Shown here piece after piece: positions 1 through 64,000 of a stretch of 64,000 bases of DNA. The stretch spans positions 1-64,000 of the forward strand of contig JADFYO010000005.1 in NCBI GenBank assembly GCA_015233015.1, given 5' to 3'. The DNA comes from Nitrospirota bacterium (lineage in GTDB: Bacteria > Nitrospirota > Thermodesulfovibrionia > Thermodesulfovibrionales > Magnetobacteriaceae). Numbering within the stretch: the first letter of the stretch is position 1; every line of letters begins with the position of its first letter. The notes below the pieces were generated by a model that searched no databases, was not told where the DNA came from, and saw nothing but the letters and a program-made list of their open reading frames with translations. The translations under genes and the position numbers were made by a program.

Positions 1-61
1 GCTCTGACACCTTCTCTGTAAGCTCTTTATTCTTATCAGTTATTTGCTCCATTCCCTTCAT
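1..61 (-). CDS. Partial gene running off the left edge, unknown product
   Basis: An ATG at 61 to 59 on the minus strand opens a frame with no stop to the window edge: about 20 residues, charged and Glu/Lys rich (M-K-G-M-E-Q-I-T-D-K-N-K...). It is not recognisable as a family. A good promoter lies directly upstream and supports a real start. The predicted transcription start falls at or next to the ATG, so the mRNA may be leaderless. There is too little sequence to say more. Confidence 0.35.
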   Translation of the reverse strand, partial: MKGMEQITDKNKELTEKVSE

Positions 62-97
62 TTGTATAGTTATACAATCTATATTTGCTTTTGTCAA
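59..97 (-). promoter_or_regulatory. Sigma-70 type promoter overlapping a 16-bp palindrome
   Basis: On the minus strand TTGACA (97-92) and TATAAC (74-69) are 17 bp apart, a near-consensus promoter. The -10 box lies inside a palindrome at 62-77, TTGTATA-N2-TATACAA, which ends next to the start codon. That is the usual place for an autoregulatory operator. The binding protein is unknown. Confidence 0.6.
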
Positions 98-128
98 CAA
101 CTTTTTTTGTATGTGTCATTTTTTATGC

Positions 129-2054
129 GTGAACGGTTACAAAATATCGGACTATTACGCCGGTGCCGGCGGCGTCTGGCAAAGCGGTATATATAGCGTA
201 ACATACGGTGGCGGCAGCGCAGGCAGCATTAGCATTGACACAAGAAATTTAAGCCTTACTAATGCCGGCATTATTAGTAATTCTGCACTAAAGGGCAGCT
301 CCGGCAATGCCGGCAATACCATGATACAGGTATCGAATTCCACTGATATCTCAGACTATTACGCCGGTGCCGGCGGCGTCTGGCAAAGCGGTATATATAG
401 TGTAACATACGGTGGCGGCAGTGCTGGCAGTATCGGCATTGTCACAACTGATTTAAGTCTTACGAATACCGGCGTCATCAGCACTTCGGCACTAAAAGGC
501 AGCTCCGGCAACGCCGGCAATATCGACATAAAGGCCTCCGGTTCCACTAATATATCAGGCTATTACATTGGCGGCGATACCATTTATCAAAGCGGTATAT
601 ATAGCGTAACATACGGTGGCGGCAGCGCAGGCAGTATTAACGTTGACACAAGAAATTTAAGTCTTACCAATGCCGGCATTATTAGTAATTCTGCATGGGT
701 GGGCAGTACCGGCAATGCAGGTAACATCAATATAAAGGCGGCAGACGCTATCGAGATATCAGACTATTATGCCGGCCTGGACGGCGTTTATCCAAGCGGT
801 ATATACAGCCTGACATATGGTGGCGGCAACGCCGGAGGTATTAATATTGAAACAACAAATTTAAGCCTCGCCAATGCCGGTATGGTAAGCACTTCTGCAC
901 TAAAGGGCAGTTCCGGCAATGCCGGCAATATCGACATAATGGCGTCAGATTCAATTTATATATCAGGTTATTACGCCGGTTCCGACGGCGTCTGGCAAAG
1001 CGGTATCTATAGTGTAATATACGAAAAAGGCAGCGCGGGCAGCATTAATATCGAGACAAAGAATTTAAGGCTTGCCAATGCCGCCATCATTAGTACTTCA
1101 ACACTAGGCGGGAGCTATGGGAATGCCGGCAATATTACGGTAAAGGCATCGGACGCTATCGATATATCAGGCTATTACGCCGACGCAGATATTCTTTATT
1201 CGAGCGGTATATATAGTGTAACATACGGTGTCGGCAGCGCCGGCAGCATTAATATTGAGACAAACAATTTAAATCTTTCCGATACCGGCAGGATTAGTAC
1301 CTCGGCAAGACCGGGAAGCTCCGGCAACGGGGGCAATATTACGATAAGGGCATTTGATTCTATCGATATATCGGACTATTTCGATACCGGTCAAATAGTT
1401 TACTCAAGCGGTGTTTATAGTGAAACATATGGAGGCGGCAACGCCGGCGATATAAATGTTATGACGAACAATCTAAGTCTGGCCAATGCCGGTAAAATAA
1501 GCACCTCGGCAGACTCGACTACCGGCAGCGCTGGCAACATTAAGATTAAAGCGGATGCCCTGCTTCAGATGAGTGGTGGAGATATAGCGACATCCTCGAA
1601 ATATACAACTGGCGGCAACATCGATATAATCGCTGCTGACGTGCGCCTTTACAACGAAAGCGGCATAACCTCAAACGTAAGCAAGGGAAAGGACAAGGGC
1701 GGCAGCATTACGATTTCAGCTGCCACGCTCTGCGTCCTTGACGATAGTGCAATCTCCGCAGATGCCGACATCGGATATGGCGGTGATATTACAATAAATG
1801 CCGGCACCGTGTTTATGTGGAATTTAGATAGAGCGCTGCACGCATCCTCGGCAATTTCCGGGCAAAGCGGGACAATTACTATACACTCACCCCTTACGGA
1901 CCTCTCCGGCTCTATGGTTGCTTTGACCCCAAGGTATCTCAACGCCGACAGACTACTTCCCGAAAGCTGTCAGGCCAGGAGAAGAAGTAAAGGCTCATTT
2001 GTAATCAGAGGACTGGGAAATCTCTCCCCACGCAACAGCATGTTTTCGTTTTGA
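129..2054 (+). pseudogene. 5'-truncated filamentous-haemagglutinin-like secreted protein (TpsA type)
   Basis: The reading frame encodes about 640 residues of Gly/Ser/Asn-rich beta-helix repeats and ends with a tail typical of two-partner-secretion exoproteins (a single Cys in L-P-E-S-C-Q-A-R, then S-F-V-I-R-G-L-G). Family members carry an N-terminal haemagglutination domain and a Sec signal; both are missing. The frame is open leftward but the repeat homology begins abruptly near 129, next to an unrelated minus-strand promoter, so the first ATG (111) is unlikely to be a native start. Inference: a remnant of a larger surface adhesin exported by a TpsB outer-membrane partner that is not in this window, probably not made. 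Confidence 0.7.
150..1577 (+). repeat. Seven tandem 204-bp (68-codon) repeats
   Basis: The anchor I-S-[DG]-Y-Y/F recurs at 150, 354, 558, 762, 966, 1170 and 1374, exactly 204 bp each time, with no indel. Each unit encodes about 68 residues: a Y-Y-A-G...S-G-I-Y-S segment, a Y-G-G-G-S-A-G turn, an N-L-S-L strand and a G-S-S-G-N-A-G-N turn. After the seventh unit the period decays. Strict length conservation fits complete coils of a right-handed beta-helix. Confidence 0.9.
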
Positions 2055-2138
2055 TAACAGTCATTTTACACGTCATTATATGCCCTTATACTATGCAATG
2101 TCAGCGTTGAGCTTCTCTTAGTTCGTTCCCCTGATAAG

Positions 2139-2167
2139 TTGACAAGATTTTCTTAATGTGATACTGT
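2139..2167 (+). promoter_or_regulatory. Promoter shared with a paralogue 57 kb away
   Basis: TTGACA (2139-2144), 17 bp, TACTGT (2162-2167). The ATG of the gene is at 2174, seven bases after the -10 box, so transcription should start at the initiation codon (leaderless mRNA). The same promoter and about 60 bp around it recur on the minus strand at 59657-59685. Confidence 0.6.
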
Positions 2168-2173
2168 AAAGGC

Positions 2174-2452
2174 ATGAGTTTGATAACGATACCAAGGGTG
2201 TTAAGATAGAAGTTGGGAGAAGACGGCGTTGACGCGTTGCTTGCCGTATTCGGCGAAGTAAGCATCAACACACGCACTGATTTAGCAGCCAAGTCCGACA
2301 TAAAGGAAATGGCGACAAAAGACGACATAAAGGCTCTCCGCCAGGAAATAACGACAAAGTCTGACCTTGAAACCGTGGAATCTGCACTTGAGCTGAAGAT
2401 ATCCGAATCCAAAACAGATTCCATCAAGCTGTGTTGCTCAAATTCTTTTTAG
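2174..2452 (+). pseudogene. Coiled-coil protein gene interrupted by TAG
   Basis: Translation from 2174 gives M-S-L-I-T-I-P-R-V-L-R, then TAG at 2207, then an open frame K-L-G-E-D-G... to 2452 with a Lys/Asp/Glu-rich coiled coil (K-S-D-I-K-E-M-A-T-K-D-D-I-K). The first residues match the intact paralogue at 59297-59650 (M-S-V-I-T-I-P-R-S-I-R), so the frame is genuine and the stop is in-frame. The C-terminus diverges into a short Cys-containing tail where the paralogue has a membrane segment, so the gene is also 3' damaged. The family is small coiled-coil, often membrane-anchored proteins of unknown role. Confidence 0.65.
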
Positions 2453-2562
2453 TTAAATAAGTCCTCCACCGCCGCAGCGTACAAGTGATTAAGCCCGCTG
2501 AGCCAGATTGACCGATGTGCCTGCTTTATGATACAATTATTGTAAGCGAGGACGATAAATTC

Positions 2563-3054
2563 ATGAATAAAGTGGTTCGTGCGGCGATGTTAATATTGCT
2601 GTTTTCTGCGATTGTCCCTTTTCGGGCATATGCGCAAGACTCGTCTTTCACCCAGCAAGACAGAGACAGGCTGACCCGCCTTGAAGAAGGTTTAAAGGCT
2701 ACCAATCAGCGCATGGACGACGGGTTTAAGGCCCTCAACCAGCGCATTGACGATGTTAACCGTCGTATGGACGACGTAAACCATCGTATGGACGATGTTA
2801 ACCGTCACATGGACGACGGGTTTAACGCTTTAAATCGCCGGATAAGCGACTTATACGGGCTTATGTATGTACTGATTGGCGGGATGCTTACATTAGTGGG
2901 TTTTGTATTATGGGACAGACGTACCACGCTTGCCCCGGTTGTCAGAAAAAACAGGGAACTTGAAGAGCGGGGTGATAAAATCGAACGGGTATTAAAAGAA
3001 CTCGCCCTAAAAGATCCCAACGTAGCCGAGACCCTGAAACACGTCGGCCTTTAA
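2563..3054 (+). CDS. Secreted/membrane coiled-coil protein with MDDVNRR heptads
   Basis: The chosen start is 2563 (M-N-K-V-V-R-A), because a signal peptide follows at once: a basic start, the hydrophobic A-M-L-I-L-L-F-S-A-I-V and A-Y-A-Q-D as a probable cleavage site. The frame is open upstream to 2515 but those 16 residues would bury the signal. Residues about 30-90 form a coiled coil of near-identical heptads (M-D-D-V-N-R-R and variants), made by 21-bp DNA repeats at about 2712-2820. A hydrophobic helix (L-M-Y-V-L-I-G-G-M-L-T-L-V-G-F) and a charged C-terminal tail follow. Function is not recognised; the topology suggests an envelope-anchored oligomer. Confidence 0.7.
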   Translation: MNKVVRAAMLILLFSAIVPFRAYAQDSSFTQQDRDRLTRLEEGLKATNQRMDDGFKALNQRIDDVNRRMDDVNHRMDDVNRHMDDGFNALNRRISDLYGLMYVLIGGMLTLVGFVLWDRRTTLAPVVRKNRELEERGDKIERVLKELALKDPNVAETLKHVGL

Positions 3055-3162
3055 AGTGTTACGCCTGCTGCCGCTTTATCGTAGTTGATTTTCGGCAACA
3101 CAGCGCGTTCAATGCTCCTTGCAAACAGCCCTCGATATTGGATAAAATAGTGCCAGAATATT

Positions 3163-3813
3163 ATGCAGCGTTCAGGTGCACTAAAGAGTTTTATCGAGAA
3201 GGCGGCGGGCGTGCCCATCGACCTTACTATCACTGATAATTCTAAGAGCATGTTATCTCTCAGGCATGGTCATAAGGGGGATGTGCATGTCCGCATTCAT
3301 CGTATGTTTTTAGACGCCGGGGCCGCCGTAATCCAAGAGATTGCGAATTTTATCAAAAACCGGAGGAACAAGACCCCGCTTACCCGGGAGTTTATCAGGG
3401 AGAACCATAGCGCCATCGAAATACCTCCCAAAAGACGCGCCGTTACCAGCTCTGAGGGGAAATATCATAATCTCAAACTCATTTACGAGGCCATCAACGA
3501 AGAGTATTTTAACGGTCAGCTCGCCCTTGACATCACCTGGGGCAGGAGGCAGACAAAGACCGTTTACCGAAAGAGACGGCTTGGCAGCTATGACAGTACA
3601 GGCAGTCTGATACGAATACATCCCGCTCTCGATAAGTCTAACGTGCCGCGATATTTCATCGAATACGTGGTATATCACGAAATGCTGCACGCAGCCCTCG
3701 GCATTCAAGTGAAAAATGGCAGACGCTCTATCCACGGCAGAGAGTTTAAACGCAGGGAACGGCTATTCAGGGATTTCGACAGGGCGGATGAATTTCTGAA
3801 ATATAAGCTCTGA
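3163..3813 (+). CDS. SprT-like zinc metalloprotease-fold protein
   Basis: 216 residues. The C-terminal half carries a zinc-protease signature: H-E-M-L-H at 172-176 (two His ligands and the catalytic Glu), preceded by Y-V-V-Y and followed by a third possible ligand, H191, in S-I-H-G-R-E-F. The segment L-I-Y-E-A-I-N-E-E-Y-F-N (107-118) is typical of the start of SprT domains. The N-terminal 95 residues are unassigned. SprT/Spartan relatives in eukaryotes cleave DNA-protein crosslinks; most bacterial ones are uncharacterised. Start is ATG at 3163 with only a weak ribosome-binding site, so the N-terminus is uncertain. It converges tail to tail with the ferredoxin gene, with no gap. Confidence 0.75.
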   Translation: MQRSGALKSFIEKAAGVPIDLTITDNSKSMLSLRHGHKGDVHVRIHRMFLDAGAAVIQEIANFIKNRRNKTPLTREFIRENHSAIEIPPKRRAVTSSEGKYHNLKLIYEAINEEYFNGQLALDITWGRRQTKTVYRKRRLGSYDSTGSLIRIHPALDKSNVPRYFIEYVVYHEMLHAALGIQVKNGRRSIHGREFKRRERLFRDFDRADEFLKYKL

Positions 3814-3999
3814 TTATAAATGAATGGCGTGAACGGGGCAGTTTTCCTCGGCGGCCTCGCAGCACCCGGCGTAGTCACAGGCGTCAGGGTCTATGACCTG
3901 CGATTTGCCGATGGCCTCATCGACAAAAAAGACCGCCGGGCATATCTCCTCGCACCTTCCGCACCCTATACATGTATCTTCGTCAACCTCTACGTGCAT
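3814..3999 (-). CDS. 4Fe-4S ferredoxin
   Basis: About 61 residues from the start M-H-V-E-V-D-E-D-T-C. A C-I-G-C-G-R-C-E-E-I-C-P motif gives three ligands plus a Cys followed by Pro; a later C-P-V-H-A-I supplies the fourth ligand. This is the single-cluster bacterial ferredoxin pattern, with two extra Cys (A-G-C-C) between. A frame extending to 4053 exists, but the family begins right at the V-D-x-D-x-C strand, so 3999 is preferred; no clear Shine-Dalgarno is seen. Role: small soluble electron carrier. Its partner is not apparent from the neighbours. Confidence 0.85.
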   Translation of the reverse strand: MHVEVDEDTCIGCGRCEEICPAVFFVDEAIGKSQVIDPDACDYAGCCEAAEENCPVHAIHL

Positions 4000-4023
4000 G
4001 ATGTTTAATATAGCATAAACAGG

Positions 4024-4056
4024 GGATTGCCCGCTCAGGTTTTTTTCGGGCAATCC
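4024..4056. terminator. Strong hairpin between the GH13 gene and the ferredoxin gene
   Basis: GGATTGCCCG and CGGGCAATCC form a perfect 10-bp stem around a 13-base loop. It lies downstream of the minus-strand GH13 gene and just upstream of the ferredoxin start. No T run follows on either strand, so it may be an attenuator or mRNA-stability element rather than an intrinsic terminator. Confidence 0.4.
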
Positions 4057-4122
4057 ACGATACTGTGCAGTTTTGAGTTCACAATTTTAACAGGGTCTTG
4101 CCCTGCACGCGCCACATGAAGT

Positions 4123-5967
4123 TTATATCGACCATATGCGTCCGTAATAGCGTGGAATTTTTAAGTAGGTCAGCGCGTTGCTTGAGACGTTTTTAAGGTT
4201 ATCAAGCCCGTGCAGTTCCTCTGTGTAGTCGCCGTCTTTGGGAAATTTAAACGGTACCCATGGCTCGTTGCCGCTGAAGTTCAACGCGACAAGACTGAAT
4301 CTGCCCCCAAGTGCCCTCGAAAACATTAATACGCCATTTTTCTGATACTCCTCGAATTGGTTATAAAAGAAATAGTCTCCATTGAGGAACTGCTGCCTCG
4401 TCTTGCGTAGTTTTATGAGTTTTCTTACTAAAGAGATCGTCTGCTTTCCGTAATCGTCATAAAAATATTCCCATCTGATGGGGCGCATCATTCGAACCCT
4501 GCCCAGTCCATCGCCGACGACATAATAGTTCTCGCAAAACTCCTGCCCCTGCCATAACATGGGTATCCCTTTGGCCGTTAGAATTGCTATCAGGTACGGC
4601 TGTACCTTGTACCATAAACTCCGGTCTCCTTCTTTAAAGAGTTCGTTGTAATCCCTCGATATAGTCCCGAAGTTGCAGCAAAAACGCGAATGGTCATGGT
4701 TTTCGATATATTGAAATGCCGATTTACTTAGGGTGTCGGTATTTGCGGTAATGCTCTCAGGATAATCGAAAAGTCCCAGCTGCATACCCAACGGGTATAA
4801 GTCGCCACCTGCTGCCACGGCGTTTGAATTGTCAAATGTGATATTCTGCCATGTGCATGTAGAGTAGGTTTCCTTAAGTATTTCCTTGGGGGCCTCAAGC
4901 TGCTCCGCGCATTGTATAAGGTTCAACTGCCCGCCGCCGTTAAAGAATCTCTGGTAGTAGTCCACTCCCTTTGTACCCTTGACCTGCCGATAAGTATTGT
5001 ACACGAGATTGGCGTACCCGCTTCCCATAGAGCCGTTGTAGAATTCAGGAACGCAGTCGTAACGAAAACCATCGGCATGGTAACAATCCAGCCAGTGGTA
5101 GTTGACCGTATAGAAGAAGTCCTGCGTAATCTTCCGGTTAAAGTCGGTGGTGGCGCCGAAGAGTTGTTTGGCCGTTTTTCCCATGAAGGGGTTTTCGTGG
5201 TACTCCAATTTGTCATAAAGATATTTATACGGGAAATTGCCATCCGTATGGCCATATACGGAGTCAATCACGACAGCGATGTTTCTCTTGTGTGCCTCGT
5301 CTATGAATCGCTGAAAATCCTTTCGTTTGCCGAAACGTTCATCCACGCCAAAATAGCCAACCGGCATGTAGCCCCAGTCAACGACAAGTGCCACGTTTGA
5401 AACAGGCATTACCTCTATGCAGTTAATTCCAAGATCGACGAGATAATCAAGCTGGTCTATGGCGCTGTCAATAGTGCCTCTGAATTCCTGAATGTTCAGC
5501 TCATACACAATCAGCTCATTGAGGGCCGGCGTTTTATAGGTCTTTTCGTTGTTACTCCACTTGTAATTCTCATATCCCAGAGTAAAGGCCGAAAGACTGC
5601 CAACGCCGTATTCCCTTGCGTATGGATCGATAATCCAGTCAATATAGTCATTCGAGTGTGGCCTGTATAAACAGTAGCGGTAAACGTACCTGCCGGGCTG
5701 GCCCCATGCAGATTTAGGATTCGGCGCGCCAGCCGTGTTGACCGTTATCTGAGTTGACCAGTAATCGCTGTAATCCGGGTCGGGGCTATGGCTCAGGTCA
5801 AACTCCTTTGGTTGAATATCCTGAAGGAACTGATCGTTTTCATGGATTACCTTTACTGAGAGTCTGTAACCACTATCTGCCGATACCCACGGGAGAAACA
5901 CCCCAAACTGTATCTTTCCCTTCGACAACTCCTGCGTACCCAACTTATCAAGCGGTAGTAACTGCAT
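4123..5967 (-). CDS. GH13 alpha-amylase-family glycosidase/glucanotransferase
   Basis: 614 residues with all GH13 landmarks: an N-terminal beta domain (about 1-140), then the barrel with region I V-V-I-D-S-V-Y-G-H (D235, H240), nucleophile D304 in D-G-F-R-Y-D, acid/base E355 in Q-C-A-E-Q, and H424-D425 in E-N-H-D. The C-terminal beta domain contains an L-V-A-L-N-F strand. Layout resembles branching-enzyme-like or maltooligosyl-type enzymes acting on alpha-1,4-glucan; substrate cannot be fixed. There is no signal peptide, so it is cytosolic. GGGGAGGATGAG directly precedes the ATG. It is probably cotranscribed with the next GH13 gene upstream, separated by 58 bp. Confidence 0.85.
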   Translation of the reverse strand: MQLLPLDKLGTQELSKGKIQFGVFLPWVSADSGYRLSVKVIHENDQFLQDIQPKEFDLSHSPDPDYSDYWSTQITVNTAGAPNPKSAWGQPGRYVYRYCLYRPHSNDYIDWIIDPYAREYGVGSLSAFTLGYENYKWSNNEKTYKTPALNELIVYELNIQEFRGTIDSAIDQLDYLVDLGINCIEVMPVSNVALVVDWGYMPVGYFGVDERFGKRKDFQRFIDEAHKRNIAVVIDSVYGHTDGNFPYKYLYDKLEYHENPFMGKTAKQLFGATTDFNRKITQDFFYTVNYHWLDCYHADGFRYDCVPEFYNGSMGSGYANLVYNTYRQVKGTKGVDYYQRFFNGGGQLNLIQCAEQLEAPKEILKETYSTCTWQNITFDNSNAVAAGGDLYPLGMQLGLFDYPESITANTDTLSKSAFQYIENHDHSRFCCNFGTISRDYNELFKEGDRSLWYKVQPYLIAILTAKGIPMLWQGQEFCENYYVVGDGLGRVRMMRPIRWEYFYDDYGKQTISLVRKLIKLRKTRQQFLNGDYFFYNQFEEYQKNGVLMFSRALGGRFSLVALNFSGNEPWVPFKFPKDGDYTEELHGLDNLKNVSSNALTYLKIPRYYGRIWSI

Positions 5968-6025
5968 CTCATCCTCCCCAATATGTTTATTATGGTAATT
6001 TCACATTAAAGTGAAATCCTATCGT

Positions 6026-7999
6026 TCACCCACCGAAATCGCGCGCAAACACCAAGAGGCCGTTAGCCGGAAGCGTAATCACGGCGGAACAGGGCATATT
6101 ATCCCACGCCGTACCGTCTGCGTGGACGCCGCCGTTGTTGCCCTTACACTCTGGATTCGGGCGATTGTCGTAATAATCGCCGTTAAATATCTCCTGCCAC
6201 AATCCGTAACCGGGAAACCCTATGCGATAACCATAATATGTCAATTCGCTGAGGCTTACAACGACGACAACGTCCCTGCCACTATCAAGCCACCTGTGGA
6301 AGGCCACAACCCTATTGTCATTGTGGACATGAAACACATTTATATGCTCACCCCTCAGGGCAGGCTGCTTACGCCTGAGCCAGATTAAATCCCGTGCAAA
6401 AAAATGAAAATCGACCATATTTTTGTCTTGCCCGTCAACGCCGTTCCATCCCTCAACGCCGTCCCACCAAATCATATTACCCATATCACGATTACTGTCC
6501 GTCCAGAGTTTATCCTCGAGAAACTCCTGGCCCATAAAAACCATCGGAATGCCCGGCGCCGTCATCAATAGACCTGTTGCCACGCGCGCCCTGCTCCTGC
6601 CCCACCATAAGCGTGTGTTGTTGCCATCTGACAATTTCGCTATGCGATCTTCCGAATCGCTATGGTCTTTGTCGATTATATCGTGGTTTTCCAAACATTG
6701 AAATTGTTTCCACGCGGCAGGGTAACCTTGAAATGTATAGAGGGCGTCCCGCAAATTGTCCAGGTTGATGTTGCCATGTCCGCCGTAAGACGCTGTCTTT
6801 ATTACGTTGCGAACCTCTTCACGCAGCTTGTCACAATATCCGGCATCGAAGCCCATACCGGTTGGTGTGCTCAGAACGGCAAGGCATCTGTCCTTTTGGA
6901 AGTAGTTCCAGTACTCGGCGATTTTTATGGCATTGGGTTTTATGTAATTCAACGTATTTGTCAAATCCTGACAGAAGCTCCAGCCTCCGTTATTGTGAAT
7001 GTCCGTAACCTGATCGAAGCGAAAACCGTCAATGTGGTATTCGTCAATAAACATTCTGGCATTATCGATTAGAAATTGCCGTACCTGCGGGCGTGAAAAA
7101 TCAAATATAAAGCCGCCTGCAGGGCTGCCCACCGAGAAATAAATATTCGAGCTTCTATCGAAATCGCGAATGCACTCATCGTCACTGTCCCAACCAGCAC
7201 CGGCGTGGTTATATACCACATCCGCGATTACTGCCATGCCGTAAAGGTGGGCTATATCGATAAGCGTTTTAAGCTGGTTGGACTGGCTGCAAAGGTGAGC
7301 TTTATCCAGCGGCGGACAGTTTTTCTTAGACAGTAACTGATTGACGATGTTAAGGTAGCGGTCAAGGTCATCTCCATAGACACAGTAATCCATTTCGGGT
7401 GAGAATAGGTCGGTCTCGTTATAACCGAGGCTGGTCGTAGTCTCAAATTCAATAAAAGGCAAAGGCATCAGCGTGTTAACCCCAAGGTCGGCGAGATATT
7501 CTATACGGGATAGTACATCGAGGAATTTTGCGTTCCTGTTTTGCCTTATATCGTTGCCTTTTTCGTCCCTCGCGTAAAAAACGCCTATGTGAAATTGATA
7601 GATAATCATATCGTTAAAAGGAGGCGGTGTAAAGGACTGATATTTCCAGGGATATGAGTTGGGATTACGCAATATGCAGTTAGTACCAGCAGGGGGAATC
7701 TTCATTTCGAGTTCGCGCGCGTATGGGTCGCGCTTATAACCAGAGCCTTGCGGCCCGACTACCCAGAAACGATATAGGGTATCTTCTTTTACACCCGGGA
7801 AAAACCCCGTCCAGTGTCCATTGCCGGAATTAAAGACAAGCAAGTTTGCATCGTTTTTCAGAGCGGCATCCTTGTCGTTGTTAAAAACTACGTAAACCCA
7901 TTTCGCGCCTGGAGCCCATACGCGGAATGTTGCGCCGTTGGCGGCGATGGTTGCCCCCATCGGTGTGTTCCCTGAAATATTGTCCTGTTTTGCCGGCAT
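6026..7999 (-). CDS. GH13 enzyme with N-terminal CBM48 domain (glycogen branching/debranching type)
   Basis: 657 residues from M-P-A-K-Q-D-N. This start is chosen because GGAGGG lies 6 bases upstream; the frame runs 50 codons further but has no ribosome site there. Residues about 15-115 form a CBM48/E-set glycogen-binding domain (A-T-F-R-V-W-A-P-G-A). Catalytic barrel: D260-V-V-Y-N-H265, nucleophile D329 in D-G-F-R-F-D, E362 in I-A-E-Y-W, H439-D440. This order fits 1,4-alpha-glucan branching enzyme or isoamylase-like enzymes of glycogen metabolism; exact bond specificity cannot be read. With the neighbouring GH13 gene it forms a two-gene storage-polysaccharide unit on the minus strand. Confidence 0.85.
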   Translation of the reverse strand: MPAKQDNISGNTPMGATIAANGATFRVWAPGAKWVYVVFNNDKDAALKNDANLLVFNSGNGHWTGFFPGVKEDTLYRFWVVGPQGSGYKRDPYARELEMKIPPAGTNCILRNPNSYPWKYQSFTPPPFNDMIIYQFHIGVFYARDEKGNDIRQNRNAKFLDVLSRIEYLADLGVNTLMPLPFIEFETTTSLGYNETDLFSPEMDYCVYGDDLDRYLNIVNQLLSKKNCPPLDKAHLCSQSNQLKTLIDIAHLYGMAVIADVVYNHAGAGWDSDDECIRDFDRSSNIYFSVGSPAGGFIFDFSRPQVRQFLIDNARMFIDEYHIDGFRFDQVTDIHNNGGWSFCQDLTNTLNYIKPNAIKIAEYWNYFQKDRCLAVLSTPTGMGFDAGYCDKLREEVRNVIKTASYGGHGNINLDNLRDALYTFQGYPAAWKQFQCLENHDIIDKDHSDSEDRIAKLSDGNNTRLWWGRSRARVATGLLMTAPGIPMVFMGQEFLEDKLWTDSNRDMGNMIWWDGVEGWNGVDGQDKNMVDFHFFARDLIWLRRKQPALRGEHINVFHVHNDNRVVAFHRWLDSGRDVVVVVSLSELTYYGYRIGFPGYGLWQEIFNGDYYDNRPNPECKGNNGGVHADGTAWDNMPCSAVITLPANGLLVFARDFGG

Positions 8000-8149
8000 G
8001 ATCATCCCTCCAGTTATCTGATTATTAAGCGCTAAACTATGCGTCTTCCCAAGGTCTGGTATGGCCTGATAAATCTGGAATTGTTCTAACATATTTATTA
8101 TTATAATGTAAAGCAAAATTATTTCTGCATAAATATATGTCGTAAACAT

Positions 8150-8285
8150 AGAAATAAAATGTTACATTTATTACATAATATTAGATTTAATAATATAAAA
8201 TATTCTTATTATTCTAAGGATATATATAATATTTACATAAAACTAAAACAGGACACCCGGTGACAGGGAAAACTTCCGGCCGGTT
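8150..8285. promoter_or_regulatory. AT-rich divergent intergenic region
   Basis: 136 bp separating the leftward GH13 pair from the rightward priA-like gene. It is very AT-rich (runs such as TTTAATAATATAAAATATTC) and has several -10-like TATAAT variants in both orientations, but no -35/-10 pair stands out. It must supply promoters for both directions. Confidence 0.35.
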
Positions 8286-10199
8286 ATGATACAATCGGTA
8301 ATGCCGGCAATCGATATACTATTTCCATTTAATCTGCGGCCGCTTACTTACATCTGCCCTGACGCCTTGAAGGACAAGGCCGTACCCGGTGCACTTGTTT
8401 ACGCGCCTCTGAAGGGAAAAACCAAAATGGGGATAATCTACGGCATAACCCCAAACTTTAAAGGAAAACCAGACACGTTAAAAGAAATAACCGGCATCGC
8501 CGCCCACCGCAGCGCGCTGCCGCGGGAAATCATGCGGCTAATTGCGTGGATTGCCGAATACTACCTCGCGGAACCCGGCCTTGTGCTTAGCTTTGTCCTG
8601 CCGCGGGTGTTTTTTACAGATGAAAAAAAAACTGCCATGCGCCGCGCAGCCGACCTGCCCAAGCAGTCGTTTAAACCCCAGAAGATTAAAAAAGAAGACC
8701 TGCTTATATTAAAAACCGGCGCTAATCCCGATGATACCCAAAAGCCCGTCCTCCTTCATACCCCATCATATGACTACCAGCTGTCATATATATGCAAGGC
8801 CGCCAAAGCCGCAAAAAATACGCTCATCCTGTGTCCAACGATAGAAGAGGTAAGATACCTCGGCGCGGTTGTCTTTGATACAACCGGCATTCGGCCGATT
8901 TTAATACACGGCGAGCTCACCCCAGCCCAGCGTTTAAGCGCCTGCGAGGAGAGCCTTAACGGCGACAAGTATTCCATAGTAATAGGGACGATGTCAGCGG
9001 CGTTGTTCCCATTTATTAAGGCGTCTCTGATAATCGTCTCAGATGAGCACAGCCCGTACTATAAACATGAGAGGACGCCGCGGTATAACGCCCGCGATGT
9101 GACCGTAATGAGGGGAACTCTCGAAGGCACCCGGGTCGTTTTAATGTCCACCTGCCCATCGAGCGATTCATATTTCAAAACAACGACTAACGAGTACACA
9201 TATCATAAACCAGCCACGGCACCGAAAAGGCCGCAAATAAGCATATTAGCAACCCGTTCCTTCAAGAAACTCATTCCTGACCGCATAACTGCGGGCATTA
9301 CAAACACAGCAGAAAAAGGCGGTAAATCGTTCGTCTATGTAAATAAAAAGGGCTACTCGACGATAATTTGCAAGGACTGCGGCACTGTGCAAAAGTGCCC
9401 CGTCTGCAAGGCAACGCTCGCCTTTCACGAGGACAAGTCCATGCGGTGCCACCGCTGCGGTTTTACCGCGAAGCCGCAGGACTTTTGCCCTGTATGCTCA
9501 GGGCTTGACCTGAGAGAAGTCTCCCCAGGCTCAGAGCGTCTTGTGGAGTTTATACGGGAAAAGACCGGCCTGACCCCTGTCCGCATCGACAGAGATACCG
9601 CCAAAACACCGTCTATATTTAAACGTATGGCGGTAAGTGCCCTAAGGAGCGCCGTCCTGATAGGCACCAAGCTCTCGCTCAACAAGATAGTATTTAATAA
9701 ACACTTCAAAATCCTTGCGGCGGTCAATCCCGACGTTTACTTTAGTTTTCCCGGCTATCTGACTGCCGAGCGATTGTATCAGGATGTCTTAGTAATGTCT
9801 GAGATGGCCGAAAAAGACGGCAGGATCTATCTGCTTACCGCCCTCAAAGAAGAGCTGACGTATAAATTTCTGGAAAATTATGACTATGAGGGATTTATAT
9901 TGAACGAGCTGAAAAAGAGAAAGGAATTGAACTACCCGCCCTTTTGGAAAATGGCGTCGATTGAGTTTCACTATAACGATGAGAAACCAGATATAAAACT
10001 ATACGGCACTGCCGGGGCAGTGGAAGTCCTTGGCCCTGTCCCTTCGGACGATATAATAAGCGGTTACAACCAAAGCGCCCGTATGATTATAAAGGCAAAA
10101 GACTCAGCCTCCTTAACCGGGGCAATCAAAAACCTCAAAAAGATGTTAAAACAACCGGGACCGAAACTACGCATCGTCATAGATATAGACCCCGTGTAG
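8286..10199 (+). CDS. priA: PriA-like primosomal protein lacking helicase motifs
   Basis: 637 residues aligning in order with PriA, the replication-restart protein that binds stalled forks and loads DnaB. Present: the N-terminal 3'-DNA-binding domain (L-R-P-L-T-Y near 18), a DEAH-box remnant S-D-E-H-S-P-Y-Y-K (252-260) followed by P-R-Y-N-A-R-D, and eight zinc-binding Cys (362, 365, 371, 374, 388, 391, 401, 404). Missing: the Walker A loop (G-x-T-G-S-G-K-T is replaced by H-T-P-S-Y-D-Y-Q, 158-165), motif V (no G-H-D-F) and motif VI (no Q-x-x-G-R-x-G-R). ATP-driven unwinding is therefore unlikely; a structural primosome role may remain. The start could also be the ATG at 8301. No intact second copy is in the window. 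Confidence 0.8.
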   Translation: MIQSVMPAIDILFPFNLRPLTYICPDALKDKAVPGALVYAPLKGKTKMGIIYGITPNFKGKPDTLKEITGIAAHRSALPREIMRLIAWIAEYYLAEPGLVLSFVLPRVFFTDEKKTAMRRAADLPKQSFKPQKIKKEDLLILKTGANPDDTQKPVLLHTPSYDYQLSYICKAAKAAKNTLILCPTIEEVRYLGAVVFDTTGIRPILIHGELTPAQRLSACEESLNGDKYSIVIGTMSAALFPFIKASLIIVSDEHSPYYKHERTPRYNARDVTVMRGTLEGTRVVLMSTCPSSDSYFKTTTNEYTYHKPATAPKRPQISILATRSFKKLIPDRITAGITNTAEKGGKSFVYVNKKGYSTIICKDCGTVQKCPVCKATLAFHEDKSMRCHRCGFTAKPQDFCPVCSGLDLREVSPGSERLVEFIREKTGLTPVRIDRDTAKTPSIFKRMAVSALRSAVLIGTKLSLNKIVFNKHFKILAAVNPDVYFSFPGYLTAERLYQDVLVMSEMAEKDGRIYLLTALKEELTYKFLENYDYEGFILNELKKRKELNYPPFWKMASIEFHYNDEKPDIKLYGTAGAVEVLGPVPSDDIISGYNQSARMIIKAKDSASLTGAIKNLKKMLKQPGPKLRIVIDIDPV

Positions 10200-10234
10200 A
10201 AGGGCGCTTCCGCCTGTTTATACAAACATACAAT

Positions 10235-10278
10235 AATAGAAGTAAGATGACGCCTAAATAGAAGTAAGATGACGCCTA
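10235..10278 (+). repeat. Tandem duplication of about 22 bp
   Basis: The sequence ATAGAAGTAAGATGACGCCT occurs twice in a row just after priA. No other copy was noticed. It looks like a local slippage duplication in a non-coding stretch. Confidence 0.7.
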
Positions 10279-10286
10279 TAACAATC

Positions 10287-10393
10287 GAATCATCCTGAGC
10301 TTGTCGAAGGATCTCCGATTTACGGGGAAATGAGAGATAAAGGAGCATCCTTCGACAAGCTCAGGATGATTCTTTACTCAGGATGATTCTTTA
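10287..10393. repeat. Inverted repeat element, copy 1 (ATCCTGAGCTTGTCGAAGGAT)
   Basis: A 26-bp left arm (10287-10312, core TCCTGAGCTTGTCGAAGG) and its inverted right arm (10347-10372) are separated by 34 bp. The right end TCAGGATGATTCTTTA is then repeated directly at about 10378. The same arms recur at 12093-12188. The rest of 10200-10670 holds no gene I can support. Confidence 0.8.
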
Positions 10394-10670
10394 ATGGGTT
10401 ATTCTTTAATGGGATAATTGTTACTTCTATGGCTGCCACTTAGCATTAGTATCAATCTGTAACTGATATGTAACTCCCAATAATATATTATTAACATAAG
10501 GTCTAATATAATTGACATTAAAGCAATTGGAGGCAATACAAATAGAAATAGTCTGAGACGAAACGGTATTACCTGATTATGATGGGCGGCAATTCCACAC
10601 ATTGGTAACTTTATACTAACAAATCGCTACCGCCACCCTTAGAACATCATGAAATACAACGGTTTTTCTC

Positions 10671-10686
10671 TGGCACGATAATTGCT
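10671..10686 (+). promoter_or_regulatory. Sigma-54 (-24/-12) promoter
   Basis: TGGCAC (10671-10676), five bases, TTGCT (10682-10686): a full match to the RpoN consensus TGGCAC-N5-TTGCW. It lies 58 bp upstream of the regulator start at 10745. Upstream at about 10456-10475 two TGTAAC direct repeats 11 bp apart could be activator sites. Confidence 0.8.
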
Positions 10687-10744
10687 TCTTTACATTCGGC
10701 ATATGGATTAATAAACTATTTCACTTATCAGAGTGAGGCGGTAT

Positions 10745-12022
10745 ATGTATAAAGTAGTTCTGGCAGTCAGTGAATATGCAACAAGACAGGCATTGAAATA
10801 TTTTTTAGAATCGAATAGTTATTCGGTATTAGAAGCGTCAAACGGTGCTATAGCCATTGAATTTTTTAAAGAAGCTCAGCCAGACGCGGTTATTCTTGAT
10901 TTAAAATTATCTGATGCCGGCGGGTTAGACGTATTACGGGAGATGAGAGAACTGAGAGCTGATACGCCGGTTATATTATTGGCCAGTCATGACGAAAGAG
11001 ATATTGCGATAGGGGCCTTAGGCAATGGGGCATATGATTATTTCCCCAAGCCTCCGGAGATAGAAAGGCTCATATTTGCCTTAACCAGAAGTATCGAGGA
11101 CAACATGAGCTTAAACAAAGCGAAACACACGGCTGATTTCATGTTGAAGTGGCATTTAGGCTCCGGTAAAGGCATGGAAAATACCATACGAGATATAGAA
11201 ACAGCCGCTGACTGCAACGTTCCAGTAGAAATTCAGGGTGAAAACGGCACTGGTAAATCTCTGATTGCCAGACTAATTCATTACTGCAGCAAGAGGGCGC
11301 GTAGTCCATTTATACATATCGACACCGATGCGGCCTTCAAGGGAAACAAGGATATACCTGCCAAAGTTGGCAAATTGTTTAAGCAGGCTGCCGGCGGGAC
11401 GATTTACTTCAGAGGACTGCAAGCTATGTCGGCTGCCGCTATGACCAATCTGATTTCGGCAATCACTAAAACGGATGATAATGACCAATCTCAGTCAGTT
11501 CGCATTATAACATCCTTCCCGACCAATATCATGAAGCGCGAAAATGAAAGAGAGCAACCCGCCGATTTTTTATACATAGAATGGTTTGTAATCAAAGTGC
11601 CGCCGTTATATGAAAGGATTGAAGACATCCCGTTTCTTGCTTCTAAGTTTATAGCAGAGACAGCCGACGAATTGAATGTCCCGGTAAGAGATATAAAGAA
11701 GGATGCCATAACTCTCTTATTGCAACATTCATGGCCGGGCAACGTAAGGGAATTAAAAAAAGCAGTACGGCGGGCGATGGTTATTTCAGAAGGATCACTT
11801 CTGAGGCCCGAACATTTTTACTTTTTAAAACCCGGCAAAACTCCCCCTCCGACAATGTCGCTGAAGACCGCGGTGGCAAAGGCCGTAAGAGATACCGAGC
11901 GCAAGGCAATTCTCAAGGCTCTCGACTTAACCTCGGGGCATAAGACAATGGCTGCCTCCATGCTGGGCATCAGCAGAAAGACACTTTGGGAAAAGCTCAA
12001 AGAACATAACATAGCAGAGTAA
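10745..12022 (+). CDS. NtrC-like response regulator with degenerate AAA+ domain
   Basis: 425 residues from ATG 10745, preceded by GAGGCGG; a GTG at 10733 would place the ribosome site inside the gene. Receiver domain 1-120: phospho-acceptor D52 (V-I-L-D-L), Lys in F-P-K-P, but the usual acidic pair near residue 8 is S-E. AAA+ domain about 130-340: Walker A G-E-N-G-T-G-K-S is intact; the GAFTGA loop that contacts sigma-54 is absent, and Walker B reads I-Y-F-R-G-L instead of L-F-L-D-E. A Fis-type HTH is C-terminal (M-A-A-S-M-L-G-I-S-R-K-T-L). Family knowledge says GAFTGA is required to open sigma-54 complexes, so this protein probably binds DNA without activating in the usual way. It is transcribed from its own sigma-54 promoter. 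Confidence 0.8.
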   Translation: MYKVVLAVSEYATRQALKYFLESNSYSVLEASNGAIAIEFFKEAQPDAVILDLKLSDAGGLDVLREMRELRADTPVILLASHDERDIAIGALGNGAYDYFPKPPEIERLIFALTRSIEDNMSLNKAKHTADFMLKWHLGSGKGMENTIRDIETAADCNVPVEIQGENGTGKSLIARLIHYCSKRARSPFIHIDTDAAFKGNKDIPAKVGKLFKQAAGGTIYFRGLQAMSAAAMTNLISAITKTDDNDQSQSVRIITSFPTNIMKRENEREQPADFLYIEWFVIKVPPLYERIEDIPFLASKFIAETADELNVPVRDIKKDAITLLLQHSWPGNVRELKKAVRRAMVISEGSLLRPEHFYFLKPGKTPPPTMSLKTAVAKAVRDTERKAILKALDLTSGHKTMAASMLGISRKTLWEKLKEHNIAE

Positions 12023-12092
12023 ACAATAGTGGCATAGTCCGTAGTGGCGTAGTCCTTAAGACCAAAATGAGTTCATGGGAGTAAGAACAGTT

Positions 12093-12188
12093 GAATCATC
12101 CTGAGCTTGTCGAAGGATGCTCCTTTAAGTCTCAATTTCCCCTAAATCTGAATCAATCGGGCATCCTTCGACAGGCTCAGGATGATTC
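12093..12188. repeat. Inverted repeat element, copy 2
   Basis: Arms at 12093-12118 and 12163-12188 match those at 10287-10372 almost base for base (the right arm has CAGGCTCAGG). The two copies flank the regulator gene on both sides. This looks like a small palindromic (REP/MITE-like) element; it can also fold in RNA downstream of the regulator and may stop or protect its transcript. Confidence 0.8.
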
Positions 12189-12201
12189 TATTTGGGCTGG
12201 A

Positions 12202-12266
12202 CATCTTAACCGGCCATCTTAACCGGACATCTTAACCGGACATCTTAACCGGATATCCTAACCGAT
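12202..12266 (+). repeat. Five tandem 13-bp repeats (CATCTTAACCGGA)
   Basis: Copies begin at 12202, 12215, 12228, 12241 and 12254; the last is degenerate. They lie between the inverted repeat and the cobalamin riboswitch. They could be a slippage array or repeated binding sites; nothing in the sequence distinguishes these. Confidence 0.8.
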
Positions 12267-12354
12267 ATGAGCTATGATTATTAACCAAACAGGACATTTC
12301 TACTTTGCTATGACACCTTCGGCGTTGATTTTACAATGCGTGTCGTGTTAATGT

Positions 12355-12540
12355 AAATAAAGTTTGGCTGGATATAAGGGAAGAGAAGTGTGATACTTCC
12401 GCTGCCCCGCAGCCGTGATGGGAACGAAAACCCTGTGTTGTTTGCCACTGAGGAAGGCTCTTGTTTGAGAAGACGCCTTGGGAAGGCGGGTGAGTAGGAA
12501 AGGCCCTGAGCCGGAAGACCTGTCCAGTGAAATCACGAGG
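12355..12540 (+). promoter_or_regulatory. Cobalamin riboswitch
   Basis: Contains the family hallmarks in order: GAAGTGTGATACTTCCGCTG followed by CCCCGCAGCCGTGAT, then CCACTG with GAGGAAGGC, and near the end the B12 box GCCGGAAGACCTGTC at about 12510-12524. It lies upstream of cbiK and should repress the cobalt uptake/chelation operon when adenosylcobalamin is plentiful. Confidence 0.93.
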
Positions 12541-12585
12541 GTGGATGACTGTGAGTGTTTTGCAAACAATTGTTGAAGCGCGTGG

Positions 12586-13446
12586 ATGGTACGCAGTGTT
12601 TTTTCAGCTATGAAAGAGAGAAAGCTGAAAAAGCGAAATCTTAAGGATTCCCCCGCACTTGTTGTCGCCGCATTCGGTACTACCACAAGAGGAAAGGCCG
12701 CTTACGATATATTCGACGCCGATGTTCGCGCGCATTTTATGAACAGCCGGCCCGAGACAAATATTGTTTGGGCATATACATCAGAAATCGTCAGAGAGAA
12801 GACCGGCTCTCCCGGACCTCTTCAGGCGCTCGCCTCTTTGGAAGAGCATGGCTACAGGAAGGCCGTCGTTGCGCCGCTTCAGATTGTTCCCGGCACGGAA
12901 TACCAGGAACTTGCCGATATTTGCCTTAATTTCCCCGGCCTGCGCGTGGCGATGGGAGAGACACTGCTCCATAGGTGGCAATTCGTAGATGAGGTCATGT
13001 CCGCCATTGCTCAGGATTTCATACCGGAAGGCGTCAACATTACCGTTGCCCACGGTACGCCGCTTTGCGCCGATCCCGCAAATATTCTCTATCAGGGGCT
13101 TGACTACTATGTAACGCACAAATTTCCTAATTGTTGCTTTGCAACTATCGACGGGATGCCCTCATTGGACACCGTGATTGGGAAAATCGCCGCCATCAGG
13201 CCGCAGGTCAAAAGGGCGAGGATTATCCCATTGCTTTTCGTCTCAGGGCTGCACGTGGAGAAAGACTTATTGGGTGAAACTCAGAGTTTTATGTCGGAGT
13301 TGGAAGCGCTTGGCATTCAGGCGGATTGTCTCAGCATACAGCACGAGGGCGTCAGTTTTGTCAAATCCCTGGGGTTTTACGAAGCAGTGCGCCGTGCATT
13401 TATTAACCGCATTGAGCGGGCATTTAGTTTGCTCTATTATTATTAA
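12586..13446 (+). CDS. cbiK: Sirohydrochlorin cobaltochelatase (CbiK family)
   Basis: 286 residues. L-V-V-A-A-F-G-T-T near the start and I-V-W-A-Y-T-S-E-I-V-R are characteristic of CbiK, which inserts Co2+ into sirohydrochlorin in the early-cobalt (anaerobic) B12 pathway. The two metal-handling His are visible: H156 in V-A-H-G-T and H223 in S-G-L-H-V-E-K-D. There is no signal peptide, so it is cytosolic. The start is uncertain: ATG 12586 gives a basic leader and ATG 12610 is an alternative; neither has a strong Shine-Dalgarno. It is the first gene after the B12 riboswitch and probably cotranscribed with cbiMNQO. Confidence 0.9.
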   Translation: MVRSVFSAMKERKLKKRNLKDSPALVVAAFGTTTRGKAAYDIFDADVRAHFMNSRPETNIVWAYTSEIVREKTGSPGPLQALASLEEHGYRKAVVAPLQIVPGTEYQELADICLNFPGLRVAMGETLLHRWQFVDEVMSAIAQDFIPEGVNITVAHGTPLCADPANILYQGLDYYVTHKFPNCCFATIDGMPSLDTVIGKIAAIRPQVKRARIIPLLFVSGLHVEKDLLGETQSFMSELEALGIQADCLSIQHEGVSFVKSLGFYEAVRRAFINRIERAFSLLYYY

Positions 13447-13471
13447 ATATATGAAGATATTATTAAATATT

Positions 13472-13543
13472 ATGAAGAGGTTATTATTAAATAATATGAA
13501 GAGACTTGTTGATTTATGAAGAGACCTGTTGATTTATGAAGAG
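13472..13543 (+). repeat. Repeated translation-start region upstream of cbiM
   Basis: ATGAAGAG occurs at 13472, 13496, 13516 and 13536. The last three are spaced exactly 20 bp, formed by two tandem copies of ATGAAGAGACYTGTTGATTT. Since 20 is not a multiple of three, the upstream ATGs are in other frames and are decoys; cbiM uses 13536. Confidence 0.8.
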
Positions 13544-14279
13544 AATATTTAAATTGAAATATATTACTTTATTTGTGGTGGCGGCGTTGATTTTGATTTC
13601 ACGTCCTGCCTATGCCATGCACATTATGGAGGGTTTTTTACCTTTTAACTGGTGTGCGTTTTGGTATATCTGTTCGCTTCCTTTTTTGATATATGGGGTT
13701 GTTGTGGTTAAGAGGGTAACGCGGGACGACACAAAATTGAAATTGCTGCTTGGGCTTTGCGGTGCGTTTGTATTTGTTATGTCGGCGATGAAGGTACCCT
13801 CGGTGATGGGGAGCTGTTCTCATCCCACGGGGGTTGGGCTTGGGGCGATTGTTTTTGGACCGGCTGTGATGAGTGTGCTTGGCGGGATTGTCCTGTTATT
13901 TCAGGCGCTTTTGCTTGCCCATGGGGGGATTTCGACTTATGGCGCGAATGTGTTTTCTATGGCGGTTGTTGGGCCATTGGTTTCTTACATTATATATATA
14001 TTATTAAAAAGGGCGAAGGCGCCTGTCTGGCTTTCTGTTTTTTTAGCCGCGTCATTGGGTGATTTGGCTACATATGTTGTGACGGCGTTTCAGCTTGCAC
14101 TGGCGTTTCCATCTGCGGGCGGGGTTGTTACTGTATCGTTTGTGAAATTTCTGGCCGTGTTTGCCGTCACTCAAATACCTATTGCCGTTGGCGAGGGAGT
14201 TATTACTGTGGTGGTTTATAATTATCTGACTGCGAACAGCGCCGAAGAACTCAAAAGTCTGGCAAGCAGGGAGGCCTGA
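13536..14279 (+). CDS. cbiM: Cobalt ECF transporter S component CbiM
   Basis: 247 residues. An N-terminal signal-like segment ending A-Y-A is followed by M-H-I-M-E-G-F-L-P, the metal-binding amino terminus typical of CbiM (the new N-terminal Met-His binds Co2+). About seven further hydrophobic helices follow, with [10 protein letters not shown] in the middle carrying a conserved His. It is the substrate-capture subunit of the CbiMNQO cobalt importer in the inner membrane. It is followed by cbiN with a TGATG overlap, indicating translational coupling. Confidence 0.92.
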
Positions 14280-14608
14280 TGTTTACGAGAAAAAATATAT
14301 CGTTAGCCGTGTTGTTTGTTTTAATTGCCTTAACGCCGGCTTTGATTAATATGACGTCTGATTTGATGGGTACCGATGACAAGGCGGAGGCGGTCATAAA
14401 GGAAATAGACACCGGCTATGTGCGGTGGTTTGAGCCGTTTTGGAGCCCGCCGAACAAGAGAACTGAGACGCTCCTGTTTGTGTTTCAGGCTGCGATTGGA
14501 GCGGGTTTTATCTTTTTTTACATTATGCGTAAGTATTCTATTATGCGTAAGCATTCTATTATGCCCAAGCATTCTATTATGCCCAGGCCAAAAAAGAGCC
14601 GGCAATAA
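14279..14608 (+). CDS. cbiN: Cobalt ECF transporter auxiliary subunit CbiN
   Basis: 109 residues: a transmembrane helix near residues 7-24, the CbiN signature G-T-D-D-K-A-E-A-V-I-K-E-I-D and W-F-E-P-F-W-S-P-P, then a second helix (F-V-F-Q-A-A-I-G-A-G). CbiN assists CbiM in metal loading. Odd feature: after the second helix comes a basic tail of near-repeats S-I-M-R-K-H / S-I-M-P-K-H, encoded by 15-bp tandem repeats (about 14530-14590), which ordinary CbiN lacks. It overlaps cbiM. Confidence 0.88.
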   Translation: MFTRKNISLAVLFVLIALTPALINMTSDLMGTDDKAEAVIKEIDTGYVRWFEPFWSPPNKRTETLLFVFQAAIGAGFIFFYIMRKYSIMRKHSIMPKHSIMPRPKKSRQ

Positions 14609-14614
14609 ACCACG

Positions 14615-15322
14615 ATGCCAGATAGATTTGCGTATTCGAATGCCCTAAGGGATGTTCATCCGGTTGAGAAAATCGTATTTGCGTTTTCATGTATGGTTAT
14701 TTCTCTGATTAGTGGCTCAATTCCGGTACATTCACTGGTTCTTATTATAATGTCGGCGGTGGTTTTACTGATTGCGGGGATTCCGCTGCGGTATTATGTG
14801 GGAATAATGAGTAAGGCGCTTGCGTTTGTTTTATTTGGTTGTGCTGCCGTTGCGTATGGCGCGGTGGATTTAAACGGGGCGATGCTGGTGTTTTTCAGGG
14901 CAGCCGCCGCAATTTCCTGTTTCTATTTTTTGATTCTCACAACCCCGGCTGCCGATATATTATATATTCTTAAAAAAATCCCCATCCCGTCGATTATCAT
15001 CGAGCTGATGGGCCTGACGTACAGGTTTATATTCGTATTTATGGAAATTATGCAAAAGACGCGCACGGCGCAGACCTCGCGTCTGGGATATGATGGGCTT
15101 AAAAATTCATATCGCTCTATGGGGGTGTTAATTGCGGGCCTGTTCGCGCGAATGTTCAGGCAGGTGGACAGCCTGAACACGGCTCTGGAGTCGCGGGGAT
15201 TTACCGGCGAACTGAATGTCATGCAAAGAGAATTCAAGAGTTCGGCGGTGAATATTGCCGCGATTGTAGTAGTTGACGCCTTGTTAATCTACGCAGGCGT
15301 AATCTTCACGGGTTTAAGATGA
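14615..15322 (+). CDS. cbiQ: Cobalt ECF transporter T component CbiQ
   Basis: 235 residues, strongly hydrophobic with five or six membrane helices. The cytoplasmic coupling region shows the T-component pattern: R-T-A-Q-T-S-R-L-G-Y and, further on, A-L-E-S-R-G-F-T-G, matching the Ala-Arg-Gly helices that dock on the ATPase. It couples CbiO ATP hydrolysis to CbiM. It starts 6 bp after cbiN and ends 13 bp before cbiO. Confidence 0.9.
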   Translation: MPDRFAYSNALRDVHPVEKIVFAFSCMVISLISGSIPVHSLVLIIMSAVVLLIAGIPLRYYVGIMSKALAFVLFGCAAVAYGAVDLNGAMLVFFRAAAAISCFYFLILTTPAADILYILKKIPIPSIIIELMGLTYRFIFVFMEIMQKTRTAQTSRLGYDGLKNSYRSMGVLIAGLFARMFRQVDSLNTALESRGFTGELNVMQREFKSSAVNIAAIVVVDALLIYAGVIFTGLR

Positions 15323-15335
15323 TAGAGGCATCGCA

Positions 15336-16238
15336 ATGATAGAGACAAAGGGCATAACATTTAAATATGATGGTATATATGGCGGTAAATATGGCGGTGT
15401 TATGGCTTTAAACGATGTCTCACTGCGCATTGAAAGAGGCTTAAGGTATGCCTTGTTAGGGGCGAATGGGGCAGGTAAGACCACGTTTTTGCTTCATTTA
15501 AACGGGATATTGCGGCCATTGAGCGGGAAGATTTTCTATGACGGGGTGGAGGTTACTTATGGTCGCAAGGCGCTGTATGATTTAAGAAGGCGTGTTGGCG
15601 TTGTATTTCAGGACCCGGAGGTGCAGTTGTTTTCGGCGACTGTGGCGGAGGATGTATCGTTTGGCCCAATGAATTTGGGATTATCCCATGATGAAGTGAA
15701 AAGAAGGGTTGAAGATTCACTTAAGGCGTGCGGCATTTATGAATTAAAGGATAGGGCTGTGCACTTTCTGAGCCATGGGGAGAAGAAGCTCGCCGCTATT
15801 GCCGGTGTAATAGCGATGGAGCCGCAGGTAATAGTATTGGATGAGCCGGTAACGGGTCTTGACCATATTCACAGAGAGAAGGTCATCGATATATTTTCGG
15901 GGCTTCACGGCAAGGGGGTAACGCTGATAATGTCAACTCATGACACGGATTTGGCCTACGAGTGGGCTGACCGCGTGATTGTTATGAACAATGGCGGTGT
16001 GGCAGGGGTTGGGACGCCGCTGGAGATATTTTCAGACGAAAAATTGCTCAGGTCGTCGGCTATTTATAAACCGGTTGTTCTTGACATATATGAACGGCTA
16101 ATCGGCCGCGGTTTGCTGAAAAATAAAGGAGATATCCCGCGTGTAAGGGATGACCTGATAAGATGCCTGGAAGGAGACACCGCCTTTAGCCGGAGTACGG
16201 AAGCCGCCAACGGGCGGCAGATTGAATTCAATCGATAA
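15336..16238 (+). CDS. cbiO: Cobalt ECF transporter ATPase CbiO
   Basis: 300 residues, an ABC ATPase. Walker A is G-A-N-G-A-G-K-T-T (42-50), a Q-loop lies in V-V-F-Q-D-P-E-V-Q-L-F, the signature is L-S-H-G-E-K-K (usually L-S-G-G), Walker B is V-I-V-L-D-E-P-V-T-G-L-D and the switch His is in S-T-H-D. A C-terminal extension of about 60 residues follows the ATPase core. It powers Co2+ import with CbiQ and CbiM. It is the last gene of the riboswitch operon; a palindromic repeat that could terminate transcription follows 17 bp later. Confidence 0.92.
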   Translation: MIETKGITFKYDGIYGGKYGGVMALNDVSLRIERGLRYALLGANGAGKTTFLLHLNGILRPLSGKIFYDGVEVTYGRKALYDLRRRVGVVFQDPEVQLFSATVAEDVSFGPMNLGLSHDEVKRRVEDSLKACGIYELKDRAVHFLSHGEKKLAAIAGVIAMEPQVIVLDEPVTGLDHIHREKVIDIFSGLHGKGVTLIMSTHDTDLAYEWADRVIVMNNGGVAGVGTPLEIFSDEKLLRSSAIYKPVVLDIYERLIGRGLLKNKGDIPRVRDDLIRCLEGDTAFSRSTEAANGRQIEFNR

Positions 16239-16254
16239 AACGTGTGCGAGAAAC

Positions 16255-16292
16255 AGGGGTGAAGGGGGATTATCCCCCTTCGTCGTTAATCC
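16255..16292. repeat. Dispersed hairpin repeat, copy A
   Basis: GGGGTGAAGGGGGAT then TATCCCCCTTCGTC, ending GTTAATCC. The self-complementary core AAGGGGGAT/ATCCCCCTT makes a strong hairpin. Here it follows cbiO. Two further copies are at 23671-23712 (inverted) and 27494-27532. Confidence 0.85.
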
Positions 16293-16358
16293 GTTGCTGT
16301 GTCTGGCCGCCATGTATTTTTAAAACCGCTCAAGTGTATAATATAAAAGGAGGTAAAT

Positions 16359-16784
16359 ATGAGGAGGATAAAAAAGAAAAACTTAATGACGATGTACAGA
16401 AAAAAAAGGCAGACGGCTGTGGCAGAAGCCGGCACTAAATTAAAAGAAAAAGAAACAGAAAAGCCGGCCACAGCAAAAAAAAATATCCCCACATCGGGCT
16501 TTAAAAAGGTATATATTGAAGATACAAACATGTGCAGGGTAACGTTTACGCTGCAGATAGAAGCCGCTATAAACGCCCGAACTGTGGCGATAGCGGGAGA
16601 CTTTAATTCATGGAATAAGACCTCGCACATGATGAAGCAGTCAAGAAACGGGAACTTCACTATTACTATTGACCTCGAGGCGGAAAGGGACTACCAGTTT
16701 AAGTACATAGTAGATGGTGAAAGATGGGAGAATGACTGGAAGGCCGACAGGTATGATGGAGAAAACTCAGTTGTAGTGGTTTAA
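16359..16784 (+). CDS. Stand-alone glycogen-binding (CBM48/AMPK-beta-like) protein with basic tail
   Basis: 141 residues; AAAAGGAGGT sits 8 bases before ATG 16359. The first 60 residues are Lys/Arg rich and apparently unstructured. Residues about 62-141 are an E-set/CBM48 domain: V-A-I-A-G-D-F-N-S-W-N-K, then Y-Q-F-K-Y-I-V-D-G-E-R-W and D-R-Y-D-G-E-N-S-V-V-V, the pattern of AMPK-beta glycogen-binding domains. There is no catalytic domain. It may tether something to glycogen; the two GH13 genes at 4-8 kb show the cell handles such a polymer. It lies 6 bp before nadD. Confidence 0.8.
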   Translation: MRRIKKKNLMTMYRKKRQTAVAEAGTKLKEKETEKPATAKKNIPTSGFKKVYIEDTNMCRVTFTLQIEAAINARTVAIAGDFNSWNKTSHMMKQSRNGNFTITIDLEAERDYQFKYIVDGERWENDWKADRYDGENSVVVV

Positions 16785-16790
16785 AAGGAA

Positions 16791-17426
16791 ATGATCGGAC
16801 TATTTGGCGGGACGTTTAATCCCATACACTATGGGCACTTGCGGGCGGCGGAGGAGTTAAAGGCAATGTTTAATCTCTCGAAAGTGGTCTTTATCCCAGC
16901 AAAGAATCCTCCTCTAAAAAGAGACGCCCTGGCGCCGTCCCACCATAGGTTTGAGATGGCCAGACTTGCGGTAGCCGGAAACGCGGACTTCGTCCTGTCA
17001 GATTGTGAATGCCGCTCTGAGGAGGCGTCATATACCGTGCACACAATAAAGGAAATGAAAAAGCAATATTCTGAATGTGCCTTGTATTTTATAATGGGAC
17101 TGGATGCGTTTTTAGAAATGCCCAAGTGGTTTAAGGCGGATGAAATCCTGGCAAATGTCTCGCTTATAGTTATGGCAAGGCCGACGGTAGAGATGGAGAA
17201 GATAAAAGAATCTCCCTATATAGACTCAGAAAACAATGTACAGCTATATGGTAAAGTAGCACAGATAAGGCTGAAAAATGGGAAATACCTGAGCATTGCG
17301 CGCATAACGCCGCATGATATATCCTCTACAAAGATAAGGCAGGCGGTCAGGGAGGGCGGGTCGATAAAATATCTCTTGCCGGAATGTGTGGAAAAATATA
17401 TAATTACTAATAAGCTGTACAAATAA
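16791..17426 (+). CDS. nadD: Nicotinate-nucleotide adenylyltransferase
   Basis: 211 residues, the usual NadD size. The nucleotidyltransferase motif G-G-T-F-N-P-I-H-Y-G-H (6-16) binds ATP, and the C-terminal I-S-S-T-K-I-R motif completes the active site. A-L-Y-F-I-M-G-L-D-A-F and W-F-K-A-D-E-I are family-typical. It makes deamido-NAD from nicotinate mononucleotide in NAD synthesis. It sits directly upstream of rsfS, a gene order seen in many bacteria. Confidence 0.93.
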   Translation: MIGLFGGTFNPIHYGHLRAAEELKAMFNLSKVVFIPAKNPPLKRDALAPSHHRFEMARLAVAGNADFVLSDCECRSEEASYTVHTIKEMKKQYSECALYFIMGLDAFLEMPKWFKADEILANVSLIVMARPTVEMEKIKESPYIDSENNVQLYGKVAQIRLKNGKYLSIARITPHDISSTKIRQAVREGGSIKYLLPECVEKYIITNKLYK

Positions 17427-17456
17427 AATGAGACGTTGTGTATTAAAAGGAGCCAA

Positions 17457-17852
17457 TTGCAAATAATACCAGAAGATGTTGAGATGATAATTAAGGCACT
17501 ACAGGCAAAAAAGGCGGGGGATATATTAACGCTGGAGATGATTGAGATAATGGCGGCGACTGATTACATGGTAATTTGCACGGGTGAGAGCGCGCCGCAG
17601 ATACGGGCGCTTGCAGATAACGTAGAGATGAGGCTGAAGGAGTATGGCAGACGCCCGATAAGCATCCAGGGGCTGAATAACGCGAAATGGGTGTTGATAG
17701 ATTATGGGGATGTGCTGGTAAATATTTTTGACGATGAGTACAGGAGATATTATGAGCTGGAGAAGCTATGGCTGGACGCGCCGAGACGCCGCGAATCAGA
17801 CGAAAGGCCGGTTGCAAAACAGACGCTGGTAAAGGAATTTGACTATGTTTAA
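17457..17852 (+). CDS. rsfS: Ribosomal silencing factor RsfS
   Basis: About 131 residues from a TTG at 17457 that follows AAAAGGAG; an earlier TTG (17436) would put that ribosome site inside the gene. The core matches the RsfS/DUF143 family: A-T-D-Y-M-V-I-C-T-G-E-S, Q-G-L-N-N-A-K-W-V-L-I-D-Y-G-D-V-L-V-N-I-F, and Y-Y-E-L-E-K-L-W. RsfS binds ribosomal protein L14 and blocks subunit joining when nutrients are short. It overlaps the next gene by 8 bp. Confidence 0.9.
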   Translation: MQIIPEDVEMIIKALQAKKAGDILTLEMIEIMAATDYMVICTGESAPQIRALADNVEMRLKEYGRRPISIQGLNNAKWVLIDYGDVLVNIFDDEYRRYYELEKLWLDAPRRRESDERPVAKQTLVKEFDYV

Positions 17853-19158
17853 GTTTATGTCATTCATAACCATAGTATTCCTGTTCACGATATTCTATCT
17901 GGCCTTATACAACATGAATACTGTGAAGGTTATGATAACGAATGATTTTTACTATGAGTTGCCGCAGATAGCCCTGATAATGATCTCAATCACGGCGGGG
18001 TCAGCCTTTATGTTTTTAGTATTTGTGGTAAGGGATACGAGAAACTATATAAAGACAAAAAAAATTCAGAAGAAGCGTAAGCGGGATGAGATAGTCGAGC
18101 AGTATTATTCAAAGGCGATAAATAATCTTATTGGCAACAGAGTGAACGACGCTATCGAAGATTTTGAGCTTGCCTTAAAAGAAAATAACGGGCATGTCGC
18201 GTCGCTGATAAAGTTAGGCGATATATATTATGAAGAAAAAGATGACGTTACAGCGCTTGAATACTACCAAAAGGCGCTAAAACTGGATGAACAGAACATA
18301 GAGGCGTTGTGTAAACTGGCCGGCGTAAAGATGAGAGAAAAGAAATACGGCGAGGCAGAGGAGATATGTGAGAAGATATTAGGCATCGAGCAGGACAACC
18401 TGACGGCGCTATATATAAAACGCAAGATGTATGAAAAACAGTCCGAGTGGGATAATGTATTAGCAACGCAGAAACTGATAATAAACGTAATACCAAACGG
18501 CCCAAACGTCCATGAACAGGAGGCAGAGAGGCTCCTCGGATACAAATACGAGCATGGGCGGCAGTGTCTTGAAAATAATATCCTCGATATGGCAAAAAAG
18601 GAATTCAGGGAAATATTAAAGGAACGAGATGACTTCATACCGGCACACTTAGGAATAGCGGAGGTTCTGTTAAAGGAAGAGTCGGCTGAGGCCGCCGTAT
18701 CATATCTCGAGAAGGCAAGAGAGCTGACGAAGTCGACAATAATACTGGCGAGACTGGAAGACCTGCTGATAACTACGGGCGAGCCGTCGAGGCTGCTGAA
18801 GATATACAGGACGGCGCAGTCTGAGGACGCGGCAAGCGATACGCTGAGGCTGTTTCAGGGCAAACTCTACTACAGATTGGAAATGCTGGATGAGGCAATG
18901 GATTCGTTAAAAGGATTCGACTCGGGGGTATTTTATCCTGAGCTTCACATGCTGAGAGGCGGCATCTATCTGAAAAGGGGAGAGTGCGAAAAGGCGGCAG
19001 AGGAGTTCCTGAAAATAATAGATTTACAAAAGGCGCTATGGATACCGTACATATGCACAAACTGCAAGGCACAGTCTGACGAGTGGAGCGGAAGATGCCC
19101 GCAATGCCACAAATGGAACACCTTCACCTTTGACCTTCAGGGTATATGCAAGATATGA
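17845..19158 (+). CDS. Fusion of LapA-like membrane domain with LapB-like TPR/rubredoxin protein
   Basis: 437 residues from ATG 17845 (AAAGGA 8 bases upstream). Residues 4-22 and 41-62 are two membrane helices joined by N-M-N-T-V-K-V-M-I-T-N-D, as in LapA (DUF1049). Then come a basic linker and several TPR units (about 90-390), and a C-terminal rubredoxin-like zinc knuckle, C403-x2-C406 and C417-x2-C420 in Y-I-C-T-N-C-K-A-Q and R-C-P-Q-C-H-K-W, as in LapB/YciM. In E. coli LapA and LapB are separate neighbouring proteins that control LpxC turnover and lipopolysaccharide supply. Here one polypeptide has both, so the inferred role is LPS assembly control at the inner membrane. Confidence 0.8.
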   Translation: MFKFMSFITIVFLFTIFYLALYNMNTVKVMITNDFYYELPQIALIMISITAGSAFMFLVFVVRDTRNYIKTKKIQKKRKRDEIVEQYYSKAINNLIGNRVNDAIEDFELALKENNGHVASLIKLGDIYYEEKDDVTALEYYQKALKLDEQNIEALCKLAGVKMREKKYGEAEEICEKILGIEQDNLTALYIKRKMYEKQSEWDNVLATQKLIINVIPNGPNVHEQEAERLLGYKYEHGRQCLENNILDMAKKEFREILKERDDFIPAHLGIAEVLLKEESAEAAVSYLEKARELTKSTIILARLEDLLITTGEPSRLLKIYRTAQSEDAASDTLRLFQGKLYYRLEMLDEAMDSLKGFDSGVFYPELHMLRGGIYLKRGECEKAAEEFLKIIDLQKALWIPYICTNCKAQSDEWSGRCPQCHKWNTFTFDLQGICKI

Positions 19159-19223
19159 AATGTTTCACGTGAAACATTTTATATATCTCGAAAAGCCTGT
19201 AATATCGCAAGGAGACATTCACG

Positions 19224-21764
19224 GTGTTTAGCGATGAGCTGGACGATACAATTAAATCTATAAAAAACAAGATGTCCTTTGTTGACAATCTCAGGAAATC
19301 CTTCAAGGACAGGGTTGACAGCAACATTGCCTCACTCTTCGAGAGTAATATTGCCTTGCAGGAGCGCGTCTTTCAGCGCACCCTTGAACTTGACAATACC
19401 AATAAGAAACTCGAGGCAGAGATATCTGAAAGGAATCAGGTCGAAGAGGCCCTGAGACAGAGCGAAAATAGATACAAGCGCCTCGTCGGGGCTATTACCG
19501 ACTATATGCACACGGTAGAGGTGCGAAATTCAAAGGCGGTATCTACCAGCCATGCACCGGGCTGTATTGGAGTTACAGGTTATTCGTCGGAAGAGTTTGA
19601 AAGGGACTCGTTTTTGTGGTACAGAATGATTCATGAGGATGACCGCCATTTTGTCAGCACTACCGCGGGGCGTGTACTAAGGGGTGAGACCGTTCCCCCG
19701 ATTGAACACCGGATTTGGCATAAAGACGGCTCTATTCGCTGGATCAGAAATACAATCGTCCCCAGACACGACAAAGATGGCCAGCTTATCGCTTATGACG
19801 GCCTTATTTCAGATATTACCGAGAGAAAACTGGCAGACGATGCCCTCAGACAAAGTGAAACCAGATACCGGAGGCTGCTTGACGCCATTACCGACTATAT
19901 CTATACCGTAGAGGTCCAGGACGGTGTACCGGTTTCAACCATACACGGCCCGGGATGTGTCGCAGTTACGGGATATACGCCAGAGGAGTTCGCCGCGAAT
20001 TCTTTCCTGTGGCTGAGTATGGTTCCAGACGATGACAGAGAGGCCGTCGTCAGGCTTGGGAAAAAGGTCTTGTATGGCGGTCTTTTTCAATCTCTCGAGC
20101 ATCGTATCGTTCATAAAGACGGGCAAATAAAGTGGGTGCGCAATACCCCCGTCCCCAGGTATGACAGCGTTGGGCGTTTAGTTGCCTATGACGGGCTTGT
20201 TACCGACATAACCGAACGCAAACTCGCCGAAGAGGAGGTCAGAAAAAACAAGGAACAGCTGCAAGACTTCTTCGACAACGCTCACGATATGATTCAGATT
20301 GTCAGTACCGGCGGGAAGTTTTTATATGTAAACCGCTCGTGGCAGGATACTCTCGGCTATACGAACGAGGAGGTAGAAACCCTGACGTTGGCCGGCATTA
20401 TACATCCCGATGACAGAGAGAGGTGCCTTGAGTTGTTTAATATGGTACTTAGCGGCGGCTCAATCAGCAATGTCGAAATGATGTTTGCAAAAAAGGATGG
20501 CAGCCCCGTTGCCGTTATAGGCAGTGTTAACTGCAGCTATGAAGACGGCGGCCCGACTGTTGCAAGGGGAATTTTCCACGATTTTTCGGAAATTAAAAAG
20601 GCCAGAGAGTCCCTCGAGAGGATTAACGACATCCTTGAACTCAGGGTTAAAGAGCGGACCGGCGAGCTGCGTCATGCCAATACGTATCTTGAGACCGTCT
20701 TGTCTTCCCTTACCGACGCCCTGTTAGTGGCCGGCCCTGACCACATAATCAAGACCATTAATCAAACGGCATTTCAACTTCTCGGCTATTCAGAGGGGGA
20801 GCTCGTCGGTAAAAGTGTGCTTGAAATATTTGAAGACAATATTATCGAATTCATCCGCGAGGCACAGCGTAACGGTTTCGCAAAAGACGTCCTTATGAAT
20901 ATGAAGACTAAGCAGGCTGATTTGATACCAGTCCTCGCCAATCTTTCAAGACTCGGAAAGAAAGGTAATGAGACTATTTTGGCAGCCCACGACATGCGGG
21001 AGATGAAAAAATTTGAAGAGGAGACTAAACGCATTCAGGTCAAGATGCTGACCTCCTCTAAAATGGCTACACTTGGAGAGATTGCAACCGGTATAGCTCA
21101 CGAGATAAATCAGCCGCTTACATATATCAGCAGCTTCATTCAGGGCCTGCTGTTTGATGGTAAAAGGGGAAGTTTAAATATATACGACGCCGTCAACGAC
21201 GCCGGTACCGCATATAAACAAGTCGGGCGCATCGTCGATATTATTCAACATCTGCGCACCTTTGGCCGCAGGGACGATATCGAGATGCAGCCCATAAATA
21301 TAGAAACTGTTATCGATAACACTATGCTTCTCATGGGAGAGAGGATGAGGCTAAGCAATATTAAATTTATCAGGAATATTGACAAAGATATACCGGATTT
21401 TCCCGGAAACGCCAACCAGCTCGAGCAGGTGTTTATTAATCTGCTGCAAAATGCGATTGACGCCTTTCCAGCCGGTAAGGATGACGCGGCTATTCGTATA
21501 TCGGCACGCCATTCGGTAAAGAGGAAAGCTATAGTTATGAAGTTTCACGACAACGGCTCCGGGATTAATAAGGATGTTACCGACAAAATATTTGAACCTT
21601 TTTTTACCACCAAGGAGGTAGGAAAGGGCACGGGGCTTGGCCTTTCTATCGTTTACGGTATAATAAGAGAACACAACGGTACGATACTCTGCGATTCAAC
21701 CGTCGGCAAGGGTACCGTATTTACAATTACGATACCGTTTGGAGGGACTATTGAAAAACGATAA
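19224..21764 (+). CDS. Multi-PAS sensor histidine kinase
   Basis: 846 residues from GTG 19224 (AAGGAG 9 bases before). An N-terminal coiled coil (1-80) is followed by PAS/PAC 1 (about 85-200), PAS/PAC 2 (210-330, closely similar to PAS 1, suggesting internal duplication), PAS 3 (340-450), coiled coil, PAS 4 (about 490-600), then HisKA with phospho-His 626 in I-A-H-E-I-N-Q-P-L, and HATPase with N-box N-L-L-Q-N-A-I-D and G-boxes D-N-G-S-G-I and G-T-G-L-G-L. No membrane helix, so it is a soluble sensor. Ligands are unknown. Its last 14 bases overlap the next gene, forming a three-gene phosphorelay. Confidence 0.9.
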
Positions 21765-22932
21765 AATCCTGATTCTGGACGACGAGCAGATTGTTATCGA
21801 CGCCATTACGAAACACCTGAGCCGATATAACTATGATATATATTCCGGTAAAAATGGCAAAGAAGGTCTCACGTTATACAATGACGTAAATCCAATTCTG
21901 ATAATCCTTGACCTGAGAATGCCTGTCATGGACGGAGTGGAGTTTCTCCGAAAGATAAACTTGTCTCCCGCCGACCCATGTTCCGTAGTCGTCCTGACCG
22001 GCCACGGCAGCGACGAAGATATGGAGAGATGCTTTGAACTTGGCATCAGCGCCTTTCTGCGCAAGCCGTTTAATTTATATGAACTCCTCGGGATTGTTAC
22101 ACACTCGATTGCCTTAAAAAAGGTTGAGCTTGACCTCAAGGCTGAACTTATACAAAGGGAAATGATGGAGACGGAGCTGCGACTGTACCGCGGCCACCTC
22201 GAGGAACTCGTCAAAACCCGCACCGCCGAGCTGCAAAAAGAAATCGTCGACCGCACTAACGCCGAAAAACTTGCAACGCGCTCCCTCAAAGATAAAGAAG
22301 TGCTGCTTCGTGAAATTCACCACCGCGTAAAAAACAATCTTCAAATAGTCTCCAGCCTGCTTGACTTGCAGTCAAAATATATCAAAGACCCTGAAACGCT
22401 GGACATGTTTAAAGACAGCCAAAACCGTCTGCAAACTATGGCGCTCTTACATGAAAAGCTCTACCAGTCAGATAATATGGCAGAGATTGATTTCGCGAAA
22501 TATCTTAATAATCTGCTTGACCACCTGTACCGCTCATACTGCATCGATACATCGAGTATATTAATGAATACAGATATAGAGGATGCGACAATCGGGTTAG
22601 ACACCGCCGTGCCATGCGGACTAATCATAAATGAACTGGTTTCAAATTCCCTTAAACACGCGTTTAAGAATGCAGAGGGCGGCAGCCTCAGCGTCAGCCT
22701 CCATAAATTGGACGATGGCAGGTTTAAACTTACAGTCAGCGACACAGGCGTGGGGCTGCCCGATGGGATTGATTTAAAAAACGCTAAAACCCTTGGGCTG
22801 CGGCTCGTAAATGCCCTCGTTGTCGAACAGTTAGAAGGTACCCTTGAGTTTAATTCTAACAACGGGGCCAGCTTTTGGATTGTCTTCAAAGAACTAAAAT
22901 ACAGCTCAAGAGGTACTAAAGATGGTGGATGA
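21751..22932 (+). CDS. Response regulator-HisKA_2 histidine kinase hybrid
   Basis: 393 residues from TTG 21751 preceded by GGAGGG; the frame opens 12 bp earlier. Receiver 1-120 with acidic L-D-D-E, phospho-acceptor D54 in L-I-I-L-D-L-R-M-P and Lys in R-K-P-F. A coiled coil follows (125-175), then a HisKA_2-type dimerisation domain E-I-H-H-R-V-K-N-N-L-Q-I-V-S-S-L (phospho-His about 190) and an HATPase with N-E-L-V-S-N-S-L-K-H-A and D-T-G-V-G-L-P. HisKA_2 kinases often phosphorylate stand-alone receivers; here the next gene supplies one. It overlaps genes on both sides. Confidence 0.88.
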   Translation: MKNDKILILDDEQIVIDAITKHLSRYNYDIYSGKNGKEGLTLYNDVNPILIILDLRMPVMDGVEFLRKINLSPADPCSVVVLTGHGSDEDMERCFELGISAFLRKPFNLYELLGIVTHSIALKKVELDLKAELIQREMMETELRLYRGHLEELVKTRTAELQKEIVDRTNAEKLATRSLKDKEVLLREIHHRVKNNLQIVSSLLDLQSKYIKDPETLDMFKDSQNRLQTMALLHEKLYQSDNMAEIDFAKYLNNLLDHLYRSYCIDTSSILMNTDIEDATIGLDTAVPCGLIINELVSNSLKHAFKNAEGGSLSVSLHKLDDGRFKLTVSDTGVGLPDGIDLKNAKTLGLRLVNALVVEQLEGTLEFNSNNGASFWIVFKELKYSSRGTKDGG

Positions 22933-23692
22933 GGTTAACGGCTCAACCGCAGCAAGTATTCTCGTCGTAGAAGATGAGAGCATTGTTGCTATGAGCATTA
23001 AGGACAGGCTAACTGAACTTGGCTTTACCGTTACAGGCATAGTTTCAACCGGTGAAGATGCTATAAAAAGCGTCGAGGACAACCCCCCAGACCTTATATT
23101 GATGGACATCGTCCTGAAAGGGAAACTCGACGGCGTGGGGACCGCCTCAATTATAGACAGCCGCTTCAATATCCCAATTATTTATCTGACTGCCTATTCA
23201 GACAATACCACCCTGAACAGGGCTAAGCTCACTAAACCCTATGGATATATCCTGAAACCATTCGAGGGCAGGGAACTGCTTATAAACATCGAGTTTGCTT
23301 TGTACAGACACAGGATGCAGAAAAAGCTAAGAGAAAGTGAGCAGTGGCTCCTTGCCATTTTAAAGCTCATGTCCGCCGCCATTATCACTACAGACACCGA
23401 CGGTACCGTTATGTTTATGAATAACGGCGCCGCCACTATAACAGGATGGGACGCCGCCGAGGCCATCGGCGAAAACCTTAAACTGGTATTCAACGTCAGC
23501 CCGTGCAGCCCCCTCAGAAAGGCAATTGACGAGGGCATGGCCGTCGGCTCAGACTGCGTACTAACCACAAAAACCGGAGGGAAACTGCCGGTTGGTTACA
23601 GCGCCGTTGCGATTTCAGACGATAAAAACAAGTGCATCGGCGTGGCTGTCGTTATTCATAACAGCCTAAAGATTAAAGACGAAGGGGGATAA
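22922..23692 (+). CDS. Response regulator with PAS output domain
   Basis: 256 residues. Receiver about 10-130 with V-V-E-D-E, phospho-acceptor D62 in L-I-L-M-D-I-V-L-K-G, T-A-Y-S and Lys in L-K-P-F-E-G; this variant (G-K-L-D-G-V, N-R-A-K-L-T-K-P-Y-G-Y) is common in phosphorelay receivers. PAS domain about 140-250. No DNA-binding domain. It overlaps the preceding kinase by 11 bp. Odd feature: the last codons (K-D-E-G-G, stop) lie inside the dispersed hairpin repeat, so the repeat supplies the stop codon. Confidence 0.87.
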   Translation: MVDEVNGSTAASILVVEDESIVAMSIKDRLTELGFTVTGIVSTGEDAIKSVEDNPPDLILMDIVLKGKLDGVGTASIIDSRFNIPIIYLTAYSDNTTLNRAKLTKPYGYILKPFEGRELLINIEFALYRHRMQKKLRESEQWLLAILKLMSAAIITTDTDGTVMFMNNGAATITGWDAAEAIGENLKLVFNVSPCSPLRKAIDEGMAVGSDCVLTTKTGGKLPVGYSAVAISDDKNKCIGVAVVIHNSLKIKDEGG

Positions 23693-23712
23693 TCCCCCTT
23701 CACCCCGTAATC
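23671..23712. repeat. Dispersed hairpin repeat, copy B (inverted)
   Basis: GATTAAAGACGAAGGGGGAT continuing AATCCCCCTTCACCCCGTAATC: the reverse complement of copies A and C. Its left half encodes the C-terminus and stop of the REC-PAS gene. Confidence 0.85.
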
Positions 23713-23811
23713 TCGCACATGCTTTATCTGCTGAATTTGGGCTGCCGCTCGTTGGCGGCTTCCGAACTCCAGCTAAAAGCTGTAAATAAATGTATCACAA
23801 GGGGCGATTTT

Positions 23812-25740
23812 ATGAAATTATCAATTACCGGCGGCAAGTTCTTTGAGATAAACGCCGACACAACAATATACGAAACCCTCAAGGCCAACGGGATGTTCCT
23901 CGTCTCACCATGCGGCGGCAAGGGCACATGCGGCAAATGTCAGGTTAAAATCACAAGCGGCGGGGCGCACGTCAAGGCATACGGGAAGCTAACCCCTGAG
24001 GAGCGTGAGGCAGGTATAACACTGGCCTGCCAGACCAGCGCAAATTCCGACATTCAGATTGAAATCCCTGAACACTCCAAACTCGTCCTCGGCGGCAAAA
24101 TAGCTATCAGCATATTCAAGGACACCGCCGCATATCTGAAATCATACGGCACCAACATTGACCCGCTCGCAAAACGCGTATCTCTGGTACTTCCACTACC
24201 AAGTATTCAGGACAACATAGGAGACCTTCAGCGCCTCACCCACTCACTCAACGATATAGCGGTGCCTGATATGGGGATAACTACCGTAGGTATAACCAAC
24301 ACAGGTATAACCAACATGAGGTTTTCTCATGAATTTGTATCCACTCTCATGGAAACTCTTAGAGAAGGCGGCTTTAATGTTACTCTATCATATTCAAAAA
24401 CCAACAATAGCGTCTTCGACGCTATTTCGGTCTATCCCACGGCACGTCCTAATGGCCGCTACGGCCTCGCTATCGACATCGGCACCACCACGGTGGTCGT
24501 CTATCTCGTTGATCTTGTCAGCGGCACGGTCATCGATATTGGCTCAACCTATAACTCTCAGACTAAATTCGGCGACGACGTTATTACGCGAATAGTCCAC
24601 GCCACCGAAGGCGGCGGCCTCGCCGACCTTCGCAACACCGTAGTGGGTGATATAAATACGATAGTAGATGTATTTAAAGTAAAACACACAATCACAAGCC
24701 GCGAAGTCGAAGCGGCTGTGATATCCGGCAACACTACTATGTCGCACATCTTCTGGGGCCTCAACCCCGCCTCGATAAGAGAAGACCCATACATACCAAC
24801 CGTAAATTACTACCCGCTTTGGCATGGTTCAGATGCAAGGCTTGCAATTAACCCACAGGCCGCCGTCTATACATCCCCTTCGGTTGCAAGTTACGTCGGC
24901 GGGGATATTGTAACGGGAATACTTGCCTCGAAGATGCACCTAAGCCCCGGCATTGCGCTCTTCATGGACATTGGAACAAATGCCGAGGTCGCCATCGGAA
25001 ACGACGAATGGATTATGACCGCCGCGTGCTCAGCCGGGCCATGCTTCGAAGGCGGCGGGATACGATTTGGTATGAGGGCGACACAGGGGGCGATTGAATC
25101 AATGGCGATTGACCCCATAACGCTGACGCCGTCTGTCAGCGTTATCGGCGGGGGAGTACCAGCTGGGATTTGCGGCTCAGGGATGATTGACGCTATTGTT
25201 GAGTTCTACAAACATGGCATCATAAATCAAAAAGGTGTGTTTAACCCCGCAAAGACGCCGCTCATACGTGAGGGTGTAGACGGCCTTGAGTTTTTAATTT
25301 ATAAAGCCGACAACCCGCAGCGAGATATTGTGCTCACAACTGTGGATATGGAAAATCTCATCAGGGCTAAGGCGGCCATATTTGCGGGTGTTTCGCTGCT
25401 TCTGAGGGAAGCAGGTCTTACTCTGGATGTCTTAGAGAAGGTCTATGTTGCCGGTGGGTTTGGCAACTCCCTCAACGTAGAGAAGGCCGTGATGTTTGGC
25501 ATGATCCCTGATCTGCCACAAGAGAAATATGTATTTCTCGGCAACACATCTATCATTGGGGCATATCTTGCCCTGATGTCCGATGAGCTGAGAAAAGAAC
25601 TTGAGACAATTGCGTCAAGAATGACCTACATAGAGCTTTCAGTCGTTGGCGGCTACATGGACGAATACATGTCGGCCATGTTTATACCGCACACGGATCT
25701 CAGTAAGTTTCCATCAGCCGTAGCTGTGCTGGGGCTGTAA
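23812..25740 (+). CDS. RACo-like ferredoxin/ASKHA corrinoid-activation protein (DUF4445 family)
   Basis: 642 residues from ATG 23812 (AAGGGG upstream); the longer frame from 23719 lacks a ribosome site. Plant-type 2Fe-2S domain at 1-90 with ligands C34, C40, C43 and C73 (S-P-C-G-G-K-G-T-C-G-K-C). A linker is followed by an ASKHA ATPase fold: A-I-D-I-G-T-T-T-V-V, S-G-N-T-T-M-S-H, F-M-D-I-G-T-N-A-E, C-G-S-G-M-I-D and V-A-G-G-F-G-N. Family members such as RACo and RamA-type activators reduce inactive Co(II) corrinoids using ATP. This fits the cobalt/B12 operon at 12-16 kb. It abuts mutL (stop TAATG). Confidence 0.85.
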   Translation: MKLSITGGKFFEINADTTIYETLKANGMFLVSPCGGKGTCGKCQVKITSGGAHVKAYGKLTPEEREAGITLACQTSANSDIQIEIPEHSKLVLGGKIAISIFKDTAAYLKSYGTNIDPLAKRVSLVLPLPSIQDNIGDLQRLTHSLNDIAVPDMGITTVGITNTGITNMRFSHEFVSTLMETLREGGFNVTLSYSKTNNSVFDAISVYPTARPNGRYGLAIDIGTTTVVVYLVDLVSGTVIDIGSTYNSQTKFGDDVITRIVHATEGGGLADLRNTVVGDINTIVDVFKVKHTITSREVEAAVISGNTTMSHIFWGLNPASIREDPYIPTVNYYPLWHGSDARLAINPQAAVYTSPSVASYVGGDIVTGILASKMHLSPGIALFMDIGTNAEVAIGNDEWIMTAACSAGPCFEGGGIRFGMRATQGAIESMAIDPITLTPSVSVIGGGVPAGICGSGMIDAIVEFYKHGIINQKGVFNPAKTPLIREGVDGLEFLIYKADNPQRDIVLTTVDMENLIRAKAAIFAGVSLLLREAGLTLDVLEKVYVAGGFGNSLNVEKAVMFGMIPDLPQEKYVFLGNTSIIGAYLALMSDELRKELETIASRMTYIELSVVGGYMDEYMSAMFIPHTDLSKFPSAVAVLGL

Positions 25741-27458
25741 TGTCGGCGATGCCAGAAACACCTGTTATCAAACTGCTTGACAGCACTCTTATTGATAAGA
25801 TAGCTGCTGGTGAGGTGATTGAGCGGCCGGCGTCAGTTGTGAAGGAACTTATTGAAAACTCCCTTGACGCGGGGAGTTCCTCAATCGAAATCGAAATCTT
25901 AAACGGCGGCAAGCACCTGATACGCGTAGCCGATGACGGCGGGGGGATGGTGCCCGAAGATGCGGTTAATGCAATTAAAAGACACGCAACCAGCAAAATA
26001 AGACAAGAGAGCGACTTATCCAGTCTCAGGACACTTGGCTTTCGGGGCGAGGCGCTTTCATCCATTTCATCAGTATCAAGAATGACAATAACCACCGCCC
26101 ATGCTGACAGGCCAACGGGCACAACTATAGAGATACATGGCGGTGTGGTGAAGAGTGTACGGGAATGTGCCGCTATTGGGACGACTATCGAGGCGCGGGA
26201 GCTGTTTTACAACACACCGGCCAGAAAGAAATTTCTTAAAGGTACGCAAAGCGAGCTGTCTTATATACTGGAGACGATAACAAATGCCGCGCTGTCATAT
26301 ATTAACGTGAAATTTGTCGTCAATATCGATGAACGCGAGTCTATGAACCTGCCGGGTGCCGCGACGCTTGCTGAGAGGATACAGCAAATCTACGGCGCGG
26401 CGTTTTTAGACGGTCTGTTGCCATTTAAAAACGCTGCGCGGGAGTTGTCAAATCAGGCCATACTGGCCATCGAGGGCTTTACATCTAAGGAAGGCAATTA
26501 CCGGCGTTCCAGAAGTCACCAGTACATGTTTATAAATCAGAGGCCGGTGAAGGACAATGTCCTGAGACATGCGGTTTATCAGGCGTATAAGACGCTGTTG
26601 AGAGATGGGCAGCACCCGATTTTCTTCCTGTATGTCGATATAGACCCGTGTGAAGTTGACTTTAACGTCCACCCTACAAAGAAAGAGGTAAGATTTGCCG
26701 ACCGCGATGCTATCTATCGCACAACGATAGCGGGTATAGGAAAGGCACTGATACCCTCCGCTACGCGCAAAAATATGGATGCAGCATTTTCTGAAAATAT
26801 TGAAATTTCTGAAAATATTGAATTTTCAGAAAATACTGCGGGTGCATCAAAAGCTCCTGATAGCGATCCTGCAACGCCCCCACTTGCCTTCACTCACTCT
26901 CGTGATTTTATTTATCTTGGGGATGTGTATGCGGCGTATGCGCATAGGGATGGGCTGTGTGTTATAGATCATCATGCCGCCCATGAGAGGGTGTTGTATG
27001 AGCGGTTTAAAAACTCGCGCGAACTGATTTCTGGCAGACTGCTGTTTCCTTATAATGTGACGCTGGCGGCGAGGGAGTATGCGCTGCTATGCGGCAACCT
27101 CGCCATGCTTAATGATATGGGGATTGAAATCGAAGATTTCGGGAAGGACACATTTATAATAAGGGCGCTGCCTGCTGAGTTGTTAGGGGCGGATATGGAG
27201 GCAATCCTGTCAGACATTGCCTCCGGCCTTGTGGACGCGACTGTAGCGTCGCCCCTTGCCGTTATAAAGGACCTCATAGCGAAGCGAATTGCGTGTCACA
27301 GTTCGGTGAGGGGGAAGGCGGTGTTGTCTGACAGAGAGTTATCGCGGTTAATAGAGGACCTAAAGGCTGCCGATGACCCTGACCATTGCCCGCACGGCAG
27401 ACCGACGCAGATATATTTCTCTTTAGATAACCTAAGAAAGCAGTTTAAGAGAACGTAG
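25740..27458 (+). CDS. mutL: DNA mismatch repair protein MutL
   Basis: 572 residues. N-terminal GHKL ATPase: I-A-A-G-E-V-I, E-L-I-E-N-S-L-D-A-G (36-45), D-D-G-G-G-M (65-70), G-F-R-G-E-A-L (100-106), K-R-H-A-T-S-K. Linker about 340-390 contains a short duplication (E-N-I-E-I-S-E-N-I-E-F). The C-terminal metal site is that of endonuclease-type MutL: D410-H-H-A-A-H-E416-R-V-L-Y-E421 (Q replaced by H at the second position), with A-C-H-S-S-V-R-G and C-P-H-G-R-P-T. It should nick the strand to be repaired. TAG stop is followed at once by TGA. Confidence 0.94.
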   Translation: MSAMPETPVIKLLDSTLIDKIAAGEVIERPASVVKELIENSLDAGSSSIEIEILNGGKHLIRVADDGGGMVPEDAVNAIKRHATSKIRQESDLSSLRTLGFRGEALSSISSVSRMTITTAHADRPTGTTIEIHGGVVKSVRECAAIGTTIEARELFYNTPARKKFLKGTQSELSYILETITNAALSYINVKFVVNIDERESMNLPGAATLAERIQQIYGAAFLDGLLPFKNAARELSNQAILAIEGFTSKEGNYRRSRSHQYMFINQRPVKDNVLRHAVYQAYKTLLRDGQHPIFFLYVDIDPCEVDFNVHPTKKEVRFADRDAIYRTTIAGIGKALIPSATRKNMDAAFSENIEISENIEFSENTAGASKAPDSDPATPPLAFTHSRDFIYLGDVYAAYAHRDGLCVIDHHAAHERVLYERFKNSRELISGRLLFPYNVTLAAREYALLCGNLAMLNDMGIEIEDFGKDTFIIRALPAELLGADMEAILSDIASGLVDATVASPLAVIKDLIAKRIACHSSVRGKAVLSDRELSRLIEDLKAADDPDHCPHGRPTQIYFSLDNLRKQFKRT

Positions 27459-27493
27459 TGACCCTGCGTACAAAATCGCCGAATGGCGGCTTA

Positions 27494-27532
27494 CAGGGGT
27501 GAAGGGGGATTATCCCCCTTCGTCTTTAATCC
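27494..27532. repeat. Dispersed hairpin repeat, copy C
   Basis: Same element as at 16255 and 23671, here between the convergent mutL and STAS-like genes, where its GC-rich stem could serve as a bidirectional terminator. Confidence 0.85.
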
Positions 27533-27540
27533 TTAAGCGT

Positions 27541-27879
27541 TTAATCTCCTACCTCGACTTCGTTCTTATTAAACATTGGAAACACCTTGATTTTATCCTG
27601 CTCGTTAAAGCCGAAGCGCTCAATGCTCATCTTGATACTGCTTTGCACGGACATCAGCTCTATCGATTCGATAAATGGTGAGCGAAGCGCTGTTGCCAAT
27701 ATGCCCCAAAATGAGGATGGGGCCATGTTTAGACTGCTGAAGTCCACCACTATGATTGTCTTCTCTTTCCCATCGTTAATTCTATCGATAGCAGCCTGGA
27801 TTTTCTTATTGACTTTGTAAAACTCAGTCGGATCTGTTTCTCCTTCAAATATAAAGAATATCTTATTCATCACTCTCAT
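27541..27879 (-). CDS. STAS-like anti-anti-sigma type protein
   Basis: 112 residues; AAGGAGG lies 7 bases before ATG 27879. The core K-T-I-I-V-V-D-F-S-S-L-N-M-A-P-S-S-F-W-G has the strand-loop-helix pattern of STAS domains (usually D-S-S-G-x-G), with serines where the regulatory phosphoserine sits. The next upstream gene is an RsbW-like kinase, the usual partner. In partner switching the unphosphorylated STAS protein sequesters the anti-sigma kinase. The family match is moderate. Last gene of the minus-strand signalling operon. Confidence 0.55.
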   Translation of the reverse strand: MRVMNKIFFIFEGETDPTEFYKVNKKIQAAIDRINDGKEKTIIVVDFSSLNMAPSSFWGILATALRSPFIESIELMSVQSSIKMSIERFGFNEQDKIKVFPMFNKNEVEVGD

Positions 27880-27891
27880 CTGTTTTCCTCC

Positions 27892-28284
27892 TTATTTAGT
27901 TGTTCGTGGGATTGTTATAGTTATCTCATTGCCTGCCTTGTTAAATACGGGGGCATAGCCCATATCCTCTAATGTACAAAGCCCGCGTCCATGCGTCTCG
28001 GTTACATGAGGGCACTTAGCGATTATCTTATTAAATCCCTTTCCTTCGTCTTTAACGGAGATAACGAGTGCATCAGGGGTTAATTCCCATGCGATAGTTA
28101 TCTCCTTTTCAGGTATTTCCCGATTGCCGTGTACGCGTGCGTTTTCGAGCATCTCGATAACGGCAATTTCTGCCTCCGGCTGCTGCCTGCCGGGGAGCGT
28201 GGCGATAACGGGCAGCAGGTAGTTTCTCATAAATGTTCCAACTGATGTTACGTCACTGTATATGCTGACTGACGGCATTTTCAC
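27892..28284 (-). CDS. RsbW/SpoIIAB-like ATP-binding serine kinase (anti-sigma type)
   Basis: 130 residues, one HATPase_c_2 domain: N-box A-V-I-E-M-L-E-N-A-R-V-H-G-N-R, G1 box V-K-D-E-G-K-G-F and G2 box H-G-R-G-L. No dimerisation domain or transmembrane segment. GAGGTG precedes ATG 28284. Such kinases bind and phosphorylate STAS antagonists and often hold a sigma factor. Its STAS-like partner is 12 bp downstream and the PP2C regulator that would reverse phosphorylation is 5 bp upstream. No sigma factor gene is seen here. Confidence 0.8.
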   Translation of the reverse strand: MKMPSVSIYSDVTSVGTFMRNYLLPVIATLPGRQQPEAEIAVIEMLENARVHGNREIPEKEITIAWELTPDALVISVKDEGKGFNKIIAKCPHVTETHGRGLCTLEDMGYAPVFNKAGNEITITIPRTTK

Positions 28285-28289
28285 CTCCT

Positions 28290-29450
28290 CTATTGGATAT
28301 TGTTCCTCTTAAGAAATTCATCTAAGTTATTTTCTCTTTCGATGATAATCAGCGTAACGTCGTCATCGAATTTACCGTTGGCATATTGTTGTGCCTCTGA
28401 GATGATGGAGTCTTTCATATCTCTGACAGATAGAGAGCTATTTTTCTGAAGATGGGCTATTATCCTTTCGACACCGAAAGGTTCACCTTGTACGTTTGTA
28501 CATTCGATCAAACCATCTGAATATATAATCAGACGATCTCCTTTTATGAAATCATGCTCTATCTCATTAGCTTCAAGCTCAGAAGTCATCCCTAGTGGTA
28601 AACCTAACAACTTAAGCTCAGTAACCTTTGTCCCTCGCAATAATAAAGGAGCGGGCTGCCCGGCGTTTGAAAGCTAGAGTTTATTCTGATCGAAAACAAA
28701 ATACATAGCCGCTATAAAGCTATGCTCAGGGGACAGCAGTCCATAGATATCGGTATTGATACTCATTAAACACTCGCTTGGATGGAGGATTGGCGCCGGA
28801 CAGTTATCGATGACAGATAGAATTTGTATTGACATAAGGGCAGCTAAGACGCCATGCCCGCATGTATCCGCCACCAATAGGCCAGCCTTACCCTTAGGCA
28901 TATCTTTAAAGAACCAGAAATCGCCTGAAATGTCCGCTGCTGGTTTGTTAAAAAATACCGCAGTTAGTTTGGCACTTTTAAGGATCCTTCCGGCGTTTTC
29001 GCTATTTGTCAAATACCTGCTTTGAAATCTGGCAGAATCGCGCAAGTCGGCTGCCCGTTCCTTTTCTAAGAGATGTTTTCTTGCCAGATTTCGTACTCTG
29101 GCTATAAGTTCAGCTAATTGGTACGGTTTTCTGATATAGTCAGCCGCTCCGGCTAAAAGAGCCTTAGCGATTTCAGTGGCCATAGAGTCGGTTTTAGCGG
29201 TTAACATAATTACAGGTATATCTCTGGTTTCAAGGTTGTCTTTAAGTTTTTCTAAAGTTTCATAACCATCCATTTCAGGCATCATGATATCCAGTAATAT
29301 AAGATCTGGCATTTCTCTCAATGCCGCTTCAAAACCCTCCTGCCCATCTTTAGCCTCAATCACTGTAACCCCTATTTGACTGAGATTAGCCTTGCAAATA
29401 ATTCTGTTATTCTCATCGTCGTCTATGACCAATACTTTACTTTTCTCCAT
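28290..29450 (-). pseudogene. REC-SpoIIE/PP2C phosphatase regulator interrupted by in-frame TAG
   Basis: The start ATG 29450 follows GGAGGG. Receiver domain about 1-120: V-I-D-D-D-E, L-I-L-L-D-I-M-M-P-E-M-D-G, L-T-A-K, R-K-P-Y. Then a coiled linker and an RsbU/SpoIIE-type PP2C domain (A-D-I-S-G-D-F-W, A-D-T-C-G-H-G). TAG at 28676-28674 falls inside the domain after F-V-F-D-Q-N-K-L; the same frame continues L-S-N-A-G-Q-P-A-P-L-L-L-R-G and ends normally with D-D-V-T-L-I-I-I. Nothing is shifted, so a single base change would restore the protein. If not read through, the truncated phosphatase lacks its C-terminal metal-binding half. Its role would be to dephosphorylate the STAS-like partner. Confidence 0.75.
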
Positions 29451-31197
29451 TATCCCTCCATTGTTGTACTGTGAAATAAAATGTACTCCCAACTCCCTGT
29501 TCACTTTTGACCCAGATGCGGCCACCCATTGTCTCAACAAGAGATTTAGTGATTGCAAGGCCTAAACCAGTTCCCGAAATATCTTTAACCTTATTGCTGC
29601 GCCAGAATACCTCAAAGATATGTTTAAGTGTATCTTCATCCATACCCGGGCCTGAATCCCCGACAGTTATTAGAATTGAGGAGTCTTCTACCTTCGCCCG
29701 TACAGTAATCCTTCCTTTATCGGGGACGAATTTGACAGAGTTTCCTATTAAGTTAAACAGGATTTGCGTCAGCTGCTTGAGCCCTGCCCGAATTAAAGGC
29801 AGTTCAGGGGGGATCTCAAGGCTAAGCTCCAATTCCTTGTCTTTAACTTTATCTATCATGTTTGACTCAGTAATCTCTAATACACGGCGCAGATTTATAG
29901 CCTCATATTCAATATCGATTTTTCCTGACTCAATGTTGGAGAATTCAAGCAATCCCTCAATCAGAGAAGACATATAATAAACAGAGTTAAGAATTTTACC
30001 AATATAGTCAGGCAGCATCTCCTTACTTAGCCAGTTATTCTCACAGGCTTGTCTTAAAGTTTGTGCAAATCCTGAAATTCCACTTAACGGAGAGCGTAAT
30101 TCGTGAGCAGCCATAGAAAGGAATTGAGTTTTTGCCCGGCTCGCTTCTCTGGCGATTTCGAGTTGCCGCACGCTATTCTCCTCTTCTACTCGCCGTGTGA
30201 TATCCTGAAGCATTCCTATAATCGACGGGGCATTGTCAATTTTCGCACGTGAAGCCTGAATTTCAATTTGCACAATCCCATTGTCCTTTTTAACGCATTG
30301 AAGACAAAAGTTTTCAGATGCCACATCAGTGCTGAAATGTTTGTGAAGAATTTCAGATGCCTTATCGTTATCATCGGCATAAATCAATTCAAGCGGTGAC
30401 TTCCCTATAAGCTCTTCTGGCCGTCCGTAACCAAAAATCTCAGCGAACCTTGGATTTACATATACAAACCGCTTATCCCGAATTATATAGATGCCAGAGA
30501 GAGACTTCTCCACCAGGCATCTGAACATATTTTCCGATTCCTGAATTTTACGTAAAATTGGATTGGTAATCCGGTAAAAAGCAAACGCCCCGGTTAAAAT
30601 TGCCATTATACCGACAAAACAGGCGATTCCTCCAACGCGTATAAAAGGCTCCCGAACCTTGGACAGAGCTGTCTTCGTCACAATCCCAGAATGCCGGCCA
30701 AGGGCATTTAGCGGCGCGTAGGCGCTAAACACTTTTTCACCGCGATAGTCTAATCCGACAACAGTGCCTGTCTGCCCATTAAGGGCGCGGCGCATCGGCT
30801 CAGCTAATTTGGAATCAAAAGGCACAGATTTTACATTGCTGAGCTGTGAATGAAGCAAGAACACAATATCCGCGCTTTCACGCCGCCCCCATACAAATTC
30901 CGCAGGCTCTCCAATACCACGACTGCTTGTTTCGTGGATATGGCGCATCTCTTCAACAACTTTATCTTCAACTATCTATAGAGACCGCAAATCACGCCTT
31001 TCAGTTTTACACAATTCATTTTCTATGTTTACCTCAATCATTCGGGCATGGAGTTCAGCTGCAGCTTGTAATCTATTAAGCTGCATCTTAACCGCGGTTT
31101 GATAAAGCAAAAATCCGGACGTACCTATTACCACTATGACCACTGCTGCCAAAATCGCTATCAATAAAACAACTCTATTGGCCCCCGAGTTTTTCAT
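29437..31197 (-). pseudogene. Membrane PAS-histidine kinase interrupted by in-frame TAG
   Basis: Start ATG 31197 (M-K-N-S-G-A-N). Membrane helix about 9-31, an extracytoplasmic sensor segment, a second helix near A-C-F-V-G-I-M-A-I-L-T-G-A, PAS, then HisKA with A-A-H-E-L-R-S-P-L and HATPase with N-L-I-G-N-S-V-K, D-S-G-P-G-M and G-T-G-L-G-L. After R-R-D-L-R-S-L the codon is TAG (about 30977), then the same frame continues I-V-E-D-K-V-V-E-E-M. The stop lies in the sensor region; a downstream ATG could still yield a kinase without the first helix. Overlaps the REC-PP2C start by 14 bp. Confidence 0.75.
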
Positions 31198-31211
31198 CCG
31201 ATACCTCCGTG

Positions 31212-32291
31212 TTAGAGCGTTACCGTAAAAATGCTTCCTTTGCCTGGCTCACTTGTAACATCGAGCTTACCACCCATCAAATCAACAAGTTTTTTAGCGG
31301 CATAAAGCCCCATTCCCATGCCCGGCCTTTCTCCGGTTTTGTGGTCAACCTTTCCAAACCGCTCAAAGATTCCTTTTAAATCTTTCTCCGCTATTCCAAT
31401 CCCGCTGTCGGCAACGGAAATCACCATGCGGACGCCGTCGCCAAAGGCAGAAATTTTTATTGCTCCACCGGATTCGGTAAACTTTATCGCGTTTTCGATA
31501 AGATTACTTAGCACCTTGCGAAGTTTTCTATAATCCGCACTAACCGAAAGAGCAGGTACGTCTGTTTTGAGGATTAACCCCTTTGTCTTAATCTGCCATT
31601 CAAAATATACGATTAGCTCCTGAATTAAATCTGGCAGACTTAAAACGGAGATGACGGGATTTCCTTCAAGCGTGGCAGCAGCCATAATTTTATCCACTAA
31701 GCCGCTTAACCTATCAGCCGCTTCGATAATTTTTTGCGAAATTTCCACAGGTTGTTCAACCCCCGCGGCTAACATCTGCGAAAACCCCATCAAATGATTC
31801 AACGGCGTGCGCAGCTCATGGCTTATTGATGCTAAAATCATAGATTTAAATGCCTCCGCATCAACTTTCTCTCTCGCCGCTATGAGTTCTTCCCGCGCCT
31901 TTCTTTCTTTCTCAAAATCCCGCAGGACTTTTCTTAAACGAAAATCGAGCGTTTCGAGGTCTAAAATCGGTTTTTGAATAAAATCCTGCCCGCCTTTCAG
32001 CATAAAAACCCGAACCAATTCAATAGAGCCATGCCCGGTACACATCACCACCGGTAAATCAGGCCAAGTATTCCTGATATCTAAAAAAGAATTCAGGCCG
32101 TCGCTTCCCGGCATCTCCTGGTCGAGCAAGACAATCTGCGGATTAACCTGCCAAATCAGACTTATGGCCTCATCTCCGCTTGAGGCGGTTGTTACGCTGT
32201 AGCCAAGTTGAGGCAGCCGCACCTCGAGAAGCCGTCTCATATCAGGGTCGTCATCCACCACCAGAATAGTTATTTCTTTCGCTTCTCCCAT
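31212..32291 (-). CDS. Receiver-histidine kinase hybrid
   Basis: 359 residues. Receiver 1-125: V-V-D-D-D-P, phospho-acceptor in I-V-L-L-D-Q-E-M-P, Lys in Q-K-P-I. Coiled linker, HisKA with S-I-S-H-E-L-R-T-P-L-N-H, then HATPase with N-L-I-E-N-A-I-K-F-T, D-S-G-I-G-I and G-M-G-M-G-L. No membrane segment. It is the first gene of the leftward operon, so the order is REC-kinase, membrane kinase, REC-phosphatase, RsbW-like, STAS-like: an input cascade ending in partner switching. Its promoter must lie in the region shared with luxR. Confidence 0.88.
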   Translation of the reverse strand: MGEAKEITILVVDDDPDMRRLLEVRLPQLGYSVTTASSGDEAISLIWQVNPQIVLLDQEMPGSDGLNSFLDIRNTWPDLPVVMCTGHGSIELVRVFMLKGGQDFIQKPILDLETLDFRLRKVLRDFEKERKAREELIAAREKVDAEAFKSMILASISHELRTPLNHLMGFSQMLAAGVEQPVEISQKIIEAADRLSGLVDKIMAAATLEGNPVISVLSLPDLIQELIVYFEWQIKTKGLILKTDVPALSVSADYRKLRKVLSNLIENAIKFTESGGAIKISAFGDGVRMVISVADSGIGIAEKDLKGIFERFGKVDHKTGERPGMGMGLYAAKKLVDLMGGKLDVTSEPGKGSIFTVTL

Positions 32292-32410
32292 ATTCCCTCC
32301 TATGTCCCGTAATTATGTATTCGTCACGCCGCTGCCTGTAACATTTGATATGATACAATCAGTTACAGATTGCATGTTGTTTTTTTCAGCGTTTAATAAA
32401 AGTTGAATAG

Positions 32411-32428
32411 TGTTACATCTACGTAACA
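32411..32428. promoter_or_regulatory. Palindrome TGTTAC-N6-GTAACA
   Basis: An 18-bp dyad in the 361-bp divergent region between the signalling operon and the LuxR gene. Size and symmetry fit a dimeric HTH binding site. A second structure, ATCACCC-TTTT-GGGTGAT, is at 32551-32568, 85 bp before the LuxR start. No gene is seen in this interval. Confidence 0.5.
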
Positions 32429-32550
32429 TATGTCTGATAACGTCTTGTATTAAAGGTCAATTATTTAGAATAACTATTTATAGTCGTAAATATAAACCAC
32501 GCATCTGCTTAGATTATTTCTATCATGCAGTTAAACATTTATATCTGTCA

Positions 32551-32568
32551 ATCACCCTTTTGGGTGAT
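32551..32568. other. Short hairpin in the luxR leader
   Basis: ATCACCC, TTTT, GGGTGAT: a perfect 7-bp stem with a four-base loop, upstream of the LuxR-type gene. It may be a transcription attenuator or an operator; it is not followed by a T run. Confidence 0.4.
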
Positions 32569-32652
32569 CGCATAAATCATTTTACATGTACTATACTTTC
32601 TAAATTCAATAGGGTTATTGAATTTTTTTGATAGTAACCGGTGGAGATTAAG

Positions 32653-33459
32653 ATGACGCCAGATTATGGCAAGTTAATAAAGAGCGATTACATTGCCTCA
32701 CACCTGAAAGGCGGCGAGTTGTTAACTCTGGTTGAAATCATGCACCAGCTTAGTTTGTGCGAGCTGAATGCTTACACATGCTGTAAGACAGCTATGGTTG
32801 ATTGCATCATTTATAAACTAAGAGATTTAATCCCTTTTGACTGTTGTTGTTTTTCGATTATAGAATACGATGCTATTACAAAACACCCTGAAAATATCCT
32901 TATGATAAGTCCCGGGGAGTTCCGTTTTCCCAAACGATATATCGATGTGTTCAAAGAGCAAAAAGCTTATAGAGACGACCCGTTAATAAAGAAACTGCTC
33001 GATAAAGATGATTGTTATTATTTTGAAGACATATACATCGAAGATCCCCCGCCAACGGGGGTTGAGGAGTTACTTTATAGATATAATCTAAAGAATGGTT
33101 ATATAACAGGGAAAAAAGACGCCTCACATAATCTTCTATATTACAATATGGTCACAGGGAAATCATTGGTTAAAGACAGAAGAAGCTATATAATATTATC
33201 TAATATATTAATTTTTACAAGAAATATCATGAGCAGACTGTTTAATTGTGTAAAAGTGACGGTTCCCGATTTCACGCCCAGAGCGATGGAAATCATTATA
33301 CGTATGTCGGAAGGCGAGACAAATCTGGACATATCGCAGGCTTTAGATATAAGCGTGAACACTGTAAAGAGCCATATCTCCAAAATATTAAAACAATTAG
33401 GCGCGAAAAACAAGACGCAGGCAGTGGCGTTGTGCTATGGATATGGAATCTTAAAGTGA
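32653..33459 (+). CDS. LuxR-family transcription regulator
   Basis: 268 residues from ATG 32653, with GGAG 7 bases before; a GTG at 32641 is an alternative. Residues about 30-190 resemble an autoinducer-binding-type fold (F-D-C-C-C-F-S-I-I-E) but no ligand residues can be assigned. The C-terminal domain is a clear LuxR HTH: F-T-P-R-A-M-E-I-I-I-R-M-S-E-G-E-T-N, then I-S-V-N-T-V-K-S-H-I-S-K-I-L-K. Divergent from the partner-switching operon, which it could control. No luxI homologue nearby. Confidence 0.85.
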   Translation: MTPDYGKLIKSDYIASHLKGGELLTLVEIMHQLSLCELNAYTCCKTAMVDCIIYKLRDLIPFDCCCFSIIEYDAITKHPENILMISPGEFRFPKRYIDVFKEQKAYRDDPLIKKLLDKDDCYYFEDIYIEDPPPTGVEELLYRYNLKNGYITGKKDASHNLLYYNMVTGKSLVKDRRSYIILSNILIFTRNIMSRLFNCVKVTVPDFTPRAMEIIIRMSEGETNLDISQALDISVNTVKSHISKILKQLGAKNKTQAVALCYGYGILK

Positions 33460-33467
33460 GGGTAGTA

Positions 33468-33542
33468 TGGTGGGCGATACAGGATTTGAACCTGTGACTT
33501 CTGCCGTGTGAAGGCAGCGCTCTGCCGCTGAGCTAATCGCCC
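33468..33542 (-). tRNA. tRNA-Val (CAC)
   Basis: 75 nt on the minus strand including an encoded CCA. Acceptor GGGCGAT/ATCGCCC, D-arm GCTCAGCGGCAGAGC, anticodon stem CTGCC/GGCAG around TTCACAC (anticodon CAC), T-arm CAGGTTCAAATCCTG. Discriminator A. Reads GUG Val codons. Confidence 0.95.
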
Positions 33543-33573
33543 TCATAAAAATAACCACTGAAACATAACAATT

Positions 33574-34551
33574 TCAACCTAAAATTGTCAACAGCGCCCC
33601 CGTCAACTCATCCACTGAACCGGCTTTCTTGATAAGATTTTTAAACTCCTCCAATTTATCTATAGAATCGACAGCTCTAACCATGTCAATCAAATCAAGT
33701 CCCGCCGAACCAAATTTCAGCTCAAGCATCCCTTCTATTCCCTCAATCAAACCCTTTCGCTGCCCTTCGAGCAAGCCCTTTAGCTGCCCTTCGAGCAAAC
33801 CCTTTCGCTGCCCCTCGAGCAAACCCATTCGCTGCCCTTCGAGCAAGCCTTTCTCTATGCCTCTCTCTTCACCCTCTGCAATTCCCCGCTCACGCCCCTG
33901 CCTGAACCTTACATCTCTCTCCATATCATATACTAATGCCATTTCCTCCGCCTCCTTATAGATATTGTCCTGCAAATCTCTAAGTTGAGACAGGACTTCA
34001 ACCTGCCTTATGTATTTGCCCCTGAGAGTTTCCTCCGGCACTAATTCTTTTAATCGATTAAGTATATCTCTTATAAATATTCTAACACCTTTCTTCTGGT
34101 AATTGCATAAGATGGATAATATCACCTCTTCAGGGCTGTCCGAATATAAGAACTGTTCGCAGTCAACATCGCGCATGTCTATCAGATTATATCTGTGGCT
34201 TGTCGTCTCTGTTGAAAGGCTGTCTTTCATCGAAAGCAGCTCATTGCCGATATAAAACACATATTGCAATGGGTGAATCTTATGAATTTCAGACAGATAA
34301 ACCCAATACCGCAGCTCCCTGTACACCATTTGCGAGTAGTTAGTAGCCTGAAACTCAATGTGAAGCAGAGATATGGAACCATCTTCCATCTCTACACGTA
34401 AAATGAAATCGGCCTCGCGTTCATTCGTTATCTGGAGTTTAGTCTCTATCGCCGTTGATCTGACGATTTTCAGCCCGATTACCTTTGCTATCAGGGTATC
34501 CACCACGCCCTTCAGGATTTCCTTGATAATTTTGTCGTAATGTTTAGGCAT
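33574..34551 (-). CDS. Rpn-family PD-(D/E)XK nuclease/transposase-like protein
   Basis: 325 residues. The N-terminal half has the Rpn/YhgA core: an I-E-T-K-L Glu, A-D-F-I-L-R-V, and H-I-E-F-Q-A-T, the E-x-Q form of the PD-(D/E)XK catalytic motif. The central part Y-R-E-L-R-Y-W-V-Y-L is typical. The C-terminal third has tandem 8-residue units G-L-L-E-G-Q-R-K repeated four to five times (24-bp DNA repeats, about 33750-33850), then a helical tail. Rpn proteins promote RecA-independent recombination in E. coli; many have such variable repeats. It sits 31 bp from tRNA-Val, consistent with a mobile or frequently gained gene. Confidence 0.8.
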   Translation of the reverse strand: MPKHYDKIIKEILKGVVDTLIAKVIGLKIVRSTAIETKLQITNEREADFILRVEMEDGSISLLHIEFQATNYSQMVYRELRYWVYLSEIHKIHPLQYVFYIGNELLSMKDSLSTETTSHRYNLIDMRDVDCEQFLYSDSPEEVILSILCNYQKKGVRIFIRDILNRLKELVPEETLRGKYIRQVEVLSQLRDLQDNIYKEAEEMALVYDMERDVRFRQGRERGIAEGEERGIEKGLLEGQRMGLLEGQRKGLLEGQLKGLLEGQRKGLIEGIEGMLELKFGSAGLDLIDMVRAVDSIDKLEEFKNLIKKAGSVDELTGALLTILG

Positions 34552-34648
34552 CGGCTATATTTTAACATAGGAAACAGACGCAATGCCGTCCTAATATTGA
34601 ATTATTTTCTTATGGTATTTTCTTTATCTTTTGGTGTATCCTATCAGC

Positions 34649-35542
34649 ATGAAAATAAAGTTTTGGGGCGTGCGCGGTTCAATCCCAACTCCGGGCAAAG
34701 ATACCGTTCGCTATGGGGGAAACACATCCTGCATCGGCCTTGACGGCGAGGACGGCACTTGCGTCATCTTTGAAGCAGGCACAGGCATACGCATGGCCGG
34801 CACAAAGCTCGCGGCTATGCCTCAGGTCGAGATAAACCTCTTCCTTTCACATACCCACTGGGACCATATCCACGGATTTCCATTCTTTATCCCTGCCTAT
34901 ATCCCAAATCGTATAATAAACATATACGGCCCGCCGCATTTTGACAAAAGCCTTCGCGAGATAATGGCCCAGCAGATGGTCTATTCATATTTCCCCGTAA
35001 ACTCAGACGAACTTCAGGCGCGCATCAGGTACTTTGACCTTAAAGAGGAGACCGTTGAAATAGGCGGCCTGAAAATCAGCTCCAAACTCATGAACCACCC
35101 CGTAACCTGCTTTGCCTACAGGGTGACAGAGGGCAGCAGGAGCATTGTCTATACGGGGGACAACGAGCCTTACTATAATTTTATGGCGTCCGCCGCTATG
35201 GACGAGGCCGAGATGGCAGAAATCGCTATGATTGTTAACGAGCAAAACGACAGAAACGTCGAATTTGCCAGAGGCTGTGATGTACTCATAGCCGACGCTC
35301 AATACACTCACGCCGAATACCCGGCAAGGATCGGCTGGGGACACAGCACTAACCATCAGGTGGTTGACCTTGCCGTAAAGGCAGACGTCAAACATCTCGT
35401 CATGTTTCACCACGAACCAGTCCGTACGGACGACCAGATTGATCAGATTGTAGAAGAGACAAAGAAGTATTACGAAGAAACAGGGCGCACGGGCCTCAGG
35501 ATAACAGCGGCGGCCGAGGGTGAGGAAATCGTAGTTGTGTAA
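34649..35542 (+). CDS. Metallo-beta-lactamase-fold hydrolase
   Basis: 297 residues from ATG 34649 (M-K-I-K-F-W-G-V-R-G-S), a very conserved opening in this subgroup; the frame extends six codons further. Metal-binding motif S-H-T-H-W-D-H-I-H-G supplies the H-x-H-x-D-H ligands; further His and Asp in M-N-H-P, Y-T-G-D-N-E, D-A-Q-Y-T and F-H-H-E. The family is PhnP/RNase Z-like and includes phosphodiesterases; substrate unknown. It stands alone between the Rpn gene and the kinase operon. Confidence 0.8.
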   Translation: MKIKFWGVRGSIPTPGKDTVRYGGNTSCIGLDGEDGTCVIFEAGTGIRMAGTKLAAMPQVEINLFLSHTHWDHIHGFPFFIPAYIPNRIINIYGPPHFDKSLREIMAQQMVYSYFPVNSDELQARIRYFDLKEETVEIGGLKISSKLMNHPVTCFAYRVTEGSRSIVYTGDNEPYYNFMASAAMDEAEMAEIAMIVNEQNDRNVEFARGCDVLIADAQYTHAEYPARIGWGHSTNHQVVDLAVKADVKHLVMFHHEPVRTDDQIDQIVEETKKYYEETGRTGLRITAAAEGEEIVVV

Positions 35543-35579
35543 GGACCGCTAAATCAGCAGGTTATAGAAAGATATAAAC

Positions 35580-35756
35580 ATGTATAAACATGGTGAATAT
35601 TATATAATAGCAATAGTTTTATCTGCATGTGTGATTGGAGTAGAAGTATGGCGTAGGAATGGGTCAATTAAAACAGCTTTATATTGGGCAATGGGATATC
35701 TATTGATAGCCACAATTGGTTATTTCAATGGATGGATTATTGTCCCAACAAAATGA
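35580..35756 (+). CDS. 58-residue predicted membrane protein
   Basis: ATG 35580 to TGA 35756. The product begins M-Y-K-H-G-E-Y-Y, then a hydrophobic stretch I-I-A-I-V-L-S-A-C-V-I-G-V, a charged turn W-R-R-N-G-S-I-K, a second hydrophobic stretch A-L-Y-W-A-M-G-Y-L-L-I-A-T-I-G and an aromatic end. Two helices with a basic loop between them look like a genuine small membrane protein, but the ribosome site is weak and no family is recognised. Confidence 0.45.
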   Translation: MYKHGEYYIIAIVLSACVIGVEVWRRNGSIKTALYWAMGYLLIATIGYFNGWIIVPTK

Positions 35757-35828
35757 GGTGATTTTTCAATACGAAACAGCATCTTTTTACATTTTTCACA
35801 TTGGTATAAGCCCTACGCGGCGCGCTGG

Positions 35829-38800
35829 TTAAAATCTCCTGCCAGCGAGCTTTTGCAGTTCCCTGTGAATGAACTTTTTTTCAGCCCTGCCGTAGCCGGC
35901 ACAGCCCAGCGTGTAGATGAGTTTTTCTAAATCGGCCTCCGACCAATCCGCAGAGCCGCGCCTCGTAAGAGTGCCCTGCACGTATGGGGTATGGGCGACG
36001 TAGAACTTCTCGAGCAGTGTTGTGGCGCCTTCGTCCCATTGCTGCTCATTTCTGACGATGAGGTCCCAGTCCAGCACCCAGACCTTGATAGTGCTGTCGT
36101 CATAGGCGGAGATTGCGTAGCGCCCGTCCATGCTCATAGCTACCGCGTTTACTCCCACTACGTGTCCTTTGAATATCCTCAGGCACTGCCCTGTCGTAGT
36201 ATTCCAAATCCTGAATGTACTGTCGAAACTTCCTGAGATAACGTGCTGGGCGTCAGCGCTGAACGCCACAGAGGTTACCCGCGCAGTATGCCCTTCGAGG
36301 TCCATGATGTGGCGTCCCGATGAGATGTCCCAGATCTTTGCGGTCTTATCGTCGCTTCCCGATACGGCATAGCGGCCGTTTAAACTTATCGCAACCGAAT
36401 TAACAGGGGCACTATGACCGCTGAAAGTACCAAGCAGGCCCAGAAAATCCACTGTCGTCATCTCACAGTTATTTATCAGACAATCATCGCCGGCAGATAG
36501 CAGCATCCTGTTGTCCATGCTAAGTGCTACAGCGCGCACAGGGGCTGTGTGCTCTTTAAATGTCTTTATACAGCTGCCTGAGAATAAATCCCACACCTTG
36601 ACGGTCTTGTCGTCGCTTCCCGATACGGCAAGTTTGCCGTCGGCGGTGATGCAGACGGCGTTAACCCTTGCGTCATGTCCTTTGAGCGTCTTAAGCAGGC
36701 GTCCCTTCGCGGTCTCCCATAACCGGACTGTCTTGTCAATACCTCCCGACAGGGCATAACTTCCGTCGGCACTCAGGCAGACAGCCCTTACCCCTTCAAA
36801 GTGTCCCTTGAAGGGCATCGCAGGTTTTTTTGAATCGACCTCCCGCAACCGGAGGGTTTTATCCATGCTGCCGGACAGGACAAGGTGGTTGGCGTCGTCT
36901 ATGCAGACAGAGGTTACAGCGCCATCGTGTCCCTTATACGTGTAAGCCTCCCAGCCGCCGGCGAGGTTCCTGTGCGGAAACACACTGTAGAGCTGCGTCC
37001 ACATGTCGATTGCCTCAACCGTCCTGCTATAGCCCTTTTGAGAGCGTGCCTTTCGCACATGCCCGGCTGCCTTGACGTAATCCCCCGACTGCATCGATTG
37101 CCTGGCAAGGGAGAGTTCACTGCTGTAGACGGCCATTGCGGAGAATGCCGTTTCGCTCTTTAACACCAGGGAAAGCATCATAGGGGCGCGATAGGTCTCT
37201 TTTTCACTCCGCAGTTCCCAGAAAAGCGCGTCGTTGCTCATGCCGTTTGATATAAAGTATTTGCCGTTTACCGACATATGAATGGAACTTGCCGGCGTCT
37301 GAGCCCCCTCGAAGGTGCGAAGGCAGCGTTTGGAGGATAAATCCCACAACCGGACCGTCTTGTCCTGTCCGCCTGAGAGGGCATACCGTGAATTCCAGCT
37401 CAAAACCACAGACAGTACCGGCTCGGCGTGGCCCGTGATAGACCGTTGATACTGCCGGTTGCGGAAATCCCATAGTCTTAACGTATTGTCGGCACAGGCG
37501 GCGATTAAATAATTCCCGTCCTTGCTGAGACAGCTGCCATTGACCGCTACCGCGTGTTCCTTAAATACATGCAGACATTTCAGCGACGAGACATTCCATA
37601 TTCTCAGTGTGCCGTCAAGGCTGCCTGAAACAATATGCTGGGCGTCGTTGGTGGCGGCCACCGATGTAATGGAGCCTCTGTGCCCGGCAAAGGAACGCAG
37701 ATAGTTGCCTGAGTTAATATCCCATAGTTTAATCGTTTCGTCGGCGCTTCCCGATACGGGAAATTTGCCGTCGGGGCTGAGATATACCGCGGTTACGTCG
37801 TCCGCGTGTCCCCTGAAATTATATAGTGTAGTGCCCGTGGATATATTCCACACGCGCACGGTTTTGTCCGCACTGCCGGATATTGCATATCTGGCGTCGC
37901 TGGTGAGGCTGGCCGATAAGACGCCGCCGGTGTGTCCGCTTAATGTCTTAACGCACTGGCCGGTGGCAGTGTCCCAGAGCCTGAGTTTTTTGTCCATACT
38001 GCCTGTGAGGGCAAGCCGGCCATCGTGGCTGAGGCTCACAGTCGTAATCTGGCCCATGTGGCCGGTGAAAGTCTCCAACAGCCTTCTCGATGTGGGCAGC
38101 GCCGCCTGAGCCGACGCCAGTGAGGCCGCGGCCTCCTCTATATTGCCGTATTGCCCGATTATATTTTCAAGGTACTTTATGGCTGAGACACAGTCGTTCC
38201 TTTCCATGTGAACGAGGGCAAGCAGATACTCCGGCGTCCAGTCGTCTATGTGAGAACGCTGCACCTCCTCGAGTTCTCTGACGAGTATATCATCGGTTAT
38301 TTTAGCGTTTCTCCAGTGTATGAGTCCAAGGTTGTATGAGGACTGAGGGTGGTGAGGCTGGATTTTTATGGCCTCATGCCAGAGCCTTTCGGCCTCGTCG
38401 TCTCTACCTAAGTCAAGTAGTGAGACCGCCCTGTTGTTCAGGCTGTCAGCGGTTGCGCTGTTTGACGCCGGCATCTGCCTCGGATATGGATTTGAAGTTA
38501 TTTCGTGGTATATCCCTATTAAAGTCTCAGCGATTTTTGCCATACTCTCTGGTCGCTTGTAAGGGTCAAGATTAAGACATTCCCGTAAGAGCGTGAAAAT
38601 CTGCTTCGGCATAGGGGGAAGAAATGCGTGTGGGTTTTCGGCCTGATTTTCAACGTGGGACATCAGTGCCTCTGCCGCTACTGTGCCCGACGGCCATGTT
38701 ACCTCGCCTGTAAACATTACCAATATCGATACAGCCCACGACCATATGTCTGTTTTCGGAGACAAAGACCCTCTGTTTGCCTGCTCTGGGGAACAAAAGG

Positions 38801-39548
38801 CAGGGGTCATGCCGGATTGGACGTGCGAGCTGCTGTCGGTTTCGTCTTCGATCATCCGGCCTCTGCCTGAGAAGGCCTTAGCAAGGCCAAAGTCTGTGAC
38901 CTTTGCGGTTCCCTCCGAGGTGATCATTATGTTTGCTGGTTTCATGTCTCTGTGGATAAGACCTTTTTCATGAGCGTAGTGGAGGCCCCATGCGATTTGA
39001 ATAGCCATATCTATGATTTTTTCAAGCTCAGTTAATTTCCCGTCCGCAATCCAGTCGTTTAAATTTCCCCCGTTGACATACTCGGCAAAGACGCGTGGAA
39101 CGCCGTCAAGCTCCCTGACATAGTAGCAGCTTACAATGTGCGGGTGCAGACCGAGGTTGACCCATGTCTCAGCCTCTGCCTGAAAACCCTTCGAGCCGCC
39201 GGAACGCTCCAGCTCAGAGGGTTTTGGGCTTTTCACGGCAAGGTCGACATTCCAGCCCCTGTGGCGGACCTTATAGACCTTGCCCATGCCGCCTTCGCCC
39301 AAAAATCCTGTAATCTCATAGAGATCAAGTATTACGTCGCCTATGCTCCAATCGTGGGAATTGCGCCTGGGAAGTGGTTCGCTGGGTGGTACGGCCGAAT
39401 CATCCATGCGCGGCCCGACGGCCTTCTCGATGGCCTTTTCGATGCGGAACGTTGTGCCGCATTTTTTGCACTTCGCCGGTTTCCCGGCAAACGTGGCGGA
39501 TACATTATACTTAGCTCCACAATTGGAACATGACGTAAGTATCATCAT
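35829..39548 (-). CDS. Zinc-ribbon Ser/Thr protein kinase with 14 WD40 repeats
   Basis: 1239 residues from ATG 39548 (AGGGG 9 bases upstream). Zinc ribbon C7-x2-C10...C27-x2-C30 (MJ0042 type). Kinase domain about 72-350: G-E-G-G-M-G 84-89, Lys 106, H-R-D-M-K-P-A-N 199-206, D-F-G 219-221; Hanks type and apparently active. TPR-like helices about 380-480. First seven-bladed WD40 propeller about 490-790 (blades ending L-R-L-W-D, V-R-V-W-N, I-K-L-W-D...), a helical insert, then a second seven-bladed set to about 1160 and a helical tail. No membrane helix. Likely a cytosolic scaffold kinase; the PP2C-FHA-cyclase encoded upstream could reverse its phosphorylation. Confidence 0.9.
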   Translation of the reverse strand: MMILTSCSNCGAKYNVSATFAGKPAKCKKCGTTFRIEKAIEKAVGPRMDDSAVPPSEPLPRRNSHDWSIGDVILDLYEITGFLGEGGMGKVYKVRHRGWNVDLAVKSPKPSELERSGGSKGFQAEAETWVNLGLHPHIVSCYYVRELDGVPRVFAEYVNGGNLNDWIADGKLTELEKIIDMAIQIAWGLHYAHEKGLIHRDMKPANIMITSEGTAKVTDFGLAKAFSGRGRMIEDETDSSSHVQSGMTPAFCSPEQANRGSLSPKTDIWSWAVSILVMFTGEVTWPSGTVAAEALMSHVENQAENPHAFLPPMPKQIFTLLRECLNLDPYKRPESMAKIAETLIGIYHEITSNPYPRQMPASNSATADSLNNRAVSLLDLGRDDEAERLWHEAIKIQPHHPQSSYNLGLIHWRNAKITDDILVRELEEVQRSHIDDWTPEYLLALVHMERNDCVSAIKYLENIIGQYGNIEEAAASLASAQAALPTSRRLLETFTGHMGQITTVSLSHDGRLALTGSMDKKLRLWDTATGQCVKTLSGHTGGVLSASLTSDARYAISGSADKTVRVWNISTGTTLYNFRGHADDVTAVYLSPDGKFPVSGSADETIKLWDINSGNYLRSFAGHRGSITSVAATNDAQHIVSGSLDGTLRIWNVSSLKCLHVFKEHAVAVNGSCLSKDGNYLIAACADNTLRLWDFRNRQYQRSITGHAEPVLSVVLSWNSRYALSGGQDKTVRLWDLSSKRCLRTFEGAQTPASSIHMSVNGKYFISNGMSNDALFWELRSEKETYRAPMMLSLVLKSETAFSAMAVYSSELSLARQSMQSGDYVKAAGHVRKARSQKGYSRTVEAIDMWTQLYSVFPHRNLAGGWEAYTYKGHDGAVTSVCIDDANHLVLSGSMDKTLRLREVDSKKPAMPFKGHFEGVRAVCLSADGSYALSGGIDKTVRLWETAKGRLLKTLKGHDARVNAVCITADGKLAVSGSDDKTVKVWDLFSGSCIKTFKEHTAPVRAVALSMDNRMLLSAGDDCLINNCEMTTVDFLGLLGTFSGHSAPVNSVAISLNGRYAVSGSDDKTAKIWDISSGRHIMDLEGHTARVTSVAFSADAQHVISGSFDSTFRIWNTTTGQCLRIFKGHVVGVNAVAMSMDGRYAISAYDDSTIKVWVLDWDLIVRNEQQWDEGATTLLEKFYVAHTPYVQGTLTRRGSADWSEADLEKLIYTLGCAGYGRAEKKFIHRELQKLAGRRF

Positions 39549-39613
39549 TTGTAACATCCCCTAAGCACAAGATCTTTAACCCCGTAATATTTTACAAAAA
39601 ATTATGCAATAAT

Positions 39614-41395
39614 TTACATTGATTTGTCATTTACAGGGGCATACCAATAATATATGGCCTCTGTCTCTTCCAACCCTTTCAGATGATACGAACCGATGGG
39701 CATAGCCTTAACTTTAAGGTCGGAACTTAATGTATTCCAAAAACTCTCCGTCATAAGAATAAGCTCGCGGCGGTTGGAGTTTATAAGGAAGGAGTTTACT
39801 TTCTCATGTTTGTGGCGCAGGTCTTCGACAGAGAACACTGCATGGGCGTTTCTGCCGGTTCGCTCACCTTCCTGCGTCAGGCGTACCGGCCCCCAGTGAA
39901 GCGCTATGCTTATTTGAACGGGGATCTTTATGTAGCGTGCAATGCCCGGCGAGAGTTTTAATGCCGCGCCTATAGCGCTGTCCGCCGTCCCGAATGTGGC
40001 AAAGAAACCATCTCCGGTGCATTTAAGAAATGGATGCTTTTCGTTCTGAAGCACCTTGTCGAGCATTTGCCCAAGGGCGGAGATGACCTTCACGAGGTGT
40101 GTGTCGCCTTGTTTGACAATTTTCGTCGAACTTACTATATCTACTACAAGCAGGGCCTCCGTACGTTCCTCGAAAAACTCACTTGGTGGGATTAATATGC
40201 TCCCCTCCGAGGCATACGCCTCGTCAAACAGGCCCTCGGTCTGCGCCCCGGAGGCCGACGGGATTATGCCCAGGCGCGTCCTCCCAATCGCAATCCACGA
40301 CGGCACAGGCAGCGCCATCTCGCCCTTAAAGCGGTGTCCGTTGAGATATGTCCCGTTTCTGCTGTCTTTGTCCTCTATAATCAACGCGTCTTCGACAACC
40401 TTTATGATGCAATGCTTACGAGAGATGGTTTTATCCCACTTTAAGGCAAGGTCGTTATCGGGTGCTCTTCCAATGGAAAATGACGGATACTTAACCGGCA
40501 TACAAAAATGCGACGGCTGCTTGTCCAAATCGACGATAAACGCATAGGGTTCTGAGCGGCTTGGTTCTGCGGGTGCCATCGCGCCGCGAAACTCTATTGC
40601 GCCGGCGGGACACTCTTCGGTCTCCATAGAGGCAAACTCTTCCTCGTTTGAGTGTGCGCGCTCAACTAATACGACGGTGACGTTATCAATCCCGCCGGCG
40701 TTATTGGCGGCCGCTACCAGCTCATTGCACGCTGTTTGAAGGTCTCCGCATTTGCTCAGAATCTTTACTATTCCACTGTCATCTACCATACCGGTAAGCC
40801 CGTCGCTGCAGAGGAGGAATTTATCGCCGGGAAAGATCTTCGTTACATTGATATCAGGTATCACCTCGCCCGACATGCCGATGCAGCGGGTGATTTTCCC
40901 TCTAGAGGGGTGTTTCGCCGCCTGCGAGGCGGTGATTTCCCCTGAGTCTATCAGCACCTGTACTACCGAGTGGTCAGTGGTCATCTGGGCAAAACTGCCG
41001 CTTCTCAGCAGGTATGCGCGGCTGTCGCCCATGTGGGCGATAAGCGCCAAATCATCTTTTATTATGATCAGCACAACTGTTGCCCCCATGCCGGCCAAAC
41101 CAGCTTTTGATTTGCTGAGCGAACGTACCTGTTCGTTTAACTCTGTAAAGGCAAGCGTAAGGGCCTCGGCGGCCTGAGGTGACTGCAGACTGTCTATGTT
41201 CTTCAGATTTCTGCGAATAAGGCCAGGCAGCGTATCCACTACTGCCTTCGACGCCATATCCCCCGCCGCGTGTCCTCCCATGCCGTCGGAGACAATATAC
41301 AGACCGTATTCATTGTCAACCATCCAACTGTCTTCATTTCTCTTTCGAATGTGTCCTTTGTCCGACAGTCCGGCGCAGGTAATCTCGTTTTTCAC
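39614..41395 (-). CDS. PP2C phosphatase-FHA-nucleotidyl cyclase fusion
   Basis: 593 residues from GTG 41395 with GGAGGA 7 bases upstream; GTGA overlaps the stop of the kinase gene upstream. PP2C domain 1-240: R-N-E-D (19-22), D-G-M-G-G-H (37-42), H-M-G-D-S-R-A, S-D-G-L-T, G-x-D-N-V-T, all metal ligands present. FHA about 290-370: F-S-I-G-R, S-R-K-H-C, R-N-G-T-Y-L-N-G. C-terminal class III cyclase-like domain about 410-590: V-V-D-I-V-S-S-T and C-T-G-D-G-F-F-A-T-F keep the two metal-binding Asp. The usual N-x-x-x-R transition-state motif is not obvious (G-R-N-A-H-A-V-F), so cyclase activity is uncertain. It joins phosphothreonine recognition and removal with a second-messenger-type domain. Confidence 0.88.
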   Translation of the reverse strand: MKNEITCAGLSDKGHIRKRNEDSWMVDNEYGLYIVSDGMGGHAAGDMASKAVVDTLPGLIRRNLKNIDSLQSPQAAEALTLAFTELNEQVRSLSKSKAGLAGMGATVVLIIIKDDLALIAHMGDSRAYLLRSGSFAQMTTDHSVVQVLIDSGEITASQAAKHPSRGKITRCIGMSGEVIPDINVTKIFPGDKFLLCSDGLTGMVDDSGIVKILSKCGDLQTACNELVAAANNAGGIDNVTVVLVERAHSNEEEFASMETEECPAGAIEFRGAMAPAEPSRSEPYAFIVDLDKQPSHFCMPVKYPSFSIGRAPDNDLALKWDKTISRKHCIIKVVEDALIIEDKDSRNGTYLNGHRFKGEMALPVPSWIAIGRTRLGIIPSASGAQTEGLFDEAYASEGSILIPPSEFFEERTEALLVVDIVSSTKIVKQGDTHLVKVISALGQMLDKVLQNEKHPFLKCTGDGFFATFGTADSAIGAALKLSPGIARYIKIPVQISIALHWGPVRLTQEGERTGRNAHAVFSVEDLRHKHEKVNSFLINSNRRELILMTESFWNTLSSDLKVKAMPIGSYHLKGLEETEAIYYWYAPVNDKSM

Positions 41396-42900
41396 AGTAC
41401 ATCCTCCAGAGCACACTTAAAGGCCTCGGCGGTCTTGAATGTTATCTCGGGCCGGTCAATCAGGGCCATGTCTATGACGCCCGCCAGCTTTTCGGGAATC
41501 GCAGGGTTCCTCTTCTGAATTGGGATACAAGAGGTTTGAAGCACTATGTACCATGGATCCTTTCCCTTTGGGAAGTCTCGCGGGAAACGTCCGGTTAGAA
41601 GAAAATAATATGTCGCCGCCATTGCCCATACATCCGCCTCCGGCTTTGAATACTTGAAGTTAATGACTTGCTGTCTTGCCATAAATACGGGAGTGCCGGC
41701 GGCAGAACCCGTCCGCGTATAGCCGCTGAGGCCGGCGGCGTCAAAGGCCTTGCCAAGCCCGAAATCGGCAATCTTGGCGACACGCCCCTGCGACGTCTCG
41801 GTATAAAATATATTCGACGGCTTTATATCTCTGTGAACCAGTCCGTTTATAGTAATAGTGCTGCCGTTTGTGAGTTTGACGTTTGGTATTTTAATGTTAT
41901 GGGCGTATATTAACCCGTCAAGTGCTTGTAAAATTATATCGGTGGCTTCGGCAACCGGCAGCTTTCCGCCCTGCCTCACCATTATCCTATCGACGCTTCC
42001 ACCCTCGCAGTACTCAAGCGTAAAGAAAAATGTGCCCTGAGAGTTTCCATAGTCGATAAGGCCTACCACGTTGCGATGCTTCAGGTGTTTCGTGTTTTCC
42101 ACTTCACGCAGGAACATCTCCCTCGCACGGTCATTTACGGCAGCGCTTGAGAGCATGACCTTAAGGGCAACCTTCCGCCCCGTAGCCGTTTGCTCAGCTA
42201 AATATACGGCGCCCATGCCGCCCTTGCCAAGCTCACTGATTATTTTATATCCATTTATGATTACTGTGTCGCCGCTTTCGTCTTGTTTTATCAGCTGCAG
42301 GGGATTTTCCAGGCACGACACACACAATATTTCACTGTCGTCTAATTTGGCTGAGAATTCCTTGCCGCAGTTGGTGCAGTGTTTTATCTCTGTCCCCGCG
42401 TCTTTCTTAATCGATGAGGGAGCCTCGGGGGTTTTATTGACCTTGCAGGTTGCGCATATATATTGGCCGTCTTTGGGCGGCAGGTTCTCCGCTTCGGGGC
42501 CGTTTATCTCTTTTGAGCAAATGGAGCACACCGGAGCCGCAGAGACAACCACTTGAAATACCGTCGAGCCGAGCCTGATAGTGTCGCCGTCTTTGAGGTC
42601 ATATTCGGGGAATTTCGCCTTCAGAGCTTCTTTATGAGCCAGATTTCTATCGCGCTGTCCAATTTTTTTGCCGTTTACGAAAGTGCCGTTGAGGCTTCCA
42701 AAATCGCGTACCCTCATGCCGGGCGGGTTTATATCGAGCAGACAGTGGTGGCGGGATATTGTGCTGTGGTCTTTGTCATCGGGAAGGCGCGGATTACAGT
42801 CAACGCCGCGTCCGATAATGCACGTGGTACGTTCTGTAAATATATACTCCGTTCCCTTTAATGACCCGTCTGTAACCTTAAGAACTACTTTAGCTGGCAA
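41392..42900 (-). CDS. FHA-zinc ribbon-Ser/Thr protein kinase
   Basis: 502 residues. FHA domain 8-118: G-R-G 30-32, S49-R50-H-H52, L-N-G-T-F-V-N-G around 70-77. Two Cys pairs 125/128 with 149/152 and two more 175/178 with 193/196 suggest two zinc ribbons. Hanks kinase about 218-500: G-K-G-G-M-G 225-230, A-L-K 245-247, H-R-D-I-K-P-S-N, D-F-G-L-G-K-A-F, and A-G-T-P-V-F-M-A-R-Q. No membrane helix. The FHA domain may read autophosphorylated Thr. First gene of the three-gene phospho-signalling set. Confidence 0.9.
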   Translation of the reverse strand: MPAKVVLKVTDGSLKGTEYIFTERTTCIIGRGVDCNPRLPDDKDHSTISRHHCLLDINPPGMRVRDFGSLNGTFVNGKKIGQRDRNLAHKEALKAKFPEYDLKDGDTIRLGSTVFQVVVSAAPVCSICSKEINGPEAENLPPKDGQYICATCKVNKTPEAPSSIKKDAGTEIKHCTNCGKEFSAKLDDSEILCVSCLENPLQLIKQDESGDTVIINGYKIISELGKGGMGAVYLAEQTATGRKVALKVMLSSAAVNDRAREMFLREVENTKHLKHRNVVGLIDYGNSQGTFFFTLEYCEGGSVDRIMVRQGGKLPVAEATDIILQALDGLIYAHNIKIPNVKLTNGSTITINGLVHRDIKPSNIFYTETSQGRVAKIADFGLGKAFDAAGLSGYTRTGSAAGTPVFMARQQVINFKYSKPEADVWAMAATYYFLLTGRFPRDFPKGKDPWYIVLQTSCIPIQKRNPAIPEKLAGVIDMALIDRPEITFKTAEAFKCALEDVL

Positions 42901-43158
42901 GGCTCAAAAACCTCGATCGTATTTTTACCGCATCGAACGCGAACCGCACCTGCGCCGCGCCCGCATTTTCACTAACCACTATAACAAAGCACTTTATATA
43001 TTGTCAATGCCGCTGTCATTTGTATTATTGACTAATCCAGCGGTTTGCGCTTATACTGTTATCGCGGCTGTCACCGTGTGGCTGCTTTGGGGTGGCTCTT
43101 TTTCTCATACCCATTGAATATACCGTTGTAGTTATCATCGATAACACGGAGGTGCTGA

Positions 43159-44895
43159 ATGTCTTACCGTTCAATCGTCAAATCAACTTTATTTCTGCTC
43201 ATTATACTTCTTGCAATCTGTTCCGGTAGTAAAAGAACCTATGCCCTTTACGACAATACCACAGCGCAGATGACCGCCTATATTAAGAAGCAGCTCACTG
43301 ACAACGGCGTAGTCGGCGGTGTGTCCGTCGCATTCGTAGATGAACAGAATGTGGTCTGGGCACAGGGCTTCGGTTACGCCGACGCGGCCGCCGGTACCCT
43401 GACCACTCTGGACACCCAGTATCGGATTGCCTCGGTGACCAAGACCTTCACCGGCACGATGCTCATGCAGTTATTCGAACAGGGGCTTCTCGATCTTGAC
43501 GATCCACTGACACGTTTCATCCCGGCCTTTTCGATTAAGCCTCCCCTGGGTTTTGCGGCAGGCGGGCCTGTCACTATCCGTTCGATGGCAACACACCATT
43601 CCGGTATCCCCGGAGACATCAATAACGGGGTCTTCACATCTGCGCCTGACCCCGATTTCAATCCCAAACTCGTTGCCTATCTGCAGGGTGAATACCTGAC
43701 CTATCCAGCCAATGTCCTTATGGCATATTCCAACACGGCCATGTCCCTTCTTTCCACTGTAATAGCAAATGCCTCAGGCCAGAGTTTTGAGGCATACTCA
43801 AATGCACTCTTTCAAAATCTTGGCATGGACCATACATCCTTTTACCCTGACAATCCGAGGGTGATAGCAAATCAGGCGAAGGGCTATCAGAATGGACAGG
43901 AAGTGTCACGATACTACAACAACGGGAGCACAACGGGAGGGATTATTTCCACTATACAGGACATGGCAAAATTTATCAAAATGGTAAATGCCGGCGGTAT
44001 GGGGCAACGGGGACAGGTCATCAAACCTGAAACTCTGGAGATGATGCTCACAGCTCAGAACGACAGCATGCCACTGGATATAGATAACAAAATCGGGATA
44101 AACTGGTTTCTTAACGACGCCGATTTATCCTATGCGGGGAGGCTCTGCTATCACAATGGCGGCATTAATGGATTCCGCAGCCACCTCGAAATCCTGAGAG
44201 ATCGGAAGCTCGGGGTCGTGGTGCTTGCCAATGACGAGAAGGTACCTTTTGAAGACATCGCCAAGCAGACCCTGTATCTTGCCCTCCATGAGAAAACCGG
44301 GCTTACGCAGCCGCCCGCCGTCGCCCCAGCCTACTCGGCGCCAGTCTCATGGGACCAAACGCGCCTTGATTTCCTTCAGGGCATCTACATACTTACCCAG
44401 GCAAGCAGTGTCCCCTACATTAAAGTTAAAAGTGTGGCCGGCGCTCTGGAATGGACAAGTCCAGACAATAGCAGCTTGACCTTCCATGCCGTACCTAAGG
44501 CAAACGGATGGTTCTCTGCGCGGGATTCACAGGATATGGAGTACGAGTTCACCGAAATAACTGGTATAAGGGTACTTCTCTGGCACAAGAACGGACAAAG
44601 CGTGCTGGCAGCGCAATACTATGTCCCTCCGGCAATTCCCGCCGCATGGATTGCCCGCCTCGGTACCTATCAGGTGACTAATTGTCAGAGCGCTTTCTCA
44701 TGCGGGTCGGGCAATCTCATAGTTGCCGACGGGATGCTGGGTTTTGGCAGCAACGTGCTTGTTCCTGTGTCCGACACACTTGCGTATGTGAGTGGTCTCG
44801 GGCGCTCCGGCGGAAGTTCGGTACAGGTCATCACAGTTCCTCCTGACTGGCACGAGGAGATTCAAATGCTTGGTGCGAGATTTAAAAAGAGCTGA
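43159..44895 (+). CDS. Secreted beta-lactamase-family serine hydrolase
   Basis: 578 residues; GGAGGTG precedes ATG 43159. A signal peptide of about 29 residues (L-F-L-L-I-I-L-L-A-I-C...Y-A). Class C beta-lactamase/D-Ala-D-Ala peptidase motifs: S92-V-T-K95, Y190-S-N192 and H332-N-G-G. The C-terminal 180 residues form an extra beta domain. Relatives act as esterases or peptidases on varied substrates; no drug-resistance role can be inferred. It stands alone on the plus strand. Confidence 0.87.
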   Translation: MSYRSIVKSTLFLLIILLAICSGSKRTYALYDNTTAQMTAYIKKQLTDNGVVGGVSVAFVDEQNVVWAQGFGYADAAAGTLTTLDTQYRIASVTKTFTGTMLMQLFEQGLLDLDDPLTRFIPAFSIKPPLGFAAGGPVTIRSMATHHSGIPGDINNGVFTSAPDPDFNPKLVAYLQGEYLTYPANVLMAYSNTAMSLLSTVIANASGQSFEAYSNALFQNLGMDHTSFYPDNPRVIANQAKGYQNGQEVSRYYNNGSTTGGIISTIQDMAKFIKMVNAGGMGQRGQVIKPETLEMMLTAQNDSMPLDIDNKIGINWFLNDADLSYAGRLCYHNGGINGFRSHLEILRDRKLGVVVLANDEKVPFEDIAKQTLYLALHEKTGLTQPPAVAPAYSAPVSWDQTRLDFLQGIYILTQASSVPYIKVKSVAGALEWTSPDNSSLTFHAVPKANGWFSARDSQDMEYEFTEITGIRVLLWHKNGQSVLAAQYYVPPAIPAAWIARLGTYQVTNCQSAFSCGSGNLIVADGMLGFGSNVLVPVSDTLAYVSGLGRSGGSSVQVITVPPDWHEEIQMLGARFKKS

Positions 44896-44897
44896 AC

Positions 44898-45093
44898 CAG
44901 GGCAAACGCACTATATGCGAATTGTTGTCATATCAGAGGCAGACTAATGCAAACTATAGCATTCAAATGCAATAAATCTGTCATTCCGGCTTGTCTGGAG
45001 TCTGTCTCTACACATCCGCAAGCCAAATAAGATTCCGGACAAGCCGGAATGACGACAAGGCAATCCGTGTGGAGACATTGTGCGTTTGCCCTG
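44898..45093. repeat. 196-bp MITE-like nested inverted repeat
   Basis: Outer 14-bp inverted repeats CAGGGCAAACGCAC (44898-44911) and GTGCGTTTGCCCTG (45080-45093) enclose an inner pair GTCATTCCGGCTTGTCTGGA (44980-44999) and its inverse (45034-45053). No coding capacity. The left terminus lies 3 bp after the hydrolase stop codon and the element provides the region upstream of the lipoprotein promoter. Confidence 0.7.
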
Positions 45094-45170
45094 ACGGCAA
45101 GACAGCAAATTTGCATTTGGCACCGGCGATATGCTATAATTCCACATCAATATTTATGGAGGTACGAAAG

Positions 45171-45689
45171 ATGCCCAAAGGGATGAATAAGGTGTTTATC
45201 GTTGCGATGTTATTATTGTTAATAACGGCAGGGTGCGCCGGGTCAAATATATTTAAAGGAGACAGCAGTCAGCCCCAGCCGGAAAATCAACCACCCGCAC
45301 CTTCCTCGCCACCCGCGCCCTCTCAGCTTTCATTAATGGGTACGGATTTCGAGGATGTTGACATTCCCGAAGAGCTGAAGCTGGTAGAAGGAGAGTCTAT
45401 CCTGATGAACACGGCAAACTTTGTAGGCGGGTCGCTGGTTTACTCGGCTAACGTTACCGTCGAATCTATCATCAGGTTTTTCAAGATCCAGATGCCAAAG
45501 AAAGGCTGGGATTTTACGGCGTCCTCGTTTGCGAGAAATAACGCAATCGTTGCGTTCAAAAAGCCTAATAAAAATTGCGTTATCCATATAATCGGCCCTG
45601 GCGGCTGGCAGCTTGGGGCAAAAGTCCATATCTGGATAAGCAATACCACCAACGGTGGGCAGGCCGAGAAGGTCTTTCCCTCAAAATAA
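45171..45689 (+). CDS. Lipoprotein of unknown function
   Basis: 172 residues from ATG 45171 with GGAGGT 7 bases upstream; the longer frame begins inside the repeat element. Lipobox L-I-T-A-G-C with Cys22, followed by a Pro-rich spacer (Q-P-Q-P-E-N-Q-P-P-A-P) and a folded domain of about 120 residues (V-E-S-I-I-R-F-F-K-I-Q-M-P-K-K-G-W). A TATAAT at 45135 is a likely -10 box, about 30 bp before the start. The fold resembles small envelope domains found in many anaerobes, but no named family is assigned. Confidence 0.75.
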   Translation: MPKGMNKVFIVAMLLLLITAGCAGSNIFKGDSSQPQPENQPPAPSSPPAPSQLSLMGTDFEDVDIPEELKLVEGESILMNTANFVGGSLVYSANVTVESIIRFFKIQMPKKGWDFTASSFARNNAIVAFKKPNKNCVIHIIGPGGWQLGAKVHIWISNTTNGGQAEKVFPSK

Positions 45690-45736
45690 ACAAGTTAAAT
45701 AAGGCATATCCCGGCTCAACGTACCTGTCCGGGATT

Positions 45737-46027
45737 TTAGGTGCCGGATTTCTCTTCCTGACCTTCCATATTAAAACCGCTCTGAACGCGGCGCACACTT
45801 TTAGCCAGCTCGCGCATTGCGTCTGTAAGGGATGCGCCGGCTTCCATTTTTGAGCGTACAAATTCGGCCTTTGACAGCTCATTGATAACGTGGTCGGTCG
45901 AAGTCCCCATGCGGCATTCATTTACCCCGTCCTGAAGCTGCTGGCTTATACAGGTATCAATCTCCTGAGGCGTAAATTTTTGCGCAAGTTCCCTCACTTC
46001 TTTTAAAGGCATGTGCTGTTTCTCCAT
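45737..46027 (-). CDS. Small helical protein, unknown function
   Basis: 96 residues; GGGAGG 7 bases before ATG 46027 supports translation. The sequence is helical and charged: K-E-V-R-E-L-A-Q-K-F-T-P-Q-E-I-D, then S-K-A-E-F-V-R-S-K-M-E-A-G-A-S-L-T-D-A-M-R-E-L-A-K. One or two Cys, no membrane segment. It reads like a conserved hypothetical; no function can be named. Divergent from the 6S RNA region. Confidence 0.65.
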   Translation of the reverse strand: MEKQHMPLKEVRELAQKFTPQEIDTCISQQLQDGVNECRMGTSTDHVINELSKAEFVRSKMEAGASLTDAMRELAKSVRRVQSGFNMEGQEEKSGT

Positions 46028-46156
46028 AAGTAAACCTCCCGGCGTCTTATTTTATGTTTTTCAGGCAGGGCGCTGCCCGTCGTATTTATTTCTATGATAG
46101 CCCAAGACTTGTGCTTACGGCAACTGCCGCGCGCTTTTTTTTTATTCAGAATTTAC

Positions 46157-46186
46157 TTGCACTTTATAGTGATATTTTGTTATAAA
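46157..46186 (+). promoter_or_regulatory. Promoter of the 6S RNA
   Basis: TTGCAC (46157-46162), 18 bp, TATAAA (46181-46186). Transcription would start near 46194, at the 5' end of the structured RNA. Confidence 0.55.
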
Positions 46187-46193
46187 ATAATAT

Positions 46194-46385
46194 AAGGGCA
46201 AGACCGCCTGCCCTGTTGGTGATTATATGAGAAAGTTATTCCGACTCACGTAAGTTCGGGAGCCTTAGTAAGAGCGCTCAGAGAGCATGCCGCTTTAGGC
46301 GGAAGCCCAACGCGTTCTTTTCGGCACCCACCTGTGAAAGCAGGGACTTAACTTTCTTGTGTACACCGCAAGGGCGGGTTTTATT
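46194..46385 (+). ncRNA. ssrS: Probable 6S RNA (SsrS)
   Basis: About 190 nt, GC-rich and non-coding. It contains elements remembered from 6S RNAs: TTCCGACTCACGTAAGTTCG-like 5' bubble strand, GGGAGCCTT, the apical hairpin GCCGCTTTAGGCGGAAGCCC, and CACCTGTGAAAGCAGGGAC near the 3' end. CCGCC near 46204 can pair with GGCGG near 46373 to close the rod. 6S RNA lies next to rarA in several bacteria, including Bacillus, and rarA follows here. 6S RNA binds the sigma-70 holoenzyme in stationary phase. An SRP RNA or tmRNA was considered and fits less well. Confidence 0.7.
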
Positions 46386-46746
46386 ATACATAAATAATAG
46401 CGCGCAGCATTCAGAGGCGGCTGGTTTTGGTCGGCTGGTTTTGGCGGCGGAATTTGGAGCAGGATTGGAGATTTTCAGGATTGGAGATTTAATTGTAACC
46501 CTATAACAATGACGTTATAGTTTGCAGATAAATAACAACCGGCAGGCCTCAGGCCTGGCATCGGTGGTCTAACAAGTTATAATTTGCTGTTTTAATTAAC
46601 AGGGTTATCTAATCTCCCGGTTTATCCCGCCTTCCAGTTCCCGCGTAGTCTTTACGCCCGAGTTTTTTGCGCGGTTATTTGCGTGGCAGCGTTATGGCTT
46701 ACGGACATGGTCCGTATGTATGAATTTAATTAAGGATTTTATATAA

Positions 46747-48030
46747 TTGGATTTATTTAAGGGATATTACGGCAATCGGGGCGAGGTTAGGGACGCACCG
46801 TTAGCGTGGAGGCTGCGTCCGGCGGACTTATCTGAAATAGCCGGTCAGGGGCATATTCTATCGAAGGGCAAGGCCCTGTTCAATCTAATAGAAGGCGGCA
46901 AAATCGTTTCACTTGTCTTATATGGCCCTCCGGGAACGGGTAAGACTGCCCTTGCGCACATTATCGCCGACAGGACTAAATCGGTTTTCGTGGAGATTAA
47001 CGCCGTCACCTCTGGCATTAAGGAAATCAGAGAGGCGGTTTCTATTGCCTCGTCCTCTAAGACTATCGTATTTGTCGACGAGATTCACCGCTTTAACAAA
47101 GTTCAGCAGGACGCCCTCCTGCCGCACATAGAATCAGGCAGGATTGTCTTAATCGGGGCTTCTACCGAAAACCCTTCATTTGCCCTTACGCCGGCACTTG
47201 CGTCCAGGACGATGATTTTCAGGTTTAATCCATTATCCGCCGAAGATATAAAGACAATTCTCAGAAGGGCACTGACCGATAAAAGGGGACTTGACGGCTG
47301 TTTTACTCTCAGCGAAGACGCCTTGTCCTATATCGCCTCGATGGCCGGTGGCGACGCAAGGCGCGCCCTGAACTGCCTTGAGCTGGCCGCTTTGTCGGTG
47401 CGGCACACCGGCACAAACACAATAGACATAAATATTATCAGGGATGCCGTTTCTGACAGGACGCCGTACTATGACGAGAGTGAACACTATGACACCATCT
47501 CCGCCTTTATAAAGAGTATGAGGGGTTCGGACTGCGACGCCGCTGTTTATTGGCTTGCGAAGATGCTTAACGCCGGCGAGGACCCGTTGTTTATTGCAAG
47601 GAGGATAATCATCTGCGCCTCCGAGGATGTAGGAAACGCAGACCCCCACGCGCTCGGTGTTGCCGTGGCGGCATATCTTTCCGTAGAGCGGGTAGGATTG
47701 CCTGAGGGACGCATACCCATTTCGCAGGCTGCAATATACATAGCTCAGGCGCCAAAGAGCAATGCCTGCTACATGGCTCTCGAAGCGGCTTTAGCGGAGG
47801 TGCGAAACGAAGAGCCTCAGCCTGTCCCGCCGCATTTGAAAAACACGAGCGACGCTGGAACTGAAAAACCCGCCGATGCGTGCTATAAATACCCGCATGA
47901 CTATCCCGGGCATTACGTGCAACAGACATATTTAACCACGCCAAAGGTCTTTTATGAACCATCTTCACAGGGTTATGAAATTGAAATAAAAAATCGACTA
48001 CAACAGAGGAGGCACAAACGCAATGAATAG
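46747..48030 (+). CDS. rarA: Replication-associated recombination protein RarA (MgsA)
   Basis: 427 residues from TTG 46747, the conserved N-terminus P-L-A-W-R-L-R-P following at 18-25. Walker A G-P-P-G-T-G-K-T (60-67), Walker [10 protein letters not shown], sensor motif G-A-S-T-E-N-P, then the RarA C-terminal domain ([13 protein letters not shown] and Y-I-A-Q-A-P-K-S). An AAA+ clamp-loader relative acting at stalled forks. The last 8 bases overlap rny. The 360 bp between the 6S RNA and this gene hold a 13-bp tandem GATTGGAGATTT and nothing else I can support. Confidence 0.92.
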
Positions 48031-49585
48031 TATCATATACGTGCTGATAGCGATAATCACAGGGGCGGCGGCAGGTGTTGCCATGTCGCTCTTTTTCAAA
48101 GGATTATTCAAAAAGAGGTTTGAAGAACTCGAACATAAACAAAAAGACGTAATAAGAGACGCCGAGAGAGAAGCCGAGAGGATCAAAAAGGAGGCACTTG
48201 TCGAGGCAAAAGACATACGTTACCAGTCGAAGGCCGAGGCTGAAAAAGAAATCAAGGAAAAAAAGAACGAATTCGGCAATATGGAAAAACGCCTCAGGCA
48301 CAAAGAGGAAAACCTTGATAAGAAACTAGACCAGTTCGAAAAACGAGACGGCGAACTGATGAGAAAAGAAAAGGACTTCACAAAGAGAGAGCAGCAATTC
48401 ACCGAAAAAGAGAAGCAATATGACAGGCTCATACAGATGGAGACCGAAAAACTCGAAAAACTCTCCGGCATGACCGTAGAAGAGGCCAAAACGATGCTCC
48501 TGAAAAAAGTGGAAAACGAGATACGCTTCGAGGAAGCCAAGCTGATAAAGCAAATAGAGCAGGAGGCAAAGGACGAATCCGAAAAGAAGGCGCGTAATAT
48601 CATAGGCCTTGCCATACAGAGATACGCGGGCGAATATGTAGCCGATGCAACGGTAACGGCCGTCTCCCTGCCAAATGAAGAGATGAAAGGCCGCATCATA
48701 GGCAGAGAAGGCAGGAACATCAGGGCGCTCGAGGCGGCAACCGGCGTTGACTTCATTGTGGATGACACACCGGAGGCGGTAACGCTGTCGGGCTTTGACC
48801 CTGTAAGGCGGGAAATCGCGAGGATTTCGCTGGAGCGCCTTATCTCAGACGGCAGAATACACCCCGCGAGGATTGAGGAAATAGTGGAGAAGGTTCGCAA
48901 AGAGGTCAACAACGCCATGAGAGAAGAGGGCGAGAAGGCCGTCTTTGACCTGGGGCTTACGGGCGTGCATCCGGAGTTTATCAAACTGCTTGGAAGGCTT
49001 AAATACAGGACATCATACGGGCAAAACGTCCTCCAGCACTCGCGCGAGGTTGCCTACTTCTCCGGTATGATGGCCGGCGAGCTGAAGGCAGACGTCAAGC
49101 TGGCCAAGCGTGCCGGGCTTCTTCACGACATAGGCAAGGCGGTTGATCATGAGTTCGAGGGTGCGCATCATGAAATCGGCGCCTCTATTGCGAGGAAATA
49201 CGGCGAAGACGAGCGAATAATCAATGCCATGCTGGTCCACCACGGCGACGGCGACCCGATATGCGTTGAGTCCGCGCTGGTAACGGCGGCAGACGCCCTC
49301 TCGGCGGCGCGCCCGGGTGTGCGCAGGGAGAGCATCGAGAATTATATAAAACGCCTCGAGAAACTTGAAGAGATTGCCATGGCCTACCCGGGTGTCGAAA
49401 AGTGTTACGCCATTCAGGCCGGCAGAGAGGTTCGCATCATAGTAAAACCGGAGGACACGACCGACGAGATGTCCCACCTTATTTCGCGCGAGATTGCCAA
49501 GAAAATCGAATCTGAGATGACCTACCCCGGTCAGATTAAAATTATGGTTATCAGAGAGACCCGGTTTGTAGAGTACGCCAAGTAA
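48023..49585 (+). CDS. rny: Ribonuclease Y
   Basis: 520 residues, standard length. N-terminal membrane helix (5-25), long coiled coil (30-195), KH domain with [13 protein letters not shown] near 222, then an HD domain with L-L-H-D-I-G-K-A (His about 367, Asp 368) and H-H-G-D-G-D-P. RNase Y is a membrane-anchored endoribonuclease that begins mRNA decay. The gene order rny-ymdB is a widespread pair. Confidence 0.95.
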
Positions 49586-50382
49586 TGAGCTTTATGAACG
49601 TTATGAACGTTTTATTCATAGGAGACGTCATAGGCCGCCCGGGCAGGGTGCTGGTGAGGCATTACCTTTCGGAGCTTGTGGAAAAGGAGGCGGTATCTTT
49701 CGTCATAGCCAACGGCGAGAACTCTGCGGGCGGGTTTGGGATAACTCAAAAAACCGCTGAAGAGTTATTCGCCTGCGGTGTGCATGTCATCACAACTGGC
49801 AACCACGTATGGGACAAGAAAGAGGCCGTCTCGTATCTTTCAAAAGAGGACAGGATACTCAGGCCGCAGAACTTTCCCCCCGGTGTCCCCGGCTATGGAA
49901 GCATAATCTTTAGTCTGAAAAACGGTTTGAAGGCAGGCGTAATAAATCTCACAGGCCGCGTGTTCATGGCGCCGTCGGACTGCCCGTTCAGGACGGTTAT
50001 GCCGGTAATAGAGGAGATAAAAAGGCATACCGACATAATAATAGTTGACATCCACGCGGAGGCGACATCCGAAAAACAGGCGCTCGGTTACTATTTAAAC
50101 GGCAAGGTAAGCGCCGTAATAGGCACACACACCCATGTCCAGACGGCAGACGAACAAATCCTTTCACATCATACGGCATACATAACCGATGTTGGAATGA
50201 CCGGCCCGGCCCTGGGCGTCATAGGGGTGAATGCCGCACAGATAGTCGAAAAATTCCTGACTCAAATCCCCGTGAAATACGAAGTTGCAACAGGGAAGGG
50301 TATCTTTTGCGCCGTCATTATTCAGATTGACAGCGACACTGGCCGCGCGTCGGCGATAAAACGATTAATGCTGCACGATTAA
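49585..50382 (+). CDS. ymdB: YmdB-family metallophosphoesterase
   Basis: 265 residues. Dinuclear-metal motifs: F-I-G-D-V-I-G-R-P-G-R, A-N-G-E-N-S-A-G-G-F-G, T-G-N-H-V-W-D, D-I-H-A-E-A-T-S-E-K and G-T-H-T-H-V-Q-T. In Bacillus this family hydrolyses 2',3'-cyclic nucleotides and influences RNase Y-dependent processes. It starts in the TAATG overlap with rny; an internal Met (M-N-V-L-F) is an alternative start. Confidence 0.92.
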   Translation: MSFMNVMNVLFIGDVIGRPGRVLVRHYLSELVEKEAVSFVIANGENSAGGFGITQKTAEELFACGVHVITTGNHVWDKKEAVSYLSKEDRILRPQNFPPGVPGYGSIIFSLKNGLKAGVINLTGRVFMAPSDCPFRTVMPVIEEIKRHTDIIIVDIHAEATSEKQALGYYLNGKVSAVIGTHTHVQTADEQILSHHTAYITDVGMTGPALGVIGVNAAQIVEKFLTQIPVKYEVATGKGIFCAVIIQIDSDTGRASAIKRLMLHD

Positions 50383-50397
50383 GGAGGGGTTTTTTTT

Positions 50398-50814
50398 ATG
50401 AAGGCAAAGCTGACCTATGTCAATGGAATGAAATTTGTGGCCGAGGCCGACTCAGGGCACGCCATTGTGCTGGACGCAGCACCTGAACACGGCGGAGAAA
50501 ACGCCGGCCTGAGGCCGTCTGAGCTATTGTTAATCGCCACAGGGGGCTGTTCCGCCATGGACGTAATCTCGATCCTGAAGAAAAAGAAACAGGAAGTTAC
50601 GGGATTTGAAATCAACGTCTCAGGCGACAAGGTGGAAACTCATCCGAAACGCTTCCGGAAGGTCATCGTAGAGTATGTTGTCAAAGGGAAAAACATTTCA
50701 GATGAGGCCGTAGCGCGCGCCATCGAGCTGTCGATGACAAGTTACTGCTCCGTAAAGACAACAATCGAGGGAGGAGTACCGGTTGAGTACACGCATAGAA
50801 TAATTGAGGAATAG
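50398..50814 (+). CDS. OsmC-family peroxiredoxin-like protein
   Basis: 138 residues; AAGGAGGGG lies 8 bases before ATG 50398. Both conserved Cys are present, in T-G-G-C-S-A-M-D and T-S-Y-C-S-V-K-T, the pair that reduces organic hydroperoxides in OsmC/Ohr proteins. Soluble. It forms a tight run with ymdB (15 bp) and pgpA (11-bp overlap). Confidence 0.88.
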   Translation: MKAKLTYVNGMKFVAEADSGHAIVLDAAPEHGGENAGLRPSELLLIATGGCSAMDVISILKKKKQEVTGFEINVSGDKVETHPKRFRKVIVEYVVKGKNISDEAVARAIELSMTSYCSVKTTIEGGVPVEYTHRIIEE

Positions 50815-51268
50815 CCTCTCGGAAACCATACTAAAAAACATAGCAACTGTATGGTTTATAGGGTATGCGCCGGTTGCTTCGGGGACGTTTGGGACGCTGG
50901 CGGCGTTAATTATTTTTGTGGTGTTCATGCCGTCGAACTTCACGCTGCTTATAATAACCGCCGCCGTAATCATAGTTGGCACTGTGGCGGCTCATGCGGC
51001 CGAGGGGTATTTTAACGAAAAGGACAGCCGGCGTATTGTAATTGACGAGGTAGCGGGGTTTTTCGTATCTATATTATATGTGCCAAGGGGTTTTGTTGTC
51101 CTTGTGCTGGCGTTTTTTCTTTTCAGGGCATTTGACATAATAAAACCGCCGCCGGTAAATTACATGGAGAGGATAAGGGGGGGATTAGGCGTAATGCTCG
51201 ATGATGTGGCAGCCGGTCTCTACGTAAATATAATCTTACAGATAGCGACGAGGATGAGGTTTTTCTGA
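50804..51268 (+). CDS. pgpA: Phosphatidylglycerophosphatase A
   Basis: 154 residues from a TTG overlapping the end of osmC. Motifs G-S/T-F-G-T-L near residue 27, the catalytic acidic segment I-V-I-D-E-V-A-G-F-F and a C-terminal D-D-V-A-A-G-L-Y match PgpA; four hydrophobic helices. It dephosphorylates phosphatidylglycerol phosphate in the inner membrane. The ribosome site is weak, so translation may be coupled to osmC. Confidence 0.88.
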   Translation: MRNSLSETILKNIATVWFIGYAPVASGTFGTLAALIIFVVFMPSNFTLLIITAAVIIVGTVAAHAAEGYFNEKDSRRIVIDEVAGFFVSILYVPRGFVVLVLAFFLFRAFDIIKPPPVNYMERIRGGLGVMLDDVAAGLYVNIILQIATRMRFF

Positions 51269-51837
51269 TGATGCTGAGATCTTTTATAGCAATAGACATA
51301 TCTGAGACACAAAGGGCGGCGATAGGGCAGATGGTCGACACGCTCAGGCCGCTGCGTGCAGACGTTAAATGGGTAAGGCCGGAAAATCTTCATCTCACTA
51401 TTAAATTTCTTGGAGATGTGGACGAAGGCTTGATAGAGAAAATCGAACTAACGCTAAAAGACCTCACAACAGGTTACGCGCCCTTTCAGATAGAACTAAG
51501 GACAGTCGGCGCGTTTTCAAGCCTGAAAAGACCCGATATACTTTGGATAGGAGTAACTAAATCCCCCGGGTTAGAGACAATTGCCGCTGACATTGAAGAG
51601 AAACTGTCTCTGGTCGGCATTAAAAAGGAAGGAAGGCCATTTTCGCCGCACCTGACAATAGCGCGTGTGAAAAGCCTGAAAGGGTATGAACATCTCCACG
51701 AAAAACTAACTTCACTTACGGCTAAGGATTTCGGGGAATGCGGCGTTGCTGATCTATTGCTGATGAAAAGCGACTTAACGCCGGGCGGGGCGCGATATAC
51801 GCGGCTGAAAAGTTTTCCATTTGGCCCAATTGGTTAA
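51268..51837 (+). CDS. thpR: RNA 2',3'-cyclic phosphodiesterase ThpR
   Basis: 189 residues. The two H-x-T motifs that define the 2H phosphoesterase family are H42-L-T44 and H128-L-T130, spaced normally. Start ATG overlaps the pgpA stop (TGATG). It hydrolyses 2',3'-cyclic phosphates at RNA ends; some members ligate tRNA halves in vitro. Last chromosomal gene before the integrated element. Confidence 0.9.
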   Translation: MMLRSFIAIDISETQRAAIGQMVDTLRPLRADVKWVRPENLHLTIKFLGDVDEGLIEKIELTLKDLTTGYAPFQIELRTVGAFSSLKRPDILWIGVTKSPGLETIAADIEEKLSLVGIKKEGRPFSPHLTIARVKSLKGYEHLHEKLTSLTAKDFGECGVADLLLMKSDLTPGGARYTRLKSFPFGPIG

Positions 51838-51848
51838 TTGAAAAGTGA

Positions 51849-51877
51849 TTGAAAATACCTAAGCGATATGCTATACT
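51849..51877 (+). promoter_or_regulatory. Promoter of tRNA-Asn
   Basis: TTGAAA (51849-51854), 17 bp, TATACT (51872-51877), with the tRNA 5' end at 51895. Confidence 0.65.
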
Positions 51878-51894
51878 TGGAACTGCCTATATGA

Positions 51895-51970
51895 TCCTGG
51901 GTAGCTCAGCCGGCAGAGCGGGTGGCTGTTAACCACTTGGTCGGGGGTTCGAATCCCTCCCCAGGAGCCA
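51895..51970 (+). tRNA. tRNA-Asn (GTT)
   Basis: 76 nt with encoded CCA. Acceptor TCCTGGG/CCCAGGA, discriminator G, anticodon loop CTGTTAA (GTT) on stem GTGG/CCAC, T-arm GGGGGTTCGAATCCCTCC. It marks the left end of an integrase-bearing element and is the likely attachment site; the tRNA remains intact. Confidence 0.96.
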
Positions 51971-52202
51971 AAACATTCAAGTTCCTCTTTTTCGGCGGAA
52001 CATAGCCGATGGCACGAATGAATTGATACAGTGATATATCGAGACCGTCAAGGATCTTAACCAAATTTTTAAATAGAACCTCGTGCTCACCACGCTCAAG
52101 CAACATTATTTGATTGTAGGATATACCGCTTCTTTCGGCAAGCCCTCTGAGACTTAATTTGCGTTTCAACCTCTCCACTTTTATAAATTCGTTCCCAGTC
52201 AT
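51906..52202 (-). CDS. XRE-family repressor-like regulator
   Basis: 98 residues from ATG 52202, with GGAGG 5 bases upstream. HTH core K-L-S-L-R-G-L-A-E-R-S-G-I-S-Y-N-Q-I-M-L-L-E-R-G. The last 20 or so residues (A-P-G-E-G-F-E-P-P-T-K-W...) are read from the antisense strand of tRNA-Asn and end inside it, so the native C-terminus was probably replaced on integration. Its promoter (TTGACA-N17-TATTAT) faces a rightward promoter, the layout of a lysogeny-type switch. Confidence 0.82.
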   Translation of the reverse strand: MTGNEFIKVERLKRKLSLRGLAERSGISYNQIMLLERGEHEVLFKNLVKILDGLDISLYQFIRAIGYVPPKKRNLNVLAPGEGFEPPTKWLTATRSAG

Positions 52203-52227
52203 TATTACCTCCTTTGTATATACCAAT

Positions 52228-52304
52228 ATAATACATATCTCAAAATCTTTTGTCAAGAGTTTATGATATTTTGCTTGACATAGTTCTAAGCGCTGTCATA
52301 AAGT
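52228..52304. promoter_or_regulatory. Back-to-back promoters between XRE and rep genes
   Basis: Leftward: TTGACA at 52256-52251, 17 bp, TATTAT at 52233-52228. Rightward: TTGACA at 52275-52280, 17 bp, then a weak -10 near 52298-52304. A regulator binding here could set both. A partial dyad, TTGTATATACCAATATAA, lies by the leftward -10 box. Confidence 0.55.
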
Positions 52305-52310
52305 AATGAT

Positions 52311-52922
52311 ATGGCTAAAACCAATTTTACGATGTTTGACAACGATCACCTTGAGGCGCTCTCAAAAACTAAACTCCGTCAGGAGACGTACCGCACATAT
52401 CTGGTTATTGTCCGCAAGACCGCAGGCTATCAAAAGAACGATGATCAAATTTCTTTAAGTCAGTTCCAGATGGCGACGGGCCTGTCAAAACGGAACGTGC
52501 TGAGAGCGCTTAACGATCTAATCAATCATCATATGATCATTAAAATTAAGCAAATCGGATGTTGCCGTTACAGTCTTACGCCGGTTGATAAATGGTTATC
52601 GGGGGGGGGTAGTCCAGCCACCCCCAGGGGGGGTAGTGGAGCCACCCCAGGGGGGGGTAGAAATTACGTACAAGGTGTCCTATTTACCCCCGATTTGGGT
52701 GTCTCAGCTGCCCCCTACAATATAAAGTATATAAACAATACAAAAGAAAGCGAAAAAAGATTATGTAAAATTACGACAGACGGATTAACTAAAGGCGAAA
52801 TACTACGACACGGCATGAAGAATAATTGTTTCGATCAAGGTGAAGAATGCAATGAGGACTGTCTCGTCTACGGGAAATTAAATTTTATCAAAATAAATCG
52901 AATAATGAATAAGGAGGAATAA
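52311..52922 (+). CDS. Phage replication protein O-like, winged-helix
   Basis: 203 residues. The N-terminal 90 residues match a Rep_O/winged-helix pattern: L-S-K-T-K-L-R-Q-E-T-Y-R-T-Y-L-V-I-V-R-K-T-A-G, S-L-S-Q-F-Q-M-A-T-G-L-S-K-R-N-V-L-R-A-L. Next comes a Gly/Pro/Ser-rich segment encoded by three long G tracts, then a C-terminal Cys-containing region (C-F-D-Q-G-E-E-C-N-E-D-C). Rep_O domains bind phage origins. The G tracts are prone to slippage, so the C-terminal half may be read variably. Confidence 0.65.
   Translation: MAKTNFTMFDNDHLEALSKTKLRQETYRTYLVIVRKTAGYQKNDDQISLSQFQMATGLSKRNVLRALNDLINHHMIIKIKQIGCCRYSLTPVDKWLSGGGSPATPRGGSGATPGGGRNYVQGVLFTPDLGVSAAPYNIKYINNTKESEKRLCKITTDGLTKGEILRHGMKNNCFDQGEECNEDCLVYGKLNFIKINRIMNKEE
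52601..52657 (+). repeat. Three long G tracts in the rep-like gene
   Basis: Runs of about 9, 7 and 8 G at 52601-52609, 52627-52633 and 52650-52657, separated by near-repeats TAGTCCAGCCACCCCC and TAGTGGAGCCACCCC. Each unit can also pair its C run with the next G run. The tracts meet the length pattern of a G-quadruplex, but a fourth run is lacking. Confidence 0.85.
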
Positions 52923-52923
52923 C

Positions 52924-53799
52924 ATGAATACCTGTCCGACATGTGGTGCATGTGTGCTATATGATTTAAAGGCAGTTGACTCAGTGAATGAATTAATGAC
53001 GCAATGGATTAATCACCTTGAGGCAGCCGGACGTTCTTATGCCCACATACGAAAATTGAAATCAAATCTAAGGCATCATATAAGCCCGACAATGGGCAAT
53101 CGCGATGTCAAGACCATTTCCTCAAAGGATGTCTTTAATTTCTATTCAGAGCTGCTTGAAAAGAACCTGGCAGGCAAAACTATCAAGCATATCTTCGACG
53201 CTCTGAAGAGCCTGCTCAATCATCTATACGATCTTGAGGTCATTTCAAAAATACCGATGTTCCCGAACATTAAAGTGTTGCCGGCGGCCAAACACTGGAT
53301 AAGTGTTGAGACACAAAATCAGATCTTGAATCACCTATCGTCGAAATATTTCCTTTTTATTCGTGTATTGATGGAAACCGGTATGCGTCCTGGTGAGGCT
53401 CGCGCACTGAAACTCCGGGACATCGATGGAACTATCATCACCGTCGAGCGTGCGATAGATGAGCGTGGCAATATACGTCCGACTAAAACGAATAAAGTCT
53501 ATCGATACCCGGTATCATCGGGCCTTATATATCAACTACGGACTCGATATCATGACTATCTGCCTGAGACTCCGTTATTCGAATTATCCAAAAGCGGAAT
53601 TCAGAACGCCTGGACTAGGGCCTGTAATATTGTCGGGACATCGATCCCGCTATATCAGGCGTGCCGGCATAGTAAGGCATCGCAAATCAACGAGGCCTGC
53701 GAACGAGATCGGCTTTGCCAGCTTCAAGCAGCTCTGCAGCATGAGCATGTGGCCACAACTCTGAAATACTATACCCTGGGATCAAAGGAGAGACTATGA
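52924..53799 (+). CDS. Tyrosine recombinase (integrase)
   Basis: 291 residues; AAGGAGG precedes ATG 52924. An unusual short N-terminus with C4-x2-C7-x2-C10 is followed by a SAM-like core-binding domain (about 20-110). Catalytic domain: box I Arg155 in G-M-R-P-G-E-A-R, box II Arg248-His249 in C-R-H-S-K-A-S, His273 in L-Q-H-E-H, nucleophile Tyr282 in T-T-L-K-Y. The usual H three before Arg248 is Gln. The nearby tRNA-Asn is the expected target. Overlaps the next small gene by 4 bp. Confidence 0.9.
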   Translation: MNTCPTCGACVLYDLKAVDSVNELMTQWINHLEAAGRSYAHIRKLKSNLRHHISPTMGNRDVKTISSKDVFNFYSELLEKNLAGKTIKHIFDALKSLLNHLYDLEVISKIPMFPNIKVLPAAKHWISVETQNQILNHLSSKYFLFIRVLMETGMRPGEARALKLRDIDGTIITVERAIDERGNIRPTKTNKVYRYPVSSGLIYQLRTRYHDYLPETPLFELSKSGIQNAWTRACNIVGTSIPLYQACRHSKASQINEACERDRLCQLQAALQHEHVATTLKYYTLGSKERL

Positions 53800-53990
53800 C
53801 CAGACTTGAGAAGGCGCTTGACAGCATTTGGACAGGCCAGTATATAGCAACGGCAGATATTGGAGATTATGACATCGACATGATATGTAAACTGCTCAAG
53901 AAAAAGAATATAGCGATATATTATTCGGATAACGAGATCAAGTGTATCTGGAAGTCATATGTTAATGGACGCTTTCCGGATAAGAAATAG
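53796..53990 (+). CDS. Small protein following the integrase
   Basis: 64 residues, starting in an ATGA overlap with the integrase stop, so probably coupled in translation. Acidic helical N-terminus (L-E-K-A-L-D-S-I-W-T-G-Q-Y-I-A-T-A-D-I) and a basic C-terminus (Y-V-N-G-R-F-P-D-K-K). The size fits an excisionase or other accessory factor, but no HTH is clear. Confidence 0.6.
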   Translation: MTRLEKALDSIWTGQYIATADIGDYDIDMICKLLKKKNIAIYYSDNEIKCIWKSYVNGRFPDKK

Positions 53991-54113
53991 AGGATAGGAT
54001 TTAGAGGTAAGCTGCTCTGATGATCCAGACGCGGTGCCCTGGCGTTTACATCTCGTTTCCCTTTCGTGGTATAATTAAGCACCCATAATCCAAGATGTAA
54101 CATTCGTCAGACA

Positions 54114-54138
54114 TGGCCGGCGGGCTTCTCGCCGGCCA
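54114..54138. terminator. Hairpin after the integrase operon
   Basis: GGCCGGCG and CGCCGGCC form an 8-bp GC-only stem around GGCTTCT. It could end the integrase transcript but is not followed by a T run. Confidence 0.4.
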
Positions 54139-54192
54139 CCTCCAATTTAATTATGTCGAATTCGACACCGAGCAATCACACGAGGCATAACT

Positions 54193-54315
54193 ATGTATCT
54201 CCGAACTAAGGGCGCTTATATGGTTCCCTGCAGATACTGTTCGTCTATCATAGCGAACCCGGGCCGCTCAACCCGCATTCATTGCCCGACGTGCGGTAAA
54301 CCTCTTGACGCCTAA
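54193..54315 (+). CDS. 40-residue zinc-ribbon protein
   Basis: ATG 54193 to TAA 54315, GAGG 7 bases upstream. The product has two C-x2-C knuckles, C-R-Y-C and C-P-T-C-G-K-P-L, 14 residues apart between pairs. This is the layout of phage Com-type or other mini zinc ribbons. No function assigned; the strong ribosome site and intact Cys pairs argue for a real gene. Confidence 0.6.
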   Translation: MYLRTKGAYMVPCRYCSSIIANPGRSTRIHCPTCGKPLDA

Positions 54316-54392
54316 ACCCCTGTAATACAGGATATAATTAAATATGTTTTAGTTATACCAGGAACATTCAAGAGGCCGCGGTGATGTCATTT

Positions 54393-54582
54393 ATTTTTGT
54401 CCTCACCAAAAATGACCGTCATGCCGTGGGCGGTCGTCCTTTCTCCAGATCTTTTCAGATAACCGTATCATCAATGTCCTCACCATTGATGATATGAAAA
54501 TTGTCTTCACCAATTTTCGTCTTTTGTAGTTGTCTTTTTCCCGATGCCGTTTTTGCTGGTGGTCCCTAACACCTGCAAAAAC
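54393..54582. other. Array of hairpins sharing a conserved loop
   Basis: Plus-strand reading: ATTTTTG-TCCTCAC-CAAAAAT (54393-54413), ATCATCAATG-TCCTCAC-CATTGATGAT (54467-54493), GAAAATTG-TCTTCAC-CAATTTTC (54496-54518). The stems are unrelated in sequence yet perfectly paired; the seven-base loop is the same except one base. A fourth hairpin with a 13-bp stem (one mismatch) and loop GTCCCTAA is at 54549-54582, and GACCG/CGGTC closes another at 54414-54435. On the minus strand the loops read GTGAGGA, GTGAGGA, GTGAAGA. No good ORF covers the region, and 54316-55209 otherwise holds only the long inverted repeat. Confidence 0.75.
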
Positions 54583-54812
54583 CGTGACCGCGCGGAGCGC
54601 GGGCACGAACGCTCTGCCCAAACTTTCCCATAATCAGGACGTCTTTACGTTCGCCGAAGGCGATTTCGCGTAGCGAAACAAGGCGAGTCCGTTATTATCT
54701 TTGAATCTTTGGACCCTTATTAGTCATCAACCCGTTTCCCTTATTATTCCCTGCTATCTTTTATTACTCTTCACCCATTAAACCTCTTTCACATCAGGCA
54801 TGAACCAACCAG

Positions 54813-54972
54813 CCCCAAATTATACATAACTGTTTCTTATCGGTTATTTTTTTTATCCTGTAAAATTAAACGAATTAATAATTACCTTAGAGTCTTTTGG
54901 ATATTATTAATTCGTTTAATTTTAAAAAAAATGGACGATAAGAAAGAGTTATGTAGAATTTTATTTTGGGGG
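54813..54972. repeat. 160-bp near-perfect inverted repeat
   Basis: Inner arms TAAAATTAAACGAATTAATA(AT) at 54861-54882 and the exact inverse at 54903-54924 around a 20-base loop. Pairing continues outward with few mismatches: CATAACTGTTTCTTATCG (54825-54842) matches the right-hand CGATAAGAAAGAGTTATG (54936-54953), and CCCCAAA / TTTTGGGG end the arms. No ORF. This is the form of a fold-back MITE or of two inverted transposon ends. Confidence 0.85.
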
Positions 54973-55209
54973 GCGGTAAACACACGGCACCAACATCAAG
55001 CCCGGAGTCCTTCACATCCCCATCAGACCAAGTAAAACAAGCGTTGGCATGGTTTTGCAATCCCCACCGCAAAACTAATGCCAACGCGGCTCTCTCGAGG
55101 GGATTGCGGAGACGGCAGCAGCGACCGTAGGGAGCTGCGGGAGGTGTCGAGGGATTGCGGACCAGGCCCGGAGGTTCAGGGGATTCGCCGGAGTGGCCCG
55201 GAGGTTCAG

Positions 55210-55467
55210 CTATATGATGCCGCTGATACGACGTTCGTCAGGGTTTGGCTTTCGAGCGTCCAGGCGATCTGCGAAAGGGTCTTTGAGTGTGAGATTGTTG
55301 TTCGGCGTGATTTCAGAGTCTGGTATTTGCGTTTTGGAACAGGTATTGAAGTAATGCCTAAGCGCATCTTTGATGACACTGCCTTTTGATTTGCCATATT
55401 TGGCGACCATGAGGTTTAATTTCTTGTCCTGATAGTCCTCGATGCGGACAGATAAGAGCTTCGACAT
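55210..55467 (-). CDS. Ribbon-helix-helix (CopG-like) DNA-binding protein
   Basis: 85 residues; GGAGG 5 bases before ATG 55467. N-terminal RHH: L-L-S-V-R-I-E-D-Y-Q-D-K-K-L-N-L-M-V-A-K-Y-G-K-S-K... with the strand V-R-I, then two helices and G-S-V-I-K-D-A-L-R. The C-terminal 40 residues are polar and probably disordered. No toxin gene is seen beside it. A 12-bp palindrome upstream may be its operator. Confidence 0.75.
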   Translation of the reverse strand: MSKLLSVRIEDYQDKKLNLMVAKYGKSKGSVIKDALRHYFNTCSKTQIPDSEITPNNNLTLKDPFADRLDARKPNPDERRISGII

Positions 55468-55578
55468 AAATTCCTCCTGATACGTGATTTTAGGGATACC
55501 GGATACCGAAAATGCCCTATATTCATAATTTCACTGAGGCCTTTTTTGACCAGCTTTCTGGATTCGCTTTTTTTTGTA

Positions 55579-55590
55579 ATACAGCTGTAT
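55579..55590. promoter_or_regulatory. Perfect palindrome ATACAGCTGTAT
   Basis: 12-bp dyad 112 bp upstream of the RHH gene. Size fits an RHH or HTH dimer site. The stretch 55468-56080 contains no other gene I can support. Confidence 0.45.
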
Positions 55591-56014
55591 GACAGTCGTG
55601 GTTACTTCTGAATGAGTTGACCTGGCATTGTGGCCGCGCACTAAATATTGTAGTACAAAAAGTCAAAAAATGGACACATTAAGCGCGGCGCCCTTCTGTT
55701 TTTTGCGTGATCACACTCTCATCACGCTGATGAGCGTCCATGGCCACAGCGATCGTAGCGGCCGGAATTTGAAATTCGTCAGCAATTTGACGGCAGGGCA
55801 GGGACGGGGAAATTGATTCGGGCTTGCTGACGCGGCGCCCGGGCCGGGAGGGGCGGCGCTTCGCGCGGATATGATACTATCCCTGCGGGGGGGGAGCTCT
55901 GCCGCGTTTTGAATCAACGGACGATAAGCCGGAGAGAGAAAGAGAGGCGTTACTATTGATTTACAAAGGTAACATATTTACAAATTAGGAGGTCTGAAAA
56001 CCCGCATGAGTCAT

Positions 56015-56046
56015 GGTCCGGGGTTCAAATCCACCCCCCGCCACCA
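56015..56046 (+). pseudogene. tRNA/tmRNA 3'-end-like fragment
   Basis: GGTCCGGGGTTCAAATCC then ACCCCCCGCCACCA: a T-loop (TTCAAAT) in a GC-rich arm and a terminal CCA, as in the last 30 nt of a tRNA or tmRNA, with imperfect T-stem pairing and no 5' half. It differs from the tRNA-Asn 3' end. A possible attachment-site remnant. Confidence 0.4.
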
Positions 56047-56084
56047 CATCCTCTTTGTTATAGCTCGGCGGGAAGTATCCTATC

Positions 56085-56491
56085 ACATTCAGATTTTTCA
56101 TGAGGAAGGTTTCGCATTAAAGGTGCCGCAACCGTGGCCAGATCGTCAAAACGAGGAGCAAAGAGACGAGTTCCGGCTGAAGCTCAAACAGCTTTGTGAA
56201 GATACTGATGTTGACATATGGTACGCAGACGAATCGGGTTTTGAAGGTGAATCGAAACCTCGTAGACGTTAGGATAAGAAGGGCTCTAAAGGCAGAGTTG
56301 TTCATAATGGCGACCACATCCGCATGAACCTTATTGGCACGGTGTGCCCACGTATGGGTGAGTTTTTTGCGATAGAAGCATCAACCGTTGATTCTGATAT
56401 GTTTCAATTGTTCCTTGACGAAGCGGACAAGTGTATTACACCTCAGCGAAAACGCAATGTGATTATTGTTGATAATGCCACATGGCGCTGA
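56085..56491 (+). pseudogene. IS630-family transposase fragment with TAG
   Basis: Frame from about 56085: A-L-K-V-P-Q-P-W-P-D-R-Q-N-E-E-Q-R-D-E-F, D-V-D-I-W-Y-A-D-E-S-G-F-E-G (first catalytic Asp), K-P-R-R-R then TAG (56270) where relatives have Trp, then D-K-K-G-S-K-G, H-I-R-M-N-L-I-G-T-V, F-L-D-E-A-D-K-C-I, and V-I-I-V-D-N-A-T-W (second Asp). The N-terminal HTH half and the last DDE Glu are missing; it joins terminase sequence at about 56490. Inactive. Confidence 0.8.
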
Positions 56492-56493
56492 CA

Positions 56494-56798
56494 ATCAGTA
56501 TAGCAGCGTGTTTATCCCGTGGTTTGCTTTCTATAAGTATCGTGACGCCAACATACCCGACGGCTTTAAGCCTACTGAGAATGAGCTGGAGCTTGTAAAA
56601 CTCTAAGGGCTTGAGTTAGGGCATATAAGCTGGCGGCGCAGGTGTCTGCAAAACGACTGCAAAGGAGATCTCGATACGTTTCACCATGAATACCCCGATA
56701 ATGATGTTAAGGCGTTTATCACGTCTGGCCGTGCGGTGTTTTTGACGCGGCAAAGGTCATGGCATATATAGAATCAGAGGAGCCTGAGGCAGCGCGAT
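56494..56798 (+). pseudogene. Phage terminase large subunit remnant
   Basis: Translations recover V-F-I-P-W-F-A-F-Y-K-Y, E-N-E-L-E-L-V-K-L then TAA, G-L-E-L-G-H-I-S-W-R-R-R, F-H-H-E-Y-P-D-N-D-V-K-A-F-I-T-S-G-R-A-V-F, then a frameshift to D-A-A-K-V-M-A-Y-I. This is the middle of a terminase/packaging ATPase-nuclease. One stop and at least two frame changes show it is dead. The 5' ATPase part was lost where the IS630 copy joins. Confidence 0.7.
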
Positions 56799-57215
56799 AT
56801 GAGTGACTTCAACTGCAAGTTAGAACCAAACCCGCAAGGGCGGCTTAAGATATGGGAAAAGCCGATGAGCGGCCACCCTTACGTAATAGGGGCGGACGTA
56901 GCGGAGGGCCTTGAGCATGGGGACTTCTCGCCGCTCTTACCGCCTGGGTTTAACGAGGGCGGGCAGGATGTTGATGTCGGCGATGCCCATACCCTGCAAA
57001 CCCCAAAGGATGCCCAAATCCCTGCCTCAACAACGGCTGATATATCGCATTATGAGGCCAAAATTAAGGAACATGAGCAGCTTAAAGAACGGCAGGACAA
57101 CCGGATAAGGGAACTGGAAGAGCAATACAAGAAGACGGCGGCTAATCAAGTTGGCGACTGGAGAGATAAGGGGCAGTTTCTGAAGACGTCAGCGCCGGAC
57201 GCGATAAGCATATAA
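56799..57215 (+). CDS. Chimeric open frame: terminase fragment fused to another phage protein
   Basis: 138 residues. Residues 1-44 continue terminase homology (L-E-P-N-P-Q-G-R-L-K-I-W-E, Y-V-I-G-A-D-V-A-E-G-L-E-H-G-D), the region just before the nuclease Asp; then the sequence changes to a hydrophilic coiled coil (H-Y-E-A-K-I-K-E-H-E-Q-L-K-E-R-Q-D) of unknown origin, possibly a portal or scaffold C-terminus. It looks like the product of an internal deletion. The following 57216-57313 holds a further short decayed frame (D-L-Y-K-L-I-G-V-P-W-F-N-D-D-T). Confidence 0.5.
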   Translation: MSDFNCKLEPNPQGRLKIWEKPMSGHPYVIGADVAEGLEHGDFSPLLPPGFNEGGQDVDVGDAHTLQTPKDAQIPASTTADISHYEAKIKEHEQLKERQDNRIRELEEQYKKTAANQVGDWRDKGQFLKTSAPDAISI

Positions 57216-57313
57216 GACAGCTGGTTCATCAACCGTGAATCATCGCTTCCCGGCGATTTATATAAATTGATCGGCGTCCCATGGTTTAATGACGATACAA
57301 TCTATCTGCGGCA

Positions 57314-57943
57314 ATGTCGATAAATCCCTCATTGGACAAGGTTGAACAGTGGCAGACTGACATAGACTATTTCAATGTCTGGGCGGACGATGCGACACAT
57401 CAGACCAAAATAAAGGTCGAGCTTGACATATTCGCAACGATTCCGGCTATGGTAGATCCATTGAATCAAGGTTCGGTAGCCGGGGCTATTTCTGAAAGTA
57501 TCAACCTTGGCAAGCCGGGCACTCCTACCCAGATAACGAAAAACAACGTGCTGGACTACATCCTGGACTGCGGCACTGTTTTGGATGAGTACAATATATC
57601 GCAAACCGACAGGTGGTTTATTATGCCCGCATGGATGGCGGCAATGTGTAAGAAGTCTGATCTTGAGGATGCCGTGTCTCCTCTGCGTAATGGCCGCATT
57701 GGCAATATCGATACCTTTGAAGTCTATGTCAGCAACTTGCTATCTTCAACCGTAGAAGGCGGCACCAGATGCTTTAACGTCCTGTTTGGTCATAAATCAG
57801 CCTTGACCTTCGCCGGACAGACCATCAATATGGAGATGCTGCTGGGGGAAAGTTCATACGGTACGCTGGTGCGCGGCCTGCAAATCTATGGCTATAACAT
57901 TATTAAGCCGGACGCAATAGGCTTGATGTACGTCAGCAGATAA
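57314..57943 (+). CDS. Phage major capsid protein, N-terminally truncated
   Basis: 209 residues: V-E-Q-W-Q-T-D-I-D-Y-F-N-V-W-A-D-D-A-T, F-I-M-P-A-W-M-A-A-M, D-T-F-E-V-Y-V-S-N-L-L, L-F-G-H-K-S-A-L-T-F-A, T-L-V-R-G-L-Q-I-Y-G-Y, I-K-P-D-A-I-G-L-M-Y-V. These match the C-terminal half of P22-like or related coat proteins, usually above 300 residues, so about 100 residues are missing. ATG 57314 may be a chance start. Overlaps the next frame by 1 bp. Confidence 0.6.
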   Translation: MSINPSLDKVEQWQTDIDYFNVWADDATHQTKIKVELDIFATIPAMVDPLNQGSVAGAISESINLGKPGTPTQITKNNVLDYILDCGTVLDEYNISQTDRWFIMPAWMAAMCKKSDLEDAVSPLRNGRIGNIDTFEVYVSNLLSSTVEGGTRCFNVLFGHKSALTFAGQTINMEMLLGESSYGTLVRGLQIYGYNIIKPDAIGLMYVSR

Positions 57944-58617
57944 TGACGTTCGCTGAGATTGTAAAACTTTCACGGGCAAGGCTTCGCGACCCGGAACCGG
58001 GGACTTATTATGCTGACGATGAGCTGGTTGTTATGCTTAACGACACGATAAATGAGTTCTGCCGCAATACGCTTTGCCTCGAGGACTCGCAGACGGCGGA
58101 GATTTGCTCGATACTTGCTGTTGAGGGACAGGCGTATTACGAGCTTGAAAGCCGGATTATCTATGTTGCGCGGGTATATCTGACAGGTTATTATCCGCTT
58201 GACAAGGTTAATCGCTACGACCTTGACGCGTGATATTAACGGTGGGAAGCAGATCAGGATAGGCCGCGGGCATATATAGCAGACATGGAGAGCCAGCAGA
58301 TACGGCTATATCCCGTACCTGACAACAATTACCAGCTTGCACTGACCGTATTTCGCATACCGCTTATCCCTATGACGAAAGACTACCCTGACAGGCAGCC
58401 CGAAGTTAATGGCCGCCATCACTACAGTTTGATAGACGGGCTTGTGGCGCGGGCGTATCAGACAATCGATCCCGATACGTATGACCCTGCTTTCTATCAG
58501 CTTCACCTGACAAAGTGGCGGGATTATGTAGAGAGGATAAAACAGGAGATGTTGTGTGCTTTGAGAGCGAACGAGGGCTTTGCCGCATCACAACAGGCGG
58601 GCAGTTTGAGAATATGA
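57943..58617 (+). pseudogene. Phage head-tail adaptor-like gene, interrupted
   Basis: Two frames in the same phase: 57943-58233 (I-V-K-L-S-R-A-R-L-R-D-P...Y-Y-A-D-D-E-L-V-V-M-L-N-D) and about 58240-58617 (R-A-Y-I-A-D-M-E-S-Q-Q-I-R-L-Y-P-V-P-D...), separated by TGA and TAA two codons apart (58231 and 58237). Together they would give about 220 residues, the usual adaptor length. The pattern fits a small local indel or two substitutions. Confidence 0.65.
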
Positions 58618-58793
58618 CTGACGGCGTGGTCTATTTCGACGCAGGTGAAATAGGAGCGGGATATTTTCGGGAACAGGACGGCATTGAGCAGTTCATAGTT
58701 ACGCTGGGCCAGATAGTTAAAACAGGTGAATGGGACGCCTACGAACAGCGTATTGACGTCGGGCTGGACCTGCCGCAATTAATAATGAAATAA
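58614..58793 (+). CDS. Small phage protein, unknown
   Basis: 59 residues from ATG 58614, overlapping the previous stop (ATGA). Sequence M-T-D-G-V-V-Y-F-D-A-G-E-I-G-A-G-Y-F, then E-Q-F-I-V-T-L-G-Q-I-V-K-T-G-E-W-D. The longer frame back to 58515 overlaps the adaptor. Conserved-looking but unnamed. Confidence 0.55.
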   Translation: MTDGVVYFDAGEIGAGYFREQDGIEQFIVTLGQIVKTGEWDAYEQRIDVGLDLPQLIMK

Positions 58794-58795
58794 GC

Positions 58796-58834
58796 GGCCA
58801 TAGGCCGCCGCTTGGGGCTTGCCCCAAAACGATA
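58796..58834 (+). terminator. Two adjacent hairpins
   Basis: GCGGCC-ATA-GGCCGC followed by TTGGGGC-TT-GCCCCAA and AAAC. It separates the head genes from the next operon; termination is plausible though the T run is short. Confidence 0.5.
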
Positions 58835-58849
58835 CAAAGGAGGTAACTT

Positions 58850-59251
58850 ATGTCAGTAAAAGACTTAACAGACGACATAGCCGTAGTGCCGGCAAGCGGA
58901 TTAAACCGTTTATACCGGCTGTTAAATACCATCGATTTCAGCGTTACTAATGTCAACGCCGCGGATGTCGTTGACGTTCTGGCCGTTCCGTCAAATACGT
59001 GTGTCAAGGACGTCTTCGTAGTTGTAAACACGCCGGAGGGTTCAACGGCCACGGCCACGGTAAACGACTACACCACCAGTCCGGCGTATATCTCGAGCGT
59101 GAACATAAATTCTCTTGGTACAACGCAGGACAGTCTTACCAAAGGTCGGACTTATACGCAGCAGCATAACCTTCACTTCGTGCCGGCAAACAATCTTGCC
59201 AATGCCAATGTAACGTTTATAGCATTCTGTGAAGACCTGAATGACAACTAA
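58850..59251 (+). CDS. Phage structural protein, unknown role
   Basis: 133 residues; AAAGGAGGTAACTT precedes ATG 58850, a near-perfect ribosome site. Beta-rich sequence (V-D-V-L-A-V-P-S-N-T-C-V-K-D-V-F-V-V-V-N-T) of the kind seen in capsid decoration or minor head proteins. The strong signal suggests a product made in quantity. A GC hairpin follows at 59255-59280. Confidence 0.65.
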   Translation: MSVKDLTDDIAVVPASGLNRLYRLLNTIDFSVTNVNAADVVDVLAVPSNTCVKDVFVVVNTPEGSTATATVNDYTTSPAYISSVNINSLGTTQDSLTKGRTYTQQHNLHFVPANNLANANVTFIAFCEDLNDN

Positions 59252-59254
59252 TCA

Positions 59255-59280
59255 AAGGGGGCCTTGTGCCCCCTTAGGTC
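59255..59280 (+). terminator. Hairpin GGGGGC-CTTGT-GCCCCC
   Basis: Strong 6-bp GC stem just after the structural gene, between it and the opposing minus-strand gene. Likely bidirectional terminator; the T run is weak. Confidence 0.5.
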
Positions 59281-59296
59281 TTGGAAGACGAGGGGG

Positions 59297-59650
59297 TTAC
59301 TTAACTACCATGAATTTAATGATGGCAATAAATGCGGCTATTTGGCCTATCCAGAAGAGGAACATCCATTTGATATTCTCTTTGCCGGATTTCTCTACCT
59401 CAGAACGTACTTTTTCTATCTCAACGCGCAATTTACCTGTTTCGTCTGTGATGCGCTCGTTGACTTTGCTGATCTCAAGCCGTAGTTTGCCTGATTCCTC
59501 AGACATCCGCCGTTCAAACCGCTCTTCGGCGATAGCGATGGCGTCTTTCCTTGCCCCTAAGTCTATGTCATTGATAAGCACGGCAAAGTCTTCGCTGGCC
59601 GCATCTCCGAGACGCTCTCTTATCGAACGAGGTATCGTTATCACACTCAT
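59297..59650 (-). CDS. Coiled-coil membrane protein, paralogue of the gene at 2174
   Basis: 117 residues: M-S-V-I-T-I-P-R-S-I-R-E-R-L-G start, a coiled coil rich in Glu/Arg (R-M-S-E-E-S-G-K-L-R-L-E-I-S-K-V-N-E-R-I), and a C-terminal membrane helix W-M-F-L-F-W-I-G-Q-I-A-A-F-I-A-I-I. It lies against the direction of the phage genes, as morons (added genes) do. Its promoter and first codons are almost identical to those of the amber-interrupted copy at the left end of the window. ATG follows the -10 box by seven bases, so the transcript is probably leaderless. Confidence 0.78.
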   Translation of the reverse strand: MSVITIPRSIRERLGDAASEDFAVLINDIDLGARKDAIAIAEERFERRMSEESGKLRLEISKVNERITDETGKLRVEIEKVRSEVEKSGKENIKWMFLFWIGQIAAFIAIIKFMVVK

Positions 59651-59656
59651 GCCTTT

Positions 59657-59685
59657 ACAGTATCACATTAAAGAAATCTTGTCAA
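59657..59685 (-). promoter_or_regulatory. Promoter matching that at 2139
   Basis: Minus strand TTGACA (59685-59680), 17 bp, TACTGT (59662-59657). About 60 bp around it match 2131-2195. Confidence 0.65.
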
Positions 59686-59700
59686 CTTATAGGGGTAACA

Positions 59701-61548
59701 ATGTCTGACGCATTCGGAAGCTCGACACAGCAAAACATATTAACCGGCGGCGACGGCGCTCAGCTCTACGGCTGGTATGCCGAAAATACTGCAAACACAA
59801 CCGTCTTCGATGTAAATAACGCATCTGGCAGCGGTGCGGCCAATTGCCTGCAGATGACGTTTCCAAGCATGACCTATACGGATGCGGGAATACCGTTCTT
59901 TTACAGAAAACTCGAGGGCGATTTTGATGTAAACACAAAAATTCAGGCATATATGCCTTGGGCAATGGGTGGTCTGATAGTAAAAGATGAGCTTGTTAAT
60001 CCGGGGCACTTGAACTATGTCAAGATTGATATGGACGGGGCAGAAAATCTGTTATGGTATAACGTAACGAATGATTCTGTAACAAATTCAGGGTCAGGGG
60101 CAAGCGGCAATTACCTGCGTATAAATCGCACAGGGAATGTATTCACGATTTATAGCAGCACTAATGGAAGCAGCTGGACACAACAAGCGCAATGGACAAG
60201 GGGCGATTTCTCATCGATGGTCTATGTCGGGCTTCATGGATGGGGAGCACCCGGCCACGCGGGTGTATATAACCAATTCGCTTATTTCGACGGCACATAT
60301 ACGGACGCCGGCGGCAGTATAACGGCAACGGCCGCTGTAACCCTGCCGCTTCCAACTGTCGATGCCTCGAGTCTTTCAGCAGGCACTATCAGCTCCGCCG
60401 TGGCGCTGCCGCATTTTACGTCATCAGGATATGATTCCCAGACTGGAAACTTCTGCGATAACGCACTGCCGGTATTTCAGCTAGACGGGGAATTTGCGGC
60501 AGTAGGCGACGTTGAGTTCGATATGCCCGTATTTCAGATAGACAGTAGTACAACCAGTTCTAACCCCTGCGATGGCAAAATCAACATGGCCATGTTCGAA
60601 ACGGCCGGATTAATCATAACCGGTACCGGTGCACAGGGCAATATCGTCATGCCGGTATTCAGCGTTGACAGCCTTACGGCCCCTGCCGCGAACTTGCAGC
60701 TGCCGGTATTCTCTTCTGACAGCAAAGGTGCGGCCGGCAATATCGCGCGCTCCGATATAGTCTTACCAATCATCTTACCCAAGGGAACGATTATCACCAG
60801 CGCCCTTATATCGTCGAATATGGTCTTGCCGAGGTTCAGCCTGGATAATTCATTTGAAACCGGCAAAACAGGACGTGCCACACTTTCAATGCCTGTGTTT
60901 TCGGAGCTTACCGCCCAAGGCGCCGCAGGCAATACCGCCGGCGCCGCAATCACTGTGTCAATGTTCAGCGGCATGACCAGGGGCTACGGCCAATATCTAG
61001 GCAAAGCGGTTAATAAACTGCCGCTCATTCTCATCGGGGGCGTCATCGTCAGCGATGATTTCATGTCAATGGATGTGAAATTGGAAGTCGCCCAACCCCC
61101 GATCACGACGATCGTCATTAACACGCGCACAAAGGCCGTTACATATTACGATAACTTCGCATTCAACTCATATAGCCGCCACGACAGTTTTACGCACTTA
61201 GGGGCTAATTCAAGCGGCATATTTGCCCTCGAGGGAGATACCGATAACGGGCAGCCGATTACCTGTATGATGCAGACAGGCATAAACGATTTCGGAGAGC
61301 CGAACTTAAAACAGATATTAAATGCCTACTTCCACGCACAGGCGGACGAATTGCCGGTTACCTTCAAGGCAATAGCCGATGGCGGGACTGAGAGGACTTA
61401 TCAGTTTATCCCAGGTAAGCGCACATCGAGGATAACTATGAGCCGCGGAGACATCGGCCGCCACTGGGAATTCAAAGTGGAGGGCACGGCCCCGCTTGAG
61501 ATAAACAGTATTCAGGCCGCCGTAACGGCTTTAAGGAGGATAAGATAG
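59701..61548 (+). CDS. Phage tail/fibre-like structural protein
   Basis: 615 residues. Residues about 10-205 form a concanavalin-like (LamG/DUF1349-type) beta sandwich: F-F-Y-R-K-L-E-G-D-F-D-V, G-G-L-I-V-K-D-E, Y-V-K-I-D-M-D-G-A-E-N, W-T-Q-Q-A-Q-W. Residues 215-435 contain a repeated [L/M]-P-V-F motif about every 20-35 residues. The C-terminal 170 residues (T-K-A-V-T-Y-Y-D-N-F-A-F-N-S-Y and R-T-Y-Q-F-I-P-G-K-R-T-S-R) form another beta domain. Likely a virion surface or carbohydrate-binding tail protein. Stop TAG is followed directly by the next ATG. Confidence 0.7.
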   Translation: MSDAFGSSTQQNILTGGDGAQLYGWYAENTANTTVFDVNNASGSGAANCLQMTFPSMTYTDAGIPFFYRKLEGDFDVNTKIQAYMPWAMGGLIVKDELVNPGHLNYVKIDMDGAENLLWYNVTNDSVTNSGSGASGNYLRINRTGNVFTIYSSTNGSSWTQQAQWTRGDFSSMVYVGLHGWGAPGHAGVYNQFAYFDGTYTDAGGSITATAAVTLPLPTVDASSLSAGTISSAVALPHFTSSGYDSQTGNFCDNALPVFQLDGEFAAVGDVEFDMPVFQIDSSTTSSNPCDGKINMAMFETAGLIITGTGAQGNIVMPVFSVDSLTAPAANLQLPVFSSDSKGAAGNIARSDIVLPIILPKGTIITSALISSNMVLPRFSLDNSFETGKTGRATLSMPVFSELTAQGAAGNTAGAAITVSMFSGMTRGYGQYLGKAVNKLPLILIGGVIVSDDFMSMDVKLEVAQPPITTIVINTRTKAVTYYDNFAFNSYSRHDSFTHLGANSSGIFALEGDTDNGQPITCMMQTGINDFGEPNLKQILNAYFHAQADELPVTFKAIADGGTERTYQFIPGKRTSRITMSRGDIGRHWEFKVEGTAPLEINSIQAAVTALRRIR

Positions 61549-63411
61549 ATGGCCACAAGTCCTGGCGCAATTATAAGCAGTCAATCCAACACAACCACAA
61601 CAACTACTGATCCGGGTGTAATTTTTAAAAACGCCTACAGTCAATCTAACACAACTATTGCGTCGGCGCAATCGTACGCTGAGCGGCTGGCCCAGCTTGC
61701 CGAGGTAAAAATAACGCTTGACGATATTCCCACTATGGATTTAGGCGCCCTCGATGAGATGATGAGTACGCTCGATAACATCCTGAACAATCAGCCCTCG
61801 ATGGCCAAACTTACAGATTCAAGCAAGTACGACAGCCCGGCAGACCCGGGCAGTATCGATGTTGGAGATATGGGACAGATAGACGTTCCGGATTTTACAG
61901 ACGCCGTACCTACGCCGGACTTTCCACAGCCGGTGAGCATAGCCCAGCCTGACGCGCCGACAAATAAATATAGTCCCGGCTCATACACGATACCGGCTAA
62001 ACCGAACTACAATATGCCTACGGCGCCACAAATCAAGGAATTGATATATCCCGACGTCCCGCTGTTTGAATATCCCGATTACCTTGACAAAGAACCGGTT
62101 AACGATATAGGTGAGCCGGTCAATTTGTTTAAATACGATGAGGCGGCATTTGACTCGGCTCTTCAATCGCCAGTCGTAGCCGCTCTCCTAAAGGACATAG
62201 CGGGCGGTCTTGTCCCGGATGAGGAGCTTGATTATGGCCTTGCCGTATCACGCATAGACAACGAAGTCAGGAAATCGGTTGCCGATATAAAGAGACAGTT
62301 CACGTCGTCCGGCTTTTCTATGCCTACGGGGGCGATGATGTCGGCTGTGAAGGCAACGCTTCAAAACGCCGCAAATCAGAAGATAACGGAGGCCGGCGGC
62401 CATGCCCTGAAAATCTCCGGCCTCAAGATAGAAAACAGAAAGACCGCGATGGGTAACGCTATCCAATATGAAACGGTCTTGCGGCAATTCTTTGGCGCGG
62501 TATGGGAACGCGCCCTGAAGGCGGCTCAATACTTAAATGAAGCAGGCATGGAGATATTTAAGGGGCGCATCGAGCGTTACAACGCTAAGGTCAGCGCCTG
62601 GTCGATAGGCGCGCAGGTTTACGCGGAGAGGATGAAGGCTTTGACAATTAAGGCCGAGGTCTATACGGCGCAGCTTAAAGGAGTGGAGATACAGTCTGAA
62701 GTTCAGAAGACGTCTGTGGAGCTGTATAACGCGCAGATGGGCGCAATCGAGACGCAGATGAAGATATTCCAGTCTGAACTGGAGGCAGTAAAGACTGCCC
62801 TTGAAATCGACTATAAGGCTCTTCAGGCATACTCAGTCGAGGTAGAGGCCTTTAAAGGGTTGAATCAGGCCAATGAGGTGCAAATAAAGGCGTATGAGGC
62901 GCAGGTAAGCGCGGAGAATCTTAAGTTAGAGCCATACAAGCTGTCATTATCGACACAGGCGGCGAAGACGGAGACGGCTAAGGTGAAGGCGCAGATAAGC
63001 GCTGAAAATCTGAAGGCCAACACAGAGAAGGCCAAGCTCAAGGTTCAAAAATACGCAACAGACATACAGAAATATCACGCGGAAGTCGAACACAATATGA
63101 CCTTCATGCAGAGGCAGATTGAGAAGTACCAGGGCGATATAAGCTCGTTCAACGCCAAAGGATATATAACCGAAAGGGCTTACAATATGCTTTATGAGGT
63201 TAGGAAGGCCAATAAAGGGTATGACATAGAGAAGGCCAGATTTGGCCTGCAAAAGAGCGAACTGGAGATGAGGCAGCAGGTTAACCAGTTTGATCTGAAG
63301 ATGCGGGCAAATATTGCCATAGCGGATGTATACAAGAACCTTGCCGCCGGTTATCTCTCAGCGATTAACGCAATCGCTATGGTAAGTACAAGCACAACTA
63401 AAAAAGGTTAA
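61549..63411 (+). CDS. Long coiled-coil phage protein
   Basis: 620 residues. N-terminus Ser/Thr/Asn rich, residues 90-200 Pro/Asp rich with repeated aromatic-Pro patterns, and from about 240 to 590 almost continuous amphipathic helix (Y-N-A-K-V-S-A-W-S-I-G-A-Q-V-Y-A-E-R, Y-T-A-Q-L-K-G-V-E-I-Q). Possible structural or ejection protein; no named family. It abuts the tail-fibre-like gene with no gap and precedes the partial gene by 14 bp. Confidence 0.65.
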   Translation: MATSPGAIISSQSNTTTTTTDPGVIFKNAYSQSNTTIASAQSYAERLAQLAEVKITLDDIPTMDLGALDEMMSTLDNILNNQPSMAKLTDSSKYDSPADPGSIDVGDMGQIDVPDFTDAVPTPDFPQPVSIAQPDAPTNKYSPGSYTIPAKPNYNMPTAPQIKELIYPDVPLFEYPDYLDKEPVNDIGEPVNLFKYDEAAFDSALQSPVVAALLKDIAGGLVPDEELDYGLAVSRIDNEVRKSVADIKRQFTSSGFSMPTGAMMSAVKATLQNAANQKITEAGGHALKISGLKIENRKTAMGNAIQYETVLRQFFGAVWERALKAAQYLNEAGMEIFKGRIERYNAKVSAWSIGAQVYAERMKALTIKAEVYTAQLKGVEIQSEVQKTSVELYNAQMGAIETQMKIFQSELEAVKTALEIDYKALQAYSVEVEAFKGLNQANEVQIKAYEAQVSAENLKLEPYKLSLSTQAAKTETAKVKAQISAENLKANTEKAKLKVQKYATDIQKYHAEVEHNMTFMQRQIEKYQGDISSFNAKGYITERAYNMLYEVRKANKGYDIEKARFGLQKSELEMRQQVNQFDLKMRANIAIADVYKNLAAGYLSAINAIAMVSTSTTKKG

Positions 63412-63425
63412 AGGAGATAAAGATT

Positions 63426-64000
63426 ATGGGTGTTTACGATTCCAATGACGATTATGTAGATACCGATACAGGGCAGCATTACAGTTTGCCGGGTTTATCG
63501 GGTTCTCCAGACTTATCGGGGACAACGCCAGATATGCCAGTGCCTGATGATACGAGCGGCCATGGAGACCTGCCGCCTAAGACGGATATGACGCCAGGGC
63601 CTACGCCGGGGACAACTGGGCCGGACTTATCTGGGATGCTGCCGGACATGTCGGGGATACCAAAGACAACGCCGATGCCGGATAAGCCTTTGACAGTTGA
63701 CGAGCATAACACACCCGGCCCGAATAGCCAAATGCCGGGCGCTAATGACCCCTACGTGAAGAATCTCTACAAACAAAATGCCGACGCCACAGCCGCGGCG
63801 GTTGAGGCGCTCAAAAATATGCCGGCCTCTGTGGGCAGTTTCAGTATGGCCGGACTACAGGGATTGATGGGCAATGTTCTGAGGCTGGTACAGGGAATGG
63901 GCCAAAAGAATCTGGTAATGGCGGAATTAGAAAGGGCACAGCAGCAGCTTCAGGAACATGAGAGAAATCTGGGTTATAACGCCTATCATAGCTCTATAGC
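63426..64000 (+). CDS. Partial phage gene running off the right edge
   Basis: Open from ATG 63426 (AAAGGAG 9 bases upstream) to the window end, 191 codons. The start is M-G-V-Y-D-S-N-D-D-Y-V-D-T-D, followed by a Pro/Gly/Asp-rich segment with S-G, D-L-S-G and D-M-S-G repeats (about 20-95), then a helical region (A-A-A-V-E-A-L-K-N-M-P-A-S-V-G and L-E-R-A-Q-Q-Q-L-Q-E-H-E). Probably another virion structural or ejection protein. Confidence 0.7.
   Translation, partial: MGVYDSNDDYVDTDTGQHYSLPGLSGSPDLSGTTPDMPVPDDTSGHGDLPPKTDMTPGPTPGTTGPDLSGMLPDMSGIPKTTPMPDKPLTVDEHNTPGPNSQMPGANDPYVKNLYKQNADATAAAVEALKNMPASVGSFSMAGLQGLMGNVLRLVQGMGQKNLVMAELERAQQQLQEHERNLGYNAYHSSI

Follow-up and report, generated by a model that had tools for sequence, protein, structure and literature searches.

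How does a regulator of the NtrC type that should be unable to work with sigma-54 come to be encoded behind a sigma-54 promoter, and what might such a protein be kept for? The question is raised by a gene in a 64-kb window of Nitrospirota DNA (the window being the whole stretch analyzed), where what we call the pseudo-activator gene stands alone between a priA-like gene and a cobalamin riboswitch with cbiK. We propose that its product is probably a brake on, or a partner within, a small gene network of stress-like character. The start codon is taken as ATG 10745, which opens a conserved MYK; the start in the open-reading-frame list is GTG 10733. The features of the gene, its protein and its neighbors are as follows.

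8286..10199, forward strand: priA-like gene, the upstream neighbor in 6/6 loci (domain matches)
10735..10741, forward strand: RBS-like GAGGCGG, seen in the sequence and similar in most orthologues
10745..12022, forward strand: pseudo-activator gene, 425 aa, with receiver, AAA+ and Fis-type HTH (open reading frame, Pfam, alignments)
10766..10771, forward strand: position of the receiver acidic pair, here Val-Ser (DDD to VSE; alignment)
10898..10900, forward strand: phospho-acceptor Asp52, kept in 6/6 (alignment)
11237..11260, forward strand: Walker A, GENGTGKS, kept (alignment)
11336..11365, forward strand: site of the deleted L1/GAFTGA loop (alignment)
11399..11416, forward strand: TIYFRG in place of Walker B, without the acidic pair (alignment)
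11885..12004, forward strand: Fis-type HTH (HTH_8) with recognition segment SRKTLWEK (Pfam, alignment)
12353-12541: cobalamin riboswitch, preceding cbiK and cobalt-transport genes, the latter assigned by eye

As far as is known, the priA-like neighbor lies outside the sigma-54 regulon described below. The Walker A motif expected of PriA is GxTGSGKT, and the PriA-like protein (8286-10199) has apparently lost its ATPase P-loop too, reading TPSYDYQLS or near variants in 4/4 aligned genus copies; the remainder still matches solved PriA, and dead-looking ATPases are encoded by two adjoining genes. Inverted pairs of ATCATCCTGAGCTTGTCGAAGGAT lie on both flanks of the pseudo-activator gene (10289-10370 and 12095-12186), where all four copies of this repeat in the window are found. 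Elsewhere in the window, a 6S RNA gene occupies 46202-46384.

Motifs lost and kept in the pseudo-activator

Pfam assigns the protein a receiver (Response_reg, 75 bits), an AAA+ lid (AAA_lid_14, 75 bits) and a Fis-type HTH (HTH_8, 49 bits), the lid and HTH both above cut-off, together with a partial Sigma54_activat match (52 bits) that covers profile positions 3-60 of 168. For PF00158 it scores 46 bits, and the 18 strong activators of its own genome score 154-248 bits; the PHROGs matches were to the receiver, part of the AAA domain and the HTH, and to nothing else. Aligned with intact relatives, the six genus orthologues all keep Walker A (GxxGxGK), with the last Ser replaced in one (GKF), and all have lost by deletion the GAFTGA (L1) loop that contacts sigma-54, so that the pseudo-activator is about 13 residues shorter where the loop stood. 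Walker B reads TIYFRG versus TI(L/F)(I/L)DE in intact relatives, sensor 1 reads VRIITSFP versus VRIIAATN with loss of its Asn, and the arginine-finger motif RED-LFFRL is absent; a TIYFRG-like Walker B, sensor-1 SFP and the lack of an arginine-finger motif are common to 6/6 orthologues. Both the lid and WPGNVREL remain. Of the receiver residues, the Asp is present in 6/6 orthologues and the Lys in 5/6, the acidic pair is replaced by VS or SS, and the Thr has become Ala or Val in 6/6 (Ala, with Lys kept, in the window copy), leaving the protein short of the full residue set of a phosphorylatable receiver (acidic pair, phospho-Asp, Thr/Ser, Lys). Alignment gaps at the acidic pair in three relatives reflect a later match start, with DDD present in the fuller sequence.

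Given the loss of GAFTGA, the Walker B DE, the sensor-1 Asn and the arginine fingers, the protein should neither hydrolyze ATP normally nor contact sigma-54, an expectation based on the account of activators given in a review (PMC7175178), and the comparison supports the view that it cannot be an ordinary sigma-54 activator. The earlier note, made from the sequence alone, had described a regulator that keeps Walker A, lacks GAFTGA, the Walker B acidic pair and the Mg-binding acidic pair of the receiver, and cannot itself use sigma-54; alignment bears out each of these absences and adds the loss of the sensor-1 Asn and arginine fingers. The protein is best explained as a pseudo bacterial enhancer-binding protein, with predicted DNA binding and the lid kept, and with ATP hydrolysis, sigma-54 contact and the phosphorylation pocket presumably lost.

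Orthologues (53-65% identity) occur in five of the six other genus genomes, the lone exception, G003, being 64% complete. The losses are common to all six copies found among the seven genomes searched, and every copy lies directly 3' of a priA-like gene. An order-wide search of 176 genomes, with the six-row alignment as query and about ten candidates scored per genome, gave matches at E 1e-85 or better in 42; the six genus copies scored 690-815 bits and all others at most 376 bits. A scan of the genome contigs returned one unrelated partial match. The intact order-wide subfamily (L036 and relatives) has in common with the pseudo-activator a linker signature before the HTH but, unlike it, keeps GAFTGA/GSFTGA in 30/30 examined members outside the genus (those in the tree), several of which adjoin chemotaxis genes. 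Walker B is intact among these 30 in 27 by pattern and in L046 by eye, a tally that does not include L197 and L211, and a residue-by-residue reading of 14 non-genus rows showed both Walker B and the arginine fingers intact; L055 has GAFTSA with an intact Walker B and is not degenerate. In the tree, the degenerate copies form a single clade, supported at 100/100 and borne on a long stem (0.9), that is nested in the subfamily; their grouping with the intact relatives has support of 100/98.

By counting in four genomes, dN/dS is 0.21-0.32 for the pseudo-activator versus 0.12-0.18 for priA, and the gene is constrained, though less than priA. Purifying selection extends over the lid and HTH, and dN/dS tends to peak in the AAA+ domain; in the L031 orthologue, the Ser of Walker A and the Lys of the receiver have gone as well. 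A check of homologues for the missing motifs, which the earlier note had proposed, returned losses in 6/6 genus orthologues and intact loops in all 30 members examined outside, and the recent decay that it had named as one way for its reading to fail is not what these data suggest. Because the losses are common to all six orthologues and the gene is under purifying selection, this is, judged from the comparisons, a genus-level change of function and not recent decay, and a recent pseudogene is ruled out by six open, conserved orthologues.

The promoter and its paired dyads

Three elements lie upstream of the gene.

10583..10597, forward strand: enhancer-like dyad 1, TGGGCGGCAATTCCA, of the class TGG-N6-AATTCCA (6/6 orthologues and other sigma-54 promoters)
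10602..10619, forward strand: enhancer-like dyad 2, TTGGTAACTTTATACTAA, kept in 6/6
10671..10686, forward strand: sigma-54 -24/-12 promoter, TGGCACGATAATTGCT, exact (motif match, conservation)

Within the 64-kb window, TGGCACGATAATTGCT is the sole exact or one-mismatch match, which alone is weak evidence because shuffled windows average 1.94 matches at up to one mismatch. Across the 3.78-Mb genome there are 13 exact matches versus 1 for the reversed control pattern. The decisive evidence is conservation: the promoter is real because it is kept in all six orthologues, 54-76 bp before the ATG, where the upstream DNA retains TGGCA(C/T)(G/A)ATAATTGC. In the upstream 350 bp, sigma-54-site scores are 10.9-12.5 for the genus copies and never above 10.2 for 13 intact relatives. 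This genome is one of five, among the seven of the genus, that carry rpoN; the two without it are 64% and 73% complete. The TGGCAC-N5-TTGCT promoter that the earlier note had placed before the regulator thus stands, exact at 10671 and present in 6/6 orthologues, and a transcript start would be expected near 10697. That the match arose by chance, as about two per window do at up to one mismatch, and that another promoter is used is extremely improbable and is ruled out by conservation, given retention in 6/6 copies at invariant spacing to the dyads, the 13 versus 1 genome-wide count and the distribution of rpoN.

Dyad 1 sits 88 bp upstream of the -24 box in 6/6 orthologues, and dyad 2 follows at a spacing of about 20 bp, or two helical turns. 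The genus consensus is TGG-N6-A(A/C)TTCCA, then some 20 bp on TTGGTA-N6-TACTAA or a variant, and the remainder of the upstream region is conserved more patchily than the promoter and dyads. The exact form of the dyad pattern occurs once in the genome. Counts of the pattern in the genus against reversed controls (11 vs 13, 10 vs 7, 9 vs 11) give no clear enrichment and so prove nothing by themselves; the case for these putative enhancers, a class defined after the sites had been seen, rests on position, promoters and orthology. Sigma-54 sites next to the intact members of the subfamily were also searched for dyads, with nothing useful emerging. With a -24/-12 element and a candidate activator site upstream, the pseudo-activator gene has the predicted makeup of a sigma-54-dependent gene, and, as an apparently inactive protein encoded behind a conserved sigma-54-type promoter, it should therefore stand downstream of another, intact activator.

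Other genes behind the same dyads

The earlier note had advised looking for binding sites at other RpoN promoters, and the dyad class indeed recurs before NLR-like NACHT genes, before genes on contigs C96 and C148 of the same genome and before one gene of genome G004. When the collected loci were scanned for dyads lying no more than 155 bp from a strong sigma-54 site, 11 contexts emerged, every one belonging to this set. The distance from dyad to -24 box is 88 bp in the six gene copies, 90-91 bp at four NACHT loci and 97-98 bp at three others, and the extremes therefore differ by about one helical turn. In the same scan, L158, L165, L166, L167, L170, L175 and L176 had no dyad-plus-promoter; of the dyad matches from the pattern counts, L120, L123, L127, L130, L177 and L178 were set aside with no strong sigma-54 site nearby. 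A dyad lies within 200 bp of three of the genome's 13 exact sigma-54 sites (the pseudo-activator gene, C96 and C148); Markov resampling gave a mean of 0.072 and a maximum of 2 in 2000 sets, for a dyad that was defined on these very sites.

In G000 (contig C44) and G004, the dyad box recurs in the interval separating an MgtE_N/CBS gene from a divergently oriented NACHT gene, and it also precedes the NACHT homologue of G002; the corresponding sigma-54-type promoters are TGGCATGGTATTTGCAA in G000, TGGCATGGAAATTGCGT in G004 and TGGCACTGAATTTGCAG in G002. In G005, the box is kept beside an MgtE_N-type gene with a weakened or decayed promoter, and this 73%-complete genome yielded no NACHT homologue; the NACHT homologue of another genus (G008) has no such promoter. 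Scored with a matrix built from the boxes of the six pseudo-activator genes, the NACHT loci reached 39.6, 27.6, 25.7 and 15.8, against a best unrelated score of 17.6 in a background of about 776 kb, which places the G002 box (15.8) inside the background; the top row, L109, is the G000 NACHT locus. At 999 aa, the G000 protein carries NACHT and NCH3 domains; hydrophobic segments lie within its first 100 residues and recur from about position 730 onward. PADLOC matched it only weakly (22 bits at best) and had no match to the tested proteins of C96 and C148.

The C96 and C148 sites are exact (TGGAATCCAATTCCA and TGGAATGCAATTCCA, respectively). Behind promoter and shared dyad, C148 (L217:403-2970) encodes an 855-aa protein with HD-CE, a conflict-system domain, and an Hsp90-like ATPase, and C96 (L216:6442-9517) has three overlapping or adjacent open frames of 680, 205 and 145 aa, none with a Pfam match, the 680-aa protein having a signal-peptide-like start. 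The further dyad-promoter context of G004 (contig C44) precedes the gene for a small secreted-looking protein. A literature search for HD-CE listed no paper with that name among its matches, and among the matches listed for sigma-54-controlled NACHT or HD-CE/Hsp90-type genes there was likewise none, which is not proof of absence. Bacterial NACHT proteins are described as defending against phages (PMC12169576).

The position of the pseudo-activator gene in a small sigma-54 regulon with a shared, putative paired-dyad enhancer is well supported by these comparisons, and this conserved enhancer and the regulon that it defines are added findings. From such a shared regulon it follows, on established sigma-54 knowledge, that some intact activator must switch the set on; control by another NtrC-type activator, as the earlier note had suggested, gains support from the shared enhancer and from the 18 strong PF00158 proteins of the genome. 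One of these 18, the intact activator G000:C86 (L215:7738-8973), is a receiver-less member of the same subfamily, 411 aa long, with GSFTGA, Walker A and B and arginine fingers; its N-terminal 90 aa or so are unrelated. The C122 activator of the same genome (L007), whose helix NRKTLWEK is similar, is not favored as the dyad binder because the upstream repeat at its likely target, judged by eye, is a different one, GTTAC...GTAAC. That C122 region (L169:4950-5260) has a sigma-54-like site, TGGCAAGAAACTTGCAC, with two copies of a repeat of this kind upstream; the site follows a sensor/activator pair and precedes a cytochrome/molybdopterin-type operon.

Possible roles of the pseudo-activator

The reading that we lean towards, with somewhat less than even confidence, is that the pseudo-activator is kept as a DNA-binding brake or heteromeric partner that feeds back on its own sigma-54 regulon. 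An intact activator would fire the regulon promoters through the shared dyads, the pseudo-activator would be produced as a member of the regulon, and it would then occupy the same enhancers or enter the ring of the activator, with the output most likely damped by negative feedback. We infer here both the identity of the dyad binder and whether control is positive or negative, including the link of the dyads to the pseudo-activator rather than to another activator; its own promoter region holds the only conserved candidate operator found for it. The recognition segment SRKTLWEK, identical in five of six copies and SRKTLWKK in G004, fits selection for DNA binding by the protein itself, whichever DNA that may be. 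This helix is unlike the DYKTLLTK and similar helices of intact relatives, and the protein may therefore have left the ancestral regulon.

VpsR of Vibrio cholerae combines a receiver, an AAA+ domain and a Fis HTH, and is found among the solved relatives of the pseudo-activator (7v2b, E 1.6e-21). It points to a possible, if rather unlikely, alternative in which the protein is expressed from a sigma-54 promoter, has its binding sites elsewhere, and turns sigma-70 promoters up or down with no need to hydrolyze ATP. The NtrC architecture without GAFTGA and the changed recognition helix favor such a role, and GAFTGA-less NtrC of Caulobacter and Rhodobacter, as well as VpsR, are described as acting at sigma-70 promoters (PMC10274813). 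Against it, no target site was identified, the sole conserved candidate operator being the promoter region of the gene itself. Like the pseudo-activator, the R. capsulatus and Caulobacter proteins are NtrC-type regulators with a clade-conserved deletion of the GAFTGA loop, but Caulobacter NtrC still needs Walker A, Walker B and the phospho-Asp, and VpsR, also GAFTGA-less, works without ATP (PMC10274813) and depends on c-di-GMP (PMC10714721). The pseudo-activator differs from the two NtrC proteins in also lacking Walker B, the sensor-1 Asn, the arginine fingers and the receiver acidic pair, and in being encoded behind a sigma-54-type promoter; in the parts of the VpsR literature consulted no report of such a promoter was found. 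GAFTGA-less regulators are thus already known, and the present protein is, by its motifs, more extreme in having also lost the chemistry of hydrolysis and of the receiver. All 37 activators of Desulfovibrio vulgaris are described as keeping a recognizable, sometimes substituted, motif (PMC4641369).

We consider it unlikely that the pseudo-activator is instead a heteromeric co-activator, contributing the DNA contact, and perhaps a signal, to a ring in which an intact paralogue such as C86 performs the catalysis. Activator paralogues do form mixed complexes, as described for HrpR/HrpS, FleQ/FleT and VnfA1/A3 (PMC9542535), and the genome holds an intact candidate in C86, whose grouping with the degenerate clade was not rejected (p-AU 0.166), although a p-AU above 0.05 does not demonstrate that clade and the losses of arginine fingers and Walker B would make the pseudo-activator a poor ring neighbor. 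Very unlikely is a slowly decaying leftover, a former activator still made but functionless: dN/dS above that of priA, its tendency to be highest in the AAA+ domain and the further losses in L031 would suit it, but the frames are open in 6/6 orthologues, dN/dS is well under 1, the recognition segment is near-invariant, and promoter and dyads are kept at up to about 50% protein divergence.

Returning to the brake or partner that feeds back on its own regulon, a more specific and distinctly doubtful version is that the dead homologue is the feedback off-switch, through ring poisoning or displacement and a pulsed response, of a threat-sensing sigma-54 regulon that arms membrane NACHT, HD-CE/Hsp90-ATPase and secreted proteins. 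The question opened is whether a catalytically dead activator can be selected for sigma-54 rather than sigma-70 promoters, and it is directly testable here because the protein is more degenerate, genus-wide and inside a sigma-54 regulon. The shared enhancer ties sigma-54 control to NACHT-type and HD-CE/Hsp90-type genes, and, if the off-switch were true, bacterial NACHT-type genes would be under sigma-54 control and be turned off by a dominant-negative activator.

Follow-up and report, generated by a model that had tools for sequence, protein, structure and literature searches.

Why do three neighbouring hairpins carry the same loop when their stems are unrelated? The question is raised by a short segment of the 64,000-nucleotide stretch of DNA that was analysed (the window). 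Read on the minus strand, H1 (54393–54413) is ATTTTTG-GTGAGGA-CAAAAAT with a stem of 7 bp (ATTTTTG-TCCTCAC-CAAAAAT on the plus strand), H2 (54466–54494) is TATCATCAATG-GTGAGGA-CATTGATGATA with 11 bp (plus-strand loop TCCTCAC) and H3 (54496–54518) is GAAAATTG-GTGAAGA-CAATTTTC with 8 bp (plus-strand loop TCTTCAC). A G–C pair closes each minus-strand loop. A preliminary description had reported these three loops, all present on direct reading, on stems of 7, 10 and 8 bp with nothing in common. The lengths for H1 and H3 are correct and that for H2 is one pair short, while the stems are indeed unlike except for the two loop-adjacent pairs, G–C and then T–A. With up to one mismatch allowed, the pattern TGTCYTCACCA is found at three places in the window, where 1.3 are expected; these are H1–H3, and all are exact. 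The 3.78 Mb genome holds seven exact copies: H1–H3 account for three, a sister element for another three, and the seventh lies elsewhere. Perfect hairpins with a stem of at least 7 bp and a 7-nucleotide loop number 14 in the window, whereas 60 dinucleotide shuffles average 4.6. None of these window shuffles contained a pair or triple sharing its loop within 200 nucleotides, which rules out a chance origin of H1–H3.

The three hairpins sit in a small element, apparently tRNA-integrated. The features recognised here are tRNA-Asn (51895–51967; anticodon read by eye), which is overlapped by an HTH gene, a RepO-like replication protein (Phage_rep_O; 52311–52922, plus strand), the tyrosine integrase of the element (52924–53799, plus strand), a 64-codon ORF, a possible short zinc-ribbon ORF (54193–54315) and an RHH_1 (CopG-family) gene (55210–55467, minus strand). 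A GC-rich hairpin, GGCCGGCGGGCTTCTCGCCGGCC, lies between the 64-codon and zinc-ribbon ORFs at 54110–54140. The right end of the element appears to be near 56020; at 56016–56060 it passes into the 3′ half of a tRNA-Met with its flanking DNA, like that at the left end of the sister element, which gives the impression that another element or an attP junction comes next. The integrase belongs to the phage-type tyrosine recombinases and has tRNA sites. Its relatives, at 56–70% identity, are found in five further genomes of the genus, with full-length frames in four and broken or partial ones in the fifth, and one named relative belongs to a Nitrospirae metagenome bin. Three related elements, L047, L048 and L050, have cargo downstream of the integrase, namely a PAPS-reductase-like gene in L047 (by Pfam) and L050 (by eye) and an apparent cytosine methyltransferase in L048 (by eye).

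Within this element H1–H3 make up, on the minus strand, the 3′ portion of a conserved array of hairpins ∼0.75 kb long. The large hairpin U1 (55041–55087, minus strand) is GCGTTGGCATTAGTTTTGC-GGTGGGGATT-GCAAAACCATGCCAACGC; it has the form GCGYTGGCATTRGTTTTGC..GCAAAACCATGCCARCGC in the window and in L047 and a related version in the sister element, with an apical loop of the GTGRRGA type, and is present once in the sister and four times in L047. A long inverted repeat of 145 nucleotides follows (54817–54961), with 39-nucleotide arms that are 87% complementary and an inner perfect palindrome of 22 nucleotides. Considered as a dispersed MITE, this repeat is not dispersed in the genus, and no scattered copies of the MITE or REP type are found at unrelated places in the genomes: the hairpins and the long repeat occur only in these elements. 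Next come a hairpin at 54583–54607 (minus strand; CGTGCCCGCG/CGCGGTCACG), delimited by sequence comparison with the sister, and, adjoining it, U2 (54549–54582, minus strand; GTTTTTGCAGGTG-TTAGGGAC-CACCAGCAAAAAC), the fourth hairpin of the preliminary description, whose minus-strand loop is as given there.

The sister element lies on contig C127 of the same genome, at tRNA-Met. Positions ∼53637–54687 of the window, which include the C-terminus of the integrase, are nearly identical to it (99%), and the flanks are clearly less similar (81–83% in the longer matched blocks); the near-identity reflects either recent mosaic exchange or an assembly artefact. At window position 54524/54525 the sister contains 113 extra nucleotides with another U2-type hairpin pair (loop ATGACGA), in which the foot is the same as that of the 54583–54607 hairpin and the upper stem is different (CGTGCCGGC/GCCGTCACG). 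This difference is copy-number variation within the array.

A diverged counterpart of the element is L047 (G001:C316), from another species of the genus, where the integrase is 61% identical as protein and 65% as DNA. Its plus strand at ∼3547–3669 holds H3, H2 and H1 in the same order: GATGATG-GTGAGAA-CATCATC at ∼3548–3568, TATCAGCAATG-GTGGGGA-CATTGCTGATA at ∼3570–3598 and ATTTCG-GTGAGGA-CGAAAT at 3649–3667. The H2–H1 linker is the same as well (54414–54465 in the window, minus strand; GGACGACcGCCcACGGCaTGAcGGTCA), and the overall order U1, long repeat, U-type hairpin, H3, H2, H1 is common to both arrays. The loops read G|GTGnnnA|C in six of the six H1–H3 hairpins of the two lineages. Listed directly and counted from the loop outward, the pairs in which both bases have changed and pairing is kept are four in H3, one in H2 and two in H1, seven in total; pairing is lost only at the outermost position of H3 and at that of H1. 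U1 also has double-changed pairs with pairing kept. These covariation counts are small because there are only two independent lineages. When the six hairpins are pooled in an alignment anchored on the loop, in which paralogues are mixed with orthologues, 93.8% of cells pair compared with 60% in shuffles, and the covariation score is 0.93 compared with 0.25. A two-sequence shuffle test of the module was not significant, H3 having been misaligned there by the aligner, and the direct list of compensated pairs is the better evidence. The module DNA is 69% identical between the window and L047, about the divergence of the integrase gene, and the structure has therefore been kept over real divergence.

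A coding explanation, for which the preliminary description had pointed to the weak minus-strand ORF 54403–54621, is rejected: stop codons interrupt each of the six reading frames of the L047 module, and that ORF has no open counterpart there. Simple duplication of H1–H3 is likewise rejected, as the stems are unlike and each hairpin has its own orthologue in L047. The central proposal of the preliminary description, one loop conserved on varying but complementary stems, thus holds in L047, which retains all three hairpins with matched double changes; uncompensated stems, which would have counted against that proposal, were not what we found.

Stems might also be kept perfect by mutation. In template switching during replication, a process that has been described (PMC8794818), one arm is copied onto the other, so that stems would stay perfect in the main without selection on structure. 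The four compensated pairs of H3 could come from a single arm-copying event of this kind, and the long inverted repeat, in which the ends are conserved between the window and L047, has changed in its interior and yet stayed palindromic. What this process leaves unexplained is the presence of one loop sequence on three unrelated stems, retained in two lineages whose integrases share 61% identity; conservation of the loop and of the linker calls for a function under selection. Template switching could help to keep the stems perfect, but the shared loop is not explained by it, and as the main cause we consider it improbable.

The reading that we favour, while giving it slightly less than an even chance, is that the array is a structured noncoding RNA, or a structured 3′ region of the RHH-gene transcript, that presents a repeated protein-binding loop. 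The RNA would correspond to the window's minus strand and would show one 7-nucleotide loop, G|GUGRRRA|C, repeatedly on otherwise free stems. This loop would probably be the site for a protein of the element or of the host, so that one transcript could gather several copies of that protein, in a titrating or scaffolding role. Synteny favours the GTGRRRA strand as the RNA: in both lineages the RHH gene precedes the array, on its 5′ side and on the same strand, while the integrase is oppositely oriented in the window and points the same way in L047. A PAPS-reductase-like gene lies between the RHH gene and the array in L047, where a terminator-like hairpin, also in favour of this strand, directly follows H1 on the array strand. 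Two related terminator-like hairpins with the loop AAACGGA are in fact found in L047, after the RHH gene (1984–2010) and after H1 (3678–3704), and flank the PAPS-reductase-like gene and the array like the ends of a cassette.

The module folds better than its own shuffles in both lineages. Several observations count against the RNA reading. Both strands of the window fold well, and the plus strand has the better folding z-score (−4.6 versus −2.5 for the minus strand); the window has no intact version of the terminator-like hairpin and shows no promoter excess; there are only two independent lineages; and L046, a relative that bears the RHH gene, is without the array.

Alternatively, the hairpins may act as DNA, single-stranded or extruded as cruciforms, as a replication origin or as a priming, segregation or processing site of the element. 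The loop would then be recognised by one of two proteins of the element, RepO-like or RHH, or by a host factor. The element encodes the RepO-like protein and, beside the array, the RHH protein, which belongs to a DNA-binding family, and the array occupies the middle of the element and includes the 145 bp near-palindrome, a feature usual for DNA sites. The two strands fold equally well in L047, as expected if self-complementarity alone matters, and an A–C mismatch in U1, which would be a G–U pair on the opposite strand, leaves room for a DNA role or for a role of that other strand. Against this, no gene for a relaxase, an HUH nickase or any other enzyme that works on single-stranded DNA was recognised in the element; an origin would not usually contain several hairpins in tandem on the same strand, and a plain double-stranded binding site needs no compensated stems. 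Among known DNA hairpin sites of mobile elements are integron attC sites, the hairpins of IS200/IS605 and REP sequences and rolling-circle origins, and some of these combine a conserved loop with a variable stem. They resemble the array in being palindromes in a mobile element, whereas the array repeats one loop in several tandem hairpins on the same strand, and neither an HUH enzyme nor TnpB nor an integron integrase was recognised beside it. On balance a role as DNA stands as the chief rival to the RNA reading and is somewhat less likely than it.

If the array is transcribed as an RNA, which protein would its loops bind? The preliminary description had pointed to CsrA/RsmA; an RNA of the element with GGA hairpins would then titrate the CsrA of the host. 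CsrA is encoded in all seven genomes of the genus (PF02599 above cut-off), and GGA is found in 4/5 loops in the window, 4/6 in the sister and 4/8 in L047. H3, on the other hand, is without GGA in both lineages (GTGAAGA and GTGAGAA), as are three of the four U loops in L047. The high-affinity form of the CsrA site is an ANGGAX hexaloop placed directly on the stem (PMC4005645), and each element has an ANGGA core in just one of its loops. Judged either by GGA in the loops or by loops of the ANGGAX type on the stem, the array does not qualify as a CsrA/RsmA-titrating RNA. The conserved feature is GTGnnnA and not GGA, and the CsrA reading is weak because several loops are without GGA and the conserved GTG is left unexplained; we regard it as highly doubtful. 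CsrB/CsrC and RsmX/Y/Z are nevertheless similar in architecture, with several same-strand hairpins that have a similar purine-rich loop on differing stems, and the host has CsrA. The array differs from them in its GGA-less loops, its GTGnnnA core, its location in a mobile element and the lack of an Rfam match.

A second group for comparison are the GOLLD and ROOL RNAs, large multi-hairpin noncoding regions of mobile elements that are often found near tRNA genes (PMC12286853). The array likewise is multi-hairpin, noncoding and part of a mobile element, as are these large ornate RNAs of phages and prophages, but it is shorter, has so far been found in one genus and is without an Rfam match. A same-strand 7-nucleotide loop complementary to TCYTCAC was not found in the window, and kissing loops of the GOLLD/ROOL kind are therefore not evident. 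None of the Rfam covariance models, those of GOLLD and ROOL included, gave a gathering-level match in the array; the weak matches by E-value are plant miRNA models, on the palindrome. Elsewhere in the window, 46202–46384 is a 6S RNA and 12353–12541 a cobalamin riboswitch.

The distribution of the array is narrow in the samples searched. Among 176 genomes of the order, model R1 gives 171, 170 and 147 bits for the three copies of the array and no more than 24.5 bits anywhere else; the weak matches of R1 and those of R2 (at most 23.6 bits) were judged to be noise. A sample of 396 genomes of the phylum gave one further match, in G397 (32 bits, E = 2e-4), which we attribute to chance, since neither a hairpin array nor an RHH gene or an integrase was seen alongside. 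In IMG/VR, 28 matches to CAATGGTGRGGACATTG were judged to be chance from a rough expectation and from model scores of at most 21 bits, and three matches to the linker pattern are all without hairpins. The large-hairpin patterns gave no match in IMG/VR, the RHH protein none in IMG/VR and plasmids, and the array DNA none in phages. It is possible that the distribution is wider than these samples of the order, the phylum, IMG/VR, phages and plasmids. In L046, tandem repeats of ∼31 and ∼35 nucleotides occupy the place corresponding to that of the array.

Whatever the acting molecule, the array clearly illustrates, in nature, how a loop can stay constant while the stems beneath it change pair by pair, and it is useful for telling selection from maintenance of hairpins by template switching. 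If it acts as RNA, it would represent a structured family that has not been described before, carried by a minimal mobile element and having a defined loop motif usable as bait in pull-down experiments. More speculatively, and at rather low probability, small integrative elements may possess a new family of RNAs whose heptaloop GUGRRRA, carried on many interchangeable stems, captures several copies of an RNA-binding protein of the element or the host. By titrating that protein or by assembling a ribonucleoprotein, the element would regulate its host or a helper phage.
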